64,000 nt of DNA from Chitinophaga pinensis (GTDB lineage: Bacteria > Bacteroidota > Bacteroidia > Chitinophagales > CAMDFR01): the NCBI GenBank assembly GCA_945860705.1, contig CAMART010000006.1, positions 62,001 to 126,000 on the forward strand. Direction: 5' to 3'. The notes under the pieces are model-generated. The model did no database searches and was not told the DNA's origin. It saw nothing but the letters and a program-made list of their open reading frames with translations. Below are positions 1 to 64,000 of the stretch, one piece after another (the first letter of the stretch is position 1; every line of letters starts with the position of its first letter). Position numbers and translations under genes: made by a program.

Positions 1-3000
1 CATCTACTAATATTTCTACTAAATGTACTGATACCATATATTGTTAAGTTGCTTCTTACTATACTATCGCATCCTAGATAATTTATGAGTGTATCATATC
101 TAGTACCTGGTGTCAGATAAATACTTGTACCTACTCTCAATGATTCACCGATACAAAAAGATGTGTCAATGATTTTGTTGCTAATTGGATTTATTATCAA
201 TGTAGTAATAACAATTGAATCACAAGTCCCAGTTCTTCTTAAAGTATCAAAGTATATATTAGGTATAGTATATGTGTTTCCATTTATCGTATAGCTTTCA
301 CCTGTACATCTTGTGATAGTTTGATTAAATCTTGCTAGGGTATCTACAATTAAATTTGTAATGACAATACTATCACACAAAGGAGAACTACGAATAAAAG
401 TATCCCTATAGGTACCAGTCACTGAATAGGTTCGAGTACCAACTGTAATAATCGTACCAGCACATCCTCTTCTATTTTGAGTCACGGTAGTATTTGGGTC
501 TACTAATAAAATAGTAGTAACAACAGAGTCGCACCCAGCGCCCGGTACAGAAACTGTATCTCTATATGTTCCAGCAGAAGTGTACGAATGACCATTATAG
601 TTATAAGCTCTACCAGCACATATTCTTACAACTTGTGTTCTAGTAGGAATAACAGCACTATAGTTAATATTTATTGTCAAAAAACTATCGCATCCATTAT
701 AGGCTACTAAGGTATCTCTATAGGTGCCAGCAAGAGTATATATCCTTGCACCTACCCTCACTGTATCTCCCAAGCATATTCCGTATGTTAATGTTCTACT
801 TCCACTTGGCAAAAGTGTAATAGTAGTAATCACAGTACTATCACATGCTCCTCCTCTAGAAAGAGTTGTAGTGAATACGCCACCTGTAGTATATGTAGTG
901 CTACCTACAACTATTGATCTTCCATTACAAAGATTAAAACTTTGTCTGAAAATAGGCACAGTATCTAATACTAATATACTAGTGAGTATACTATCACATC
1001 CAAATGAATTTCTAAGTGTATCTCTATAGGTTCCTGGAGTAGTATATACTCGAGTTCCTACTACTACATATCCTCCAGGACATATTCGTACTGTTCTTGT
1101 ATGCAATGTAATAGGTCTATTAGTAAGATTAGTGATGACTATACTATCGCAAAGACCACCACTTCTAGTAAAGGTATCTCTATATACTCCTGGTATAGTA
1201 TAAGTTCGTGAACCAACAATAGTAGGCACACCGGGGCAAGTATTTATATTTTGAGTACGAATAAAATTAGGTCCGATTGTTAAATTGGTTATTACTACAC
1301 TATCACATCCATATGCTGTAAGTATAGTATCTCTATATGTGCCAGCAGAAGTGTATCTGCGACTACCTACTCGTAGTGTATCGCCTATACAGATAGTAGT
1401 ATTTTGAATTACAGAATCTGGAGAAATAGAAATAAAATGAGTTGTTCGTATACCACCACAAACTAAATTTTTAACTACAGTAAGCAAATATGTTCTGCCT
1501 GGAATCATTCCTCTAAGAGTATCGCTAAGATTTGGAGTGTCATAGTTAGCTCTTACTACTACGTTTGTAAGTGTATCTTGCCATACATATGAGTATGTTG
1601 CAGCGCTATCGGGTACCAGTATCCGCACACTAGCACTTTTATTACAATATCTTTCTACACTATCTGCTAGAGTAGTAGATACACATACAAATGATGGATC
1701 GATAGTAGCTACAAATCCATTTCCACTTACATAAAGAAAATTATTATTTTGATTATATCTTATATCATATACACCTCTTCCTGAGTACCCAGGTATTGTT
1801 ATATCTCCACTAGGCGTAAAAGTAGTACCTGTAAATGTATAAACTTTTATGTTCCCATTATTCCCTCCTACGTATACATGATTGCAATCATCTACAGTTA
1901 TACCACCTTGGGTTTTTGCAATATGTCCAGTTATTGTTATTGGTGTACCAATTCCTAATCCGGTTGATTTATTATATGCTTTTAGATTGAGTCCATCATA
2001 TAGATATAAAAATGTGTCATTTACAGCCAAGGCATTAAAACCATTTGAATTATTTCCACCTGTATAATATCTTTTATTATCGGCTTCTTGAAAAGTGGTG
2101 TATCCGCTAAACTGACTCCACATGGATGTAGAATAACCTGCATTTAATCTATAAATTTTATTATTTACCGCTGGTACAGATGAAGACGCTAGTATTACAA
2201 AAATATTTCCCGCTCTATCAGATACTGAGTTTAATATATCTTGAAATCCTCCAGTAATACCTGTAAATGTAGAAGTTACCATAGCACCAGTCACAGGATC
2301 TAAAGTTGATATGATTCTACTAGATGCTGTAGAACCGCCTGTTACTAGTACAGCATTTGTTCTACAATCATAAAATAATTCCCATCCTTCGTTTAACACG
2401 GAAGTAGGTATATTTCTCCAACCATCGTATATTCCTAAATCATTAATGCGAATTATGTCGCAAGCTGTAGGATTAAATCCTTGACTCATATAGCATTTTC
2501 CATTAGACTTATCTACTACAAAATTACCAGCATAACCCCATCCAGCATGTAAATCGAATGATATTGAAGCAACACTACCCATAAAAGTCCAAAGTAGGCT
2601 TCCACCTGCTGTATATTTGGCAGTGCGTTGATTGCTTGTGGCAGTTGATCCAGAACTACCACCACCAAATACATATAAATTACCATCAAAATCAAAATCT
2701 ACATCAAATCCTCTGTTTGCATTTGCTGGTGAGCCTGTAAGTGTTGTTATAGGTATTACCCAAGGATCTATTTCTATACTTTTAGAATGGTCATATCCAT
2801 CTGGAAAATCAAAACTGATGATATTTTTATTGAGTTTAAACTTACTATTTAATCTAGTTTTATCTGAATAATAAGAAAGTGGAGCTTCCTCAATAAGTTT
2901 CTCATTTCTTATTATTACTTCTATGTTTGAATATATTAAGTCAATATTTTTTACATCACCACTATATTGAAACTGTACTTTTGATAGATCGGCAAAAGGC

Positions 3001-3539
3001 TGAGCATAGATAGTATATTTAATACCTTTTTCTCCATCTATTTTATATTCTATATCTATACCATCATATATATTTTTGTAGGTAATAGTTTTATATCCAT
3101 AAGCCAATTGTTCTGCACTACCATAGCTGTAATAATTACTAGTTTTATCAGTAGTCATTATTTGGGTATTAGGGTTAGTATTGAGCCAAGTAGCTATAAG
3201 ATATTTTGTTTCTAGATTATTGCTATATTTTTTTATTAAATCTTCATGCTCTTTTCCTTTAATATGTTCTAGTTCTTCATGTACTTCATGTCCATCATAT
3301 TTTTGAAAATTATATTTATATATAACTGAGTTTTTTGTAAAAAAAATCATAGCTCCAAAATGATCTATACCATATCGAATATCGTTTCCATTTGGAATCA
3401 TATAATCAAATTGTCCTTTATTTTCAATAAAAACATCAGTATTGAAAATATTATTATTCGTATTTAGGACATTAGTATTGCTTGCAAATAAATTTATATA
3501 TGCAATAATCGCAATATATATAAGTAGATTTTTATTCAT
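1..3539 (-). CDS. Giant secreted repeat protein, C-terminal part missing (runs off left edge)
   Basis: I read an open frame on the minus strand from an ATG at 3539 to the window edge, at least 1179 codons with no stop. Residues 1-19 form a signal peptide (MNKNLLIYIAIIAYINLFA). A domain with the ENKGQ motif follows, about residues 30-270; it is typical of the N-terminal DUF7948 region of Bacteroidota surface proteins. Residues about 270-610 look like a beta-propeller or cell-surface sensor region, rich in Gly and Asn. From about residue 710 there are nine or more units of about 58 residues, each with C-x-G, then V-G-x-x-x-Y-T-x-x-G-x-Y-R-D-T, then G-C-D-S and a I/V-x-T-x-L strand. The two Cys per unit may form disulfides. 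The family is usually exported by T9SS, but the C-terminal signal lies outside the window. Function unknown; probably adhesion or cell-surface scaffolding. Confidence 0.85.
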   Translation of the reverse strand, partial: MNKNLLIYIAIIAYINLFASNTNVLNTNNNIFNTDVFIENKGQFDYMIPNGNDIRYGIDHFGAMIFFTKNSVIYKYNFQKYDGHEVHEELEHIKGKEHEDLIKKYSNNLETKYLIATWLNTNPNTQIMTTDKTSNYYSYGSAEQLAYGYKTITYKNIYDGIDIEYKIDGEKGIKYTIYAQPFADLSKVQFQYSGDVKNIDLIYSNIEVIIRNEKLIEEAPLSYYSDKTRLNSKFKLNKNIISFDFPDGYDHSKSIEIDPWVIPITTLTGSPANANRGFDVDFDFDGNLYVFGGGSSGSTATSNQRTAKYTAGGSLLWTFMGSVASISFDLHAGWGYAGNFVVDKSNGKCYMSQGFNPTACDIIRINDLGIYDGWRNIPTSVLNEGWELFYDCRTNAVLVTGGSTASSRIISTLDPVTGAMVTSTFTGITGGFQDILNSVSDRAGNIFVILASSSVPAVNNKIYRLNAGYSTSMWSQFSGYTTFQEADNKRYYTGGNNSNGFNALAVNDTFLYLYDGLNLKAYNKSTGLGIGTPITITGHIAKTQGGITVDDCNHVYVGGNNGNIKVYTFTGTTFTPSGDITIPGYSGRGVYDIRYNQNNNFLYVSGNGFVATIDPSFVCVSTTLADSVERYCNKSASVRILVPDSAATYSYVWQDTLTNVVVRANYDTPNLSDTLRGMIPGRTYLLTVVKNLVCGGIRTTHFISISPDSVIQNTTICIGDTLRVGSRRYTSAGTYRDTILTAYGCDSVVITNLTIGPNFIRTQNINTCPGVPTIVGSRTYTIPGVYRDTFTRSGGLCDSIVITNLTNRPITLHTRTVRICPGGYVVVGTRVYTTPGTYRDTLRNSFGCDSILTSILVLDTVPIFRQSFNLCNGRSIVVGSTTYTTGGVFTTTLSRGGACDSTVITTITLLPSGSRTLTYGICLGDTVRVGARIYTLAGTYRDTLVAYNGCDSFLTININYSAVIPTRTQVVRICAGRAYNYNGHSYTSAGTYRDTVSVPGAGCDSVVTTILLVDPNTTVTQNRRGCAGTIITVGTRTYSVTGTYRDTFIRSSPLCDSIVITNLIVDTLARFNQTITRCTGESYTINGNTYTIPNIYFDTLRRTGTCDSIVITTLIINPISNKIIDTSFCIGESLRVGTSIYLTPGTRYDTLINYLGCDSIVRSNLTIYGISTFSRNISR

Positions 3540-3625
3540 TGGCTTTATGAATTTGGATATTAAAATTACAATATTTCATTTAAAAAACAAAATTTAATCA
3601 AAGTTGTTAAATAATTCATTTTAAA

Positions 3626-3633
3626 TAACTTTG
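3626..3633 (+). promoter_or_regulatory. Bacteroidota -7 promoter box (TAACTTTG) for the M1 peptidase gene
   Basis: TAACTTTG matches the TAnnTTTG -7 consensus of the Bacteroidota housekeeping sigma factor. It ends only 5 nt before the ATG at 3638, so transcription would begin at or next to the start codon and the mRNA would be nearly leaderless. A TTG at 3604-3606 is a candidate -33 element about 19 nt upstream. Confidence 0.6.
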
Positions 3634-3637
3634 CAAT

Positions 3638-5587
3638 ATGAAAAAAATTTGTCTATTACTACTAATTTTAATTTGTTCACTATCAATATATTCTCAGAAA
3701 GAACATTTTTGTGCTGTACATAAACAATCTGAATCAACTCTAAAAAGAGCATCATCACCTAGAGCTGTAACGCTAATGAATAAATATGATGTAAAATTTC
3801 ATCATTTAACTTTGAATGTCACAAAAGATACAAATTACGTATCTGGAAACGTAAGAACCATAGCAAGAGTGGTAGGAGCTCCATTAGATACATTTGTTTT
3901 TGAATTACAGACTAGTATGCTTATAGATTCTATAAAAATCGGTTCAGATATATTAGTATTTCAAAGAATAGCAAATGATGTGTATGCAATTTTGCCTTCA
4001 ACTTATACTGTAGGAAGTGATATAGAAATAACTATATACTATAAAGGATATACCTCAGGCACAGGAAGTTCTGCAATTGGTGATGGATATAGCGATGGAA
4101 ATTCTACTAGATGGGGCAATGCAGTTTCATGGAGCCTTAGTCAGCCATTCTCAGCATACGAATGGTTTCCATGCAAACAAGATTTAACAGATAAAATTGA
4201 TTCGACTTATTTTTATGCTACATGTGATACTCCAAGTATGAGTGGCTCTAATGGTCTTCTTAAAGCTATCGTACCAATGCCAGGTGGAAAAAGACAATTT
4301 CAATGGGTAAATATTCATCCAATAGATTATTATTTGATATCTGTTGCCACAGCTAATTATATAGAATATAGCACATATGCTCATCCAGTTGGTTCAGATT
4401 CAGTATTATTCCAAAACTATATTTACAACAATCCACTCACATTGCCTACTTTCAAAGGATTGATAGATACTACAGCCTTTAATTTAGATTTCTTCTCTAC
4501 CATATTTGGTCCCTATCCTTTTGCAAAACAAAAATATGGACATTGTTTAGCGCCTTTTAGTGGTGGTATGGAACATCAAACAATGACTACTCAAGGATTT
4601 TTTGAATTCAGTTTAGATGCTCACGAACTAGGTCATCAGTGGTTTGGAGATAATGTTACATGTGCAACATGGAAAGATATATGGGTAAACGAAGGTTTTG
4701 CATCTTACTCTGAATATCTAGCTTACGAGCATTTTTATCCAAACCTAAAAGCAGGACATATGCAAGATGTACATGATTTTGTGATGAGACAACCCGGAGG
4801 AAGTGTATGGTTTACAGATAGTACAAATGTCAATAGAATATTTAGTAGTAGACTTACTTATAACAAAGGTTCAGCTATTATTCATACACTTAGATTTGTT
4901 GTCAATAATGATAATCTATTTTTTCAAGCTCTAAAAAACTATCAAAACACATATAAAAATGCTACCGCTACATCTATAGATTTTAAAAATATAATGCAAA
5001 CAGTATCTGGAGTAAACTTAGATGATTGGATGAATCAATGGTTTTATGGTGAAGGTTATCCTACATATTCGGTAAGATGGAATCAAGTAGCTAATCAAAT
5101 CTTTTTAAATGTATCACATACTACATCTACTACAGTTACACCTTTATTTAAAACACCTCTAGAGTTGAAATTGATAGGTACTTCAGATACAATCATAAAA
5201 ATCAATACTACCACTAATAGTGACGATTTCATAGTGTCACTTCCTACTGGATATACAATATCAGATTTAGAAGTAGACCCTAATAATTGGATACTCAATG
5301 AAGTCGATGCAATTACTAAAGATGAATCTCTTGCTACTATTTCTTTGCCAAACTATCCTATTTCTATTTATCCTACTGTAGTAAACACCTCATTGAATAT
5401 AGATAATGACAATCTTTCTAATTTAGTAGCTAAGATTTTTTCTACTGAAGGAAAATTGATTTCTCAAAAAGTATTTTCAGGAAATACAACATTAGAAATG
5501 AATAATATTTCATCAGGAAATTATATAGTAGAGATTCAAAATGAAAATGGATTGGTACTAAAAATACAACAAATAGTAAAACAATAA
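3638..5587 (+). CDS. Secreted M1-family metallopeptidase with T9SS C-terminal signal
   Basis: The 649-residue protein starts with a signal peptide (MKKICLLLLILICSLSIYSQ). It carries the gluzincin aminopeptidase signature: GGMEH at about residues 309-313 in place of the usual GxMEN, the zinc motif HELGH at 329-333, and the third ligand Glu at about 352 in WVNEGFA. A Tyr in the downstream segment (LTYNKGSA) matches the catalytic Tyr of the family. The last about 75 residues (from SIYPTVVN) are a type A T9SS sorting domain, so the enzyme should be released or anchored at the cell surface. It probably removes N-terminal residues from peptides outside the cell. The next gene starts 9 nt after the stop, which suggests co-transcription. 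Confidence 0.92.
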   Translation: MKKICLLLLILICSLSIYSQKEHFCAVHKQSESTLKRASSPRAVTLMNKYDVKFHHLTLNVTKDTNYVSGNVRTIARVVGAPLDTFVFELQTSMLIDSIKIGSDILVFQRIANDVYAILPSTYTVGSDIEITIYYKGYTSGTGSSAIGDGYSDGNSTRWGNAVSWSLSQPFSAYEWFPCKQDLTDKIDSTYFYATCDTPSMSGSNGLLKAIVPMPGGKRQFQWVNIHPIDYYLISVATANYIEYSTYAHPVGSDSVLFQNYIYNNPLTLPTFKGLIDTTAFNLDFFSTIFGPYPFAKQKYGHCLAPFSGGMEHQTMTTQGFFEFSLDAHELGHQWFGDNVTCATWKDIWVNEGFASYSEYLAYEHFYPNLKAGHMQDVHDFVMRQPGGSVWFTDSTNVNRIFSSRLTYNKGSAIIHTLRFVVNNDNLFFQALKNYQNTYKNATATSIDFKNIMQTVSGVNLDDWMNQWFYGEGYPTYSVRWNQVANQIFLNVSHTTSTTVTPLFKTPLELKLIGTSDTIIKINTTTNSDDFIVSLPTGYTISDLEVDPNNWILNEVDAITKDESLATISLPNYPISIYPTVVNTSLNIDNDNLSNLVAKIFSTEGKLISQKVFSGNTTLEMNNISSGNYIVEIQNENGLVLKIQQIVKQ

Positions 5588-5596
5588 ATAGATATA

Positions 5597-6598
5597 GTGT
5601 TTCAAAAAAATACAGTTACAGAATTACAAGAACTTTTAAGCAAACCAAAAAAAATTGTTGTTACCTCGCACAAAAATCCTGATGGAGACGCACTTGGTTC
5701 TTCTTTGGCTTGGACAAAATTCCTTACTAAATTAGGACACTCGGTAGATTATATATCACCAAATGATATGCCGGATTATTATCACTGGTTGCCATTAAGC
5801 AAGCAAACTATTATTTACGAAAAAGCAAAAGACTATGCCAAAAATTTAGTATATGGTGCAGATATAGTTTTTAGTCTAGACTACAATGCTTTGGGACGTA
5901 TGGATGAATTTGGTGATGTGGTGAAAGCATCTAAAGCCAATAAAGTAATGATAGATCATCATCTTTACCCTGAAGAATATCCAATACTTACATACAGTGA
6001 TACTTCTAAAAGTAGTACGGGTGAGATGATATATGAAATGATATATGCAATGGGCGAAGAAGATAAAATAGATAGTGATATAGCAACACTACTTTATACT
6101 GCTATACTTACAGATACAGGTTCTTTTGCATTCAGCTGTACTACACAACGCGTGCATGAGATAGTTGGAGTATTGGTGAGTAAAGGAGCAGACCCAGATG
6201 CTGTTCAAAATTATGTATACAATTGTTTTACTGAAAATAGATTAAGATTTTTTGGCTATTGTTTAGTAAATAAAATGAAGCTAATCCCAAATACCAAAAT
6301 AGCCTATATAGGTGTAAGTGAAAAAGAATTGGAAGAGTTTGGTATAAAAGATGGAGAAACTGAAGGCTTGGCTAATTACCCACTAAAAATAGCAGATATA
6401 CATGCATGTGCGTTTTTTAGAGAGAAAGACAAACAAATAAGAATCTCATTTAGAAGTAAAGCAGATTTTGATGTGAATGTTATTGCTAGAGAACACTTCA
6501 ATGGTGGAGGTCACAAAAACGCTAGTGGAGGCATGTCTAGAGATACATTAGAAAATACCATTCTTAAATTTGAAAATTTATTTATTAGTAATTCTTAA
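5597..6598 (+). CDS. DHH/DHHA1 phosphoesterase (NrnA-like oligoribonuclease / pAp phosphatase)
   Basis: The 333-residue protein has the NrnA layout. The N-terminal DHH domain contains NPDGDALGS (Asp29, Asp31), a metal-binding LDYN segment, and IDHH at residues 119-122. The C-terminal DHHA1 domain contains GGGHKNASGG from about residue 303, which binds the RNA end. NrnA enzymes degrade short oligoribonucleotides and dephosphorylate 3'-phosphoadenosine 5'-phosphate in the cytoplasm. The start is GTG at 5597; an in-frame stop lies 12 nt upstream and no nearby ATG gives a complete first strand, so GTG is the best choice. The upstream peptidase gene ends at 5587, so the two are probably co-transcribed although unrelated in function. 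Confidence 0.88.
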   Translation: MFQKNTVTELQELLSKPKKIVVTSHKNPDGDALGSSLAWTKFLTKLGHSVDYISPNDMPDYYHWLPLSKQTIIYEKAKDYAKNLVYGADIVFSLDYNALGRMDEFGDVVKASKANKVMIDHHLYPEEYPILTYSDTSKSSTGEMIYEMIYAMGEEDKIDSDIATLLYTAILTDTGSFAFSCTTQRVHEIVGVLVSKGADPDAVQNYVYNCFTENRLRFFGYCLVNKMKLIPNTKIAYIGVSEKELEEFGIKDGETEGLANYPLKIADIHACAFFREKDKQIRISFRSKADFDVNVIAREHFNGGGHKNASGGMSRDTLENTILKFENLFISNS

Positions 6599-6642
6599 CA
6601 GGATATTTTAGTATAATTACTTAAAATGTGAATTTGCTGAAT

Positions 6643-6650
6643 TATATTTG
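6643..6650 (+). promoter_or_regulatory. Bacteroidota -7 promoter box (TATATTTG) before the isomerase lipoprotein
   Basis: TATATTTG fits TAnnTTTG and lies 25 nt before the ATG at 6676. It falls inside a longer frame opened by a GTG at 6628, so it argues that the real protein starts at 6676, where the lipoprotein signal begins. Confidence 0.55.
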
Positions 6651-6675
6651 CAATCTTTTAAAATCACTTATTAAT

Positions 6676-7710
6676 ATGAAAAAGATATATTTAATAATTA
6701 TTGCTTCAATAGTTTTATTTTCATGTAAAACAAAACCTAAAGAAGAAAGTTCCAATACAGATAATACAAATACAGAAACCAATACAACTATGCAAAAAAC
6801 AGATTTTATCAATGCACACTTTAAAACCAACAAAGGTGAAATAGTATGCGAACTTGAGTTTGAAAAAACTCCAATCACAGTGGCTAATTTTATAGGATTA
6901 GCAGAAGGTACTATTCCAAACAAAGCAAAACCACTTGGAACACATTACTATGATGGATTGAAATTTCATAGAGTGATTCCAAATTTTATGATTCAAGGTG
7001 GTGATCCTCAGGGCACAGGTCAAGGCGGACCAGGTTATAATTTTCAAGATGAAATAGATCCATCATTGATGTTTACTGGCCCAGGTGTATTAGCTATGGC
7101 CAATGCTGGTCCTGCAACAAATGGCTCACAGTTTTTCATCACACATGTTGCTACAGATTGGCTCAATGGCAAGCATACTATTTTTGGACATGTGATTAAA
7201 GGTCAAGATATAGTGAATGCAATAGCACAAGGAGACGTAATAGAGTCTATTATTATAGAAAGATCTGGTGAAAAAGCGATAGCATTTGATGCAAAAGCAA
7301 TATTTGAGGGAGGTATAGCAGCTGCTAAAAAAGGGGATGATTTTGATGGTTGGGTAAAAGAAAATTATCCATCAGCTAAAAAAATAGGTGATATGTATAT
7401 CTTAGAAACTAAAAAAGGGACAGGGGCTATTCCAACAAATGGACAAACTGTGACTGCTCACTATACAGGAAAACTTAAAGATGGCAAGAAATTTGATTCT
7501 TCACTAGATAGAGGGCAACCTTTTCAGTTCAAACTTGGCGCAGGTCAAGTAATCAAAGGATGGGACGTAGGATTTGCAAATATGCATATTGGGTCTAAAG
7601 CTACACTTCTTATTCCATATAGTTATGGATACGGAGAGCAAGGATATCCAGGAGCTATTCCACCAAAAGCTACGCTTGTATTTGATGTAGAATTAATAGG
7701 TGCACAATAG
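6676..7710 (+). CDS. Lipoprotein peptidyl-prolyl isomerase, cyclophilin-FKBP fusion
   Basis: The start is ATG 6676, giving 344 residues. A longer GTG frame (6628) would bury the signal peptide and overlap the promoter box. The N-terminus is a lipoprotein signal (IVLFSC, lipidated Cys17) followed by a Ser/Asn/Thr linker to about residue 42. Residues about 45-200 are a cyclophilin domain: FHRV (Arg99), [16 protein letters not shown] and the [11 protein letters not shown] Trp. Residues about 240-344 are an FKBP domain: [24 protein letters not shown], and [16 protein letters not shown]. Both domains catalyse cis-trans isomerisation of Xaa-Pro bonds, here in the envelope, as folding helpers. The next gene (7746) has the same two-domain layout and begins 35 nt after the stop; it is a tandem paralogue. 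Confidence 0.93.
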
Positions 7711-7745
7711 TTTTAAATATATTTTTAATTAATTAAAAAAGAAAA

Positions 7746-8807
7746 ATGAAGAGAATATCATTATTACTTAGCTTGATGATTTTAACAATTGTTTCATTAC
7801 AAGCTCAAAAAGAAGATGGATTATATGCAAAATTCAATACTTCAAAAGGAAGTATATTAGTAAAATTATTGCCAGAAAAAGCACCACTTACAGTATGTAA
7901 TTTTGTTGCATTAGCAGAAGGTAATAAAGAAAATACAGCAAAAAAAGCTGGTGAACCTTATTTCAATGGTATGAAATTTCATAGAGTAATAGCAAAATTT
8001 ATGATTCAAGGTGGAGACCCACAAGGAAATGGACAAGGTGGTCCAGGATATAGTTTTGCCGATGAATTTGATGATTCAGAACAATTTACTGGTCCAGGTA
8101 TTTTAGCTATGGCTAATGCAGGTCCAGGTACAAATGGTTCTCAGTTTTTTATCACACATGTAGCTACACCTTGGTTAAATGGAAAACATACCATTTTTGG
8201 TCATGTAGTAGAAGGTCAGCCAGTAGTTGATGCTATCGTACAAGATGATATTCTTACAAGTGTAGAAATCATTAGAGTAGGTAAAGTAGCAAAGGCTTAT
8301 AAAGCTACAAATGCAGAATTTGCAAGCCTTACTGCATCAGCTCCAGCTAGATTAGCTGAATATCAAAAGAAACAAGCTGAAAAAGTAGCAGCTGAAAAAT
8401 TACTAGAAGCTAAAAGAACTCAAGAAATACCAGCATTTGAAGCATGGGTAAAAGAAAATTATCCAAAAGCAATAAAAACTGCTAGCGGTATGTATTATGT
8501 AATCACTCAAAAAGGTACTGGTGCCATGGCTACTACAGGTCAAACTGTTGTTGCTCATTATACAGGTAAATTCAATGATGGTAAAAAATTTGATTCAAGT
8601 GTAGATAGAGGAACCCCATTTGAATTTAAACTTGGACAAGGTCAAGTAATCAAAGGTTGGGACGAAGGATTTGGTTTGTTACCTATAGGTTCAAAAGCTA
8701 CTCTTTTATTACCATATACCATGGCATATGGTGAGCAAGGATATCCTGGTGCTATTCCACCAAAAGCTACTTTAGTTTTTGATGTAGAATTAATTGGTGT
8801 AAAATAA
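7746..8807 (+). CDS. Periplasmic peptidyl-prolyl isomerase, cyclophilin-FKBP fusion (tandem paralogue)
   Basis: The 353-residue protein has a cleavable signal peptide (MKRISLLLSLMILTIVSLQAQ) and no lipobox Cys, unlike its upstream paralogue. Cyclophilin motifs [32 protein letters not shown] and [10 protein letters not shown] fill about residues 25-185. A charged Ala/Glu/Lys-rich helix (about 190-230) links it to an FKBP domain whose core ([17 protein letters not shown] to [11 protein letters not shown]) is nearly the same as in the gene before. The soluble form and the membrane-tethered form probably divide the labour between periplasm and membrane. It is followed by a strong terminator at 8830, so the pair probably forms one transcript. 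Confidence 0.93.
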   Translation: MKRISLLLSLMILTIVSLQAQKEDGLYAKFNTSKGSILVKLLPEKAPLTVCNFVALAEGNKENTAKKAGEPYFNGMKFHRVIAKFMIQGGDPQGNGQGGPGYSFADEFDDSEQFTGPGILAMANAGPGTNGSQFFITHVATPWLNGKHTIFGHVVEGQPVVDAIVQDDILTSVEIIRVGKVAKAYKATNAEFASLTASAPARLAEYQKKQAEKVAAEKLLEAKRTQEIPAFEAWVKENYPKAIKTASGMYYVITQKGTGAMATTGQTVVAHYTGKFNDGKKFDSSVDRGTPFEFKLGQGQVIKGWDEGFGLLPIGSKATLLLPYTMAYGEQGYPGAIPPKATLVFDVELIGVK

Positions 8808-8829
8808 TCCGAAAATTTAATATATTTTT

Positions 8830-8863
8830 AAGCTGTGAATAATCTTTATTCACAGCTTTTTTA
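8830..8863 (+). terminator. Rho-independent terminator after the isomerase pair
   Basis: A perfect 13-bp stem (8830-8842 with 8846-8858) closes a 3-nt loop and is followed by a T run. It separates the isomerase genes from the pyrophosphatase gene 19 nt downstream. Confidence 0.85.
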
Positions 8864-8881
8864 TTTACAATAAAAATATAT

Positions 8882-9484
8882 ATGAAATCGATATATAAAT
8901 CACATCCATGGCATGGAATAGAAGTAGGAGAGAATGCGCCACATACTATCACAGCTTTTATAGAAATACTTCCAACAGATACCGTAAAGTATGAAATAGA
9001 TAAAAAAAGTGGCTATTTAAAAATAGATAGACCTCAAAAATTTTCCAATGTAGTGCCAGCTATGTATGGGTTTATTCCTAAAACTTATTGCGGTAATAAA
9101 GTTGCCGCACTTAGCACACATCCTAATATCAAAAAAGGAGATGAAGATCCTCTAGATATTTGTGTGCTTAGCGAAAAAGAAATTTACAGAAGTGATATTA
9201 TTCTCAAAGCTATACCAATTGGTGGATTGAAATTAGTAGATAAAGGAGAAGCTGATGATAAAATAATATCAGTGCTTCAAGGTGATGAATTGTATTCGCA
9301 ATATACTGATATAGAAATGCTACCAAGTGGTATAGTAGATAGACTAAAGCATTATTTTCTTACATATAAAAACTTACCAGGAGATACAGAACGAACCTGC
9401 GAAATAGACAAAGTTTATGGTAGAGAAGAAGCACATAAAGTAATACTTACAAGTATAGAAGACTATAATGAAATGTTTGGATGA
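8882..9484 (+). CDS. ppa: Inorganic pyrophosphatase, family I
   Basis: The 200-residue protein hydrolyses pyrophosphate to phosphate in the cytoplasm and so pulls biosynthetic reactions forward. It has the family I signature DEDPLDIC with the metal-binding Asp residues, plus KYEIDKKSGYLKIDR and the YGFIPKTYCGN segment typical of the catalytic pocket. The length is slightly above the usual 175 residues of bacterial enzymes, which is common in this phylum. The gene stands alone between the terminator at 8830 and the convergent metG. Confidence 0.9.
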   Translation: MKSIYKSHPWHGIEVGENAPHTITAFIEILPTDTVKYEIDKKSGYLKIDRPQKFSNVVPAMYGFIPKTYCGNKVAALSTHPNIKKGDEDPLDICVLSEKEIYRSDIILKAIPIGGLKLVDKGEADDKIISVLQGDELYSQYTDIEMLPSGIVDRLKHYFLTYKNLPGDTERTCEIDKVYGREEAHKVILTSIEDYNEMFG

Positions 9485-9513
9485 TAAATAATACTATTAA
9501 GTATTATATCAAT

Positions 9514-11556
9514 CTACTTCACCACACATCCACCATCTAAAGGTTCTTGGCTATTTACAAAGTATAGCTTTCCGCTTGCATCTGAAGCCATAAGTATCAT
9601 TCCATTTGATTCTATTCCTCTCAGTTTTCTAGGTGCCAAATTGCAGAGTACACTCACTTGTTGTCCTATGATTTCTTCTGGTTTGAAATACAATGCTATA
9701 CCCGAAACTATAGTGCGAGTTTCAAGTCCTATATCAATTTTTAGTTCGAGCAATTTTTCTGCTTTTTCTACTTTTTTAGCTTCACGAATTATACCAGTTC
9801 GTACATCTATTTTTTCAAAATCTTCATAGCTGATAGTCTCTTTGATTGGTGGAATAGTTTCAACAACAACAGCATTATTTATTTTACTGTCTTGTAGTTT
9901 TTTTATCTGAATGTCTATAATTTCATCTTCTATTTTTTCAAATAAAATTACCGCTGGTGCTACGATATGATTGCTCGAAATTAAATCTTGACGTCCTATA
10001 TCTTCCCAAGTATATTTTTGTTCTTGTACTCCTAATTGTTCCCATAGTTTTTTGCTTGTAAATGGCAAAAATGGCTCACAAATAATAGCAAAGTTAGCTA
10101 TCAACTGCACACAATCAAAAAGTACAGCTTTAGTAGCTTCAGGGTCAGTTTTAAATAGTTTCCAAGGCTCTTTATCAGTTAGTAGTTTATTGCCATGTCT
10201 AGCTATGTTCATGACTTCATTCATAGCTTCTCTATATCTAAACTGCTCCAGTGACTGACTTACTTTTTCTTTAGATTCTTTGATTATTTTTTCTAGTTCA
10301 TCACATCCTTTCACATCTGGCACTTTACCTTCGTAATATTTATGAAGAAGTACCATTACTCTATTTACTAAGTTTCCAAGTATAGCTACAAGCTCACTAT
10401 TATTTTTTGTTTGAAAATCTTTCCAAGTAAATTCACTGTCTTTTGTTTCGGGCATATTTGCTATAAGACAATATCTAAGTTGATCAGATTTATACGGAAA
10501 TTGAGAAATATAATCATGCATCTCTACCGACCAATGTCTACTGGTGCTCATTTTATCGCCTTCTAAATTCATAAATTCATTGGAAGGTACATTGTCTGGC
10601 AATATATATTCACCATGCGCTTTAAGCATAGCTGGGAAAATGATACAATGAAAGACTATATTATCTTTTCCTATAAAATGTATAAGACGTGTATCTTCTT
10701 TTTTCCAATAATCTTCCCAGTTTTTACCTTGATCTTTTGCCCACTGTTTAGTAGCAGATATGTAGCCAATTGGAGCATCAAACCATACATAAAGTACTTT
10801 GCCTTCTGCATTTGGAAGCGGAACACTTATTCCCCAATTCAAATCACGAGTTACTGCACGTTTGTTGAGTCCCGCATCAAGCCAAGATTTACACTGGCCA
10901 TATACGTTAGTCTTCCACTCTTTATGCTCTTCTAGTATCCATTGTTTGAGCCAACTTTCATGCTTATCTAATGGTAGATACCAAAGTGTAGTTTCTTTTT
11001 TTATGGGTGTTTTTCCGCTGAGTTTTGATACTGGATTTATCAACTCATCTGGACTTAATGTACTTCCACATTTTTCACATTGGTCTCCGTATGCTTTGTC
11101 ATTGGCGCATTTTGGGCATGTACCTATAATATATCTATCTGCCAAAAATATATTTTCTACTTCATCATAAAATTGAAGAGAAGCTTCTTCTACTAATTCT
11201 CCTTTATTGTATAGATTTAAAAAAAACTCTTGAGCTGTTTCGTGATGCAGTGGTTCTGTAGTTCTATGATATATGTCAAACGAAATGCCTAGTTCTCTAA
11301 AGCATCTCACCAATAAATTATGATATTTGTCTACTATTTCTTTTGGGGTAGTTTTTTCTTCGAGAGCTTGAAGCGTTATAGCGGCTCCATGCTCATCACT
11401 TCCACATATAAATGCTACATCCTTATTATTTTTTCTTAAATATCGAGCATATATATCTGCTGGCAAGTATGCTCCTGCCAAATGACCTATATGTTTAGAG
11501 CCATTGGCATAAGGCAACGCAGCGGTGATGGTATATCTTTTAAATTCTTTACTCAT
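9514..11556 (-). CDS. metG: Methionyl-tRNA synthetase with C-terminal tRNA-binding domain
   Basis: The enzyme charges tRNA-Met. It has the class I HIGH motif (SKHIGH), a zinc knuckle CPKCxxxxxxxDQCEKCG, the KMSKS-type loop GDKMSTSRHWSV, an anticodon-binding helical region, and a C-terminal EMAP/Trbp111-like domain (DFEKIDVRTGIIREAKKVEKAEKLL to NGMILMAS) that aids tRNA binding and dimerisation. I chose the ATG at 11556 (MSKEFKRYTITAALPYANG, 680 aa) because family members begin here. An upstream in-frame ATG at 11568 would add four residues and leave almost no leader after the promoter box at 11581-11588. Confidence 0.95.
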   Translation of the reverse strand: MSKEFKRYTITAALPYANGSKHIGHLAGAYLPADIYARYLRKNNKDVAFICGSDEHGAAITLQALEEKTTPKEIVDKYHNLLVRCFRELGISFDIYHRTTEPLHHETAQEFFLNLYNKGELVEEASLQFYDEVENIFLADRYIIGTCPKCANDKAYGDQCEKCGSTLSPDELINPVSKLSGKTPIKKETTLWYLPLDKHESWLKQWILEEHKEWKTNVYGQCKSWLDAGLNKRAVTRDLNWGISVPLPNAEGKVLYVWFDAPIGYISATKQWAKDQGKNWEDYWKKEDTRLIHFIGKDNIVFHCIIFPAMLKAHGEYILPDNVPSNEFMNLEGDKMSTSRHWSVEMHDYISQFPYKSDQLRYCLIANMPETKDSEFTWKDFQTKNNSELVAILGNLVNRVMVLLHKYYEGKVPDVKGCDELEKIIKESKEKVSQSLEQFRYREAMNEVMNIARHGNKLLTDKEPWKLFKTDPEATKAVLFDCVQLIANFAIICEPFLPFTSKKLWEQLGVQEQKYTWEDIGRQDLISSNHIVAPAVILFEKIEDEIIDIQIKKLQDSKINNAVVVETIPPIKETISYEDFEKIDVRTGIIREAKKVEKAEKLLELKIDIGLETRTIVSGIALYFKPEEIIGQQVSVLCNLAPRKLRGIESNGMILMASDASGKLYFVNSQEPLDGGCVVK

Positions 11557-11580
11557 AATATATTGCATAAATCTAGCTTA

Positions 11581-11588
11581 CAAAATTA
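11581..11588 (-). promoter_or_regulatory. Bacteroidota -7 promoter box (TAATTTTG) for metG
   Basis: Read on the minus strand, TAATTTTG matches TAnnTTTG. Transcription should begin a few nucleotides downstream, leaving about 20 nt before the ATG at 11556. Confidence 0.55.
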
Positions 11589-11612
11589 GGGTAAAACCTT
11601 ACTATTTTCACT

Positions 11613-11620
11613 TATATTTG
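11613..11620 (+). promoter_or_regulatory. Bacteroidota -7 promoter box (TATATTTG) for the LD-carboxypeptidase gene
   Basis: TATATTTG matches TAnnTTTG and lies 28 nt before the ATG at 11649. Together with the box at 11581-11588 it makes a compact divergent promoter region. Confidence 0.55.
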
Positions 11621-11648
11621 AAACATCATTTTTTACCAATAAAAATAT

Positions 11649-12560
11649 ATGTCTAGAGTATCCTTATTGCAACCTCCAAATCTCAAAAAAGGCGATAAAG
11701 TAGCCATTGTAGCTATTGCATATGCTATAGATTATAGTCAAATAGAGGCTGGTGTTAAAATTTTAGAATCATGGGGACTACAAGTAATAGTAGGTAAGTC
11801 TATTGGTGAAGTAGATGGTATCTATGCTGGAAATGATGAACTAAGAGCAAAAGATTTACAAAATGTGCTAGACGATAAAGATATTCGTGCTATTATTTTT
11901 GCAAGAGGAGGATATGGTTCGATTCGTATAATTGATCAATTGGATTTCACAAAATTTATGCGTGCACCAAAATGGATATGTGGCTATAGCGATATCACAG
12001 TATTGCATGTTCATATAAATAATGTACTTGCCGTTCAAACACTACATAGTACAATGTTATCCAAATTTACAACTTGCAGTGAAATAGGATTAGATAGTTT
12101 AAGAAAAGCACTGTTTGGCGAGTCAATACAATATGAATTTTCAAGTAGTAAATATAATAAAATAGGGAAAACGGAGTCGATTATTCAAGGAGGAAACCTT
12201 TCACTACTTTATAGTCTTACAGGCACATCTACTACTTTTTCAAATAGCCACAGAGCTCTATTTATAGAAGATATAGAAGAGTATCTTTATCATCTTGATA
12301 GAATGATGATGAATATGAAACGTGCTGGAAAAATTAAAAATTTAGATGCGTTGCTTGTTGGAGGTTTTACAGATATGAAAGACAATTCACCAGCATATGG
12401 AAAGACGTATGAAGAGATTATTTTAGATTATTTTAAAGGTGAAGATATTCCTATATGTTTTGATGTGCCTTGTGGTCATATAGATGATAATAGAACTATA
12501 ATATTCGGTAAAAAATGTACAATTGAAGTAGGAGTAGAAAATGTAACGGTTACTTTTTAA
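11649..12560 (+). CDS. LD-carboxypeptidase, peptidase family S66
   Basis: The 303-residue protein matches S66 enzymes in length and motifs. The N-terminal domain has KKGDKVAIVAIA and ARGGYGS. The catalytic Ser is Ser114 in GYSDIT, Glu207 lies in LFIEDIEE, and His277 in VPCGHIDDN, giving the Ser-Glu-His triad. Such enzymes cut the L,D-bond of tetrapeptides during murein recycling in the cytoplasm. Members of the same family (MccF) instead cleave toxic peptide-nucleotides, and the sequence alone does not separate the two roles. No signal peptide is visible, which fits the cytosolic recycling role. Confidence 0.88.
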   Translation: MSRVSLLQPPNLKKGDKVAIVAIAYAIDYSQIEAGVKILESWGLQVIVGKSIGEVDGIYAGNDELRAKDLQNVLDDKDIRAIIFARGGYGSIRIIDQLDFTKFMRAPKWICGYSDITVLHVHINNVLAVQTLHSTMLSKFTTCSEIGLDSLRKALFGESIQYEFSSSKYNKIGKTESIIQGGNLSLLYSLTGTSTTFSNSHRALFIEDIEEYLYHLDRMMMNMKRAGKIKNLDALLVGGFTDMKDNSPAYGKTYEEIILDYFKGEDIPICFDVPCGHIDDNRTIIFGKKCTIEVGVENVTVTF

Positions 12561-13203
12561 GCGTGTTTTGCTATCTGTATTAAATCCCTTCCTTCTAGGA
12601 TATCTATTATACCTTTAAATGTATTTACAGATTCTGTACTATTCCAAATATGACTTTGAAGTGCTATTCCACCAAATCCTAGTTGTATATATTTATATGA
12701 AGTCACCTCATCTATTCCTCCTAATGCAATTATAGGGAAATTTGAGTTAGAATTTACTGATATTAATTCTTCTTTATTGAATTGTAGGGTGAGTCGATTA
12801 GTAGTATGTGCACTAAATATCCTGCCCATAAAAACATAACTAGGTTTCCTAGAACTGATTTTATTCAATTCTTTTATATTATCTACAGAATAAGATATGC
12901 TTATATTGTTATGTTTTATTTTATTCTTTTAAGTGTAAAAAAATTGAACCAAAAACTATTTCTATTTTCTCTATTTATATGGATGCCTTTTAAATCATAT
13001 TCATCTAGAAGATTAAAAAACTCATGTATTACTATTTTTGAGTGATATTTTTTATCAATATTATTGATATATCTTCTAAGTTTTTCTTCTGTGTATTCTG
13101 ATTTTCGGATATGTAAGATATCTAGACCATTCTCAAACATTTTATTTATCTTATCAGACTCAAATGTCACATCATTAGAATTTGTAAAAATAATTTTTTG
13201 CAT
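12557..13203 (-). pseudogene. thiE: Frameshifted thiamin-phosphate synthase-like gene (thiE)
   Basis: Two minus-strand frames together make one ThiE-like protein. The N-terminal part (start 13203, stop at 12916) has LDILHIRKSEYTEEKLRRYI and GIHINREN. The C-terminal part continues in another frame from about 12914 with NNISISYSVDNIKELNKISS, then YVFMGRIFSAHTTN, IIALGGID and GFGGIALQSHIW. The shift is one base in the A-rich stretch AAAATAAAACAT (about 12908-12918 on the minus strand): skipping one T after the Lys codon restores the frame. ThiE joins the thiazole and pyrimidine halves of thiamin. Either the gene is dead or the read has a homopolymer-type error. Its neighbours include a TPP-regulated receptor, so loss of synthesis would be compensated by uptake. 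Confidence 0.72.
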
Positions 13204-13324
13204 ATTTGTAAGACAGTAATCAATACTAAAAAGGTTGCAAGTACATTACTAATATTTAAAAATTATTTTCTATGAATTTTATATGTTGAAATTTAATTAG
13301 TTAAGTATAGGGTTATATATAAAT

Positions 13325-13849
13325 ATGAATATAATAATAAAAAAAGTAGTAATAACCGGACCAGAAAGTACAGGTAAAAGCCAACTATGTGAGCAATTAT
13401 CATATTATTATAAAACTATATATGTTGATGAATTTGCTAGAAATTTTTTAATCAATTCAAATAATATTTATAATAAAGAAGATTTAATATTTTTTGCAAA
13501 CAAACAAATAGAAAATGAATCAAAGCTTATAGATGAAGCAAACAATTATTTATTTATTGATACAGATATAATAAATATTAAAATTTGGATGCAAGAAGTA
13601 TTTAATGAAAACTCTAAGGAACTTAATGTTTTGATTAAAAATAATCCATACGATTTATATTTATTAGCTGATATAGATATTCCTTGGGAACCAGATTTGC
13701 TCAGAGCAAACGAACATAATAGAGCTGAGTTGTATAATAGATTTGAAGAAGAGTTAAATTTTTATAATTTGCCTTATAGAAAATTATCAGGAATAGGAAA
13801 CGATAGACTAAAAAATGCTATTAAAATTATAGATTCGTTTTTCAAGTAA
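13325..13849 (+). CDS. NadR-like P-loop ATPase/kinase (AAA_28 family)
   Basis: The 174-residue protein begins with a Walker A motif GPESTGKS (about residues 12-19), followed by YVDEFARNFL, typical of the NadR-type ribosylnicotinamide kinase-like family. Later motifs are LFIDTDIINIKIW, YLLADIDIPWEPDLLR and the C-terminal IGNDRLKNAI. In NadR this domain phosphorylates nicotinamide riboside, but stand-alone Bacteroidota copies often sit beside vitamin-uptake genes. Here it ends 10 nt before the promoter box of a TPP riboswitch and lies next to a thiE-like gene, so its substrate might be thiamin or a precursor. That is inference from context only. AT content is higher than in its neighbours. Confidence 0.75.
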   Translation: MNIIIKKVVITGPESTGKSQLCEQLSYYYKTIYVDEFARNFLINSNNIYNKEDLIFFANKQIENESKLIDEANNYLFIDTDIINIKIWMQEVFNENSKELNVLIKNNPYDLYLLADIDIPWEPDLLRANEHNRAELYNRFEEELNFYNLPYRKLSGIGNDRLKNAIKIIDSFFK

Positions 13850-13858
13850 AAATTATAG

Positions 13859-13866
13859 TACATTTG
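13859..13866 (+). promoter_or_regulatory. Bacteroidota -7 promoter box (TACATTTG) for the TPP riboswitch transcript
   Basis: TACATTTG fits TAnnTTTG and ends 5 nt before the 5' strand of the riboswitch P1 stem, so transcription would start at the riboswitch itself. Confidence 0.65.
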
Positions 13867-13870
13867 CATC

Positions 13871-13957
13871 GACTTTCTGGGGGTGTTTTGTAGCAATACA
13901 AATCTGAGATATACCCTAGAACCTGATACGGATAATACCGGCGTAGGAAAGAAAGTG
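13871..13957 (+). promoter_or_regulatory. TPP riboswitch (THI element)
   Basis: The conserved core is clear: GGGGTG near the 5' side, then CTGAGATATACCC, then GAACCTGATACGGATAATACC and GCGTAGGAAAG. The flanks ACTTTCT (13872-13878) and AGAAAGT (13950-13956) pair to form P1. TPP binding should lower expression of the receptor gene at 14063. An AT-rich hairpin (13971-13979 with 13988-13996) lies just downstream and could be part of the expression platform, but it has no strong T run, so I cannot say whether control acts on termination or on translation. Confidence 0.95.
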
Positions 13958-14062
13958 GAAACTCTTTTTTAAAAATTACAATTTCAAGTAATTTTTACTT
14001 ACACAGTATTTTTCTTATCAATTTATTTAACCAGCATAATAGTGCTATAAAATTTATTGTAA

Positions 14063-16261
14063 ATGAAAAATCTATTTGTTTTGTATTTGATATTTATCGT
14101 CTTTCCATTTTTTGCTCAAACTGATACGTCTAATAATTCAGTTTTATTGAAAGAGATACCAGTTTTTTTCAATCATGCTAAATCTTTTGAACCTATTACT
14201 TTCGTAAATATTAATAAAGTAGCTATAGATAAATATAATTTTGGTCAAGATGTGCCACAATTATTAGAACGAAGTATATCTATGACTGCCACATCTGACG
14301 CTGGTAATGGAGTAGGATACACCTATATGCGTATGCGTGGTGTAGACCAAACTAGAATCAATGTAACTATCAACGGTGTTCCATATAATGATCCAGAAAG
14401 TCATGGTGTGTTTTGGGTAAACTTGCCTGACTTAATGAGTAGTGCTGATAATATACATATTCAAAGAGGTTTAGGTAGTTCAAATAATGGTGCTGGTGCT
14501 TTCGGTGGTACAGTAAATATTTTTACTAATGCTTTCAAACCTAATAAATATTTTGAAACTTCTCATAGCTATGGCTCATATAATACTATCAAAAATAATG
14601 TGCAATATAATACGGGACTTCTAGCAAATAAATTTGTAATCAATGCACGTCTTTCTAGAATCGCATCCGACGGTTATGTAGATAGAGCTTCTTCTAATGT
14701 TTATTCTTACTATTTAAGTGCAGGATATATCAAAAACAAAACGACACTTTATTTTAATCATTTTTTTGGTAGCGAAAAAACATATCAAAGCTGGAACGGA
14801 TTACCAGAAGATTCTTTAAAAACCAATAGAACATATAATAGCGCAGGTACCGATTATGGTCAAAAACTAATTCCATATAATAATGAAACCGACAACTATA
14901 AACAATGGCATTACCAAATGTTATTAACGCAACAGCTAAGTAATAAAATTAAATTAAATGCAAATTTATTTTATATAAGAGGTAAAGGATATTATGAGCA
15001 ATATAAAGTAGATCATTCTTTTAGCAATTATGGATTTGATTCTCTGATGTATAATAATAATGCTTTTTATAGTTCTGATATTGTAAGACAACGTTGGCTG
15101 AGCAACTATTTCTATGGAGCAAATGTGCAACTAAACTATAATAACAAAAAAAATATAGATATGTCTTTTTCTGCTACATACAATCAATATAGAGGAGAGC
15201 ACTTTGGAAAAATAGTAGCGTCTACAATACCATTAAATCTCGATGAAAATTATAAATACTACAAAAGCATGGGCATAAAAAATGATGCTAGCGTCTATGG
15301 TATACTTAATTATAAAGTAAAAACAAACACGACACTCTATCTAGATTTACAATATAGAACTATTCAATATACCATAGATGGATTAAATGATGATAGAAGT
15401 CCTTTAGACAAAAAAGTGAATTTTAGTTTTTTTAATCCAAAAGTAGGAGTGAAGCATAAAATAAAAAACAGACATAATCTACAGTTATATGCTGGTATAG
15501 GTAGTCATGAGCCACTCAGAGATGATTTTATAAATGGTAAACCGAAAGCGGAGTCCATGCTCAATATAGAAGCCTCATATATATATGATAATAAAAAACA
15601 AAATGTAGGTGCTAATTTATATTTTATGGGTTATAAAAATCAGTTGGTATTAACTGGTGAAATCAATGATGTAGGTGCGCCTATTCGAACAAATGTTGCA
15701 AAAAGTTATAGAGCAGGTATAGAATTGTTTACACACTTACCTATAAATAAATATGTAGAATTTAATGCTAATGCGACTTTGAGTATAAATAAAATAATTG
15801 AATTTGATAATACTATCGTAACGTATGATGAAAACTATACACCTATAGATAGTTTATTGATTACTCAAAAAGTAAAAAACAAAGATATATCCTACTCTCC
15901 AAATCTTATTACTTATGCGGAAGTAGTTATATATCCTGCGAAAGGACTATCAATAACTATCAATAATAAATATACAGGAAGACAATATATGGACAATACA
16001 GAATCCATAGATAAAATGATAAAAGCATATAATATAAATAATTTGGTAGTATCGTATAAATTACCTGTTAAGACAAATGATGACTATATATTTAGTTTTA
16101 TGCTCAATAATTTCACTAATAGAAAATATGTGTCAAATGGATATACATATAGTGAAAGATATGCAGGCGATGGATATATAACAGATACATATAAATACAA
16201 TTATTACTACCCTCAAGCTCCAATCAATTTTATGCTTGGGTTTACTATGAAAATTAGGTAA
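14063..16261 (+). CDS. TonB-dependent outer-membrane receptor, probably for thiamin
   Basis: The 732-residue protein has a signal peptide (MKNLFVLYLIFIVFPFFAQ) and a plug domain (about residues 50-170) with VPQLLERSISM, MRMRGVDQTRINVTINGVPYNDPESHGVFWVNLPD and GAGAFGGTVNIFT. The rest is a 22-strand-type barrel with alternating aromatic and polar residues, ending in PINFMLGFTMKIR. It lacks the carboxypeptidase-like N-terminal extension of SusC proteins. Receptors like this import scarce ligands with energy from TonB-ExbBD. The TPP riboswitch about 105 nt upstream makes thiamin or a phosphorylated form the likely ligand. No inner-membrane transporter gene follows; the next gene is convergent. 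Confidence 0.93.
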   Translation: MKNLFVLYLIFIVFPFFAQTDTSNNSVLLKEIPVFFNHAKSFEPITFVNINKVAIDKYNFGQDVPQLLERSISMTATSDAGNGVGYTYMRMRGVDQTRINVTINGVPYNDPESHGVFWVNLPDLMSSADNIHIQRGLGSSNNGAGAFGGTVNIFTNAFKPNKYFETSHSYGSYNTIKNNVQYNTGLLANKFVINARLSRIASDGYVDRASSNVYSYYLSAGYIKNKTTLYFNHFFGSEKTYQSWNGLPEDSLKTNRTYNSAGTDYGQKLIPYNNETDNYKQWHYQMLLTQQLSNKIKLNANLFYIRGKGYYEQYKVDHSFSNYGFDSLMYNNNAFYSSDIVRQRWLSNYFYGANVQLNYNNKKNIDMSFSATYNQYRGEHFGKIVASTIPLNLDENYKYYKSMGIKNDASVYGILNYKVKTNTTLYLDLQYRTIQYTIDGLNDDRSPLDKKVNFSFFNPKVGVKHKIKNRHNLQLYAGIGSHEPLRDDFINGKPKAESMLNIEASYIYDNKKQNVGANLYFMGYKNQLVLTGEINDVGAPIRTNVAKSYRAGIELFTHLPINKYVEFNANATLSINKIIEFDNTIVTYDENYTPIDSLLITQKVKNKDISYSPNLITYAEVVIYPAKGLSITINNKYTGRQYMDNTESIDKMIKAYNINNLVVSYKLPVKTNDDYIFSFMLNNFTNRKYVSNGYTYSERYAGDGYITDTYKYNYYYPQAPINFMLGFTMKIR

Positions 16262-16429
16262 TTAAGTTAAATTTTAAGTGTTATTTTTTTTTCTATTTTT
16301 CAAATTTCAATTACCAATTTTCAATTTACTATTTATCAAATTCTAAAAAATAATATTCATATAATAAAGATAAAAAACTTTTATTCATAAACTTAAAGCT
16401 TTGAACTTGAAACTTTGAACTTTTTTTAT

Positions 16430-17272
16430 CTATTTCACTATTTTAAAATGTGCTCTTGTATAATATTTATCATAAGCTTCAAAGTGCCACCATTCAGTGA
16501 GTATAGCAATAAATCCTGCTTGTTTCATACATGATTTGAGTAGGTTTCTATTATCTATTTGTTGTTGAGTTAGTTTGCCTTCTTTTAGCATTTGTGCATG
16601 ATTGCGAGGCTGTGCTTCCGGTCCGAAAAAGTCAAAATCAGTACCCATATCTACTACTTGATTATTTACTAAGTCATAAAGTCCTATATCTACTGCTACT
16701 CCAAAATTATGTAATCCACCTTTTTCAGGTTTAGCAACATATTTTGTTTTTCCTTTTTGTTTCGCTATTTCGTACATTTTGTATTGCACACTCTGAGGTC
16801 TAGCACCATCATATATAATAAATGTATATGAAGAGTTTTTCTTTTGTAAAATTTTTAATGCTTTAGAAAGTTTGATTAATGTTTCTATTTTTAAAAAACA
16901 TCGCTTGGTATCTGGATATAAAATTTCTCCTACAAAATTATTGCTAGTAGTATACCTTAGATCTAGCTTTATTTGTGGCAAGATGTCTAAAACATCAACT
17001 AAGCCAGCATCTGCCATTGCTCTTTCTGTAGTACTTAAGTTTTCTTGACTATAATCAAATTTTCTAAAAATAAGACTATCGATTTCATTGATGCTTTTTG
17101 GACTAATAGAATCGTTTTTTGTATTAGATATTTTTAGATTGCTATCTGAAATAGTTGTAGTAATGTTTTCGTTTTTAAAAGTATTTTTTATGCTAGTGTT
17201 TTTTGATTTTTTTTCACCACATGCATTCATAATTATTAAAATTATAAAAAGAAAACTATACCTCATGTTCAT
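16430..17272 (-). CDS. D-Ala-D-Ala dipeptidase (VanX-like, family M15D), lipoprotein
   Basis: The 280-residue protein has a lipoprotein signal ending MNAC. A Lys/Asn/Ser-rich linker leads to a catalytic domain from about residue 90 with VDVLDILPQIKLDLRYTTSNNFVG, YDGARP, the zinc motif HNFGVAVDIG and the C-terminal EWWHFE. These match VanX/DdpX enzymes, which hydrolyse D-Ala-D-Ala. Surface-tethered copies in this phylum probably recycle peptidoglycan peptides; nothing here suggests glycopeptide resistance genes nearby. The start at 17272 (or the ATG at 17266) overlaps the end of the GNAT gene by up to 17 nt, so the two are probably translationally coupled. Confidence 0.87.
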   Translation of the reverse strand: MNMRYSFLFIILIIMNACGEKKSKNTSIKNTFKNENITTTISDSNLKISNTKNDSISPKSINEIDSLIFRKFDYSQENLSTTERAMADAGLVDVLDILPQIKLDLRYTTSNNFVGEILYPDTKRCFLKIETLIKLSKALKILQKKNSSYTFIIYDGARPQSVQYKMYEIAKQKGKTKYVAKPEKGGLHNFGVAVDIGLYDLVNNQVVDMGTDFDFFGPEAQPRNHAQMLKEGKLTQQQIDNRNLLKSCMKQAGFIAILTEWWHFEAYDKYYTRAHFKIVK

Positions 17273-17813
17273 TTAGTTTTGCAAATCTAACATGGTCTTC
17301 CCAAACATCATTTATTTTTAAATATTTTTTGCTATATCCTTCTTGTACAAAACCAAGTTTTTTTATTAAACTTACAGATGATTCATTTCTAGGAATAATA
17401 TTGGCTTCTATTCTATTGAGTTTTAGTTCTTCAAAAACAAATTGATTTGCTCTAGATATAGCTTCAAACATATATCCGTGACCACATTCTTTTGATGCTT
17501 GTTTATACCCTAAATAACAAGACTTAAATGCACCTAAGATAATATTGGAGTATGAAAAATCTGCTATTATATTTAATGGACTTTCTTTTTTTATGATATA
17601 AAATTTTATCTTCATCAAGTTTTTAAGAAAGAAATGGTCATCCTTAATTAATTTTAATTGATGTGCTGTGGAATAATAATCATCGCTGACTTTTGGTATC
17701 CAAGGTGTAAAAAAATCTTTATTTTCTGTAATGTAATCTAAGATCATAGAACAATGATGTTCTTGAACTGTGAAAATAATTAGCCTATCAGATTCTATTC
17801 TTATCGCTTGCAT
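17256..17813 (-). CDS. GNAT N-acetyltransferase, RimJ/RimL-like
   Basis: The 185-residue protein follows the ribosomal-protein acetyltransferase pattern: N-terminal IESDRLIIFTVQEHH, the acetyl-CoA region around LGYKQASKECGHGYMFEAISRANQFVFEELKLNRIEANIIPRN and the terminal SSVSLIKKLGFVQEGYSKKYLKINDVWEDHVRFAKL. Such enzymes transfer an acetyl group to an N-terminal or small-molecule amine; the substrate here cannot be deduced. It is the first gene of a two-gene unit with the VanX-like lipoprotein. Confidence 0.85.
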   Translation of the reverse strand: MQAIRIESDRLIIFTVQEHHCSMILDYITENKDFFTPWIPKVSDDYYSTAHQLKLIKDDHFFLKNLMKIKFYIIKKESPLNIIADFSYSNIILGAFKSCYLGYKQASKECGHGYMFEAISRANQFVFEELKLNRIEANIIPRNESSVSLIKKLGFVQEGYSKKYLKINDVWEDHVRFAKLNEHEV

Positions 17814-17879
17814 TTTTTATATCTCTGAAAAATTGTTTTATCTTAGATTTAAAATTACTAATAAATTAAATAATAATGT

Positions 17880-18674
17880 ATGTTACAATTGCCAGATATA
17901 TGCAGATTTGTGATGGAAGTATGCATGAAAACAGGTGCATATATAAAAGACAGACAAAAGGTATTGACTGAACTAGAGATACAACATAAAGGAGAGCATG
18001 ATATAGTCACTGTAGTTGATAAAAAAGCAGAAGAGATATTAGTAGATTCCTTACGAGTTATTTTGCCAGAAGCGGGTTTTATCACAGAAGAAAAAACGGT
18101 GCAACAAATAGATAAAGAATATATGTGGGTGATAGATCCAATAGATGGGACAAGCAATTTCGCACATGGAATACCACTGTATTCTATAAGTATTGCTTTA
18201 CAAAAAAATAAAGAGACTATACTTGGTGTGGTATATGAAATCAATCATAAAGAGTGTTTTTATGCAATAAAAGATGGAGGTGCATTTATGAATGGTCAGC
18301 CAATAAAAGTTTCTATTATTAATGATTTGCATAATAGTATGTTAGCTACAGGTTTCCCTTATGCAAAATTTGAGAAAATGGATAATTATTTAGCTTGTAT
18401 GAAATTGTTATTGCCCAAATGTAGAAGTATACGTCGTATGGGTAGTGCTGCAGTTGATTTGTGCTATGTAGCTTGTGGAAGATTTGAAGGTTTTTTTGAA
18501 TATGGATTAAATATATGGGATATAGCAGCAGGCGCTCTTATACTTCAAGAAGCAGGGGGTATTATTACAGATTTTAAAGGCAATGAGCATTTCGTTTTTG
18601 AAAAAGAACTCATCGCATCAAACAAAACTATACAAGCCGATTTGTTAGATACCATAAAAAGTACTTTTTATTAA
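17880..18674 (+). CDS. Inositol monophosphatase family protein (SuhB/ImpA-like)
   Basis: The 264-residue protein has all family motifs: GEHDIVTVVDKKAEE, the metal site EEKT and WVIDPIDGTSNFAHG, then GSAAVDLCYVACGRFEGFFEYGLNIWDIAAGALILQEAGG. Members are Mg-dependent, Li-sensitive phosphatases that act on inositol phosphate, fructose-1,6-bisphosphate or 3'-phosphoadenosine phosphate; the motifs do not decide which. The ATG at 17880 gives a start of usual length for the family. A shared terminator lies between it and the convergent gene at 18729. Confidence 0.9.
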   Translation: MLQLPDICRFVMEVCMKTGAYIKDRQKVLTELEIQHKGEHDIVTVVDKKAEEILVDSLRVILPEAGFITEEKTVQQIDKEYMWVIDPIDGTSNFAHGIPLYSISIALQKNKETILGVVYEINHKECFYAIKDGGAFMNGQPIKVSIINDLHNSMLATGFPYAKFEKMDNYLACMKLLLPKCRSIRRMGSAAVDLCYVACGRFEGFFEYGLNIWDIAAGALILQEAGGIITDFKGNEHFVFEKELIASNKTIQADLLDTIKSTFY

Positions 18675-18678
18675 TAAA

Positions 18679-18710
18679 AAAAGGTGATTCAAAACTTTGA
18701 ATCACCTTTT
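18679..18710. terminator. Bidirectional terminator between convergent genes
   Basis: A perfect inverted repeat of 14-15 bp (18679-18693 with 18696-18710) has A and T runs on both sides. It can end transcripts arriving from the phosphatase gene on the plus strand and from the secreted-protein gene on the minus strand. Confidence 0.85.
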
Positions 18711-18728
18711 AGTTTGTAATGTGTAAGT

Positions 18729-19550
18729 TTATTTACTTTCTTTTTCGTTGATAGTTAATGTAAATTTTGTTCCACTTTTATCAGTTGTTTTTGTTTCCAT
18801 AAAAGCATCTTTGAATAGTATTTCCATTTTTACTTTCTGCATATCTCCGTTTTGTTTTACATCTATATTTTCCCACAGCATATTGAAATTAGCACTTTCA
18901 TTTGGACCTAATAAAATTGCTTTTTTATTAGATATCATATTTGCAAATACATTCCCACTTACAGGCATTTTTAATCCTATTTTTATTGGTTGAACTACTG
19001 CCATATCAGTGCCAGTATAGGTTACTTCCATTTTTACTAAAGTGATGTCTGTTTTGCATTCTGTACTTTTATTTAAAAATCTAAATGGGCCAGTATTAAA
19101 ATCATTATTTGAAACCGGTAGATTGTAATTTGGTGCTTCATATACTTTCCCATTTGTAGAAGCAGTTTTAACTCCATCCATGATTATTTCTAATTGTGTG
19201 ACTCTAAATTCAGTACCTGTAAAATTTACAACTCTAGAACCAAACTCACCAGGAGGAATGATTAAAGTTTTTTCACTAGGCTTATATTCGTTACTTCCGT
19301 TTAAAACAATTTTCATTTTATTGAAATCAATAATCAAATAATCTTTAGTTTTATTTTGGATACGTAACTTGAATTTGAAATAACTATCAGTAGATACTGC
19401 ATCTACTGCATAAATAGTCATGTTTTCATTGTCTTGTGTCAGTTCGTTAAATATTACTTTATCATATTTTTTTTCTTTGGCTACTTTTTGAGCAAAAGCA
19501 ATATTTGTAAATAGTAGAGAAAGGAATGTGATTTGAATTAATGTTTTCAT
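18729..19550 (-). CDS. Secreted protein of unknown function
   Basis: I do not recognise a family. The 273-residue protein has a signal peptide ending NIAFAQ and no C-terminal sorting domain. The sequence looks all-beta: repeated patterns such as YFKFKLRIQNKTKDYLIIDFNKMKIV and FGSRVVNFTG suggest two Ig-like or immunity-type sandwiches of about 120 residues. One Cys is visible (STECKTD), so no disulfide is likely. A TAnnTTTG box at 19570-19577 lies about 20 nt upstream, so it is a single-gene unit ending at the terminator 18679-18710. Confidence 0.75.
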   Translation of the reverse strand: MKTLIQITFLSLLFTNIAFAQKVAKEKKYDKVIFNELTQDNENMTIYAVDAVSTDSYFKFKLRIQNKTKDYLIIDFNKMKIVLNGSNEYKPSEKTLIIPPGEFGSRVVNFTGTEFRVTQLEIIMDGVKTASTNGKVYEAPNYNLPVSNNDFNTGPFRFLNKSTECKTDITLVKMEVTYTGTDMAVVQPIKIGLKMPVSGNVFANMISNKKAILLGPNESANFNMLWENIDVKQNGDMQKVKMEILFKDAFMETKTTDKSGTKFTLTINEKESK

Positions 19551-19569
19551 TTATACAATTTTTATAAAC

Positions 19570-19577
19570 CAAAATTA
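19570..19577 (-). promoter_or_regulatory. Bacteroidota -7 promoter box (TAATTTTG) for the gene at 18729
   Basis: On the minus strand TAATTTTG matches TAnnTTTG, 20 nt before the ATG at 19550. Confidence 0.5.
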
Positions 19578-19685
19578 AGTATAATTTAAATGATTTAATT
19601 TTTATTTTTAATCTTATTTAAGTCTTATATATGGCTTTTTTCCATTAATTTTACAGTCAGATTTAGGATATGAATTCTATTTTAT

Positions 19686-20198
19686 ATGAAAAACTATATT
19701 ATTATTTTTTTAACAACATTAATGGGCTTTATTGGAGGCGGAACTACTGTCTATTTTTTAATGAAAAATGATTCTAATAAAATCAATCATGATTTGAATA
19801 TTGTTGCTACACCTACTAATAAACCAAGTGTTTTTAATGAAAATGCTACAGATCCTGCCAAAAGTCCCTTAAATAATGAAACCATTAGCAATATCACTTT
19901 TGCAAAAAACACTCATGATTTTGGCGAATTAGAGGAAGGAGCCGTAGTAACTACCGTTTTTGAATTTGTAAATAAAAGTGAAAGAAATTTAGTGATAAGC
20001 AACTGTATAGGATCTTGTGGATGTACGGTACCTACATGGCCCAAAGAGACTATTAAACCAGGTGCAAAAGGAATGATAGAAATAGAGTTCAATACTGCTG
20101 GCAAAAAAGATGATCAACTAAAAACAGTGACCGTATACGCTAATACAGAACCAAGCAATACTATTTTATATATCAAAGCTAAAGTAAACGCAAAATAA
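19686..20198 (+). CDS. DUF1573 domain membrane-anchored protein
   Basis: The 170-residue protein has an N-terminal membrane anchor (MKNYIIIFLTTLMGFIGGGTTVYFLM), a short Asn/Pro-rich linker and a DUF1573 domain from about residue 72: FAKNTHDFGELEEGAVVTTVFEFVNKSERNLVISN, then SCGCTVPTWP and IEIEFNTAGK. This Ig-like (ASH/PapD-like) fold is widespread in the phylum and its role is not known. The CGC motif is typical. The stop codon overlaps the ATG of the next gene by one base (TAATG), so it heads a translationally coupled four-gene operon. Confidence 0.85.
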   Translation: MKNYIIIFLTTLMGFIGGGTTVYFLMKNDSNKINHDLNIVATPTNKPSVFNENATDPAKSPLNNETISNITFAKNTHDFGELEEGAVVTTVFEFVNKSERNLVISNCIGSCGCTVPTWPKETIKPGAKGMIEIEFNTAGKKDDQLKTVTVYANTEPSNTILYIKAKVNAK

Positions 20199-20614
20199 TG
20201 GGACGCATTATGGCAATAGATTTTGGATTGAGAAGATGTGGCTTAGCTGTAACGGATGAATTACAAATAATCTCAACACCACTTGAAACTATTGAAAGTA
20301 AAAAATTAGATGATTATTTGAAAAAATATTTTCAAAACGAAAAAGTAGATACAATAGTTTTGGGTAAATCACTTCACCTTGATGGTTCTGAAAATGTATT
20401 ATTTAATAATGTTTTAGAGTTGAAAAAACATTTAGAAGCAATGTATCCATCCATGAATGTAGCATTGATAGATGAAAGATATACATCGAAAATGGCTCTA
20501 CAGACTATGATAGATGGGGGTATGAAAAAAAAAGATAGAAAAAATAAAGAAAATATAGATTTAATAAGTGCTGTATTAATTTTGCAGACATATATGCAAA
20601 CCATAAATAAATAG
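20198..20614 (+). CDS. ruvX: YqgF/RuvX-family Holliday junction resolvase-like nuclease
   Basis: The 138-residue protein has the RNase H-like fold of YqgF: MGRIMAIDFGLRRCGLAVTD with the first catalytic Asp, LGKSLHLDGSE, DERYTS with the second acidic residue, and the C-terminal KENIDLISAVLILQTYM with the third. It is thought to process pre-16S rRNA ends or Holliday junctions in the cytoplasm. Coupled to the DUF1573 gene by a one-base overlap and followed after 5 nt by def. Confidence 0.92.
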   Translation: MGRIMAIDFGLRRCGLAVTDELQIISTPLETIESKKLDDYLKKYFQNEKVDTIVLGKSLHLDGSENVLFNNVLELKKHLEAMYPSMNVALIDERYTSKMALQTMIDGGMKKKDRKNKENIDLISAVLILQTYMQTINK

Positions 20615-20619
20615 AAAAT

Positions 20620-21180
20620 ATGATACTACCAATAGTAGCCTATGGAGATAAGGTGCTAAGAGAAATATGTGATGATATAGATGCCAATTATCCAGATTTA
20701 AAAGATCTGATAAAAAATATGTGGGATACTATGTATAATGCCAATGGTGTAGGTTTGGCAGCACCACAAATCAATAAAGATGTTCGACTTTTTATAGTAG
20801 ATAGCAAAGCCATGTATGATGAAGGTGAAGAACATTTAGGAATAAAGAAAGTGTTTATCAATGCTACAATTCTAGAAGAATCAGGTGAAGAGTGGGCATT
20901 TGAAGAAGGATGCTTGAGTATACCAAATGTACGTGAGGATGTTCTCCGTAAGCCAAATATTAAAATAGAATACTATGATGAAAAATTCAAAAAACATGTA
21001 GAAGATTTTGATGGCATGAATGCACGTGTTATTCAACATGAGTATGACCATGTAGAAGGAATCTTATTTACAGATCATATAAAACCACTCAAGAAAAAAC
21101 TATTGCATAAAATACTATCAGATATTTCTAGAGGATTTACAAATGTGAAATACAAAATGCGTTTCCCAAATAAAAAATAA
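20620..21180 (+). CDS. def: Peptide deformylase
   Basis: The 186-residue enzyme removes the formyl group from N-terminal methionine of new proteins. All three family motifs are present: GVGLAAPQI, EEGCLSIPN (metal-binding Cys) and QHEYDHVEG (two metal-binding His and the catalytic Glu). The length fits type I enzymes of this phylum. It lies 5 nt after ruvX and 3 nt before holA. Confidence 0.97.
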   Translation: MILPIVAYGDKVLREICDDIDANYPDLKDLIKNMWDTMYNANGVGLAAPQINKDVRLFIVDSKAMYDEGEEHLGIKKVFINATILEESGEEWAFEEGCLSIPNVREDVLRKPNIKIEYYDEKFKKHVEDFDGMNARVIQHEYDHVEGILFTDHIKPLKKKLLHKILSDISRGFTNVKYKMRFPNKK

Positions 21181-21183
21181 GCG

Positions 21184-22185
21184 ATGACTTTTGAAGCAAT
21201 ATTAAAAGATATAAAAAGTAAAAAATTTGCTCCACTCTACTATCTGTGTGGTGAAGAAAGTTATTATATCGATTTGCTCGTAGATGCAATAGAAGAGCAT
21301 TCGCTATCTGAAAGCGAAAAATCATTTAATATGTCTATTCTATACGGAGCAGATGTAGATGTGAAAAGACTTATGGATGAGTGTATGCGACTACCTATGA
21401 TGGCTCCACGTCAGGTGGTGATAGTGAAAGAAGCACATCAAATTAAAAAAATAGAAGAGTTTGAAAAGTATGTACTTAAGCCAAATCCTTCTACATTATT
21501 AGTTTTAGCATCTAAGTCTAAATTTCCAGATAAGCGAAAAAATTTTTCAAAATCACTCTTGAAAAGTGGCGTAGTGCTCGAAACTAAAAGACTTTACGAC
21601 AATCAAGTGCCTGCATGGATAGAAAATTATATTAGTTCACTAGGCTTTAAAGCTAGTCCAGATGCTGTACAACTTTTAGCAGATTATTTAGGTACAGAGA
21701 TCAGTGTTATCACCAATGAAGTTAGCAAACTCATTCTCAATAAAAATAAAGGCGAACAAATCACTCTAGATGATATTGAAAAAAATGTTGGAATAAGTAA
21801 AGACTTCAATGTTTTTGAGCTACAGAAAGCATTATGCTTTAAAGATAAAACTACATCATACAGAATTGCTAATTATTTTGAAGCTAATAAAAAGAATAAT
21901 CCGCTAGTAGTTACATTGAGCAATTTACAAACTCTGTTTACCACTATTTTTCAAATGCAACATTTATATAAGATAGATGATGCATCATTGATGAGTAATT
22001 TTAGACTTTGGCCTGCATTAGTTCCACAATATAAAGCAGCGCTAAAAAACTATACAATGCGTAAAACAGAAGACGTATTGATGGATATAGCCACTTTCGA
22101 TTTGCGTTCAAAAGGTGTAGGCAATACCAATGTAGAAGAAGGGGCACTTCTAAAAGAACTTATTTCTAAGATTCTATACGAATAA
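21184..22185 (+). CDS. holA: DNA polymerase III delta subunit
   Basis: The 333-residue protein is the clamp-loader delta subunit that opens the beta clamp. The N-terminal PLYYLCGEESYYIDLLVDAIEEH is the usual start of HolA, followed by RLPMMAPRQVVIVKEAHQIK, the sensor-like LVLASKSKFPDKRKNFSK, and the middle segment EISVITNEVSKLIL. The C-terminal collar domain has the expected length. It is the last gene of the DUF1573-ruvX-def-holA operon; no strong terminator is visible after it. Confidence 0.92.
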   Translation: MTFEAILKDIKSKKFAPLYYLCGEESYYIDLLVDAIEEHSLSESEKSFNMSILYGADVDVKRLMDECMRLPMMAPRQVVIVKEAHQIKKIEEFEKYVLKPNPSTLLVLASKSKFPDKRKNFSKSLLKSGVVLETKRLYDNQVPAWIENYISSLGFKASPDAVQLLADYLGTEISVITNEVSKLILNKNKGEQITLDDIEKNVGISKDFNVFELQKALCFKDKTTSYRIANYFEANKKNNPLVVTLSNLQTLFTTIFQMQHLYKIDDASLMSNFRLWPALVPQYKAALKNYTMRKTEDVLMDIATFDLRSKGVGNTNVEEGALLKELISKILYE

Positions 22186-22266
22186 TTTCTTGTTTATTAT
22201 TGTGGTTTTTAGATAAATATGCAGGAATATTTTGATTAAATACTTAATATTCTTAATTTTATATCT

Positions 22267-23052
22267 GTGAAAAAACTCTACCTTTTTATTTTTGTCACCA
22301 TACTTAGTATTTCTTCTTTTGCTCAAAACCTGAGTAGTAGAAAAGAAGCTAATTGTAATGGAGAGAAAAAATCTGTACAGGACATATTGAATAGCAATAA
22401 AGTTCTTTTTGTAGTAAGTATCACCTCCAATTGTAGCAACTGTGGAGAGTTTGTGTCTACACTGAATTCATTCTCCAATTTTCAATCCTCTAAAATCACG
22501 GTATGGTTGGCTATGAACAAGTTGAGTGGTACTACCAATTGTAATGAAATAGACAATTTTAAAGATAGATACGACTTAGATAATATGTTTGCATTTATCG
22601 ATACCAATGATGTATGGACAGATGGTAGATTTACATTCTATACAGTGATAGACCCAGTAGGAGGCTTGGTAGCATATCAAGGTACTAGCTACCAACAAGC
22701 AATATCAAAAGCACTTGAGATAGTAAATAGACTGCCAAGTAATCCAGTAAATATTGACCCTAAAAATCCAATAACAACAAATACTTACAATAAAATAAAT
22801 ATTAGTAGTGTATACCCCAATCCTATAAAAGACGAATTGAAATATTCTATCTCAGCTACTGATAGCACTCAAGTAAATGTGAAAATATATGATTTGCTTG
22901 GAAATGAAAAAATGAATGTAAATAAAAAACTATTGCCCGAAATCACTAATTATTCTATAGATATCAAAGACTACAAACTAGACAAAGGCATCTATTTTAT
23001 AAAGCTTGAAGCAGATAAAAATGTAAAGACTTTTAGGATAGTGAAAAACTAA
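22267..23052 (+). CDS. Secreted thioredoxin-like protein with T9SS signal
   Basis: The 261-residue protein starts with GTG, directly giving a signal peptide (KKLYLFIFVTILSISSFAQ). About residues 35-155 resemble a thioredoxin fold: VLFVVSITSNCSNCGEFVSTL holds a CSNC motif in the active-site position, followed by strands and a helix region with cis-Pro candidate DPVGGLVAY. From about residue 180 (SVYPNPIKDELKYSIS to FRIVKN) it has a type A T9SS sorting domain. It may reduce or isomerise disulfides at the cell surface; redox activity is inferred from the CxxC only. The gene converges with the DUF4956 gene 5 nt away. Confidence 0.8.
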   Translation: MKKLYLFIFVTILSISSFAQNLSSRKEANCNGEKKSVQDILNSNKVLFVVSITSNCSNCGEFVSTLNSFSNFQSSKITVWLAMNKLSGTTNCNEIDNFKDRYDLDNMFAFIDTNDVWTDGRFTFYTVIDPVGGLVAYQGTSYQQAISKALEIVNRLPSNPVNIDPKNPITTNTYNKINISSVYPNPIKDELKYSISATDSTQVNVKIYDLLGNEKMNVNKKLLPEITNYSIDIKDYKLDKGIYFIKLEADKNVKTFRIVKN

Positions 23053-23057
23053 TATAG

Positions 23058-23717
23058 TTAATCATCATCATTATCTACAGCAGCATTTGTTTCATTTCTT
23101 TCAGACAAGTAAAATGCTTTGATACGAGTAACATCTTTTAAGAAATCTATTCTATTTATTTCTATTCTATGAATAGGAAGTCCTGTTCTTTCTTTTAGGT
23201 CTGCAATCATTTCTTCACGCTTTTCAGGTTTTATGAGGTCTATTCTTTCATAGAGTATTTCTTTATAGTTTTCGTGTGCAAGTTTATGTGTTCGCTCTAA
23301 AATATATATTACTATAATAAGCAATGTATTTGCAACTAATACGATATGCCAAGAATTATTTATATCAACTAAAGAATTTAATAATCCAATAGTAATACAA
23401 ACAAAAAAATATCCCATTTCTCTTATAGGTATTGAAACTGTCCTATATCGTAATATAGAGAATATAGCAAACATACCTAATGCAAAACCTTCTTTTAACT
23501 TTAATGAACCTAATAAAAAACAAATTAGAAAAATTACAGTATTAAATAAGAAAAATGTAAATAAAAAATCTTTATTCTTATGTTTTGGATAATAAAATAC
23601 CCTTATAATAATAAATGCAACAATAAGATTTATTATATATCTGAAAGTAAAATCTAACAAATCTGAATTTATATAAATACCAAGTTTTTCTAATAGTATA
23701 CTACTAATTTCTTCCAT
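23058..23717 (-). CDS. DUF4956 membrane protein
   Basis: The 219-residue protein has four to five membrane helices (about residues 25-45, 50-72, 76-90, 100-120, 123-142), with the family core FALGMFAIFSILRYRTVSIPIREMGYFF, then a cytoplasmic C-terminal domain of about 70 residues ending in an acidic tail. DUF4956 genes are commonly adjacent to VTC-domain polyphosphate polymerases, as here: its start overlaps the polymerase gene by 14 nt. A role as the membrane partner or channel for the polymer is plausible but unproven. Confidence 0.85.
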   Translation of the reverse strand: MEEISSILLEKLGIYINSDLLDFTFRYIINLIVAFIIIRVFYYPKHKNKDFLFTFFLFNTVIFLICFLLGSLKLKEGFALGMFAIFSILRYRTVSIPIREMGYFFVCITIGLLNSLVDINNSWHIVLVANTLLIIVIYILERTHKLAHENYKEILYERIDLIKPEKREEMIADLKERTGLPIHRIEINRIDFLKDVTRIKAFYLSERNETNAAVDNDDD

Positions 23718-24480
23718 ATTTTTCTTCCAGTTTTTTTAGTTTTATAAAATTGGGTTTAAAGTTATTGCTTTTTACATTCTCCATCAAGGCTATAGCAGTA
23801 GAGTATTTGCTAAATCCTATTTGTTCTAAATGTCTTTTTTTAAGTGAAGCCAAAATTTCACTTGTTGAATTAGACTTTTCTTGTTTTATTTCTATGATTA
23901 ATAAATGTGGAAACTCCTGTTTTTGACCATGTCTTTCAAAAGAAATATTCAAGTCTAATGTCAATCGTTCCTTCATATTATTATTTGCTAAGGTGATACG
24001 TTTGAAATAAATCCATACCTGAGGTTTTAGTCCATGAATATCTACCTGATCGTGTTCTATGATGCTTTTGTCTATATCATCTAGTTCTAAAAGAATTCGT
24101 TCTTTCTTAACTCTTTTTTTGTCTGTACGATTTGCCTTGTCTTTATATTTTACTTCAAAATAGCATAGACCTGAATCAATATATTTTCTATATCTAGTTT
24201 TAAATCTATCTGCCTTTCCATTATGATGGTAGTTGTACAAAGTAAAATCATCGGTATCAAAATATAAAGATTCATAAGAATGAATCATATTGTCTTCTAT
24301 TTTTAATACTTTGTAGCTCGTTTTAATTTCATCTAATAATTCTATAAACTGTGAAACATGCACTATGTATTTAGAATCTATTCTATTCAATAGCTTTACT
24401 TCATCTAGCTCTTTCAAATTTATTTTAATAAATTCATCCAGCTTTGTTATGATTTTATGTTCTTCTTCTTTATAGTTCAC
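23704..24480 (-). CDS. VTC-domain polyphosphate polymerase
   Basis: The 258-residue protein resembles the catalytic domain of yeast Vtc4, a tunnel-fold (TTM) enzyme. Matching segments are LLNRIDSKYIVHVSQFIELLDEI, SLYFDTDDFTLYNYHHNGKADRFKTRYRKYIDSGLCYFEVKYK with basic residues for nucleotide and polymer binding, and PHLLIIEIKQEKSNS with the metal-binding Glu. KKRHLEQIGFSKYSTAIAL closes the domain. It should make polyphosphate from nucleoside triphosphate in the cytoplasm. The start is GTG at 24480, 3 nt after the stop of the upstream lipoprotein gene, and it overlaps the DUF4956 gene. Confidence 0.85.
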   Translation of the reverse strand: MNYKEEEHKIITKLDEFIKINLKELDEVKLLNRIDSKYIVHVSQFIELLDEIKTSYKVLKIEDNMIHSYESLYFDTDDFTLYNYHHNGKADRFKTRYRKYIDSGLCYFEVKYKDKANRTDKKRVKKERILLELDDIDKSIIEHDQVDIHGLKPQVWIYFKRITLANNNMKERLTLDLNISFERHGQKQEFPHLLIIEIKQEKSNSTSEILASLKKRHLEQIGFSKYSTAIALMENVKSNNFKPNFIKLKKLEEKYGRN

Positions 24481-24483
24481 TGC

Positions 24484-24867
24484 TTATTTTTCTATATTAA
24501 AATCTTCAAGTACTACCACTTCTTTTCTACTATTAATTTCTACTACTTTCATGATAGCTCTTGTGCCTAGAGAGCAAGTATCACAGTTTGTATACACAAA
24601 AACAGTATATTTCCCCTTTTGTAAAAATTCAAATTTATATTCTCCATTATATGAAGTATTTACATCATTATCTACAGTTGTATTATCTCCATAAGAAATA
24701 AAAACTTTTTCATCTGCTATATAACCTTCTCCAGTCAAAAATCCATTGATGTCAAAGTCTTTTGCATAAACTTTCCCAGTTATAGTTGCAAGTCCACCAT
24801 CGCCAGGTACTTTTTTACATGCAAAAAAACAAACTGATAAAAGAATAAAAAATAATATTTTCTTCAT
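24484..24867 (-). CDS. Small lipoprotein with a beta-sandwich domain
   Basis: The 127-residue protein has a lipobox (VCFFAC, Cys16) and a single domain that resembles carboxypeptidase-regulatory or Cna-B-like sandwiches: TITGKVYAKD, NTSYNGEYKFEFLQKGKYTVFVYTNC. A CDTC motif follows. It is the first gene of the unit with the polyphosphate polymerase and DUF4956 gene; the shared orientation and 3-nt spacing imply co-expression. The function is unknown; it may tether or sense something outside the inner membrane for this system. Confidence 0.7.
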   Translation of the reverse strand: MKKILFFILLSVCFFACKKVPGDGGLATITGKVYAKDFDINGFLTGEGYIADEKVFISYGDNTTVDNDVNTSYNGEYKFEFLQKGKYTVFVYTNCDTCSLGTRAIMKVVEINSRKEVVVLEDFNIEK

Positions 24868-24913
24868 ATTAAGTAAATGTAAAGTTTTTGTAAATTTAGT
24901 AATAATTAATAAA

Positions 24914-24940
24914 AAAGTCCAACAAATATTGTTGGACTTT
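24914..24940 (-). terminator. Terminator after the Reeler-like T9SS gene
   Basis: A 12-bp perfect stem (24914-24925 with 24929-24940) with a 3-nt loop is followed, on the minus strand, by a run of six T. It ends the transcript from 24962-25828 and isolates the downstream lipoprotein operon. Confidence 0.85.
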
Positions 24941-24961
24941 CAAAATGGTGTATATTTTTAT

Positions 24962-25828
24962 TTATTGTAAAAATAATCTACTAGATTTTGTTTCTCTTCC
25001 ATTGCTTATTTGTAAAATATATAAACCAGTATTTAAGTTGCTAGGTCTATCATATGAAAGAACAGAATTTGAAGTCAGTTGTATATTGTTAGCCAAATTA
25101 GCTACAGTTTTACCACTCATATCTATTAATGAAATACTTGTATTATTTAAGATAGAAGTATTGTTCAAGTGAATATTTATTTTATCTACAACAGGATTAG
25201 GGAAAATATTTAAATTAAGATTAGATTCAAAAGATTGAATTCCAGTACCTGTAGTATCTGCAACTTTTGCAGTACACACTTGAGTCGTTGTATAGCATTG
25301 ATCTCCTGATGTATTTCCATTTCTATTACACGCATTTCCTGCTACGTAAAATGTAATATTACCTATATCTGTAGATGGTGCTGTCCATGTAAAATCAAAA
25401 GTAGCTGCATCATTAGAAAGACCTCCATTAAATTGATGAGTTAAGCTGGTTCTTCCATTAGCAGCAGTAAGTAATCTCATTCTAGTAGCATTGGTTACAT
25501 TAAGTGTGCCCGCATTAGTATTTGAAGTGTTTAATGCTTCTGTAGCAAGACCAAATACAAGTTTTCCAGTTTCTGCTACGTTTACACTAATATTGTATGT
25601 TGTGCCAGGTACATATTCCCATCCTGTCATATCACTAGATGTAATAGTTACACTTCCAGGCCCTGTATTAGCAGTGCCAGAATGGCATCCACCAGTTTGA
25701 CAAGTAGGTTCGCCAGGTGAGCCTGTATTGCCTGCTCTACCATTGTCTTTATAAGATTCATTTGTAAAAGTGATAAATGCTCCTATAGATGAAAGCAAAA
25801 TCACTGAGAAAGTAATCAGTTTTTTCAT
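24962..25828 (-). CDS. Secreted choice-of-anchor V / Reeler-like domain protein with T9SS signal
   Basis: The 288-residue protein has a signal peptide (MKKLITFSVILLSSIGAFITF), then NTGSPGEPTCQTGGCHSG, the hallmark start of the family called choice-of-anchor V, and a beta-sandwich domain to about residue 185 (VPGTTYNISVNVAETGKLVFGL, NITFYVAGNACN). The CQTGGCH segment has C-x4-C-H spacing, like an unusual heme c site. From about residue 205 (LNIFPNPVVDKINIHL to SSRLFLQ) it ends in a type A T9SS sorting domain. The exact role is unknown; it is cell-surface or released. It ends at its own terminator (24914) and is probably a single-gene unit. Confidence 0.82.
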   Translation of the reverse strand: MKKLITFSVILLSSIGAFITFTNESYKDNGRAGNTGSPGEPTCQTGGCHSGTANTGPGSVTITSSDMTGWEYVPGTTYNISVNVAETGKLVFGLATEALNTSNTNAGTLNVTNATRMRLLTAANGRTSLTHQFNGGLSNDAATFDFTWTAPSTDIGNITFYVAGNACNRNGNTSGDQCYTTTQVCTAKVADTTGTGIQSFESNLNLNIFPNPVVDKINIHLNNTSILNNTSISLIDMSGKTVANLANNIQLTSNSVLSYDRPSNLNTGLYILQISNGRETKSSRLFLQ

Positions 25829-25852
25829 AATTTGTAAATGTGTGTTTGATTT

Positions 25853-27457
25853 TTAAAATTTAATGACTTTATATGTTTGTTTTTGTAGTGATGAGTTGTA
25901 TATAGTGAAATAATAAATGCCACTATCATAATTTAATAATTCTATTGTTTTTTCACCATTCATTAATTCAATTGCTTTCATTTGAATGCCTAATGCATTG
26001 TAAATATATAAAAAATATTTATCGTTAGAATTTATATTTACTTGAACCATATCAGAAGTAATAGTTGGATAGATTGAAATCATATTTTCAAAAGGATTTT
26101 CTATACTATTTGTCTGGCAATTATATCTACCGGGACTTACAATTGTATTTCTTCCTCCAACTAATTTGCTATTCAAGTTGTCACTTCTTGGTATTTCTGC
26201 AGTCCAATTTGTAAGTGTATTGTTAAAAGTAGCTAGGTTTGAATATGGTGGACAAATCACTAATGACGCTCCAGTGCCATTGGTACTAGTGAGTGATGCC
26301 GTAGTATAATACAAACTATCTATTGTTTGAAATAATGAATTAGTAAGTACTAGTGATTCTGAAGTATTGCCCAATCCACCATTGTTCCATTGTTTTGCTT
26401 GTATTCCATACGAACGGTAAATAAGTAATGAATCTTTTGCTACAACATAATAATTATTTGGTGTTAAAGTTTTCTGTGGAAGTCTTAAGTCTACTCCTTT
26501 GTTGAACCAATATCCTCCTAGTTCTACATCAGAAGTTCCATAGTTCACTATTTCTATGAATTCAAGTGTGTCATTTAAAAATGGATCATCATAATAGATT
26601 TCGTCTATTGCAACAGTACCAATACTATTATTAAATACTACATTAAATATACGAGGTGAGGTCATTGTATTTGTAGCTAAATCTTGTACGTTATTTACAC
26701 TAAGTACATAGTATTTTCCTATCACTAATGGAGTAGCTAAAGTAAGCGTAACTATCGTATTGGTTACATCTCTTACAGCACTAGTTACAGTTCCTAGTCC
26801 AGTATAATTAATCATAGCAGATGCAGTGATATTTACTGGTTCATTGAAATAAACATCTATAGTAGTGGTACTAGTTTCATTTGCTGAATAGGGTATGGGA
26901 GGAGCTATATCAGATAGAGGACAACCAGCACCCGGATGAGCATATATTTCTTTACCCGCAATGATTATACCTGTAGGTGTAGCACCATATGTCCAATTGC
27001 TACCTATATTATTATCTAGACTAGGATTGCATAGTGCCATTGATGGGCCTTCTCCATCAGCTAGAGATGGCCATGGGCTATCATCTGAATAGTATACAAA
27101 ATCTATGATAGCACCACCAGCATTTTCAAGTACTAAAGAATCAGTACTATTGCTTAGGGCATTATTTCTCCATTGATTAGCACTAAATCCAAAATTTCTA
27201 AAAAAAGCTAAAGAGTCATAACAGAATACTTTGTATTGACCTGGATTTAAAGTTGCTGATGCAATAGTATGTGAAATTGCTTTTTTTATTTTCCAACCTG
27301 TAATATTTACTGGACTTCCAGAATTGTTGTATAGCTCAATAAAATCTAAAGAATCTATTGCTCCTGGAGTGTTGTAATTTATCTCAGTTATTACAATTTG
27401 AGCATTGATTTGATTTAATGTAAAAAGAATTGATAAAACAAGTATAATTTTTTTCAT
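25853..27457 (-). CDS. Secreted lamin-tail domain protein with T9SS signal
   Basis: The 534-residue protein has a signal peptide (MKKIILVLSILFTLNQINAQ) and two lamin-tail domains: residues about 20-140 (IVITEINYNTPGAIDSLDFIELYNNSG) and about 280-400 (VAIDEIYYDDPFLNDTLEFIEIVNYG). Between them, about 190-275, is an Ig-like SbsA-type domain (PIPYSANETSTTTIDVYFNEPVNI). A type A T9SS sorting domain (SIYPTITSDMVQVNI to TYKVIKF) ends the protein. Lamin-tail domains occur in bacterial surface proteins and secreted nucleases, but no nuclease domain is present here. Probably a structural or binding surface protein. Confidence 0.87.
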   Translation of the reverse strand: MKKIILVLSILFTLNQINAQIVITEINYNTPGAIDSLDFIELYNNSGSPVNITGWKIKKAISHTIASATLNPGQYKVFCYDSLAFFRNFGFSANQWRNNALSNSTDSLVLENAGGAIIDFVYYSDDSPWPSLADGEGPSMALCNPSLDNNIGSNWTYGATPTGIIIAGKEIYAHPGAGCPLSDIAPPIPYSANETSTTTIDVYFNEPVNITASAMINYTGLGTVTSAVRDVTNTIVTLTLATPLVIGKYYVLSVNNVQDLATNTMTSPRIFNVVFNNSIGTVAIDEIYYDDPFLNDTLEFIEIVNYGTSDVELGGYWFNKGVDLRLPQKTLTPNNYYVVAKDSLLIYRSYGIQAKQWNNGGLGNTSESLVLTNSLFQTIDSLYYTTASLTSTNGTGASLVICPPYSNLATFNNTLTNWTAEIPRSDNLNSKLVGGRNTIVSPGRYNCQTNSIENPFENMISIYPTITSDMVQVNINSNDKYFLYIYNALGIQMKAIELMNGEKTIELLNYDSGIYYFTIYNSSLQKQTYKVIKF

Positions 27458-27531
27458 CCTAATGTTAAGTATTTGTTATGTAAATGTAATAATATAATAC
27501 AACTTTATAGGACAAAAAAAAATAATTATTA

Positions 27532-29154
27532 CTATGGTTCAATAATAATTTTTTGGATAGATTTAGTACTGCTTGTTTCTAATATTAAGATAAATTCTAA
27601 GCCGTTTTCTAAATTTCTTATTGGTTTTTCAAAATAGTTGTTGCCTATTTTTAATCCTTCTAGAATCTCAGTATCAATTAGTCTTCCATACATATCATAC
27701 ATACTTAGTTTAGTAGTTTCTAATTTGTCCATATTAAATTGCAAATATAGTACACCTCTATTTGGGTTTGGATATACTTGAAGTTTTAAAGAATTTGTAC
27801 TTTGAGTATTTACTTGGTCTATTCCTACTTCGGTATTCTTTATTAAATAAACTTTAAATATTTGACTACTTGATGAACTTTGTGTTCCTGTATTTATAAA
27901 AAAAATATTTGGAGCACTACTATTTATACCACCATATATATAGCCAATAAGTGTGGTGTCATTCAGAATACTATCCAATTTCAATACGCCATTTTTATAT
28001 CGTGCTAGGCTTTCTATTGGAATATATTCTGCACCAGCACCTAAATATTCAGGCATTTGTATAGGAAGCTTATATTCAGTCATGAGCCCACTTGCATCTC
28101 TTGTTACTCTAGCTATTGTTTTTACAAAAGGAACATTATTATTTTGAACCAATACACCCATGCTATCATAGTATTGAGCAATTCCTCCAAAAAATACAGT
28201 ATGCATTTGATTATTCGTAGCATCGTATATAGGCACATTTGCACAGTGATAATGATTATAGTATTGAGTAAATGAAGTATTCAGTACATAATTTGTACTA
28301 TCTATATTTACTGCACTTAGGTATGGAAGATCAATATCATATTGAAATACTCCAGAGAAAGCTGTGATACCTTCTTCTCCACTTGGTAATATTTGTGGAG
28401 TTGCATTATAATCTCTTCTATGAAGGGTTACGGTATCTATAAAAGATGGTAAATGATTTATAGTGATAGAAGTTCCATCGTCATTAATTATAAATTTTCT
28501 TATTGCATTTGTATATTCTTGAAAAAATCCTGGTCCATGAGTAGGTCCCATTGGATTATATCTACCTATAAATTTTTGTCCACCTATCAAGTAATAAGTG
28601 TTATTTATTTTTTCTAATCGTCCACCTGTTACAGTAAATTTCGAATCATTTATTTGTCTAAAAAAGCTAGTAAAACTATTGCTAGTAATAATAGCATTGA
28701 TAGTAGCTGGAACGTCTATAGCTACCAATCCTGAGTATGTGATATGGTCGCCAGCGGTAGCACTATATCCATAACCACCAATAACATATAGATATTGTCC
28801 CGATTGATAAAACTCCATGTTGGTAGCACTTAATTGTTCTTTTATGTTTGTAGGTAAAGTATTTATTGACGCACTCCATTTTTGTTGTGCTATAGGGTCT
28901 ATTACTATTATTTGATTATTATTTCCAGATGCATCAAATGAAGCAAAAGGTTGTCTTTGATGTAACCCATCCAATCTACCTCCGATGATCAGCCATTTGC
29001 CATCATGTTGGCCAAAAGCATAAGATTGTATACCTCCCAATCCTGCTATACTCATAGGTTCGATTTTCATGCTAAAAGGTGCACTTTGACCAAAAAAAGT
29101 AAGCGAATAAAACATCATTAATAAAAGTGTAATATGAAGTGTATATCTTTTCAT
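27532..29154 (-). CDS. Secreted Kelch-like beta-propeller protein with T9SS signal
   Basis: The start is the ATG at 29154 (a TTG six bases earlier is less likely), giving 540 residues with a signal peptide ending LTFFGQ. Residues about 20-440 contain repeated Kelch-like pairs such as KWLIIGGRLDG, YLYVIGGYGYS, YYLIGGQKFIGRYN and VFFGGIAQYY, each spaced about 50-70 residues, which fits a beta-propeller. The C-terminus (LQVYPNPNRGVLYLQFN to SIQKIIIEP) is a T9SS sorting domain. The role is unknown; such propellers bind sugars or proteins at the cell surface. A TAnnTTTG box lies 17 nt upstream. Confidence 0.82.
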   Translation of the reverse strand: MKRYTLHITLLLMMFYSLTFFGQSAPFSMKIEPMSIAGLGGIQSYAFGQHDGKWLIIGGRLDGLHQRQPFASFDASGNNNQIIVIDPIAQQKWSASINTLPTNIKEQLSATNMEFYQSGQYLYVIGGYGYSATAGDHITYSGLVAIDVPATINAIITSNSFTSFFRQINDSKFTVTGGRLEKINNTYYLIGGQKFIGRYNPMGPTHGPGFFQEYTNAIRKFIINDDGTSITINHLPSFIDTVTLHRRDYNATPQILPSGEEGITAFSGVFQYDIDLPYLSAVNIDSTNYVLNTSFTQYYNHYHCANVPIYDATNNQMHTVFFGGIAQYYDSMGVLVQNNNVPFVKTIARVTRDASGLMTEYKLPIQMPEYLGAGAEYIPIESLARYKNGVLKLDSILNDTTLIGYIYGGINSSAPNIFFINTGTQSSSSSQIFKVYLIKNTEVGIDQVNTQSTNSLKLQVYPNPNRGVLYLQFNMDKLETTKLSMYDMYGRLIDTEILEGLKIGNNYFEKPIRNLENGLEFILILETSSTKSIQKIIIEP

Positions 29155-29170
29155 TTTCAATAATTTTATG

Positions 29171-29178
29171 CAAAGTTA
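29171..29178 (-). promoter_or_regulatory. Bacteroidota -7 promoter box (TAACTTTG) for the Kelch-like gene
   Basis: On the minus strand TAACTTTG matches TAnnTTTG. It supports the ATG at 29154 as start, since transcription would begin near 29165. Confidence 0.6.
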
Positions 29179-29192
29179 ATGATAAAATAAAA

Positions 29193-29222
29193 AGCCATTT
29201 GTAACATATATTACAAATGGCT
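29193..29222 (-). terminator. Terminator after the persulfide dioxygenase gene
   Basis: A 12-bp stem (29193-29204 with 29211-29222) with a 6-nt loop is followed on the minus strand by T-rich sequence. The stem also contains GTAA and TTAC half-sites, so an operator role for the next gene is an alternative. Confidence 0.7.
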
Positions 29223-29241
29223 ATATATATTTTAAAAAATT

Positions 29242-30657
29242 TTAAACACTCATCATTTTACTTTGACATACAAAATCAGTTTTAGGAATACTAGTATTAG
29301 CGATTTCTTTAAAACCTCCTTCTACTTCGCTGAAATTTCTAATGCCTCTAGCTTGTAGTATGGAAGCACCTATCATACTTCTATATCCTCCTTGACAATG
29401 TATATAAAAGTGTTGATCAGTATCTATATTATTTATCCATTCATTGATAAATGATAGAGGTTTGTTATATGCTTCATCTATATGTTCGGCAGTATATTCA
29501 GATTCTTTTCTTATATCAAATACTACAGATTCTTTTGGTTTAAATTCGGCTTCAAATTGTTTAGCAGTTATTCTATTTACAGTATCTATTTCTTTATTGG
29601 CATCTATCCAAGTCTTCACTCCACCTTTTAAATACCCAAGTACATTATCAAAACCAACACGTGCTAGCCTTGTTATAGATTCTTCTTCCATTCCATCTTC
29701 GCACACCAAAAGAATATTTTGCTCTACATCACCTATCAATGCACCTACCCATGGAGCAAAATCTCCTTTGATACCTATATTCACACTTGATGGAATAAAT
29801 CCTTTTGCAAATACATCTGCACTTCTTGTATCAAGTATCAATGCATCGGTTGTATCTGCAAGAGATTCAAATTCGATTGCATCTAATGCTACAAATCCTT
29901 TTTTCATTACCTCATCAAAACTTTTATAACCTTTTTTATTCATAGCTACATTCATTCCAAAATAGGCAGGTGGAGGCAATAAACCGTCAAGCACAGCTGT
30001 AATAAATGCTTCTTTATTGGGTTGGTTGAGAGCGTAGTTCATTCTTTTTTGATTTCCTAAGCTGTCTATTGTTTCCTTCATCATGTTTTTGCCACAGGCA
30101 CTTCCAGCTCCGTGTGCAGGATATACTGTGATATCATCTGCCAAAGGTAATATTTTCGTATAGATACTTGTATAAAGCATTCCAGCAAGTTCTTCTTGTG
30201 TCATACTTGCAGCTTTTTGAGCCAAATCAGGCCTTCCTACATCACCCAGAAATAAAGTATCGCCACTAAAAAGTGCTGTTTCTTTTCCTTGTTCATCTAT
30301 CAATAGATAACAACTACTTTCTACAGTATGTCCAGGTGTATGCAATACTCTTATTTTGATATTCCCTATTTGAAATTCTTGATTGTCTGTAGCTATGATA
30401 GCATCAAATTCAGGATTTGCTGTAGGTCCATAGACAATAGGAGCTCCAGTTTTTTTGCTTAAATCTATATGTCCACTTACAAAGTCTGCATGAAAGTGAG
30501 TCTCAAAAACAAATTTCAATTTCACATGATCTTTTTCTATTCTATTGATATATGGTTGTATCTCTCTCAATGGATCAATAATAGCAGCCTCTCCATTTGA
30601 AGTAATATAATATGCTCCTTGTGCTAAACATCCAGTATATATTTGTTCTATATTCAT
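29242..30657 (-). CDS. Persulfide dioxygenase-type MBL hydrolase fused to two rhodanese domains
   Basis: The 471-residue protein has three domains. Residues 1-235 are a glyoxalase-II-like metallo-beta-lactamase fold with THFHAD (His54, His56, Asp58), HTPGHT and FSGDTLFLGDVGRPDL, typical of ETHE1-like persulfide dioxygenases. Residues about 255-360 are a first rhodanese domain whose active loop CEDGMEEES departs from the usual pattern. Residues about 365-471 are a second rhodanese with the standard HCQGGYRS loop. CstB-like enzymes with this layout oxidise persulfides to thiosulfate or sulfite during sulfide detoxification in the cytoplasm. The upstream TauE/SafE gene, 69 nt away on the same strand, could export sulfite. 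A TAnnTTTG box at 30671-30678 gives it its own promoter. Confidence 0.9.
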   Translation of the reverse strand: MNIEQIYTGCLAQGAYYITSNGEAAIIDPLREIQPYINRIEKDHVKLKFVFETHFHADFVSGHIDLSKKTGAPIVYGPTANPEFDAIIATDNQEFQIGNIKIRVLHTPGHTVESSCYLLIDEQGKETALFSGDTLFLGDVGRPDLAQKAASMTQEELAGMLYTSIYTKILPLADDITVYPAHGAGSACGKNMMKETIDSLGNQKRMNYALNQPNKEAFITAVLDGLLPPPAYFGMNVAMNKKGYKSFDEVMKKGFVALDAIEFESLADTTDALILDTRSADVFAKGFIPSSVNIGIKGDFAPWVGALIGDVEQNILLVCEDGMEEESITRLARVGFDNVLGYLKGGVKTWIDANKEIDTVNRITAKQFEAEFKPKESVVFDIRKESEYTAEHIDEAYNKPLSFINEWINNIDTDQHFYIHCQGGYRSMIGASILQARGIRNFSEVEGGFKEIANTSIPKTDFVCQSKMMSV

Positions 30658-30670
30658 AATTGTGTTTTTA

Positions 30671-30678
30671 CAAAATTA
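30671..30678 (-). promoter_or_regulatory. Bacteroidota -7 promoter box (TAATTTTG) for the persulfide dioxygenase gene
   Basis: On the minus strand TAATTTTG fits TAnnTTTG, 14 nt before the ATG at 30657. Confidence 0.5.
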
Positions 30679-30726
30679 AAGTTAGAAAATTTATAACATT
30701 TATTTGAATAAATCTTATAATGTTTT

Positions 30727-31515
30727 TTATTTTAAAATAGTTTCTTGTATGATAACAAAAATCCCCATAATGAGAATAAACCAACCAAAAATTGGTTTAA
30801 GTCTAGAGCTGTCTATTTTTTTTGATATGATAGTGCCAATAAATAATCCTACAACAGCCAGTATGGATACATATGTTAATAGATGAATGTCTATTTTAAT
30901 ACCTTGCGTAATATCCCCAAAAAAACCAAATAAAGAATTGAACGCAATAATCAATAAAGATGTGCCAATAGCTTTGCGAATGCTAATGCCTGTAAAATAT
31001 ACTAGAGCAGGTATTATTAAAAAACCACCTCCAGCACCTAAGAAACCTGTAACTATACCTACAAGTAGTCCTATAAATATAAGTTTATATATATTAGGTG
31101 CTACTTTTGTTTCTAGTCTATTTGTTTTTTTTATCATAAAATAAGCAGATGCTATCATCAATATAGAAAATAATATCATCAAAAGCATATTAGAAGTAAT
31201 ATTCAATGCTCCAATTTTAAAAATAGTGCTAGGAATATATGGTAAAATTAATTTCCTGACTAAAAGTAAAGTTAATAGAGAAGGAATAGCAAAAGGAATA
31301 GCAGATTCAATATTTAAATTTCCCAGTTTATATTGTTTTATAGCGCCTATAAATGCTGTGATACCCACAATGAACAAAGAGTATGTAGTTGCTTCTTTTG
31401 GAGAAATATGAAATAGATAAACGAGTATAGGCAAACTTAATATACTCCCTCCTCCACCTATCAAACCTAAGGTGATGCCAATAAATATAGTGCTTAAATA
31501 GGCTAGAATTTCCAA
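30727..31515 (-). CDS. TauE/SafE family sulfite or anion exporter
   Basis: The 262-residue membrane protein has about eight helices and the family repeats GITLGLIGGGGSILSLPILVYLF near the N-terminus and VGIVTGFLGAGGGFLIIPALVYF at about residues 140-165, each followed by a KEAT/RKAIGTSL motif. TauE/SafE proteins move sulfite, sulfoacetate or related anions across the inner membrane. The start is TTG at 31515; an in-frame stop lies a few codons upstream and no ATG keeps the first helix intact. It belongs with the persulfide dioxygenase gene downstream. Confidence 0.85.
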   Translation of the reverse strand: MEILAYLSTIFIGITLGLIGGGGSILSLPILVYLFHISPKEATTYSLFIVGITAFIGAIKQYKLGNLNIESAIPFAIPSLLTLLLVRKLILPYIPSTIFKIGALNITSNMLLMILFSILMIASAYFMIKKTNRLETKVAPNIYKLIFIGLLVGIVTGFLGAGGGFLIIPALVYFTGISIRKAIGTSLLIIAFNSLFGFFGDITQGIKIDIHLLTYVSILAVVGLFIGTIISKKIDSSRLKPIFGWFILIMGIFVIIQETILK

Positions 31516-31563
31516 TTTATTTTAATTTAATTGCAAAGTTGAGAATATATTTCACTGTGAATG

Positions 31564-31579
31564 GTTACATATGTTACAT
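31564..31579. promoter_or_regulatory. Direct repeat GTTACAT-AT-GTTACAT in the divergent promoter region
   Basis: Two copies of GTTACAT, 2 nt apart, lie about 50 nt upstream of the TauE gene and about 65 nt before the DUF1214 gene. Repeats with 9-nt spacing suggest a regulator-binding site, possibly for a sulfur-stress regulator, but I recognise no named operator. Confidence 0.3.
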
Positions 31580-31645
31580 AGAACTTAGTATTTTTATTTA
31601 TTTATATATTTACAGAATTAAAATTTATAGTATATCAAAAAAGTA

Positions 31646-32809
31646 ATGATTTTCTTTTTATCCATTTTCAAAAAATGGAATCAACTTTTACTGAAAATAA
31701 AAGGGAAAACGGAAGCAGATATTCACGACGAAAGAATAGTGTCTGGTAAGGCATGGGAGGAATTTTGCGATACGCTGAAAGCAGCAGGAGCTTCTGTGTA
31801 TTTTGGCAATGCACCTACAGATGCATTTAATCAAGCAGAAGCATATAGGTATCTCACTCGTCTTACTCGAGCAGGTCTAGAAGCATTCGTAGAATATGCA
31901 GATCCTCAATTTCCTGTATTGAGATGTATGGTACACGAAACTGTAAAATTGGGTGCAGACAATCCAGATAATTATTATCAGAATGCACAGATTTCTGGTC
32001 AATATGAATATGTGATAAAAGGAAATAGAAATACGATTTTTTATTTAGGTTTTTTTACACAAAATGGAAGCTATGGTAGCACAGGAGGTCTCGCACCCTG
32101 CGGAGCACTTGAAGCAGAAGATATGATATTTGATGAAGATGGAAGCTTTGAGATTATATTGAGCAAAGAAAAGAAAGGGAAAAACTGGTTGAAAATAGAA
32201 GATACTACATCGCTTTTGATGGTTCGTCAAACATATAAAGATAGAGCAACTGAGAAGATTGCTTCTGTTGTGATTGAAAATATGGATGGAGCTTTAAAAC
32301 CTCAACCAATCACCGCTACAATGATAGATAATGGATTAAATATGGCGGGTACATTTGTTGCAGGGGCATCTATGTTATTTTCAAAATGGGCCAATGATTT
32401 TGAGAAACATACAAATAAGCTCCCTCAAATGAATCCTGCAAAATCTAATGCAGCAGGTGGCGATAAAAATATAGCCTATTATCATAGCTATTGGAAAGTA
32501 GAAAAAGATGAAGCATTAGTGATAAAAGTAAAACCACCAACTTGCAGAATGTGGAATTTTCAGCTGAATAATCATTGGATGGAATCATTAGATTATAGAT
32601 ATTTTACGATTCATGTAAATAGCCATACTGCAAAGTATAATGAAGATGGAAGTGTAGAAGTAGTGATTGCTCACGAAAATATTGGATTTGGTAATTGGAT
32701 AAATCCTACATCACATACCAGAGGAACTATGCTTTGGAGGTGGTGGTATGCTACTGAATTCCCAGAGCCGACTTGTTCTCTAATAAAACTTTGTGATTAT
32801 AAAATATAA
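31646..32809 (+). CDS. DUF1214 domain protein
   Basis: The 387-residue protein ends in a DUF1214 region: YHSYWKVEKDEALVIKVKPPTCRMWNFQLNNHWMESLDYRYFTIHVN, then NEDGSVEVVIAHENIGFGNWINPTSHTRGTMLWRWWYA. The N-terminal half (AYRYLTRLTRAGLEAFVEYADPQFP) is also typical of longer members. The domain has no proven activity. No signal peptide is visible, although the first residues are hydrophobic (MIFFLSIF). It starts a three-gene cassette with a sulfotransferase (next start one base after this stop) and an SDR, an arrangement that recalls actinobacterial lipid-degradation neighbourhoods. Confidence 0.8.
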   Translation: MIFFLSIFKKWNQLLLKIKGKTEADIHDERIVSGKAWEEFCDTLKAAGASVYFGNAPTDAFNQAEAYRYLTRLTRAGLEAFVEYADPQFPVLRCMVHETVKLGADNPDNYYQNAQISGQYEYVIKGNRNTIFYLGFFTQNGSYGSTGGLAPCGALEAEDMIFDEDGSFEIILSKEKKGKNWLKIEDTTSLLMVRQTYKDRATEKIASVVIENMDGALKPQPITATMIDNGLNMAGTFVAGASMLFSKWANDFEKHTNKLPQMNPAKSNAAGGDKNIAYYHSYWKVEKDEALVIKVKPPTCRMWNFQLNNHWMESLDYRYFTIHVNSHTAKYNEDGSVEVVIAHENIGFGNWINPTSHTRGTMLWRWWYATEFPEPTCSLIKLCDYKI

Positions 32810-32810
32810 T

Positions 32811-34010
32811 ATGCAAGCAACGAATAGACCTTTTTTGATAAAAGCATTTAATTTATTTAAAATTCCTTCATCATTGAATAGAGATGATTTATTAAATGTT
32901 GCTAAAAAGAAAACATCAATAACTGATTTTGATAATAAAGAATTTATTGAAGGATTTGAAATCTTACTTGATAGTATCAATAAAGAAGCACAACTTCATC
33001 CATTTGGTAAATTTATTACGAAACAAAGATTAATAAATGTTTTAGCCAATAGATTGAGAGTAGAAGAGTTGCTAAAAAAGCATCCAGAAATTTTAGAAAT
33101 AGAAATTAAAGAACCAATAATCATTACAGGACTACAAAGAACTGGAACTACTAGATTGCATAGATTATTGAGTTCTCATCCATCTATTAGGTCGCTCAAA
33201 TCTTGGGAAGCACTTAACCCTGTACCCTTAAAAAATGACCAATTCAATAAACAACGAATATCTTTTGCAAAGACTGCAGAGAAGGCATTGAAATATATGT
33301 CGCCAGAGTTTTTTTCAATACACCCTGTAGAACACGAAGCACCCGAAGAGGATATCTTGATAAATGATATGACATTTGTAAGTACAGTACCTGAGGCAAC
33401 TATGCACTTGCCTACATATGCATATTGGGTGCAAAATCAAAGCCATTTGGAGGCTTATCGGTATGTGAAAAAAATATTACAAATTCTTACTTGTCAAAAT
33501 CCAAATACTCGATGGGTATTAAAAACACCACAATATTTAGAGTTTTTAGAGGAAGCTAATATGGTTTTTCCTGATGCGAAATTTATACATACATATAGAG
33601 ATCCTTTGAAAGTTTTACCTTCTTTTTTTAGTATGGTCTACCATAGTAGAAAAATATTTTCAAATCATGTAAGTACTACACAATCTGCAAGACATTGGTT
33701 AACTAAAAATAGTTATATGATGAAGAAGGCTATGCACTATTGGAGTACAAATTCATCAACCAATACGATACATGTTTCTTACTATGATATGCTATCAAAT
33801 CCTATTGAAGAAATGAAAAAAATATATTCGTTCGTTGGTTTAGATTTTGATGCTACTGCTCAAAAAAACCTGCAAGATGTTGACCAAGAAAATAAGCAAA
33901 ATAAATACGGAGTGCATAAATATGCTTTGTCAGATTTTAATTTGACAAAAGAGGATATAGAAAAAGAATTTGAATTATATAGAACTACATTTAAGATTCC
34001 TTATGAGTAA
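32811..34010 (+). CDS. Sulfotransferase family protein
   Basis: With the ATG at 32811 the protein has 399 residues. The PAPS-binding P-loop-like motif is IITGLQRTGTTRLHRLLSSHPSIRSLKSWEALNPVP (GxxRTGTT), followed by HEAPEEDI, WVLKTPQYLEF and FIHTYRDPLKVLPSFFSM, which holds the 3'-phosphate-binding RDP and Ser. It should transfer sulfate from PAPS to a hydroxyl acceptor, or belong to the diverged branch found with DUF1214 genes whose substrate is unknown. A GTG at 32793 could extend it by six residues. Its stop overlaps the SDR start (ATGAGTAA). Confidence 0.87.
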   Translation: MQATNRPFLIKAFNLFKIPSSLNRDDLLNVAKKKTSITDFDNKEFIEGFEILLDSINKEAQLHPFGKFITKQRLINVLANRLRVEELLKKHPEILEIEIKEPIIITGLQRTGTTRLHRLLSSHPSIRSLKSWEALNPVPLKNDQFNKQRISFAKTAEKALKYMSPEFFSIHPVEHEAPEEDILINDMTFVSTVPEATMHLPTYAYWVQNQSHLEAYRYVKKILQILTCQNPNTRWVLKTPQYLEFLEEANMVFPDAKFIHTYRDPLKVLPSFFSMVYHSRKIFSNHVSTTQSARHWLTKNSYMMKKAMHYWSTNSSTNTIHVSYYDMLSNPIEEMKKIYSFVGLDFDATAQKNLQDVDQENKQNKYGVHKYALSDFNLTKEDIEKEFELYRTTFKIPYE

Positions 34011-34977
34011 TCAAGCAAAATATGACAATCCTTTCAAAGCTACTTTGAATGGTGTTTTAGATTTATTTAAAAAACAAATACCAATTGGTAAGCTCCATAA
34101 TGATGAAAGACTAGATGGTAAAACGTGTATGGTCACAGGAGCAAATTCTGGTCTTGGGTATGCTGTAGCTGTTCAGATGGCTCAACGTGGAGCTCACGTG
34201 ATTATGGCTTGTAGAAGTGGAATACCAAATGCTGGCGAACAAGCAAAATCTGACTCTGGTTCAAATAATATAGAAATGATGTCAGTAGATTTGAGCGATT
34301 TAGAAAGTATAGATAGATTTGTAGAGCAACTAAAAATTAAAAACATAACAATAGATATTTGTGTGTTTAATGCTGCAGTAGTTCCTTCTGGATCTCATAA
34401 AACCCAAAGTGGATTTGATCAAATGTTTTTAGTAAATTATCTTTCTACTTTTAAATTAGCAAATGCTTTAATCAATAATGCTATTATTAATAAAAATGTA
34501 GGTAATGCGCCACGTATTATATTTGTTTCTTCAGAATCTCATAGAACAAATCAAGAAATAAATTTTGATAACTTTGGTATATATGAAGAATATACTATGA
34601 GTAAAGTAATAGCACTTTATGGCTACTACAAATTGATGTTAACTACATTTGCAATAGAACTCTCAAAAAGAATAAATACTTCCGATGTGCAAATTTCTGT
34701 ATTTGCGTTATGTCCTGGGCCAGTCAACTCAAATATTGCGAAAGCAGCACCAAAAATATTTATGCCATTATTAAAATTTATTTTTAAAATATTTTTCAAA
34801 GATCCCAAAGATGCAGCTGAGCCTGTGATATATTTAGCTTGTTCCAAATCATTACAAAACAAAACAGGCTTGTATTTGCACTTGATGCAAGAAAAAAGTG
34901 TAGACATAAAAGCACTCAATCCAGAAAATGGTCGGAAGTTATGGGAAGCCTCTGAAAATTTAATTAAGAATTACTAA
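34003..34977 (+). CDS. Short-chain dehydrogenase/reductase
   Basis: With ATG 34003 the protein has 324 residues. The NAD(P)-binding motif is TGANSGLG, followed by NAAV (N-x-A-x), the catalytic Ser region FVSSESH, and YGYYK as the Tyr-x-x-x-Lys pair. The layout resembles retinol dehydrogenase or WW-domain oxidoreductase-like SDRs, with PGPV after the last strand. It oxidises or reduces an unknown alcohol/ketone. It overlaps the sulfotransferase stop by 8 nt, so translation is coupled; an earlier TTG at 33970 is unlikely. The last codons carry a 14-bp unit that is repeated in tandem just past the stop. Confidence 0.87.
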   Translation: MSNQAKYDNPFKATLNGVLDLFKKQIPIGKLHNDERLDGKTCMVTGANSGLGYAVAVQMAQRGAHVIMACRSGIPNAGEQAKSDSGSNNIEMMSVDLSDLESIDRFVEQLKIKNITIDICVFNAAVVPSGSHKTQSGFDQMFLVNYLSTFKLANALINNAIINKNVGNAPRIIFVSSESHRTNQEINFDNFGIYEEYTMSKVIALYGYYKLMLTTFAIELSKRINTSDVQISVFALCPGPVNSNIAKAAPKIFMPLLKFIFKIFFKDPKDAAEPVIYLACSKSLQNKTGLYLHLMQEKSVDIKALNPENGRKLWEASENLIKNY

Positions 34978-34988
34978 TTAAGAATTAC
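34961..34988. repeat. Tandem 14-bp repeat spanning the SDR stop codon
   Basis: TAATTAAGAATTAC occurs at 34961-34974 and again at 34975-34988. The first copy encodes the last residues of the SDR gene. Confidence 0.8.
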
Positions 34989-35026
34989 TAATTTTTCACA
35001 CCAAGGCGAGACTAATTTTTAATGTA

Positions 35027-35042
35027 TAATTCTTAATTATTA
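35027..35042. repeat. AT-rich 16-bp direct repeat, left of the four-helix-bundle gene
   Basis: TAATTCTTAATTATTA here is identical to 35505-35520, 478 bp away, and its core is the reverse complement of the repeat at 34961-34988. The two copies bracket the four-helix-bundle gene. Confidence 0.7.
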
Positions 35043-35398
35043 GTATTATTTCGTTTAAATGAGATTTGAATACTTGATAGAATTTTACATATTTCCTCAA
35101 TGTCATTATTGAAATTCAATTTCTGTTCTTCAGATAAGTAATTTGTCGCGATTAGTAGTTTTATCCAATAGTTTGTTTCTCTAGCTTCTTTATATGATAT
35201 ACTAATTTTATGAATGAAATCTTTAGAAGATTGAGCGCCAATAGCTTCTTCTACATTTGCTCCAATAGAAGTACCACTTCTTAGGAGTTGTTTTGACATC
35301 ACAAATTCTTTCTTATCATTTATTAAGTAGTTATACAAATGAATGATTTTTATTGCAAAATCAAAACTTTTTTCTTGAATGATATTGTTTGTCTTCAT
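35033..35398 (-). CDS. Four-helix bundle protein (S23 / rRNA intervening-sequence family)
   Basis: The 121-residue protein matches the family in size and motifs: FDFAIKIIHLYNYL, MSKQLLRSGTSIGANVEEAIGAQSSKDFIHKISISYKEARETNYWIKLL. These four-helix proteins were first seen encoded inside 23S rRNA intervening sequences; free-standing copies are widespread in Bacteroidota, often near mobile elements, and related folds serve as diversity-generating retroelement partners. No reverse transcriptase is in the window. Identical 16-bp AT-rich repeats lie on both sides, which suggests the gene arrived as a small cassette. Function unknown. Confidence 0.87.
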   Translation of the reverse strand: MKTNNIIQEKSFDFAIKIIHLYNYLINDKKEFVMSKQLLRSGTSIGANVEEAIGAQSSKDFIHKISISYKEARETNYWIKLLIATNYLSEEQKLNFNNDIEEICKILSSIQISFKRNNTNN

Positions 35399-35504
35399 TA
35401 GATGAGTATAATTAACACAAAATTAATAATTTTACATATCCAATTCTATCATATAATTATTAATTCTTAAGTTTATTTTATAATTATTTACGTTATTACA
35501 TGAG

Positions 35505-35520
35505 TAATTCTTAATTATTA
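35505..35520. repeat. AT-rich 16-bp direct repeat, right of the four-helix-bundle gene
   Basis: Identical to 35027-35042. The surrounding 35500-35540 is a cluster of related TAATT motifs. Confidence 0.7.
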
Positions 35521-35528
35521 ATTTTTAA

Positions 35529-35969
35529 TTAGTAATTAGATTTGTCTTCTGCATAAGTTTTTAATCCATGCGCTATACTATCAAATCCTTTTTGAATTTT
35601 ATCTCGATACATCAGCATCACTAATGGAACTAAAATGCCCCAAAATTTATCATAAGTATAATACTTAGTTTGTGTAGGACTTATTTCAGTAAGGATTTGA
35701 GCACGTTCAGTTTTTACTGGGAAAGGAGAAGAGATACCCCAAGCTACAGATTCATATTCTTTTACCCAAAGTATTTGCTCTTTTTGCTTGATGATTTTAT
35801 TATCAAGGTTCATATTTACATGCAAAACTATATCGCTTTCTACTTCAAAATTTGTTTCAATTTTAGGAGTAAAAGGATTCCATAGATGATACTTATCCTT
35901 ATCCATTAGTATCTCCCAAATCACTTTTTTCGGTGCATTGATAATGATTTCAGATTGTATGATTTGCAT
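35529..35969 (-). CDS. SRPBCC (START-like) domain protein
   Basis: The 146-residue protein begins QIIQSEIIINAPKKVIWEILMDKDKYHLWNPFTP, the usual opening of polyketide cyclase-like SRPBCC proteins, with the long C-terminal helix MLMYRDKIQKGFDSIAHGLKTYAE. These proteins bind hydrophobic ligands in a deep pocket; the ligand cannot be told. It is probably a single-gene unit. The hairpin at 36032-36062 separates it from mnmE. Confidence 0.82.
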   Translation of the reverse strand: MQIIQSEIIINAPKKVIWEILMDKDKYHLWNPFTPKIETNFEVESDIVLHVNMNLDNKIIKQKEQILWVKEYESVAWGISSPFPVKTERAQILTEISPTQTKYYTYDKFWGILVPLVMLMYRDKIQKGFDSIAHGLKTYAEDKSNY

Positions 35970-36022
35970 TGATTAAGATTTTTTAATTTTAAAATACACG
36001 TTATTTTTTTGTAATATCTAAT

Positions 36023-36070
36023 TTATAACCCGCGGAATCTTGTATTTTTTTTGAGATTCCGCAGGCTATA
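36023..36070 (-). repeat. Imperfect hairpin between mnmE and the SRPBCC gene
   Basis: GCGGAATCT (36032-36040) pairs perfectly with AGATTCCGC (36054-36062), and the outer TTATAACC pairs with GGCTATAA with one mismatch. The G+C content is higher than in the neighbourhood, as in REP-like palindromes. It could end the mnmE transcript. Confidence 0.6.
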
Positions 36071-36083
36071 ACCAATTATATAT

Positions 36084-37469
36084 TTACTTTCCGATACAAA
36101 ATTTCCCGAAAATATTACCTAAAATATCTCTATCTATTTCTACCTCACCTGTGATTTCTCCTATATATTGTAATGCTCTACGAAGATCAAGTGCAATTAA
36201 TTCATTGGAGATAGTTTGATTTACACCATCACGTATTTCATCTATACATACATCAACCATTTTCAATGATTCGTAATGTCGAATATTATTAATAATAGTA
36301 TCTTCTTGTGCTATAGAGCTACTAAATGAAGTGAGAATATTTTTTAATTTGTCTAGATGTGTTTTGTCTTTGGCAGCTAATGCAATGGCTTTACTATGTG
36401 TCAAAGTACTAATCGCTTCTTCTATATCATATCCATCACAAGAGCTTATCGTATCAATTTTATTTAATACAAAGATTAATTCCTGATGCTCTTGTATATC
36501 GAGTTGTTTGGCTTCTTCAATAATATTTTTATATGGTTCATTGATATCTGCTACAAATAAAATAATACTAGCTTCTTTTATTTTTTGTTTAGCTCGTTCA
36601 ATTCCTGCATGTTCTATTGTGTCCTCAGTATTTCTAAGTCCAGCAGTATCAATAAATCGATATAAGATGCCATCGATTTGAATGGTGTCTTCAATTGTAT
36701 CGCGTGTGGTACCTGCAATATCACTTACTATAGCACGTTCTTCATTGAGCAATGCATTGAGTAAGGTAGATTTTCCAGAATTAGGTTTGCCTACTATAGC
36801 TACAGGTATTCCATTTTTTATCGCATTGCCCAATTTGAAGGATTGTATCAATGGACGAATTTTATGTTGAAGTTCGTTGAGTATGTTCAAGATTTTTTTT
36901 CTATCAGCAAACTCTACATCTTCTTCAGAAAAATCTAATTCTAATTCTAAAAGTGCTGCAAAGTCTATTAACTCTGTACGCATTTTGCTCAATTCGCTAG
37001 AAAATCCACCACGCAATTGATGTAAGGCTATTTGTTTTGATTTTTCTGAATTTACAGCTATCAAATCTGCTATAGCTTCTGCTTGAGTCAAATCGATACG
37101 TCCGTTTAAAAATGCTCGCATACTAAACTCACCAGGTTGTGCAAGACGAACTTGATGTTTACCAAGTTCTTCAATGATTTGTTGACATATAAATGGCGAA
37201 CCATGACAAGAAATTTCTATACTATCTTCAGTCGTAAATGATTTGGGTGCACGAAAAACACTGATCATCACTTCGTCTATGATTTCTTTTTTATCATTGA
37301 TGATATGACCGTAGTGTATAGTATGTGAAACCACTTTGCTTAAATCTTTAGCTGGAAATATTTGATTGCAAGCATCAATTGCATTCTTACCAGAGATACG
37401 TATCACACTGATAGCACCCATTCCAGCGGGTGATGCTACTGCTACTATGGTGTCATCGTTATACATCAT
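36084..37469 (-). CDS. mnmE: tRNA modification GTPase MnmE
   Basis: The 461-residue protein works with MnmG to modify uridine-34 in the anticodon of several tRNAs. It has the N-terminal tetrahydrofolate-binding domain (DTIVAVASPAGMGAISVIRISG), a GTPase domain with GKPNSGKSTL, DIAGTTRDT, DTAGL and NKID, and ends in the invariant FCIGK. The partner mnmG is not in this window. Its ATG shares one base with the murB stop codon, so the two are translationally coupled. Confidence 0.97.
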   Translation of the reverse strand: MMYNDDTIVAVASPAGMGAISVIRISGKNAIDACNQIFPAKDLSKVVSHTIHYGHIINDKKEIIDEVMISVFRAPKSFTTEDSIEISCHGSPFICQQIIEELGKHQVRLAQPGEFSMRAFLNGRIDLTQAEAIADLIAVNSEKSKQIALHQLRGGFSSELSKMRTELIDFAALLELELDFSEEDVEFADRKKILNILNELQHKIRPLIQSFKLGNAIKNGIPVAIVGKPNSGKSTLLNALLNEERAIVSDIAGTTRDTIEDTIQIDGILYRFIDTAGLRNTEDTIEHAGIERAKQKIKEASIILFVADINEPYKNIIEEAKQLDIQEHQELIFVLNKIDTISSCDGYDIEEAISTLTHSKAIALAAKDKTHLDKLKNILTSFSSSIAQEDTIINNIRHYESLKMVDVCIDEIRDGVNQTISNELIALDLRRALQYIGEITGEVEIDRDILGNIFGKFCIGK

Positions 37470-38500
37470 TATCTATAAATATTTACTTCAGGTGAAATAG
37501 TAATATTAAATTTTTCCTTTACAGATTGCTGAATAGCTAATGCAAGTTGATAAATTTCTTCACCTTCAGCATTTCCATAATTTACCAATACCAATGCTTG
37601 ATCTTTATGTGAACCTGTATTGCCTATTACTTTTCCTTTCCATCCACATTGTTCTATAAGCCATCCAGCAGGTATTTTGTATTGTTTTTCACTTATATTG
37701 TTAGTCAATTCATAATAAGGTGCGGTAGGATTTGCTTCGTGAAATTCCTTAAAACTGATTTCATCAATCTCTGGATTTTTAAAAAATGAACCAGCGTTAC
37801 CAAGAATTTTTGGGTCTGGTAATTTACTTGATCGGATAGCAATCACTGCATCGCTTATATCTTTTATATTAGGATTTTGTATTTGTTTTTTTGCCAATTC
37901 ATCTTTGATAGCTCCATATGAAATATTGAGAATTGCTTTTTTATTTAAACAAAAAACAACAGATGTGATGATATATTTATCTTTATGTGTATTCTTAAAA
38001 ATACTTTCTCTATATCCAAATTTGCAATCTTCGTTATTAAAATATTCAAGTTGATTTGTAGGAATATTTAGTGCTTCTACTTCATGTAATACATCTTTTA
38101 TTTCTACTCCATAAGCACCTATATTCTGCATCGGAGATGCACCTACACAGCCGGGTATCAAACTTAAGTTTTCTACTCCAGCAAAATTATTTTCAATACA
38201 ATACATCACAAACTCATGCCAAGACTCGCCAGCATTTGCTTTTACATATATATGGTTTTCGGTTTCCTTTATGATAGAAATACCTTTGATACTATTTTTT
38301 AGTATTACTCCATCAAAATTCTTGCATAATAAAAGATTGCTTCCACCACCTATTATTAGAGATTTATTTTCTTTGTATACAGTAGAATTTAATATTTCTT
38401 CTAGCTCATCTATATTAGTAAATTCTAAAAAATATTTCGCACTTACATCTATCTGAAATGTATTATATGGTTTTAGCGAAATATTCTCTATAAGATTCAC
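37469..38500 (-). CDS. murB: UDP-N-acetylenolpyruvoylglucosamine reductase
   Basis: The 343-residue flavoenzyme reduces the enolpyruvyl group to lactyl in peptidoglycan precursor synthesis. FAD-binding motifs SLIIGGGSNLLL and LIPGCVGASPMQNIGAYGVEI are clear, as is GYRESIFKN, NAGSFFKNP with the catalytic Ser, and the C-terminal PAGWLIEQCGWKG. The length and the inserted domain match the long type I form (E. coli-like). The start is GTG at 38500, 9 nt after the kup stop; the end overlaps mnmE by one base. Confidence 0.95.
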   Translation of the reverse strand: MNLIENISLKPYNTFQIDVSAKYFLEFTNIDELEEILNSTVYKENKSLIIGGGSNLLLCKNFDGVILKNSIKGISIIKETENHIYVKANAGESWHEFVMYCIENNFAGVENLSLIPGCVGASPMQNIGAYGVEIKDVLHEVEALNIPTNQLEYFNNEDCKFGYRESIFKNTHKDKYIITSVVFCLNKKAILNISYGAIKDELAKKQIQNPNIKDISDAVIAIRSSKLPDPKILGNAGSFFKNPEIDEISFKEFHEANPTAPYYELTNNISEKQYKIPAGWLIEQCGWKGKVIGNTGSHKDQALVLVNYGNAEGEEIYQLALAIQQSVKEKFNITISPEVNIYR

Positions 38501-38509
38501 AGTTTGTTT

Positions 38510-40504
38510 TTATACAATTCTTTTTAGTTCAATATCTTCATCGTGAGATAAAATCAAAGGAACAGTTTCTATCGTAACATGTGAATGATCTAGACCAAAA
38601 GCTTTTTCTTCTGATAGTGCAAATTTCTTGAAGAAGAAATAATAGTACATTGTTGCACGATCTAGTAAACTTAACTGGAATGGATCTGTCAGCATTTTTT
38701 CTATTACAACAAATCTAAAATCACCAGCCACATTGTGTTTTCTGAGTGATGGATGTTTACTTAAAATATCCAACTCACCACTTTCAACTAATTCTTCTAT
38801 CACTTCATGAAATAAGAAATTGACACGTGGTTGTTCTCTAAATCCTAATTTTAATTCTATTCTATATAAGATACCTGGTATTAGATTTTCTACTTTATAT
38901 TCTCTATTATATGCAGTGTCAAGGGTGTCTACGTGTACTAACCAATATGTGTCAGCACGTTTTGGCTTTTGATTGATGATACTATAGAGTGTTTTAGCTT
39001 CGATTTCTGTGTTATAGTTTGCACTGGTTAGGTATACTAGATTTGATGCAAATTTTGGTATAGTTTCATCTTTACTCAAATCTGTAAGTAGTTCGTAGTA
39101 ATCTTCAATCTGATTAAATCGAACATATCTATTTTTTATTTTTCTAGCTCTATGCCAAACCAACATTACAGAAAAAATAATAGAACCTACCAATAATGTG
39201 AACCAGCCACCTTCTAGTATTTTACTAATATTACCCATTAAAAATATACCTTCAATAGTCAAAAAAACTATAGTAAATGTGAGTACTAAAATTTTATTTA
39301 CTTTTCTACTTATCAAAAATACACTTACGAGAATAGTAGTCATAAGCATAGTGAGTGTGATAGAGAGTCCATAAGCATGCTCCATATGACTAGAAGTTTG
39401 GAAATAAAGCACTACTACAATACATCCCATGAGCAAAAGCCAATTGATTGCTGGAGCATATATTTGTCCTTTTTCTTCAGAAGGATAATTTATTTTCACT
39501 TTAGGCCAAAAATTGAGACGCATAGCTTCACTGATAAGTGTAAAAGACCCTGTAATCAATGCCTGTGATGCAATAATAGTAGATAAAGTAGCTATAACTA
39601 TACCAGGATATAAAAACCATGAAGGCATGATAGCATAAAAAGGATTGAAGGCTTCAAAAACTTCTTTTCCACCTACAGATACGAATGTACCAATTTGTTT
39701 TCCAAAATGATTGTTTAATAAGAATGCGCCCTGTCCTAGATAGTTGAGTATAAGTGCCGTTTTTACAAATATCCACGAAGTACGTATATTATTTTTACCA
39801 CAGTGACCTAAGTCTGAGTAGAGTGCTTCTGCTCCTGTAGTACATAAAAATACAGCCCCTAAAATCCCCAATCCCGCTGGATTTTCTATTAGTAATACTA
39901 TAGCATAATATGGATTAAATGCTTTTAAAACTATAGGGTTTTGTATGATTTGAAAGACACCAAGTGTAGCTAACATACTAAACCATATAAACATCACTGG
40001 TCCAAATATTCTACCAATTACTTTTGTACCAAACTGCTGTATAATAAAAAGCATGGATATAATAATAATCACAACCGTTACTATCTGATATTGAGTGATA
40101 GAAGGTCTCACTATTTTTAAACCTTCTATAGCAGAACAAACCGAAATAGGAGGAGTGATGATACCATCTGCTAATAATGCACATCCGCCTATCATGGCAG
40201 GAATGATCAACCATTTTGCTTTTCTTCTTACAAGAGAAAACAAGGAGAAAATGCCTCCTTCACCTCTATTGTCTGCTTGTAGTGTTATGATTACATATTT
40301 GATGGTAGTTTGTAGGGTCAGTGTCCATATAACACAAGATATACCCCCCAATATAAGATATTCAGAGATGCTCTCTTCACCAATTATTGCTTTAAATACA
40401 TATAAAGGTGAAGTACCAATATCTCCATAAATAATACCTAGAGTTACTAATAATCCTGCAAATGTAATTTTGCTAAGGTGTCCATGATTTTTTTGTTTGC
40501 TCAT
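38510..40504 (-). CDS. kup: KUP-family potassium uptake transporter
   Basis: The 664-residue protein has about 12 membrane helices and the family signature GIIYGDIGTSPLYVFKAI near the N-terminus, followed by ADNRGEGGIFSLFSLVR, GGCALLADGIITPPISVCSAIEGL and TGAEALYSDLGHCGKNNIR. The last about 190 residues are the cytoplasmic C-terminal domain. It takes up K+ with protons. It is the first gene of the kup-murB-mnmE unit on the minus strand and diverges from the helicase gene. Confidence 0.95.
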   Translation of the reverse strand: MSKQKNHGHLSKITFAGLLVTLGIIYGDIGTSPLYVFKAIIGEESISEYLILGGISCVIWTLTLQTTIKYVIITLQADNRGEGGIFSLFSLVRRKAKWLIIPAMIGGCALLADGIITPPISVCSAIEGLKIVRPSITQYQIVTVVIIIISMLFIIQQFGTKVIGRIFGPVMFIWFSMLATLGVFQIIQNPIVLKAFNPYYAIVLLIENPAGLGILGAVFLCTTGAEALYSDLGHCGKNNIRTSWIFVKTALILNYLGQGAFLLNNHFGKQIGTFVSVGGKEVFEAFNPFYAIMPSWFLYPGIVIATLSTIIASQALITGSFTLISEAMRLNFWPKVKINYPSEEKGQIYAPAINWLLLMGCIVVVLYFQTSSHMEHAYGLSITLTMLMTTILVSVFLISRKVNKILVLTFTIVFLTIEGIFLMGNISKILEGGWFTLLVGSIIFSVMLVWHRARKIKNRYVRFNQIEDYYELLTDLSKDETIPKFASNLVYLTSANYNTEIEAKTLYSIINQKPKRADTYWLVHVDTLDTAYNREYKVENLIPGILYRIELKLGFREQPRVNFLFHEVIEELVESGELDILSKHPSLRKHNVAGDFRFVVIEKMLTDPFQLSLLDRATMYYYFFFKKFALSEEKAFGLDHSHVTIETVPLILSHDEDIELKRIV

Positions 40505-40610
40505 AAGAATATGTAAAATAAATAGTTGTAAAATTACTGATTTTAAAGAGAATAGGAGTAAAATTGATTGAGATAAATGTTTATAAATCGTTTAATGGCA
40601 ATATTTTCCG

Positions 40611-40618
40611 TACCTTTG
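40611..40618 (+). promoter_or_regulatory. Bacteroidota -7 promoter box (TACCTTTG) for the helicase gene
   Basis: TACCTTTG is the classic form of TAnnTTTG, 29 nt before the ATG at 40648. Confidence 0.7.
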
Positions 40619-40647
40619 CAATGGATTAAATATATTAAAATCAATAC

Positions 40648-42441
40648 ATGAGTACTATTACATCATTTGCAGACTTCGGTTTTTCATCAGAAATATTCGA
40701 AGCTGTAAAATCAAAAGGTTACGAGATTCCTTCACCAATTCAAGCGCAAGCTATTCCTTTATTACTAAGTTCAAATACTAATTTAGTTGGGAAAGCTCAA
40801 ACAGGCACAGGTAAGACTGCCGCCTTTTCTTTACCTATATTAGAAAAATTAGGAACTAACAATAAAAAAGTAAAAGCTATTGTTCTTACACCAACTAGAG
40901 AGCTTGCCAATCAAGTAGCCGAAGAAATGGTATCACTCAAAGGTGCAAAAAAACTAAGAATACAAACTGTATATGGCGGTCAAAGTATGGGAAAACAATT
41001 AGATGCTCTTCAAAGAGGGGTAGATATTGTTATCGGTACTCCGGGTCGTATAAAAGATCATATCAATAGAGGTACACTTAAAATAGATGATTTGGATTTC
41101 TTTGTTCTTGATGAAGCAGATGAAATGCTCAACATGGGTTTTCTTGAAGAGATAGAAGAAATACTGGAGTATACTAATGATGAAAAACAAATGTTGTTGT
41201 TTTCAGCTACTATGCCTAAAAAAATATTGAAGTTAATCAGTCAATACATGAGTGATTATAAGCTGATAGAGATAGAGAGTCAACAACAAACTACGCAGTT
41301 AGTAGATCAAATTCATTATGAAATAAAAGGCAGTGATAGATTTGAAGCACTTTGTAGAATTATCGATTGCAGTAAAGAATTCTATGGTATTGTTTTTTGT
41401 AATACAAAAAGAGAAGTAGATGAAGTAAATGCAAGACTCAATGAACGTGGTATAGAAAGTGAAGCATTACATGGTGACATCATGCAAGCACAGCGCGAAA
41501 ATATCATGAAAAAACTAAAAAAACATAAATGCAACGTGCTAGTAGCTACAGATGTAGCAGCACGTGGTATAGATGTAAATGACTTGACACACGTAATCAA
41601 CTTTGAACTACCACAGGATCCAGAAAGCTACGTACACCGTATTGGTAGAACCGGTAGAGCTGGTAAAGAAGGTATTGCTATTACATTTGTTTCTAAAAAC
41701 GAACGTAGTGACTTTATGTTTATTCAAAAAATTACGAATACTAAAATTCGTAAAGGTGAATTGCCTACTGTAAAAGACGTATTGGAAGTAAAAAAACAAA
41801 TCATAAAAGATAAAATCACTAATATTATCGAACATGGAGGTTATTCTTATTATGAAGAACTAGCTCAAGAAATATTGGAGAGTAATGATCCAGAAGTAGC
41901 TTTAGCAGCTATTTTAAAACAGGCTTTCAAAGATCAGCTTAATATTGATAAATATCAAGATTTTGTAGTACCACAATATGATGAAAGACATACTGGTGCT
42001 AGAAGAGATCATGGAAATGGTAGAAGTAATACTAGTAGAATCTTTATCGCATTAGGTAAAAAAGACAATAAAGGACCTAGAGATATCGTAGATTTTATTA
42101 CTCAAGAAACTACTCTTAAAGGTGGTGAAATAGATGAGGTAAGAGTTTTTGATGCATTCTCATTTGCTACTATACCAAATGAAGAAGCTAATATACTTAT
42201 AGCTATGCACAAAAAATTGGCTAAAGGCAATAAACCTTTGGTGACGATAGCTAAAGACAGAGACGATGAAAGAGGCGGTGGAGGTACAAGAAGTGGTGGA
42301 TTTAGAAGAGACGGAGGTGGAAGAAGTGGTGGTGGCAGAAGCGGAGGCTACGGTGGAGGTGGCAGAAGTGGAGGCTATGGTGGAGGTGGAGATAGAAACT
42401 CCGACGGTGGTGGTACTGAAAGAAAAAGATTTAAAAGATAA
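40648..42441 (+). CDS. DEAD-box RNA helicase with DbpA-like RNA-binding domain and Gly/Arg-rich tail
   Basis: The 597-residue protein has the Q motif region GYEIPSPIQAQAI, motif I AQTGTGKT, PTRELANQ, GTPGR, DEAD, SAT, and VATDVAARGIDVNDLTHVINFELPQDPESYVHRIGRTGRAG. After the helicase core a DbpA-type RNA-binding domain (about residues 465-540, SRIFIALGKKDNKGPRDIVDFITQETTLKGGEIDEVRVFDAFSFATI) is followed by about 50 residues of GGGRSGGYGG-type repeats. The tail is encoded by a GGTGGA-rich imperfect repeat. It probably remodels rRNA during ribosome assembly or at low temperature. Confidence 0.95.
   Translation: MSTITSFADFGFSSEIFEAVKSKGYEIPSPIQAQAIPLLLSSNTNLVGKAQTGTGKTAAFSLPILEKLGTNNKKVKAIVLTPTRELANQVAEEMVSLKGAKKLRIQTVYGGQSMGKQLDALQRGVDIVIGTPGRIKDHINRGTLKIDDLDFFVLDEADEMLNMGFLEEIEEILEYTNDEKQMLLFSATMPKKILKLISQYMSDYKLIEIESQQQTTQLVDQIHYEIKGSDRFEALCRIIDCSKEFYGIVFCNTKREVDEVNARLNERGIESEALHGDIMQAQRENIMKKLKKHKCNVLVATDVAARGIDVNDLTHVINFELPQDPESYVHRIGRTGRAGKEGIAITFVSKNERSDFMFIQKITNTKIRKGELPTVKDVLEVKKQIIKDKITNIIEHGGYSYYEELAQEILESNDPEVALAAILKQAFKDQLNIDKYQDFVVPQYDERHTGARRDHGNGRSNTSRIFIALGKKDNKGPRDIVDFITQETTLKGGEIDEVRVFDAFSFATIPNEEANILIAMHKKLAKGNKPLVTIAKDRDDERGGGGTRSGGFRRDGGGRSGGGRSGGYGGGGRSGGYGGGGDRNSDGGGTERKRFKR
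42280..42425 (+). repeat. GGTGGA-rich imperfect repeat encoding the helicase tail
   Basis: The tail is built from tandem GGTGGxGGAAGAAGTGG-type units coding for Gly/Arg/Ser; this sequence is prone to length change. Confidence 0.6.
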
Positions 42442-42446
42442 ATAAA

Positions 42447-42476
42447 AAAAGCGACCAATTTTGGTCGCTTTTTTTT
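42447..42476. terminator. Bidirectional terminator after the helicase gene
   Basis: A 10-12-bp stem (42449-42458 with 42461-42470) has A and T runs on both sides. It serves the helicase gene and the convergent DUF4412 gene. Confidence 0.88.
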
Positions 42477-42490
42477 CGTGTAAAAATATT

Positions 42491-43282
42491 TTACATTTTA
42501 TTTATTGCATATGCAGATGTGCTTATTGTTTTAGTAGTGGTTTTATTAAACTGAGTGACTTCCATTTTAGTTTCAAGCACATTGTTTTTGTACATAAGGC
42601 ATTCCATAGCCATACCTGCTGCAGTTGGGTAGGAGTATCCATTTAAGTAGCTTCTCAAAAAAGATGAATTGATATTTTGATTAAATATTGATGGGCAAAT
42701 CCACATCACTACTTTTGTGTTTCTTTCAGTATTTATACATACATATTCCTCGCATTTATAGCCCTGAATCATTTTTGTGTTGCCAGTTTTTTTGCAGTCG
42801 GTATTTGTGTTTGCAGTAGTACTTTGGGTAGATTTCATTTGTTCTTGTTGTTCTCTACTCATAAATGCATTCAAAGTAATAGCCATTCCAGTCATTTCTT
42901 TATTATTCAGCGTAATCATAGCATTTTGAGTGTAGTCGTATATCATCGTGATATCGTCCTTTTTGGTTGTAGATTCTATAATACGAAATCCCATTGTTTT
43001 CTTAGAGCTATTTAAATAAATTTCCATATCAGATTCGCTACTTATTTTATCTTTTTTATAAGTTGTAGTGTGCATCATCAGTGTTTGTGAAAAAGTATAC
43101 GTTGGTTCTACTTTTACATTCGTCAGATTGCCATACATCCACTGTTTGAGTGCACTACTACTATCATTCATGTATTTGTCTTCATATTTTTGTTCTATAG
43201 CATCACGTACGTATCCTCTTTGTGCATGGATAGTAGATGAGAAAAAACAGATTAGAATTAAACTGAAAAATATTGATTTCAT
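42491..43282 (-). CDS. Secreted DUF4412 domain protein
   Basis: The 263-residue protein has a signal peptide (SIFFSLILICFFSSTIHAQ) and a region typical of DUF4412: YNDF-like lead, MIYDYTQNAMITLNNKEMTGMAI, GYKCEEYVCINTERNTKVVMWICPSI and FLRSYLNGYSYPTAAGMAMECLMYKN. The family is periplasmic or surface-located with an outer-membrane lipoprotein-carrier-like beta fold; its role is unknown. Three Cys residues cluster in the middle. Single-gene unit ending at the terminator 42447-42476. Confidence 0.8.
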   Translation of the reverse strand: MKSIFFSLILICFFSSTIHAQRGYVRDAIEQKYEDKYMNDSSSALKQWMYGNLTNVKVEPTYTFSQTLMMHTTTYKKDKISSESDMEIYLNSSKKTMGFRIIESTTKKDDITMIYDYTQNAMITLNNKEMTGMAITLNAFMSREQQEQMKSTQSTTANTNTDCKKTGNTKMIQGYKCEEYVCINTERNTKVVMWICPSIFNQNINSSFLRSYLNGYSYPTAAGMAMECLMYKNNVLETKMEVTQFNKTTTKTISTSAYAINKM

Positions 43283-43465
43283 TTGTGTAAATTTTATGAT
43301 ACAAAGAAATAAATTTTACCCTAACTAAAAACAGTGAAATAGGTGGATTTGTGATAAAAAACATGAAGTAATTGAAAATAAATATCAAAATAAATTTGGA
43401 ATTATAAAAAAATATGTTTAAGTTCGTATTATTAAGTTCTTAGTAATAACCAAATATATTTCCAC

Positions 43466-44491
43466 ATGAAACTAGTTTATAATTCTTCAACAGCCAACAG
43501 CCAACAGCCAACAGCCAATAAAAAACCAGTAGTATTTAATCAAATAAAAATCATATTATTTATGTTTTTATTTATAAGTGCTACTACTAAAATCTCTCAA
43601 GCTCAAATTTATTCTAATGGTGTCACTACAATATCTGGAGATAATACCGGTATTGGTATCAATACTCCTACAGCTAGAATGCAGATATATAGTAATGTAG
43701 CAAGTGGCAGTACTCCTCACTTAAAATTTACAAAAGACATGCTTACTAGTGGAGGTGGAGGCTCGTTTGTCACTAAGTCAGCTGAATGGACAGTAGATGG
43801 TACTTATTTTGAAATGAAATTTTTGAATATTAATTCAGATAATTCTCAAATTCAATTGTTAGGATTGCATAGAGATTTTGTAAAAGTATATGCGCCAAGT
43901 TTTATAGTAAATAGTAATTTTAAAATCACTCAAGATGGTGATGTAGGTATAGGAACACTTACACCAGATGCAAAATTTCATATGCCCAATGGACAGTTTC
44001 ACATGAATAATGGCTCTATAAAACTGGATTATGGATTACTAAACTTAGGAACAGGACCTTTGCTATCTGGCAATAAACTTCAAGTAGATGGAGGGAATGT
44101 AAAGATAACCAATGGTAAATTAGTAGTAGGTAATGTACCTAGCTTACCAGCAGGGTTTTCTATTTATGCAAAAGATGGTATACTTACAGAAAGAGTAAAA
44201 GTAGCAGTAGCAAGTACTGCAGATTGGAGTGATTTTGTATTTGACAAAAATTATAAATTATTACCAATAGCTGATCTGAAAACATATATTCATACAAATA
44301 AACACTTACCCTCAGTTCCATCTGCAAACGAAGTTGTAAGCAATGGTGTAGACCTTGTAAAAATGGATGCCACTTTGCTACAAAAGATAGAAGAACTTAC
44401 TCTATATACAATAGACCTATACCAGAGCAATGAAAAGCTTAAAGCTGAATTAGCGATACTACAAGCTCAGATTAATAATCTTAAAAAATAA
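43466..44491 (+). CDS. Secreted tail-fibre-like protein with C-terminal coiled coil; heptamer repeat near its start
   Basis: The 341-residue protein has a hydrophobic signal at residues 26-45 (QIKIILFMFLFISATTKISQAQ). It belongs to a Bacteroidota group with short GIGTxxPxAKFHM repeats (GIGINTPTARMQI, GIGTLTPDAKFHM), then LTERVKVAVASTADWSDFVFDKNYKLLPIADLKTYIHTNKHLPSVPSANEV and a C-terminal coiled coil (LLQKIEELTLYTIDLYQSNEKLKAELAILQAQINNLKK) similar to phage tail-fibre chaperone ends. The 5' end contains four perfect AACAGCC units, so the residues before the signal (SQQPTAN) are set by the copy number. It heads a seven-gene same-strand block to 48695. Confidence 0.75.
   Translation: MKLVYNSSTANSQQPTANKKPVVFNQIKIILFMFLFISATTKISQAQIYSNGVTTISGDNTGIGINTPTARMQIYSNVASGSTPHLKFTKDMLTSGGGGSFVTKSAEWTVDGTYFEMKFLNINSDNSQIQLLGLHRDFVKVYAPSFIVNSNFKITQDGDVGIGTLTPDAKFHMPNGQFHMNNGSIKLDYGLLNLGTGPLLSGNKLQVDGGNVKITNGKLVVGNVPSLPAGFSIYAKDGILTERVKVAVASTADWSDFVFDKNYKLLPIADLKTYIHTNKHLPSVPSANEVVSNGVDLVKMDATLLQKIEELTLYTIDLYQSNEKLKAELAILQAQINNLKK
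43489..43516 (+). repeat. Heptanucleotide repeat (AACAGCC) x4 inside the 5' end of the gene at 43466
   Basis: Four exact copies of AACAGCC lie 23 nt after the ATG and before the signal-peptide codons. Seven is not a multiple of three, so gain or loss of one unit would shift the frame. Confidence 0.9.
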
Positions 44492-44495
44492 GGTT

Positions 44496-45134
44496 ATGAA
44501 AAAATTGCATTTATTATCATTGAGTATATTTCTCAGTTTAATTAGCTATGGACAAAATGACTATATCTATAAAATAATTGATTCTACAATTATTCAAGAC
44601 TCTTCATTGTTTGGTGCTCAAATAGAAATAGATATAGATAATGATGATATTATAGATATGACTATTGACTATGTTTATACTGATGAAAGTGATTCAGTAA
44701 GTTTTGAAGATACAACATTTTATGTAGTCAGCAAGTTAGATATTTCTTCTATTATGTTTGATGATTATCAATTGGCATTCATAATTCATGATATGAATGA
44801 AGAACCTACAGATAGCACATTCGATGCACTACCAAAAGAGCCATATGAATATATTGATCATACTGCAAACTGGAGTACAGATTTTGCAGGAGCTTACCAA
44901 CTTTATTTTGGTCGTTCAGTAAATACTAGCTCAGGTATAGCATATGAAGGAGCTAATTTTAATAAAGATATTAAATATTACCCTTTTAGAATAAATATGC
45001 CACAAAACAATACAGATAATTGGTATTATGGATGGATACAGTTAGAACATAAAGATGGATATATACATATTGAAGATTTATTTCTAAATTTAGTACCTGA
45101 TGAAGGAATACATGTAGGTCAAACATCAAAATAA
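44496..45134 (+). CDS. Secreted acidic protein of unknown function
   Basis: I do not recognise it. The 212-residue protein has a signal peptide (MKKLHLLSLSIFLSLISYGQ) and is very acidic in its first half (EIDIDNDDIIDMTIDYVYTDESDSVSF), which may bind Ca ions. The second half has the pattern NTDNWYYGWIQLEHKDGYIHIEDLFLNLVPDEGIHVGQ, a beta-rich ending found in surface proteins that report a property of a secreted unit. It starts 4 nt after the preceding stop and 10 nt before the lipoprotein array. No T9SS signal is seen. Confidence 0.7.
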   Translation: MKKLHLLSLSIFLSLISYGQNDYIYKIIDSTIIQDSSLFGAQIEIDIDNDDIIDMTIDYVYTDESDSVSFEDTTFYVVSKLDISSIMFDDYQLAFIIHDMNEEPTDSTFDALPKEPYEYIDHTANWSTDFAGAYQLYFGRSVNTSSGIAYEGANFNKDIKYYPFRINMPQNNTDNWYYGWIQLEHKDGYIHIEDLFLNLVPDEGIHVGQTSK

Positions 45135-45144
45135 ATATTTTTAT

Positions 45145-45465
45145 ATGAATCAAATCAAGTACATAATACTATTACTAATTACTACATTGTTTTTCAGTTC
45201 TTGTAAAAAATGTTGGGAATGTGAGTTTCAATATTACAAAACGAGCTATACCAAAGGTAGTAGTACAGTGATAGTAGAAGCTAAAGGAACAGGAGCAGAT
45301 TATGATAGTCTTTTAAAATATCAAAGCATGGGCTATATGTATGATTCTTTGCTTGAATATAATCCTTCTAAGATAGAAGAGTATTGTGGTACAAAAAAAG
45401 AGATGGAAACAGATATTAATGAAAATAATATAAACGATAATAAATCATGTCATCCAGTAAAGTAA
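45145..45465 (+). CDS. Small Cys-rich lipoprotein, first of four tandem paralogues
   Basis: Not a family I recognise. The 106-residue protein has a lipobox (FFSSC) directly followed by KKCWECEF, so the lipidated Cys is three residues before a C-x2-C pair. Later comes EEYCGTKKEMETDINENN and the end CHPVK. The pattern CxxC ... EYCG ... CxPxK returns in the next genes. Four Cys remain for disulfides or metal binding after lipidation. The next gene starts inside the CHPVK codons (ATG at 45447), a 19-nt overlap. Confidence 0.8.
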   Translation: MNQIKYIILLLITTLFFSSCKKCWECEFQYYKTSYTKGSSTVIVEAKGTGADYDSLLKYQSMGYMYDSLLEYNPSKIEEYCGTKKEMETDINENNINDNKSCHPVK

Positions 45466-45779
45466 AAAAAATATTTTTTAAAATCATACTGCTATTTTCG
45501 GTATTATCTTTCAGCTCTTGTAAAAAATGCTGGGAGTGCCAGTTCAAACAGTATAAAGCAAGATATTCAAATGGAGTAAATACAGTCATTGTAGAAGCAG
45601 AAGGAAATATAGCTTACATGAATGTATATTACGAATATGATGCAATGGGTTATTATGAAGATAGTATTATCACAGATAAAATTATTACCGAAGAATACTG
45701 CGGTACAAAAAAAGAAATGGAAATAGATATCAATAAAAACAATACAACACTTGATAAACAATGCTATCCAATAAAATAA
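45447..45779 (+). CDS. Small Cys-rich lipoprotein, second paralogue
   Basis: The 110-residue protein repeats the pattern of its neighbour: lipobox SFSSC, then KKCWECQF, RYSNGVNTVIVEAEG, EEYCGTKKEMEIDINKNN and the end CYPIK. It is the copy most like the first (same KKCWEC and EYCGTKKEME). Its N-terminus MSSSKV is translated out of frame from the codons for the end of the first gene, and the next gene starts inside its own CYPIK codons (ATG 45761), again a 19-nt overlap. No separate ribosome site is visible, so reinitiation is likely. Confidence 0.8.
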   Translation: MSSSKVKKIFFKIILLFSVLSFSSCKKCWECQFKQYKARYSNGVNTVIVEAEGNIAYMNVYYEYDAMGYYEDSIITDKIITEEYCGTKKEMEIDINKNNTTLDKQCYPIK

Positions 45780-46096
45780 AATATACGATTACAATAAGTA
45801 TCATTCTACTAGCTGTATTATTTTTTTATAGCTCATGTAGTAAATATTGTGTTCAATGCAAAACGATGCATCGAACATATTTACTTCATAAAGGTATAGA
45901 TACGATAGAGTTTGAAACATTTGGTAAATATGAAAATATACAATTAGATTTAAATAATAAATTGATAAATGAAAATTATAGATATATAACTCAATTATAT
46001 GACAGTATTTATTATGAAGACTATTGTGGTAATAAAGAAATTGAAATTTTAAAATCATCAGACCATGCAAAAAAATATTGCTATCCTTTGGATTAG
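45761..46096 (+). CDS. Small Cys-rich lipoprotein, third paralogue (diverged)
   Basis: The 111-residue protein has the lipobox FYSSC, then SKYCVQCKTM (C-x2-C), EDYCGNKEIEIL and CYPLD at the end, so all conserved Cys positions remain although other sequence has drifted. The N-terminus MLSNKI reads from the end codons of the second gene. The next gene starts at 46065, 32 nt before its stop, within the codons before CYPLD. Confidence 0.78.
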   Translation: MLSNKIKYTITISIILLAVLFFYSSCSKYCVQCKTMHRTYLLHKGIDTIEFETFGKYENIQLDLNNKLINENYRYITQLYDSIYYEDYCGNKEIEILKSSDHAKKYCYPLD

Positions 46097-46370
46097 TATA
46101 ATCATATTATTTACTACATATTCATGCAAAAACTATAATTGTATTGAATGTGAATGGAGATATTCTGCTGGACCATATTATAATTTAAATACAAATGATA
46201 CAGTAGTATTAACTTTAAGAAATGAATATGTTTTAGATACTCTTGAAAAATATTATTCTATCGGATATGTTAAAGTACCAATAAATGGTAGTCACAACCT
46301 TGTAAAATTTGAATATTGTGAAAAGGATAACAATTATTATTTATATAGTCAATATATTGATTGTTATTAA
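46065..46370 (+). CDS. Small Cys-rich lipoprotein, fourth paralogue (most diverged)
   Basis: The 101-residue protein has the lipobox TTYSC, NYNCIECEW (C-x2-C), VKFEYCEKDNNYY and a final Cys in DCY. It keeps the spacing of the Cys pair and EYC but loses the CxPxK end, matching its position as last of the array with no gene overlapping its end. The 770-aa T9SS gene starts 12 nt after its stop. Confidence 0.72.
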   Translation: MQKNIAILWISIIILFTTYSCKNYNCIECEWRYSAGPYYNLNTNDTVVLTLRNEYVLDTLEKYYSIGYVKVPINGSHNLVKFEYCEKDNNYYLYSQYIDCY

Positions 46371-46382
46371 AAATATAAAATT

Positions 46383-48695
46383 ATGAAAAAAGTAATAATT
46401 AGTATTTTATTATTGGGAGTATTTAATATTATATACTGTCAATTATTTAACTATACAAATCATTTAGAGCAATATTGGAACTATAGGTATGCACTGCTGG
46501 GCGATGCTATAGATCCAAACTATTATAGATGGGAGCCAGGTTTTGTAGAAGTAGGTAGTGAATCAGGTACTAGCATCCCTATGTTTGTACGAAAAAGAAT
46601 CATTAAAGCTGATGCTTCTTTCCCTTATGACTGGGCATATCTTAATACTTATGATGGTTTGTTTAATCCAAATTATTATGGTAAAGATACTGGAGGTTCT
46701 TGTTCAAATCTTGGAATATATCCATGTGAAGAATTGCCTTGCGATCCAATTATTCCTCAAGTAAAGTCTGGAATTAATGTTTGGTCTGATGCTCCTACAG
46801 ATTTAGGTAAGTATATGCAAGTTCTAGCTACTGAATACGAATTGCTTCGCAGAGAAAATAATCCTGCAAGGTATGCTACCTTGCAAGAGATAAAATACAC
46901 ATTAGATGCGGTTACAAGAATGGATTTATTTGCAGAAGCATACTATTATAATGATCCTTCAAGAGCTTCATTAAATGGCTACTTCTATAGAGATGATGTT
47001 CCAGCTAATTTTTCTACTACAGGTTGCAAATTTGGATGTGCACCAGATTTTAGCTCGCCTGGTGTTGGCTTACCTAAACCTCAGCCATTTGATTATAATG
47101 ATTTTACACTTCAGTCATCTACAGGTTCTTGTTCCGAAGGTGGGGATGAAGAAGCTTGTGATGGAGGTGGTCATTTTCAACATGGTCATTTTAATGAAGA
47201 AAGTCATGATCAAATGATAAAATTGATTCAAGGATTGGCTTTTATAGTTAAATATGTTCATGTTGATGGAGTTGATGATGATGCTAGAAATCATATACAT
47301 AGAATGATTAAGTATTTACAAGGTCCTTTAGGTTTATATATGCTTTATAGACCTGATGGTACCCAAGTTTGCCGTGGAGGTCAATCTATCTGGTATTCTA
47401 CTCCTTTATTGGGAATTCAAGAAAAATGGGGCAATGGAGCTGAAGCAATTGGTATTCCAGTAGCTGCATCTAATTCTCCAGTTTGGAATGCTTCACAGCT
47501 TTTCTTTTTCGATCCCTTTGCTAGGTTAGGTAGAATTCCCGTTGGTACTATTTATAGAAGAAGTAGTGGAGGTCGTTCAACAGTTGCTCCTTTTAGTCTT
47601 GAATTATTTTCAAATTTATATATTTTAAATGATGATTACTCTAAAGGGATTTTTCCTATACCACCTCGAACAAGAAGACCTTTATTAACTGGTATGTCAG
47701 TAGGTTATACGAGAGACATCCCTTGTGTAAATAAGCCAGTTGAATATATTTATGATATTACTTTAGAGTTGATGGCATCAAATTTACATGATTATAAATC
47801 ATTCACTCCTAAGATATTTGTAGAGAATATGTTAAATAAAATATCTTTTAAAGGATATACTTCTCATATGGCATATGAATGGAGTGAACCACTATTTGGA
47901 TGTGAACATGAATCAAGGTTTTATTACGTACCAAATCAAGATTGTGAGCCTAGTGATATAAATAGTAGAGAACATCTAGAAAGAAATGGATTGCAGTATA
48001 TGTTGATGTTCAATTTATATTGTCTTACTTATGGAAAATCTATTTTTGATGCAGCAAGTGACAAAGTGTATAATGCATATATGCCAATTTATGATAGAGT
48101 GATTACACATGAATTTCCTTATACAAGTACAAATTATATAGCACCAGTAGAAATCAATAACTTAAATATAGAAGCAGCAAATTCGCTATATATAGATTGT
48201 AAAATAAAATCAGATGGGCGCATCAATTTTACTGCACCACATACTATTATAGGTCCAAACTTTGGTACTGAATTAGGAGCAGTTGTAAATATCACTAATG
48301 AGCGAATGAAGTGTGATGCTAATTTTGTAAAAGAGTATAGACCACTAGCTACACACTATAGAAGAGCAAATCCTAATCCTACAGAAGAAGTTGAATATAT
48401 GCCAAACAATGAAACACTAGACCTATCAAAACTAGAACATTATATAAAAGTATTTCCAAATCCATCCAATAATGAAATAAATATAGGAATAGCAGTACTT
48501 AAGAATGAGAATTGTAGTATAGAAGTTTTTGATATGTATGGAAGATCAATAAAAAATATAGCCAATCAAATAATACTTGAGCGAGGAGCTACAGATTTCA
48601 AACTATACAAAAAAGATTTTACTTCAGGAAACTATTTAGTAAAAATAATTATTGGAGACAATGTAGAAACTAAGAAGATTTGTTTTGTAGATTAA
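46383..48695 (+). CDS. Large secreted protein of unknown function with T9SS signal
   Basis: I do not recognise a domain in the 770-residue protein. It has a signal peptide (MKKVIISILLLGVFNIIYC), a Cys-containing first half (GGSCSNLGIYPCEELPCDP, TGCKFGCAP) and a His/Glu-rich segment HFQHGHFNEESHDQMIKLIQGLAFIVKYV at about residues 260-300 that could bind metal. Helical repeats around it recall alpha/alpha-barrel enzymes. Residues about 690-770 (IKVFPNPSNNEINIGI to TKKICFVD) are a type A T9SS sorting domain. It closes the seven-gene block and may use the lipoproteins encoded just before it. Confidence 0.7.
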   Translation: MKKVIISILLLGVFNIIYCQLFNYTNHLEQYWNYRYALLGDAIDPNYYRWEPGFVEVGSESGTSIPMFVRKRIIKADASFPYDWAYLNTYDGLFNPNYYGKDTGGSCSNLGIYPCEELPCDPIIPQVKSGINVWSDAPTDLGKYMQVLATEYELLRRENNPARYATLQEIKYTLDAVTRMDLFAEAYYYNDPSRASLNGYFYRDDVPANFSTTGCKFGCAPDFSSPGVGLPKPQPFDYNDFTLQSSTGSCSEGGDEEACDGGGHFQHGHFNEESHDQMIKLIQGLAFIVKYVHVDGVDDDARNHIHRMIKYLQGPLGLYMLYRPDGTQVCRGGQSIWYSTPLLGIQEKWGNGAEAIGIPVAASNSPVWNASQLFFFDPFARLGRIPVGTIYRRSSGGRSTVAPFSLELFSNLYILNDDYSKGIFPIPPRTRRPLLTGMSVGYTRDIPCVNKPVEYIYDITLELMASNLHDYKSFTPKIFVENMLNKISFKGYTSHMAYEWSEPLFGCEHESRFYYVPNQDCEPSDINSREHLERNGLQYMLMFNLYCLTYGKSIFDAASDKVYNAYMPIYDRVITHEFPYTSTNYIAPVEINNLNIEAANSLYIDCKIKSDGRINFTAPHTIIGPNFGTELGAVVNITNERMKCDANFVKEYRPLATHYRRANPNPTEEVEYMPNNETLDLSKLEHYIKVFPNPSNNEINIGIAVLKNENCSIEVFDMYGRSIKNIANQIILERGATDFKLYKKDFTSGNYLVKIIIGDNVETKKICFVD

Positions 48696-49298
48696 TCAAA
48701 TCAACGATATCAACTCATCACAAAAATCATGGTCGTATTTTTGGGCAGAGGCTATGATAGTGAGTCTATTTTTTCGGTATTGTTGCATTAGATTTTTATA
48801 CCAGATAATTCCTTCTTCATCAAAGTTGGCGGTAGGTTCGTCGAGTAGCATCATATCTGATTGAGTAAATAATGCTAAGACTAGTTTCAATCTTTGTTTC
48901 ATTCCACTCGAATAATTTTTGATAGCTTTTTTTCTATCATATGGAAGTAGTTTGTAGATTGTATCTATACTTTCTCCACTCAATACTTTTTTAAAACTAA
49001 AATGAAAATCGAGCAGTTCTTCCATAGAATAATCTTCTATAAGTTCTAGATATGGAGTAGCGATACATATGTGCTGATAGATTTCTTCTACAGCTATATT
49101 TTTGTTTTGCTGGGTATATGATACTGTTCCTTCATTTGGCGATATGGTGCCAGCTATTATTTGCAAAAGGGTAGATTTGCCTACCCCATTATGTCCATAT
49201 ATGGCATATATTTTACTTTCTTCAAAAGTATAACTAAAGTCTTTTATTATTTCTTGTTGCGCAAAACGCTTAGATATATTCTGTAGACTAACGATCAT
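48696..49298 (-). CDS. ABC transporter ATP-binding protein
   Basis: The 200-residue ATPase has Walker A GHNGVGKS, the signature YSSGMKQRLKLVLALF, Walker B MMLLDEPTANFD and a switch His-like region. Its compact size resembles CcmA-type heme-exporter ATPases. No permease gene is adjacent; it is the last gene of the lpxC-fabZ/lpxA unit and overlaps lpxA by 11 nt. The substrate is unknown. Confidence 0.85.
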   Translation of the reverse strand: MIVSLQNISKRFAQQEIIKDFSYTFEESKIYAIYGHNGVGKSTLLQIIAGTISPNEGTVSYTQQNKNIAVEEIYQHICIATPYLELIEDYSMEELLDFHFSFKKVLSGESIDTIYKLLPYDRKKAIKNYSSGMKQRLKLVLALFTQSDMMLLDEPTANFDEEGIIWYKNLMQQYRKNRLTIIASAQKYDHDFCDELISLI

Positions 49299-50073
49299 TT
49301 CGGCTATTAAATCCTTTTAATACTCCCGGTTTACTGCTTTCTACAAATGCAACAATCTCATCTCTCAAATCACTCACAGGAAGTTCTGCTTCTATTTTTT
49401 CGATTGCATTTTTTGAGTTGAAACCCATCACAAATAAATATCGATATACATCATGTATGGCATTGATTTGTTCGTTGGTATATCCACGTCTTTTGAGTCC
49501 TACTGAGTTTACACCAGCATATACTGTCGGGTGTCGAGCAGCTTTGATATATGGAGGTATATCTTTATTGAGCATACATCCACCAGATATAAACGAATGT
49601 TTTCCTATTCGTAGAAATTGAGAAATATTTACAGAGCCAGCCAATATTACATAATCTTCAAGTACGATATGACCTGCAAGATTAGAATTGTTTGCTAGTA
49701 TACAATGGTTGCCTATGATACAATCATGTGCTATATGCACATATGCCATCAGCATACAATCACTTCCTATGATAGTAGTGTTGCTGTATGTAGTTCCTCT
49801 ATTGATAGTTACAAACTCACGGATGATAGTTCTATCACCGATAACGCTCGTAGTTTTTTCGCCTTTGTATTTCAAATCTTGTGGTGGTGCACTTACTACA
49901 GCACCTTGAAATATCTTACAGTCATTGCCTATACGCGCACCATTCATGATAGATGCGTATGGACCAATCCAACAGTTGTCGCCTATCACTACATCTTCTT
50001 CTATATATGCAAATGCCTCTATTGTTACGTTTTTCCCAATTATTGCATTGGGGTGTATGTGTGCTAATCCCAT
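49288..50073 (-). CDS. lpxA: UDP-N-acetylglucosamine acyltransferase
   Basis: The 261-residue protein is a left-handed beta-helix acyltransferase of lipid A synthesis. Hexapeptide repeats fill the first 190 residues (AHIHPNAIIGKNVTIEAFAYIEEDVVIGDNCWIGP), with the catalytic region LMAYVHIAHDCIIGNHCILANNSNLAGHI (His) and the C-terminal helices VGLKRRGYTNEQINAIHDVYRYLF. The start shares one base with the lpxC-fabZ stop (TAATG), so the two lipid A steps are made together. Confidence 0.95.
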   Translation of the reverse strand: MGLAHIHPNAIIGKNVTIEAFAYIEEDVVIGDNCWIGPYASIMNGARIGNDCKIFQGAVVSAPPQDLKYKGEKTTSVIGDRTIIREFVTINRGTTYSNTTIIGSDCMLMAYVHIAHDCIIGNHCILANNSNLAGHIVLEDYVILAGSVNISQFLRIGKHSFISGGCMLNKDIPPYIKAARHPTVYAGVNSVGLKRRGYTNEQINAIHDVYRYLFVMGFNSKNAIEKIEAELPVSDLRDEIVAFVESSKPGVLKGFNSRNDR

Positions 50074-51470
50074 TATTTCTCAGTGGTTCTTTTGTTAATA
50101 ATAGCCACCAACTCCGCTTCTGCCACCACATTGTCGCCTACAAATGCCGTTCCTCTCATTTCTATGATGCCTCTTCTGATAGGGCTACTCAATTCTAGTT
50201 TAAAAATAAGCGTATCTCCAGGTATCACTTTTTGTCTAAATTTTACTTTATCTATTTTCATGAAATAGGTATCATAGTCACTTGCATTGTCTACAGAATT
50301 TAATGCTAATATCCCTCCAGTTTGCGCCATTGCTTCTATTTGAAGCACGCCCGGCATTACAGGATTACTTGGAAAATGTCCTTGAAAAAACGGTTCATTG
50401 AAAGTCACATTTTTTACACCTACTACATACTTTTCATTCAAGTCAATGATTTTGTCTACCAATAAAAAAGGATATCGGTGAGGCAACATTTTTTCAATGT
50501 CTTGTATATTGTATATCGGTTTTTTATTTGGGTCGTATACGGGCACTTCTACTTTGCTTTTTACAGCTTTGATATGTGCTTTTAGTTTTTTGGCAAATTC
50601 TACATTGCTTTTGTGACCGGGTTTTGTAGCGATGATATGTGCTTTTATAGGCATGCCTATAAGTGCTAAATCGCCTACTATATCAAGTAGTTTATGTCGT
50701 GCAGGTTCGTTAGGATATCTGAGTTCTACATTATTTAATATTCCTTCTTTTACCACTTTTATATCTGGTTTATTAAATAGAACTGCTAGTTTTTGAATTT
50801 CTTCTTCGTTGATAGTTTTATCTACCACTACTATGGCATTATCCAAGTCGCCACCTTTTATCAAGTTGGCTTGCATGAGCATTTCTAGTTCATGAAGAAA
50901 ACAGAATGTACGAGCTTGCGAAAATTGTTCTTTAAAATCAGACATTTTATCTAGTGATGCATGTTGCTGACCCAAAGTTGGAGATTTATAATCAATAAGA
51001 GCAGTTACTTTATATCTATCGCTAGGCATCGCCAGCATTTCTACTCCTGTCTCCGGGTCTATATAGTGTATGTTGGTGCGTAGTTCAAATTCTTCGCGTT
51101 GCACATCTAGTGTTTCTATTCCTGCATTTTCTAGCAAATCTATAAAAGGTTTAGAGCTACCATCGAGTATTGGAATCTCTGCACCCGTCACTTGTATGAG
51201 TATATTGTCTATTTGCAAACCACAAATAGCTGCTAAACAATGCTCAATAGTGGTTACTGCGGCTTTACCTTTTTCAAGTGTAGTACCTCTAGCCACAGTA
51301 GTCACTAAGTCAGCATCAGCGGGTATTATAGGCTCGCCTTCCAAGTCTATTCTTTGAAATTTTATACCATGATTAGCTGGAGCTGGATTGAATTTCACCT
51401 CGTTGCTTTCACCTGTATGTAGACCTACACCATTTATTGAAATGGATTTTTTTATCGTTGTTTGAAACAA
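50073..51470 (-). CDS. lpxC-fabZ: Bifunctional LpxC-FabZ: UDP-3-O-acyl-GlcNAc deacetylase / hydroxyacyl-ACP dehydratase
   Basis: The fusion is typical of Bacteroidota. The N-terminal part (about 310 residues) is LpxC: TTIKKSISINGVGLHTGE, TIEHCLAAICGLQIDN (zinc His) and RHKLLDIVGDLALIG (second zinc His/Asp). The C-terminal part (about 150 residues) is FabZ: MLPHRYPFLLVDKI and GHFPSNPVMPGVLQIEAMAQTGG with the catalytic His and Glu. I placed the start at the TTG 51470 because a -7 box TATTTTTG (51491-51498) lies upstream and the LpxC homology begins there. An ATG-led frame extends to 51515 but would include that promoter box. Confidence 0.93.
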   Translation of the reverse strand: MFQTTIKKSISINGVGLHTGESNEVKFNPAPANHGIKFQRIDLEGEPIIPADADLVTTVARGTTLEKGKAAVTTIEHCLAAICGLQIDNILIQVTGAEIPILDGSSKPFIDLLENAGIETLDVQREEFELRTNIHYIDPETGVEMLAMPSDRYKVTALIDYKSPTLGQQHASLDKMSDFKEQFSQARTFCFLHELEMLMQANLIKGGDLDNAIVVVDKTINEEEIQKLAVLFNKPDIKVVKEGILNNVELRYPNEPARHKLLDIVGDLALIGMPIKAHIIATKPGHKSNVEFAKKLKAHIKAVKSKVEVPVYDPNKKPIYNIQDIEKMLPHRYPFLLVDKIIDLNEKYVVGVKNVTFNEPFFQGHFPSNPVMPGVLQIEAMAQTGGILALNSVDNASDYDTYFMKIDKVKFRQKVIPGDTLIFKLELSSPIRRGIIEMRGTAFVGDNVVAEAELVAIINKRTTEK

Positions 51471-51490
51471 AATATTTAGATTTTGGACAG

Positions 51491-51498
51491 CAAAAATA
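51491..51498 (-). promoter_or_regulatory. Bacteroidota -7 promoter box (TATTTTTG) before lpxC-fabZ
   Basis: TATTTTTG matches TAnnTTTG and sits inside the longer potential reading frame; transcription would begin near 51485, which favours the TTG start at 51470. Confidence 0.45.
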
Positions 51499-51639
51499 AC
51501 TAAAATTAGCATCAATTTGCATCACTTATTAATGAATAAGAGGATAATAACATTATATGCACATATTACAAAGCGATAATGATGTATTCATATTATTCTT
51601 GTAGATTTACAATTCATCATGAATATTTGAAATAAACAC

Positions 51640-53832
51640 ATGCCAAATAATAGAAATAGCATACCAAGAAAGAAAAATAATCCACCTAAAAAAAACACGT
51701 CTATACATAAAACCAATACCACTAGCGAATCTCCAGATAGGTATTTACTTCATTTTCTGAAAAGTAGTGACTCAAAGACTTTTAAAAGAGAGGAGGTACT
51801 CAAAAAAATGCTCAAAAAATACAGCATTGAAATAGCAGAACTTGCTATAAATATATTGATAGAACAAGATAAGCTTCAAGAAATAAGTCCTAATGTATTT
51901 AAACTAAAAGCATCTAATAAAGGAAAAAATGTAGTAGAAGGTAAAATAGATATGACTAAAACAGGAGGCGGATTTTTGATCAGTAGCCAACTGGATAGAG
52001 ATGCATTCATAAGTGCACGAAACCTCAATACTGCACTAGATGGCGATACGGTTTTAGCCAATATCACTAAAGGAAACGGAAGACCTGAGGGCGAAGTAGT
52101 AGAAGTGCTCAAAAGAAACAAAACTGCTTTCATAGGTACACTTGAAGTAAGCGAAAAGTTTGCTTTTTTCATTGCGAATAGTACCAAAATGCCATTGGAT
52201 ATATTTGTGCCACTAGGCAAAACAAAAGGCGCTACCAACGGCTCAAAAGTACTCGTGGAGATGACTCGATATGAGCCAGGAATGAAAAGTCCCGAAGGCG
52301 AAGTAGTAGAGATACTCAGCGAGTCGAGCAATTCAGACCTTGAAATGAAATCTATATTGATAGATAATGGGTTTAATATCACTTTTCCTCCTGATGTGAT
52401 AGCAGAAAGTGAAAAAGTAAGCGAAGTAATCACTGCAGCCGAAATAGCAAAAAGAATGGACTATAGAGAAATTTGTACTTTCACTATAGACCCATTGGAT
52501 GCAAAAGATTTTGATGATGCACTTTCTATTCGTCAGCTTGCCAATGGCAACTGGGAAGTAGGAGTACATATAGCGGATGTATCTCATTTTGTAAAAGAAG
52601 GCACTGCACTAGATAAAGAAGCTTTTGAAAGAAGTACTTCCGTTTATTTGCCAGATAGAGTTTGTCCTATGTTTCCAGAGCATATCAGCAATTTTATTTG
52701 TTCGCTGAGGCCACATGAAGAGAAACTTTGCTTTGCTACTATTTTTGAGTTTGATCACAAACATAAAGTAGTGGAATACAAATTTGGAAGAACGATCATC
52801 AAGTCATTCAGAAGATTTACTTATGAAGAAGCGCAAGAAGTGATAGAAACAAAAGTAGGTGATTATGCAACTGAAATTCTAAAACTCAATGAAATAGCTT
52901 TAAAACTGCGTGCAGAGAAATTTAAAAATGGAGCAGTTGCGTTTGAAGCACCAGAAGTAAAATTCAGACTAGACGAAACAGGCAAACCAGTAGATGTATA
53001 TGTGAAAGAACGAAAAGAAGCACATATGCTTATAGAAGATTTTATGTTGCTAGCCAATAAAATGGTAGCGATGTATGTATCTAAACTCAAAGTGAAAAAA
53101 GCTCAAGTGCCAATGGTATTCAGAGTGCACGATAAACCTGATATGAAAAAATTGGAAGTGTTTTCTGAGACTGCCAAACGATTTGGTTATAATCTAAAAT
53201 TTGAAGATCCACGTCAAGTATCTTATCAACTCAATGCATTTTTCAAATTAATCAGTGGTAGACCAGAACAAAACATTTTGGAAAGCTTGGCTATACGTTC
53301 TATGGCTAAGGCCGTATACACTACAAAAAATATAGGGCACTATGGATTGGCATTTGATTATTACTCGCACTTCACCTCACCAATACGTCGATATCCAGAT
53401 GTGATGGCGCATAGAATATTGGAGGAATGTTTAGCAGAGGAAAATCCACCGCTCAGTGCAGATGCATTGGAAGAAAGATGCGTGCATTGTAGCAATCAAG
53501 AACGTGCCGCTATGACCGCTGAGCGTGAAGCCGTGAAATACAAACAGTGCGAATATCTACTGGAAAAAATAGGAGAGGAGTTTGATGGAATTATTTCTGG
53601 GGTGATACAAGGTGGAGTGTTTGTAGAACTCAAAGCCAATAAATGCGAGGGTTTCATCCCTGTTACAAAATTGGGCTACGATACCTTTGTATTTGATGAA
53701 GAAAAAGTAAGACTAGTAGGACGCACCGGAAAACAAATCTATCAACTCAGTGATGAAATAGCTGTACGAGTAAAATCTGTAAGTCTCAGCGACAAAAGAA
53801 TTGAGTTTGAATTGAAAGACGAAGAAGTATAA
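51640..53832 (+). CDS. rnr: Ribonuclease R
   Basis: The 730-residue 3'-5' exoribonuclease has a basic Lys/Asn-rich N-terminus, a winged-helix lead (LLHFLKSSDSKTFKREEVLKKMLKKYS), cold-shock domains, and the RNB catalytic domain with DPLDAKDFDDALSI (four acidic residues for Mg binding), VGVHIADVSHFVKEGTALDKEAFERSTSVYLPDRVCPMFPEHISN and YSHFTSPIRRYPDVMAHR. The C-terminal S1 domain runs from FDGIISGVIQGGVFVEL. It degrades structured RNA. The start ATG at 51640 leads a divergent unit from lpxC-fabZ. Confidence 0.95.
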   Translation: MPNNRNSIPRKKNNPPKKNTSIHKTNTTSESPDRYLLHFLKSSDSKTFKREEVLKKMLKKYSIEIAELAINILIEQDKLQEISPNVFKLKASNKGKNVVEGKIDMTKTGGGFLISSQLDRDAFISARNLNTALDGDTVLANITKGNGRPEGEVVEVLKRNKTAFIGTLEVSEKFAFFIANSTKMPLDIFVPLGKTKGATNGSKVLVEMTRYEPGMKSPEGEVVEILSESSNSDLEMKSILIDNGFNITFPPDVIAESEKVSEVITAAEIAKRMDYREICTFTIDPLDAKDFDDALSIRQLANGNWEVGVHIADVSHFVKEGTALDKEAFERSTSVYLPDRVCPMFPEHISNFICSLRPHEEKLCFATIFEFDHKHKVVEYKFGRTIIKSFRRFTYEEAQEVIETKVGDYATEILKLNEIALKLRAEKFKNGAVAFEAPEVKFRLDETGKPVDVYVKERKEAHMLIEDFMLLANKMVAMYVSKLKVKKAQVPMVFRVHDKPDMKKLEVFSETAKRFGYNLKFEDPRQVSYQLNAFFKLISGRPEQNILESLAIRSMAKAVYTTKNIGHYGLAFDYYSHFTSPIRRYPDVMAHRILEECLAEENPPLSADALEERCVHCSNQERAAMTAEREAVKYKQCEYLLEKIGEEFDGIISGVIQGGVFVELKANKCEGFIPVTKLGYDTFVFDEEKVRLVGRTGKQIYQLSDEIAVRVKSVSLSDKRIEFELKDEEV

Positions 53833-53857
53833 ATCTAATGTTGAATTTTGAATGTTG

Positions 53858-53873
53858 TCACGCCAAGGCGTGA
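53858..53873. repeat. Perfect 16-bp palindrome TCACGCCAAGGCGTGA
   Basis: An exact inverted repeat of 7 bp arms round a 2-bp centre sits 26 nt after the rnr stop. Related copies lie at 34996-35011 and 61865-61881; see findings. Confidence 0.85.
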
Positions 53874-53920
53874 TTGAATGATGTATATAGTAAACAATAT
53901 TAAATTATAATTCTTTGCTC

Positions 53921-53945
53921 CATGGTTTGTGGCTCACAAACCATG
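53921..53945. terminator. Terminator hairpin between rnr and the P-type ATPase gene
   Basis: A perfect 11-bp stem (53921-53931 with 53935-53945) has a 3-nt loop, flanked by AT-rich sequence. It can serve both convergent genes. Confidence 0.7.
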
Positions 53946-53963
53946 AAATAAAATAACTAAAAA

Positions 53964-56507
53964 CTACATCTTAGGATAAACGTGCTGTATGTGTTTGTTG
54001 CTTTTTCTACCTTTCAATCGTTTGTATATTTTCACCAGCTCATACCAAATCACAAATACAAATCCAATACTGATGCTGATAAGAATTTGATTTATACCTA
54101 ATGCGCTAAATTCAAAAAATGTACTTATCGGTTTTATATAAATTGTAAGAGCAGTTATCAAAATTGTTATGCCTATTACTATTGGTATCAAATTGTTTTT
54201 ATAAAATAGAGTAGTGAAGATAGAATAGTAAAATGAACGATTGCTGAGTGTAAGAAATATATTGGAAGATATCAATGTAGTGAATACAATAGTACGTGTG
54301 GTAGATTCGTCATGCGACATATACAAAGCATACTGATAAGCCAAAAGTGTGCCTATAGTTATAAATAATCCTTGGACAATACTGGTAGCTAACTCTTTAA
54401 TATTAAAAAAAGTACTCGATAGGGCTCTAGGTTTTTGTTGCATGGTGTTTTTTTCCATCGGTTCATTTTCATAGATGATAGAGCAGGTAGGACCCATGAT
54501 CAATTCTAAAAAAATAATATGCAATGGCGAAAAAATATTGGGATAAATCCAACCAAGAATCAATGGTATAAATACGGTAAGTATGATGGGTATATGTATA
54601 GATATAATGTATTGAATTGCTTTTTTTAGATTGGTATATATTTTTCTACCCATAGCTACAGCGTCTACCATACGAGCCAAATCATCCTCAACTAAGATAA
54701 GCGACGATGCTTGTTTTGCTATTTCTGTACCTCGCTTACCCATAGCTATACCTATATGTGCCGTTTTGAGTGCTGGTCCATCATTTACTCCATCACCTGT
54801 CATCGCTACTATTTCATGGTTTGCTTTTAGTGCATTTATGATTCTAAGTTTTGCTTCTGGATACATTCTTGTAAAAATATTCGTTTCTACCACTTGCTTT
54901 TGAAATGCATCATCGTCTAGTTTCATCAACTCATCACCACTGATACTTTTTTCATAACCTTTAAATTGAATCTGTTTTGCTATAGATGTTGTAGTAAGCG
55001 CATTATCTCCAGTGATGATTTTTACTTTTATTCCAGCTTCATAAAAACTATTCAGTACTTCTTGAATATTCTTTTTTGGAGGATCATAAAATGAAACTAA
55101 ACCACTAAATTCAAAATTGAATTCTTGTTGTTGTTTTGGAAAATCAGTCCCATTAAATGTTGTACAGGTAGCAACACCCAATACTCGATAACCTTCTTTT
55201 GTGATGGTGTTTATGGCTTCTTGAATAGTTGTTTTTTGTTCAGCGCTTAAATTACAAACTTCTAGAATAGCTTCTGCTGCACCTTTTGTAGCGATGATTC
55301 TTTTTTTGTTTTTATCTTCAAAAATATGCGTCATCATTGGTGGTTTCCCTCCAAGTGGATATTCATGTATCATGCTGTATGCTGTGCGTTCATCATGTTT
55401 ACTTACTTTTTGATAGGCACCATGAAGCGCAATTTCCATGGGGTCAAATGGTATTGGCTCGCTAGCCCACATAGCAATAGTTATTAAATCAATTTCATCA
55501 TTATTGATATGCTCATTATAGTCTACTATTTTATTTGATTTTAAAGAATAGATTTTTGCAAGACTCATTTTATTTTCGGTGATAGTACCAGTTTTATCAG
55601 TACAAATCACAGTAGCACTGCCTAGAGTTTCTACAGTTTTCATTTGTTTTACTACTATACCCAGCTTCATCAGTCGCCATGCACCTAACGCCATGAATGT
55701 AGTAAATGCTACTGGTATTTCTTCGGGCAATATACTCATGGCAAGTGTCAGTGCTTTGAGCAAACTATCTAAGATGTTTTTTGAATGAATGTAGTTGACT
55801 ATCCAAACTATAGCAAATACAATAGCTCCAGCTATGACCATGTATTTTACGAAATTAGAAATTTGAGTTTCTAAAGGAGTTTTTTCTTCTACTATTTTTT
55901 CTAAACTCTTTCCAATATTTCCAAGTTTGGTATTATTGCCTATTGCATTTATTACTACTATAGCCAATCCGCTTGCTACTGAAGTGCCTTGAAAAACTAA
56001 GTTATCTTCTTTTTTACTGTCTTTGAATACTGGCATAGATTCGCCAGTGAGTATAGATTCGTTTACACTAAAATCATTTGATTGAAAAATTTTTCCATCT
56101 GCTGCAATAGAAGTCCCTTCTTCTATCATCAAGTAATCACCTATTACTAATTCTATACTGGGTATCTCTATTATTTTTCCTTCTCTGATTACTTTACAAT
56201 TGGGTTGTGTTATATTCTTGAGTTTTTCTAGTGCATTTCTACTTCTCGAATCTTGATATAATGAAATAGTGGCTACTAATACAATTGCTAGAATCATAAA
56301 AATTCCATCTTCATATTTTCCACTTACAAAATAGATAATAGATGTTGCTAATAAAAGCAAAATCATAGGTTCTTTTAAAAGACTTTTTAATGCTTCTAAA
56401 AATCCATTTTCTTTTTTAAATTCTAGAGAATTTGCTCCATCTTTTTTTCTAGATGATGCTACTTCATCCTTAGATAGACCTTCGATACCAAAGTTGTTTT
56501 TATTCAT
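53964..56507 (-). CDS. Cation-transporting P-type ATPase
   Basis: The 847-residue pump has the P-type core: TGES in the actuator domain, the phosphorylation motif VICTDKTGTIT, KGAAE nucleotide-binding segment, and TGDGVNDGPALK. Ten membrane helices fit the calcium-ATPase layout. In helix 4 the motif is ILPEEIPVAF rather than the PEGLP of SERCA-like calcium pumps; this PEE(I/L)P form marks a distinct group, so the ion (Ca, Mn or another) is uncertain. It is the last gene of the minus-strand metal unit, 17 nt downstream of the membrane-protein gene that precedes it. Confidence 0.9.
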   Translation of the reverse strand: MNKNNFGIEGLSKDEVASSRKKDGANSLEFKKENGFLEALKSLLKEPMILLLLATSIIYFVSGKYEDGIFMILAIVLVATISLYQDSRSRNALEKLKNITQPNCKVIREGKIIEIPSIELVIGDYLMIEEGTSIAADGKIFQSNDFSVNESILTGESMPVFKDSKKEDNLVFQGTSVASGLAIVVINAIGNNTKLGNIGKSLEKIVEEKTPLETQISNFVKYMVIAGAIVFAIVWIVNYIHSKNILDSLLKALTLAMSILPEEIPVAFTTFMALGAWRLMKLGIVVKQMKTVETLGSATVICTDKTGTITENKMSLAKIYSLKSNKIVDYNEHINNDEIDLITIAMWASEPIPFDPMEIALHGAYQKVSKHDERTAYSMIHEYPLGGKPPMMTHIFEDKNKKRIIATKGAAEAILEVCNLSAEQKTTIQEAINTITKEGYRVLGVATCTTFNGTDFPKQQQEFNFEFSGLVSFYDPPKKNIQEVLNSFYEAGIKVKIITGDNALTTTSIAKQIQFKGYEKSISGDELMKLDDDAFQKQVVETNIFTRMYPEAKLRIINALKANHEIVAMTGDGVNDGPALKTAHIGIAMGKRGTEIAKQASSLILVEDDLARMVDAVAMGRKIYTNLKKAIQYIISIHIPIILTVFIPLILGWIYPNIFSPLHIIFLELIMGPTCSIIYENEPMEKNTMQQKPRALSSTFFNIKELATSIVQGLFITIGTLLAYQYALYMSHDESTTRTIVFTTLISSNIFLTLSNRSFYYSIFTTLFYKNNLIPIVIGITILITALTIYIKPISTFFEFSALGINQILISISIGFVFVIWYELVKIYKRLKGRKSNKHIQHVYPKM

Positions 56508-56524
56508 AGATTTGATATATAAAA

Positions 56525-57019
56525 CTAATCCTCATCCTCATCTGTAGGCTTTGATTCAGGTGTGATATTTTGACCCGTATCATTTCTTATTTCACTATGT
56601 CTTATTTCACCACCAGTAGTTCCTGTTCTAGATGCAAAAAATAGTACTACTGCTGCATATATCAATACTACATAAGTGAAAATAGTAGCATATGATTTTT
56701 GTTTCCAAGTAGCTAAAAAACCAGCCAGTGAAACAACACCTAATATATACGAAAGAATGATAAATACTTCTGCTGCTTCCTCATGCGTATGTATTATTTG
56801 TTCGCTAACTCCTGGTAGATTTTCAACTATTTCTTCTGCGCCATCACCAGTAGCCGCTGCAGGAAATGTACAAATAGCTCCTAATACAAAAATTAAAAAA
56901 GCTGCTTTTTTTATATCATTTGATTTAAAAATGATGCCACCGAGCATTACTAAAAATCCTATGATAGGTATTATAATTGGTAGATGGTTTACGAGTAGAT
57001 GATAATGTGCTTGGTTCAT
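56525..57019 (-). CDS. Four-helix membrane protein (DUF2231-like)
   Basis: The 164-residue protein has four hydrophobic helices: residues about 10-28 (HLPIIIPIIGFLVMLGGII), 37-55, 85-102 and 108-127. A short His-bearing loop (EQIIHTHEEAAEVF) lies between helices 2 and 3, and the tail is acidic (KPTDEDED). The HLLVNHLPIIIPIIGF start is typical of DUF2231-like membrane proteins, whose role is unknown. It lies between the ferritin-VIT1 and P-type ATPase genes, so a link to metal stress is plausible. Confidence 0.65.
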   Translation of the reverse strand: MNQAHYHLLVNHLPIIIPIIGFLVMLGGIIFKSNDIKKAAFLIFVLGAICTFPAAATGDGAEEIVENLPGVSEQIIHTHEEAAEVFIILSYILGVVSLAGFLATWKQKSYATIFTYVVLIYAAVVLFFASRTGTTGGEIRHSEIRNDTGQNITPESKPTDEDED

Positions 57020-57053
57020 TTGATGTAATTTTTAATTGTTATAAAAATATTTA

Positions 57054-58154
57054 TTAACCGATAATTGAAACTCCTATTAACTTGCCGATTCCAAATGTAA
57101 TTGCAGCCGCTATAAGTCCGAATAATACTTGTCTAAAACCTGAATACCATACATTTTTACCAGTAAAAAGAGTAATAGCTGCACCAATCACAAACAGCCC
57201 AATCGCACTTAATATAGTACTAAATAATACTGCTTGCATACCACCAATAAAGAAAAAAGGTAATACGGGTATAATAGCACCAAATGCAAATAAAACAAAG
57301 GATGTAATAGCGGCTTCCATAGCAGAGCCTTTTAGATCTTCTGGATTGATACCTAGTTCTTCTTTTATGAGTATCTCATGAGCATGGTCTTTATTCAAAA
57401 TTATTTCACTGGCCATTTGCTTTGCTTGTGCTTCTGGAATTCCTTTAGATAAATAAATGAGCGCTATTTCTTTTTCTTCTCCTTCAGGATTGGTTTCTAT
57501 TTCGTCCATCTCTAGTTGCATTTGGTTTTCATAGAGTTCTTGTGAACTTTTTACAGATATCCATTCCCCTAAAGCCATAGATAAGGCACCAGCCAATAAT
57601 CCTGCAATACCAGTAAGTAGCACTTCTTTTTGTCCGCTTGATGCACCTGCTATACCCATCACTAAACTAAAATTGGATACCAATCCATCATTGCCACCCA
57701 ATACTGCTGCTCTTAATGCATTGCCACCAACAGAACGGTGTCTTTTTTCAAATCTTGCTAAACTTGCTCCAGAAACTTTTGGGTTATTTTCTAAAATATT
57801 TTTTAAAATAGTAACATGTGCTGTATCAGATATAGAACGTGTAGATTTATTTTTTGATTTAATATTAATGATTGAGTTTGATAGACTTTTTTCAGTATCC
57901 ATCAGTACGCCTAATATATAGTCGTATCCGATTGTTTTACCTATTATGTTTAAAATTTTTGCACGAGTAGATGGCTTAGGGAGCAATGATATATCTATAT
58001 TGTTTTTCTTCATAAATGCATTTGCATGACCTAGCTCTATTTCACTCATCTGAAAAAAAATAGTAGCTATATTCTTATCTTCTTCATGCTCTGCTAGTAT
58101 TTTGTAGAGGTAACTTGCATCTACCTCTGTTTGTATGTTTTTAAATATATCCAT
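57054..58154 (-). CDS. mbfA: Ferritin-like/VIT1 fusion (MbfA-type iron exporter)
   Basis: The 366-residue protein has an N-terminal rubrerythrin-like domain (residues 1-110) with diiron ligands in EVDASYLYKILAEHEED, FFQMSEIELGHANAF and DTEKSLSNSI. The C-terminal CCC1/VIT1 domain (about 140-366) begins GGNALRAAVLGGNDGLVSNFSLVMGIAGA and has five helices including GALSMALGEWISVKSSQE. MbfA proteins oxidise ferrous iron and export it from the cytoplasm under iron or peroxide stress; VIT1 relatives also move Mn. It is the first gene of the unit that continues to the P-type ATPase. Confidence 0.88.
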   Translation of the reverse strand: MDIFKNIQTEVDASYLYKILAEHEEDKNIATIFFQMSEIELGHANAFMKKNNIDISLLPKPSTRAKILNIIGKTIGYDYILGVLMDTEKSLSNSIINIKSKNKSTRSISDTAHVTILKNILENNPKVSGASLARFEKRHRSVGGNALRAAVLGGNDGLVSNFSLVMGIAGASSGQKEVLLTGIAGLLAGALSMALGEWISVKSSQELYENQMQLEMDEIETNPEGEEKEIALIYLSKGIPEAQAKQMASEIILNKDHAHEILIKEELGINPEDLKGSAMEAAITSFVLFAFGAIIPVLPFFFIGGMQAVLFSTILSAIGLFVIGAAITLFTGKNVWYSGFRQVLFGLIAAAITFGIGKLIGVSIIG

Positions 58155-58702
58155 AATATCAGTACTTACTATATAGTTAACAACCCGTGTTTAACGAATT
58201 TAGTTCATTAATAATGTTATTAGTTAAATACTTATGAACATAATAAAATAAGGCCAATAAAAATCTTTTATTAGCCTTTATATTAAAACATGGAATTTCC
58301 ATAATATTAGAACTCCTATGACCTCGAAATAAATAAATTACAAAACAAAGGCTTTTTTGGCGTGGATTTATGCAATTTAAAAAAGTAGGCTGAGGACTAC
58401 TTTTAATTATAGTGGAATTTAGCTTACATCCTACATTTTTTTAAATGAAAAAAGACTGAAGAATTTGTTTTTATTTATTTTGCAGACTTGTCTCGTCTAA
58501 AGTTGACGAGATTGTTTCTTTTGTTTCAAGACAAAAGAAATCGCCAAAGACAAAAATGCTCATAAGCAAAAATGCTTTTATAATATTAAAACTATAATCA
58601 TAACCTTAACAAACAATAATCGATTTTATGCTAAAAAGATAAAAAAAATTATAGAAGCAACTTTTTATTCTTATCTAACGTTTTACAACCAAATTCACAA
58701 AT
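58155..58702. other. 548-nt AT-rich intergenic region with hairpins, no gene seen
   Basis: No convincing open frame. It holds three hairpins: 58250-58278 (AAGGC-AATAAAA with TTTTATT-GCCTT, one mismatch), 58491-58511 (7-bp stem TCTCGTC/GACGAGA) and 58515-58540 (perfect 10-bp stem TTTCTTTTGT/ACAAAAGAAA, 6-nt loop). The last two lie side by side, as in eroded repeats seen elsewhere in this phylum. The first lies about 95 nt upstream of mbfA and might be a control site. Promoters for the divergent mbfA and lipoprotein genes must lie here; I found no clear TAnnTTTG. Confidence 0.6.
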
Positions 58703-59107
58703 ATGAAAAACACATACAAATTATTTATTATCTTTTTAGTTTTTTCAACTTTATTATCTTCTTGTTTATCGTTGCCTATTAGTAGTTCCAGAAGTGGAAG
58801 TATTAGCGTTATAAACAATGAAAATAACATCGAACCGATAAAAAGAGATGAATACGAATTATTAAATACCGTAACTGCTAAAACCAGAGGTACAAGAATC
58901 TATTTTTTATTTATTCCATTAGGAAAATTAAAATCAGATGGGCAGTTAAAAGAAGATGCCTATTATAAAGCAGTTAGTGAAACTAAAGATGCTGATGGCC
59001 TTGTTTTACCACATTATACTATCAAGAAAAAAGTATTTCCTTTTTTACTTATTAATGTAATTGTAAGAGAAGCACAAGTAAGCGGACGAGCTATTAAACT
59101 TAAATAA
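58703..59107 (+). CDS. Small lipoprotein of unknown function
   Basis: The 134-residue protein has a lipobox (TLLSSC, Cys21), a Ser/Asn-rich stretch and a compact domain (EYELLNTVTAKTRGTRIYFLFIPLGKLKSDGQLKEDAYYKAVSETKDADGLVLPHYTIKKKVFPFLLINVIVREAQVSGRAIKLK). This looks like a family of short outer-membrane-associated lipoproteins in Bacteroidota whose role is not known to me. It stands alone after a long AT-rich spacer. Confidence 0.72.
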   Translation: MKNTYKLFIIFLVFSTLLSSCLSLPISSSRSGSISVINNENNIEPIKRDEYELLNTVTAKTRGTRIYFLFIPLGKLKSDGQLKEDAYYKAVSETKDADGLVLPHYTIKKKVFPFLLINVIVREAQVSGRAIKLK

Positions 59108-59151
59108 TGTCAAGAATAATTATAGATTTTGTTAGATAAATGATAGAGTGT

Positions 59152-60624
59152 TTATTCTACATCAAAATTATTCAAATCAATCATACTACCAAGTAAATCA
59201 TTGAACTGAACACCATTGCCTATTGTACTTCTACCAAGTTGAGAGCATTCAGCAAGCGCATGTAAGATAAATTCTTTATATACATATTTTTCATCCGCAT
59301 TTAAGTCAGGCATATATTCTTTTAGCAAAAGTTCTAGTGCTTCTATACTATCCAATTTTTTCTTGTATGTAGCATCATCATCCGATATGAGTATCGATAT
59401 ATTGTCTTGTGCAGTAAACCAATCTGCTACCGCTTGATAAATATTGATTTGTTTTTTCTTTTTAAGTTTAGTAGGGTCAGGAAATATACTGGTGAAATGA
59501 TTTCTTATTGCTTTACCTATGAGTTGTTGAACTACATTCACAGGACCTTCTATTTCACCTTCATATACCATTTCTATTTTTCCATTCACCGCAGTGATGA
59601 TAGCCCACATATCGCTGATACGTGCAGTAGTAGAGCTATCATTGTTTTGCATCATACGAAGCTCTGCCGCACTCACTACATTTTCAAATGATGATATCGT
59701 GAGTCGAGCACTCACACCACTTTTTGCATCTACATATTCACTATCTCTTGCTTCAAAAGCCACACGTTCTATCAGCGTTTTTATCAAGTCACTTACTTGT
59801 ATTTGCTCTAGTTGACTTGTGCTTAGTTTTGCTTCTTGCTCCGTTATTTTTTTAGAAAGTTCTATCGATTTTGGATAGTGCGTGAGTATCTGCGAGCCTA
59901 TTCTATCTTTGAGTGGCGTCACTATAGAGCCTCTATTGGTATAGTCTTCAGGGTTGGCTGTGAAAACAAATTGTATATCTAGCGGAATTCTAAATTTGAA
60001 ACCTCGTATTTGTATATCGCCTTCTTGTAAAATATTAAATAGCGATACTTGTATTCTTGCTTGTAGATCGGGCAATTCATTTATCACAAAAATCATTCTA
60101 TTGGAGCGAGGTATAATACCGAAATGAATCACACGTTCATCTGCATACGATATTTTTAGATTGGCCGCTTTTATTGGGTCTACGTCACCTATCAAATCCG
60201 CAACACTTACATCTGGAGTAGCCAATTTTTCTCCAAAACGTTCGTTTCTATGTAGCCAAGATATGGGAGTTTCGTCACCATACTCTTCTATCATTTTTTT
60301 TGCATGATAGGAGATAGGATTATACGGACAACTATTCAATTCGCATCCAGTTATTACAGGTATCCACTCATCGAGTAGTTCGGTGAGTTGTCTAGCTATT
60401 CTAGTTTTTGCTTGACCACGCAAGCCTAGCAAATTGATATTGTGTTTAGATAAGATGGCTCTCTGCAAATCTGGAATCACCGTATCATCATATCCCAAAA
60501 TACCTTCAAATATTTTTTCTTTATTTTTTAGTTTATGGATGAGGTTGCTACGAAGTTCCTCTTTTATACTCTTGTATTGATACGCTGTTTTTTTAAGTGC
60601 TGCTATATTTTTTGGATGTGACAT
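59152..60624 (-). CDS. MoxR/magnesium-chelatase-like AAA ATPase
   Basis: The 490-residue protein resembles the ChlI/MoxR group of AAA ATPases: IFEGILGYDDTVIPDLQRAILSKHNINLLGLRGQAKTRIARQL, with Walker A GLRGQAKT, and IFVINELPDLQARIQVSLFNILQEGDIQIRG in the place of Walker B, where NE replaces the usual DE. FVFTANPEDYTNRGSIVTPLKDRIGSQI is the sensor region. The C-terminal half is a helical lid. It is paired with a von Willebrand A protein (60643-61737), as MoxR ATPases usually are; together they may insert metals into or remodel a client protein. Spacing 18 nt implies one operon. Confidence 0.85.
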   Translation of the reverse strand: MSHPKNIAALKKTAYQYKSIKEELRSNLIHKLKNKEKIFEGILGYDDTVIPDLQRAILSKHNINLLGLRGQAKTRIARQLTELLDEWIPVITGCELNSCPYNPISYHAKKMIEEYGDETPISWLHRNERFGEKLATPDVSVADLIGDVDPIKAANLKISYADERVIHFGIIPRSNRMIFVINELPDLQARIQVSLFNILQEGDIQIRGFKFRIPLDIQFVFTANPEDYTNRGSIVTPLKDRIGSQILTHYPKSIELSKKITEQEAKLSTSQLEQIQVSDLIKTLIERVAFEARDSEYVDAKSGVSARLTISSFENVVSAAELRMMQNNDSSTTARISDMWAIITAVNGKIEMVYEGEIEGPVNVVQQLIGKAIRNHFTSIFPDPTKLKKKKQINIYQAVADWFTAQDNISILISDDDATYKKKLDSIEALELLLKEYMPDLNADEKYVYKEFILHALAECSQLGRSTIGNGVQFNDLLGSMIDLNNFDVE

Positions 60625-60642
60625 ATATATGTTTATTGTTTA

Positions 60643-61737
60643 TTATCGTACGTTTCTTTTTTTGTTTCTTTCAAAATCCTCAAAGATATATTCGCCCAAT
60701 CCTTGAAGAGAAGTGTAGAAAGCTTTGCCATTATTAGCTTCTGTAAAATCATTGACAAATTCTTGTAAGTATGGGTCAGTAGTGACCATAAAAGTTGTGA
60801 TTGGTATTTTTAGTTTTCTACAGCTTTGTGCTAGACGCAAACATTTATTGACTATTTTTTTATCTAAGCCAAAACTATTTTTATAGTATTCGCCTTTTTC
60901 TTTTATACAGCTCGGTTTCCCATCCGTGATCATAAAAATTTGTTTATTCGCATTTTTTCTTCTTCTGAGCAAATCCATAGCCAGCTCTAGACCAGCTACA
61001 GTATTGGTATGATAAGGACCCACTTGCAAGTAAGGCAAATCTTTGATTTGTATTTGCCAAGCATCATTTCCAAATACTACTATGTCTAAAGTATCTTTCG
61101 GATATTTCGTTTTTATCAATTCTGCCAATGCCATGGCTACGTTTTTAGCAGGCGTGATTCTATCTTCTCCATAGAGTATCATGGAGTGTGATATATCTAT
61201 CATCAATACCGTAGAGGTTTGTGATTTATGCTCTTTTTCATGCACGTACAAGTCATTTTCGGTCATCACAAAATCACTGATACCATTATTGATTTGTGCA
61301 TTTTTGAAGGATTCGAGCATCGCTATTTGCTCTACCGAATCGCCAAATTGATAGGAGCGAAGGTCGGCGGTTTTTTCATCGCCAGTACCTGTATGATAGG
61401 TTTTATGATTGCCTCTAGTTGTTTTTTTTAGTTTGCCAAATACTCGTTCCAAGGCTTGTTGGCGAATACTTTTCTCGGTTTTTGGTGTGATGATTTGTTG
61501 GCCGTTATTTTCAGGATCTTCTTTGATATAGCCTTTATCTTTCAGGTCAGAAATAAAATCTGCTAGACCATATTTTTGATTAAAAAACTGGTATTCTTTA
61601 TCCAATTCTTTCAGCCAGTCGAGCCCTTCAGCTACATCGCCATTGGTGAATGTGAGTATCTGTTTGAAGATATCAAAAATAGCATCAAACGGATCTTTGT
61701 GTTGTTTTTTAAAAGCAGAAAAATTAAACCCTTTCAT
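60643..61737 (-). CDS. Von Willebrand factor A domain protein (partner of the MoxR-like ATPase)
   Basis: The 364-residue protein has an N-terminal helical region of about 170 residues and a C-terminal VWA domain with a complete MIDAS: TVLMIDISHSM (DxSxS), GPYHTNTVAGLELAMD (Thr) and FMITDGKPS (Asp). It should bind a metal-coordinated client and cooperate with the ATPase encoded by the next gene. It is the first gene of that operon; no signal peptide is visible, so it is cytoplasmic. Confidence 0.87.
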   Translation of the reverse strand: MKGFNFSAFKKQHKDPFDAIFDIFKQILTFTNGDVAEGLDWLKELDKEYQFFNQKYGLADFISDLKDKGYIKEDPENNGQQIITPKTEKSIRQQALERVFGKLKKTTRGNHKTYHTGTGDEKTADLRSYQFGDSVEQIAMLESFKNAQINNGISDFVMTENDLYVHEKEHKSQTSTVLMIDISHSMILYGEDRITPAKNVAMALAELIKTKYPKDTLDIVVFGNDAWQIQIKDLPYLQVGPYHTNTVAGLELAMDLLRRRKNANKQIFMITDGKPSCIKEKGEYYKNSFGLDKKIVNKCLRLAQSCRKLKIPITTFMVTTDPYLQEFVNDFTEANNGKAFYTSLQGLGEYIFEDFERNKKRNVR

Positions 61738-61795
61738 AGAACTAAATTAACGCAAAAAAGATAAGAATAGTTTTTAATTCTATTTTAATAAATCT

Positions 61796-61893
61796 ATTTG
61801 GAGCTATTTCCTGTTATCAGCTGTATCTGCTCTCCTTCGTCGAGCAGGATACCGCTTCTACTTGTCACGACATAGGCGTGATCAGGGCTATTA
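61796..61893. repeat. REP-like palindromic region upstream of the transposase
   Basis: Several hairpins are stacked: 61825-61832 with 61842-61850 (one bulge) and TCACG-ACATAGG-CGTGA at 61865-61881. The run is G+C-richer than its surroundings, as REP/RAYT-associated repeats are in this phylum. Confidence 0.7.
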
Positions 61894-61910
61894 AAATAGA
61901 TACAAGCTCA

Positions 61911-61957
61911 TATCTCGCGCAAGCTTTAGTGAGGTACGAGCGATGCTTGTGTGAGGT
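61911..61957. repeat. Inverted partial copy of the downstream REP hairpin
   Basis: ATCTCGCGCAAGC (61912-61924) and TGCTTGTGTG (61944-61953) are the reverse complements of the ends of the hairpin sequences at 62551-62586 and 62628-62663. The middle differs. Together they make inverted repeats round the transposase. Confidence 0.75.
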
Positions 61958-61993
61958 AAAAATAAAATATATCTTTGGTAAATAAAATATCAA

Positions 61994-62542
61994 ATGAGTG
62001 TCCGTTATAAATTTAGAAATCAAGAAAAATTATATTTCATTAGTTTCTCTATAGTCTATTGGATAGATTTATTTATTAGAAATGAATACAAAGATATATT
62101 GATAGAGAGTCTTCGTTTCTGTCAGAAAGAAAAAGGTTTAGATATATATGCTTGGTGTATCATGACTAGCCATGTTCATATGATTATAGGCACAAGAAAA
62201 GATAAAATGGAAAACATAATGAGAGATTATAAAAGTCATACATCACGTACACTTAAAAAAGCTATTAAAGATAATCCAATAGAAAGCAGAAAGGAATGGA
62301 TGCTATGGCTCATGGAAAGAGCAGGTAAGAAAAATAGTAATAATGCTAATTTTCAATTGTGGAGACAAGATAACCATCCCATAGAGTTATGGGATAATTA
62401 TATGCTTGAACAAAAACTAAATTATATCCATCAAAATCCTGTAGAAGCAGGAATAGTAGATAAAGCAGAAAACTATACATATAGTAGTGCTGGAGATTAT
62501 TCAGATAAAAAAGGATTGCTAGATATAATATTGATAAGATAA
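61994..62542 (+). CDS. REP-associated tyrosine transposase (RAYT, Y1_Tnp)
   Basis: The 182-residue protein has the HUH motif in AWCIMTSHVHMIIG and the conserved end YMLEQKLNYIHQNPVEAGIVDKAENYTYSSAGDY. RAYT proteins nick single-stranded DNA and are tied to REP hairpins, which they copy or spread. The flanks fit: a stack of REP-like palindromes and an inverted copy lie upstream, and a hairpin follows downstream. The last 30 nt of the gene and that hairpin are duplicated in tandem (77-bp unit at 62513-62666). The gene is intact. Confidence 0.9.
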   Translation: MSVRYKFRNQEKLYFISFSIVYWIDLFIRNEYKDILIESLRFCQKEKGLDIYAWCIMTSHVHMIIGTRKDKMENIMRDYKSHTSRTLKKAIKDNPIESRKEWMLWLMERAGKKNSNNANFQLWRQDNHPIELWDNYMLEQKLNYIHQNPVEAGIVDKAENYTYSSAGDYSDKKGLLDIILIR

Positions 62543-62666
62543 ATAATGTACACACAAGCACCGCTTTGCTAATGCTTGCGCGAGATGGGGGATTGCTAGA
62601 TATAATATTGATAAGATAAATAATGTACACACAAGCACCGCTTTGCTATTGCTTGCGCGAGATGGG
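62513..62666 (+). repeat. Tandem 77-bp duplication of the transposase 3' end plus REP hairpin
   Basis: Copy one is 62513-62589 and copy two 62590-62666. They differ by one base that I can see (GCTAATGC versus GCTATTGC). Each begins with the last codons of the transposase and ends with the CACACAAGCA...GCTTGCGCGAGAT hairpin. Confidence 0.92.
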
Positions 62667-62901
62667 GAATATGTGCTCCATATTTTTCTTTAATAAAATT
62701 ATCTATTTGTGTAAATAATAAAGATTTTGTCTGAGCTGTTATAACAGTTTTTATAGTAGTTACTATTTCGCCATTTTCTATTTTGTATGATACATTTTCT
62801 TTGTCGATAGTCACATTTGCAAACAGTTGCTCTTTCAGTAAGTCTTCTACTAGGTGCTGTGCATTTATAGTTTGTTCTAGATATATTATTATGTTTACCA
62901 T
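62596..62901 (-). pseudogene. CutA-like (PII-fold) gene, 3' end replaced by the transposase repeat
   Basis: The first about 78 residues (62667-62901) look like a CutA-type divalent-cation-tolerance protein as found in this phylum: MVNIIIYLEQTINAQHLVEDLLKEQLFANVTIDKENVSYKIENGEIVTTIKTVITAQTKSLLFTQIDNFIKEKYGAHIP. CutA normally has about 25 more residues ending in a strand and helix. Here, right after HIP, the frame runs into the 77-bp repeat and adds HLAQAIAKRCLCVHYLSYQYYI, which is not protein-like for this family. Insertion of the RAYT element has therefore cut the gene. The rest of the gene is not obvious on the far side. Confidence 0.6.
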
Positions 62902-62991
62902 ATTTGAGGATTTAAATTGATAACCAATAATACAAAAGAAAAGTTGAATTTAATATATTAATTTATGTTAAGACAATCGCTAGCGTTTAAA

Positions 62992-64000
62992 CTACGCCAA
63001 TGCTATGCCTTCTTGAGTTGCTTTATATTTTTCTATTTGCTTGTGCATGACCATAAACCAAAGCGGAGGAAAAAATGATAACAACATCATTGCAGGATAT
63101 CCTGCCGGCATCTGTGGGCTATCATCAAAGTGACGCAATATTTGATATTTTCTATTGGCCATATAGTGGTGGTCGGAGTGACGACTGAGTTCGAGCAAAA
63201 GTATTCTTCCAAGAGAGTGATTGGAGTTCCATGAGTGAATAGGTAATGTTTTTTCGTAATAGGCTTCTCCAACTTTTTTTCTGCGCAATCCGTAATGTTC
63301 TATATAGTTGACGGTTTCTAATAATAAAAAACCAATAGTAGCAGCTCCAATATATAATAGCATCACTTTCCAACCAAAAATAAAATAAATCAATAGCAAC
63401 ATACTTGCTTGAATAACTTGATAGATAAGCATTTCATTGTGTAAACTCCAAAAACTTAGGTTGGCTTTTTTTAGTCTATCAGTTTCAAGATGCCATGCCG
63501 AAAACCAACTGTCTTTTACCGAACGAAAATAAAATGAATAAAGGTTTTCTCCATATCTACTCGATGCTGGATCTTCATCTGTAGATACATTTTTGTGATG
63601 TCCACGATTGTGTTCTATAAAAAAATGAAGGTATTGTGTTGAAGCTAAAAGTATTTTACTCATCAATTGTTCGTACCAAGTATTTCTATGTCCAAGTTCG
63701 TGAGCGGCGTTGATACCCAATGCACCACAAGACAATCCGAAGGCAATCGTCATTCCTAATTTTTCCCAAAGCATATATTGTGGGTTATCTACTTTTATTA
63801 AAAAATATACAAGCAGTGCCACTTGTATAGGCACGAGTAGGTATAATACATAATCGTAGTACCTATCTTTTTTTACTATTTCTTCTTCGAGTTTATCAAA
63901 ATTTTTATTTGTACCCGTGAAAATAAATTCTAGTATAGGGATAAGTCCGAATACATAAATAGGAGCTATAAATACCCATATACCTGCCAAGTAAATAGAT
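62992..64000 (-). CDS. alkB: AlkB-type alkane 1-monooxygenase (N-terminus beyond the right edge)
   Basis: The frame is open to the window edge (336 codons seen); the sequence before the internal Leu-Ala-Gly is in frame, so a TTG at 63990 is not the true start. Histidine clusters of membrane diiron hydroxylases are all present: HELGHRN, EHNRGHHKNVSTDEDPASS, NYIEHYGLRR (the HYG motif of alkane hydroxylases) and LSRHSDHHYM. Several membrane helices surround them. It should add oxygen to the end carbon of medium-chain alkanes or fatty acids using rubredoxin electrons; no rubredoxin gene is seen here. Confidence 0.92.
   Translation of the reverse strand, partial: SIYLAGIWVFIAPIYVFGLIPILEFIFTGTNKNFDKLEEEIVKKDRYYDYVLYLLVPIQVALLVYFLIKVDNPQYMLWEKLGMTIAFGLSCGALGINAAHELGHRNTWYEQLMSKILLASTQYLHFFIEHNRGHHKNVSTDEDPASSRYGENLYSFYFRSVKDSWFSAWHLETDRLKKANLSFWSLHNEMLIYQVIQASMLLLIYFIFGWKVMLLYIGAATIGFLLLETVNYIEHYGLRRKKVGEAYYEKTLPIHSWNSNHSLGRILLLELSRHSDHHYMANRKYQILRHFDDSPQMPAGYPAMMLLSFFPPLWFMVMHKQIEKYKATQEGIALA

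Follow-up and report, generated by a model that had tools for sequence, protein, structure and literature searches.

Four overlapping genes encode small Cys-rich lipoproteins that may be dedicated to the secreted protein encoded directly downstream of them. This protein, P0005, ends in a type IX secretion system (T9SS) sorting domain and is called here a YWN protein, from the YWNYRY motif conserved where it begins. In our tentative reading, the array consists of outer membrane lipoproteins with two-disulfide domains, which would likely serve the YWN protein as a periplasmic tether, chaperone, or assembly partner. The observations from which this reading starts are the gene anatomy, the gene overlaps, the lipoprotein family, a second cassette on contig C2, the recurrence of lipoprotein genes before YWN genes, and the even Cys counts. 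On sequence grounds, we regard the array and the gene module around it as a good lead of moderate interest.

Anatomy of the lipoprotein array

The four ORFs of the preliminary description were all recovered at the reported location (Table 1), with the lipobox, C-x2-C pair, and E-Y-C motif that had been noted. The order within all four proteins is signal peptide, lipobox Cys, C-x2-C, E-Y-C, and last Cys. When the whole window (the entire 64 kb stretch of DNA analysed) was scanned for ORFs of 80–140 aa with a lipobox and C-x2-C, exactly the four array starts were returned, and no such ORF was found across five mononucleotide-shuffled windows. By pattern, every array protein has the hydrophobic signal peptide and lipobox Cys of an SPII substrate, and we infer that all four are lipidated. 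Between lipoproteins 1 and 2, dN was 0.36 against a dS of 1.56, a loose value near saturation, which indicates that they are selected at the protein level. The gene overlaps would couple translation and thereby keep the amounts of the lipoproteins in step. Scans for promoters and terminators gave sites no more numerous than in shuffles.

Table 1. Features of the seven-gene block in the window
Feature	Position	Strand	Description
P0007, 341-aa secreted GIGT/KIEEL-type protein	43466..44491	+	first gene in the run
P0006, 212-aa secreted protein without family match	44496..45134	+	paralogue in C2 cassette
Lipoprotein 1	45145..45465	+	106 aa; putative lipid Cys20, C-x2-C at 23/26; position-1 lineage
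Gene 1/2 overlap, 19 nt	45447..45465	+	ATG of gene 2 includes the first two bases of the invariant last-Cys codon of gene 1
Lipoprotein 2	45447..45779	+	110 aa; 51–52% identical to lipoprotein 1, as its local duplicate; predicted beta-beta-alpha-beta-alpha-beta domain
Gene 2/3 overlap, 19 nt	45761..45779	+	geometry as gene 1/2; also c1/c2 in C2 cassette
Lipoprotein 3	45761..46096	+	111 aa; pairs with second lipoprotein of C2 cassette
Gene 3/4 overlap, 32 nt	46065..46096	+	c2/c3 of C2 cassette: 29 nt, equal phase
Lipoprotein 4	46065..46370	+	101 aa; pairs with third lipoprotein of C2 cassette
P0005, 770-aa YWN protein	46383..48695	+	signal peptide; T9SS type A sorting domain, residues 690–766

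The proteins had been described as belonging to no recognised family, and database searches agreed: none of the four reached a curated family cut-off in Pfam, NCBIfam, or PHROGs or matched a PDB family, and their best Pfam score was 15.5 bits where 25 were required. PADLOC returned one weak match, of lipoprotein 1 only, to part of a CARF model (E 5e-4). This match was judged to be chance, and a defence role was rejected. A phage or mobile origin was also rejected, as neither the lipoproteins nor YWN matched a PHROG family and no YWN relative was found in viral contigs. The alignment of the lipoproteins offered no segment of sufficient conservation to scan such contigs with.

A second cassette in the same genome

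Contig C2 (G000, 102055–106334) carries another cassette of this layout. It comprises genes for a 219-aa protein, a 151-aa membrane-type protein, three overlapping lipoproteins (c1 to c3), and a 746-aa YWN protein. The two YWN proteins are 45% identical, and the 219-aa protein, encoded upstream of the lipoproteins, is 27% identical to P0006 (E 5e-19). No GIGT/KIEEL gene was found beside the C2 cassette. The lipoproteins of the two cassettes were compared by global alignments scored against shuffles in which every Cys was kept fixed. Lipoproteins 1 and 2 of the window paired with C2 lipoprotein 1 (z 8.9), lipoprotein 3 with C2 lipoprotein 2 (z 9.5), and lipoprotein 4 with C2 lipoprotein 3 (z 8.2), whereas lipoproteins 3 and 4 of the window showed no likeness to each other beyond the shuffles (z -0.2). 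A tree gave the same positional groups with supports of 94/85, 97/97, and 97/91.

The overlaps also match between the cassettes: those that follow position 1 measure 19 nt and share one phase, and the one ahead of the last gene measures 29 or 32 nt and uses the other phase. In all three 19-nt overlaps, the ATG of the downstream gene runs across the codon for the invariant last Cys of the gene before it. The positional pairing and the matching overlaps thus indicate that the array consists of three old, ordered lineages and one local duplication, that of lipoproteins 1 and 2. The preliminary description had read the four copies as a series decaying from left to right. The likeness of copies 1 and 2 held, but copies 3 and 4 are separate old lineages with counterparts of their own in the C2 cassette rather than decayed remnants, and the decay series is ruled out by the pairing. 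The presence of several positional lineages suggests non-equivalent subunits rather than an extra dose of one protein.

Cysteines, predicted fold, and membrane side

The minimal form of the family is C-x2-C followed by two further Cys (C-x2-C ... C ... C), and the number of Cys after the lipid Cys is even in 36 of 41 relatives. A third Cys pair, formed by a Cys near the end of strand 1 and another in GYxC, was present or absent as a pair in 23 of 24 sequences (17/0/1/6). The p-values of these two patterns (4e-7 and 5e-5) are too small, since the sequences are related. The even counts and the joint gain and loss of the third pair favour disulfides over metal binding, so that of the two alternatives proposed earlier, a disulfide-stabilised or a metal-binding domain, the latter became the weaker option. 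The Cys domain is thus probably disulfide-stabilised. Among the departures from the common form, c1 has an odd Cys count and lacks the third Cys, and in lipoprotein 1 of G097 the third Cys has been lost together with the leading Cys of C-x2-C. A VKOR oxidase was not found in the genome.

AlphaFold2, run with the four window sequences, predicted a beta-beta-alpha-beta-alpha-beta fold with a mean pLDDT of 78 (81–94 over the core, residues 31–90), this being the best of five models that ranged from 43 to 78, three of them poor, with an alignment of 4 sequences. No fold match with E <0.001 was obtained in the PDB or the viral library.

Starting at the lipid Cys, the sequence reads CKKCWEC in lipoproteins 1 and 2, CSKYCVQC in lipoprotein 3, and CKNYNCIEC in lipoprotein 4. 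The lipoprotein export signal (LES) of Bacteroidetes consists of a positive or polar residue followed by two acidic residues within +2 to +6 (PMC5080379). LES-bearing surface lipoproteins are of the signal peptidase II type, as the array proteins appear to be, but none of the latter has a K-(D/E)2, Q-A-(D/E)2, or S-D-D-type signal at +2 to +6 (PMC5080379), and an acidic pair at +3 to +6 is absent from all four. The published signals come from other families and may not be those of this host; SusD, a source from which a host-specific signal might be taken, was not found in the genome. The lack of a published-type signal points to lipoproteins that face the periplasm and goes against the earlier proposal that they are displayed from the membrane.

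The YWN protein and the secreted-protein block

The array lies inside a run of seven genes, all on the forward strand, which are separated by gaps of 4–12 nt or overlap. The earlier statement that a block of secreted proteins ends here in a 770-aa T9SS protein agrees with both the gene layout and the sorting-domain match. P0005 carries a type A sorting domain (Por_Secre_tail, PF18962 / TIGR04183) that scored above the curated cut-off (E 9e-10 in Pfam, 6.8e-10 in NCBIfam). The translocon protein SprA is present at full length (2434 bits) and the T9SS is intact in this genome. P0005 thus resembles T9SS type A cargo in its sorting domain and in the SprA of its genome. It differs from such cargo in its 680-residue N-terminal part, which had no match in Pfam, NCBIfam, or PDB sequences, and in its association with lipoproteins that are no known T9SS parts. 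The four lipoproteins themselves have no C-terminal T9SS sorting domain in Pfam or NCBIfam.

The predicted structure of YWN had a pLDDT of 31 with a shallow alignment, and it is only a hunch, from the helix pattern, that the protein is an (alpha/alpha)-barrel. Cys 250, 330, 507, and 644 are shared by the close group of YWN proteins, the first two being rarer in the wider family. These Cys are possibly linked to those of the lipoproteins.

At the other end of the block, P0007 has a GIGT-type motif and a KIEELTLY coiled-coil end ('LLQKIEELTLYTIDL'). It gave a weak tail-fibre match in PHROGs (E 0.0054), and neither P0007 nor nine similar genes matched Peptidase_S74 in Pfam.

Distribution of the lipoprotein family

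When the 398 genomes of the order were searched with a profile built from 15 lipoprotein sequences, 50 contained members (E ≤1e-3), the weaker ones aided by their signal peptides. Lipoproteins of the DTV type, searched by their mature part (E ≤1e-5), were found in none of 345 sampled class genomes other than this one, and this type looks confined to the order. Solitary copies belong to the wider family, as do an 8-Cys type and the G149 array of five genes. Solitary members away from any YWN gene were present in G132, G178, G103, and G109 and as a singleton on C20, which indicates that YWN is not required by all family members. The tandem order reported for the array was retained in part: the arrangement recurs in relatives, but with anything from one to four copies, and some relatives are solitary.

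The array of G149 (L115:6340-7984, C15) comprises five tandem, mostly overlapping genes of the wider family and has no adjoining YWN gene. The solitary 8-Cys relative occurs in this genome (L013:8206-8523) and in a sister species (L109:6208-6525), and is flanked in both by galT-like and aspartate carbamoyltransferase-like genes.

Genes upstream of YWN across the order and class

Within the order, 33 of 398 genomes gave a YWN match (E ≤1e-5); within the class, a five-sequence profile detected the protein in 52 of 395 (E ≤1e-10). Three further genomes of the genus (84–93% complete) gave no YWN match. Cys-rich lipoproteins are encoded directly upstream of YWN in G172 (two), G163 (two, plus a single one at a different locus), and G097 (two), as well as in G153, where two precede a YWN gene detected as a fragment only, and in G006, where the lipoprotein is more divergent. 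Elsewhere in the class, this slot is often occupied by a different small lipoprotein, typically with CKKYPxGP or CKKYPEN; one of these alternative proteins gave a lipocalin match below the cut-off.

A small lipoprotein was encoded immediately upstream of 16 of 36 YWN genes and of 0 of 18 other T9SS genes (Fisher p 4e-4), and a GIGT/KIEEL gene was present in the upstream run of 21 of 36 and 1 of 18, respectively (Fisher p 3e-4). The 36 YWN loci, each with a same-strand upstream gene, were selected by score from many genomes and the 18 controls all came from this genome; the lipobox was judged by pattern, which left at least 3 likely lipoproteins (L151, L154, L157) uncounted. As judged from these neighbourhoods, the lipoprotein slot upstream of YWN is variable, and the array fills it in a way specific to this lineage. 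One could go further and suppose, more speculatively, a class-wide T9SS module of a GIGT/KIEEL protein, a slot filled by apparently unrelated lipoprotein families, and YWN, in which the expanded, non-equivalent Cys-rich set would here provide cargo-specific periplasmic adaptors for the T9SS; we consider this unlikely but worth stating. Literature searches found no paper on a GIGT/KIEEL–lipoprotein–YWN module, and the larger module and the positional lineages of the lipoproteins are what is new here.

Several of these loci showed further features. In G701 (L158:6883-9057, C4), a 1462-aa YWN relative follows three tandem lipoproteins of 230–232 aa, near-identical in appearance at either end. A tandem pair of CKKYPENTLWF lipoproteins lies before the YWN gene of G509 (L155:5122-6184, C24), and slot duplication therefore also occurs with another lipoprotein family. 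Two ORFs make up a split YWN gene in G006 (L058:6160-8625, C27), which is probably a pseudogene, and short YWN starts were also seen at L060, L061, and L066. Upstream of the short YWN at L061, a 682-aa KIEEL-type protein (365-2413; G090 C28) contains SprB repeats (Pfam E 2.5e-41), which links this protein type to a gliding adhesin repeat.

Proposed role and alternative explanations

We propose that the lipoproteins would be anchored in the outer membrane and face the periplasm, that each may form a compact domain with two disulfides, and that they may bind YWN in the periplasm before or during its export by the T9SS, as its tether, chaperone, or assembly partner. What we infer in this proposal is the lipidation, the disulfides, the side of the membrane, the coupled translation, the contact with YWN, and the role. 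We favour it because two cassettes are maintained with positional pairing and equal overlaps, and because the lipoproteins recur before YWN genes; the even and paired Cys, the intact T9SS with SprA, and the compact predicted mature domain also argue for it. It is weakened by the solitary family members, the lack of VKOR, the odd Cys count of c1, the shallow lipoprotein model, and a neighbour control drawn from one genome.

The main rival, which we hold to be unlikely though worth keeping in view, is that the array proteins serve the envelope in general and belong to a widespread small CxxC family of lipoproteins, recruited into this operon or simply expanded in it without a specific tie to YWN. 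Many members are indeed solitary, one of them in an equal gene context in the sister species G002, and the five-gene tandem array at L115 has no YWN gene. This rival accounts poorly for the DTV-type members that lie directly before YWN in two cassettes and in several distant genomes, and for the maintained positional lineages. The class-wide recurrence of the order GIGT/KIEEL gene, lipoprotein gene, YWN gene, together with the weak tail-fibre match of P0007, would fit surface-exposed parts of a fibre or adhesin complex formed with the GIGT/KIEEL and YWN proteins. Such a complex is doubtful, however, as no published-type export signal follows the lipid Cys and the C2 cassette has no adjoining GIGT/KIEEL gene. 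Because the commonest form of the family has four Cys, two of them as C-x2-C, a four-Cys metal site in a metal- or redox-active domain was also considered. We give it a small chance, since the Cys come in pairs (4, 6, or 8), and since G097 lipoprotein 1 and c1 have lost positions of such a site.

Small, divergent genes in tandem next to one for a secreted protein, with varied families in the slot, recall poly-immunity loci, and the surroundings of T9SS substrates are enriched in TANFOR polymorphic toxins with their immunity genes (PMC7073777). The likeness lies in the T9SS neighbourhood and in the small genes beside a secreted protein. It nevertheless seems rather improbable that the lipoproteins protect the cell against YWN as a T9SS-exported antibacterial toxin: YWN ends in a T9SS sorting domain and has neither a polymorphic C-terminal toxin domain nor any other toxin domain or match, no cognate toxin domain was found beside the lipoproteins, these matched no immunity family, and the gene order is reversed, the lipoproteins lying upstream whereas described immunity genes lie downstream (PMC7073777). 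Small Cys-containing lipoprotein genes in Bacteroidota also encode the precursors of RiPP–lipoprotein hybrids, the DAG-RiPPs (PMC12636315). That the array encodes lipidated RiPP precursors whose Cys are modified by an MNIO enzyme is close to refuted, as no such modifying enzyme (MNIO, PF05114) was found in the whole genome, and the motifs of the four proteins differ from those of DAG-RiPPs, CPxCGxG and EGKCG both being absent.

To our knowledge, hardly any cargo-specific partners of type IX secretion are known. A recurring operon that joins a T9SS protein without a recognised fold to an exchangeable lipoprotein slot provides a concrete, testable set of candidates, and many small Bacteroidota lipoproteins that are unnamed in the searched libraries would thereby be placed in a defined family.

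Similarity of the YWN gene ends

Over their final 87 bases (48609–48695 in the window; G000:C2:106247-106332, L012), the two YWN genes are 97% identical in DNA, and a third copy of this stretch was not found in the genome. The two proteins are 70% identical over the last 60 residues, against the overall value given above. The sorting-domain end of YWN looks like the product of a recent gene conversion.
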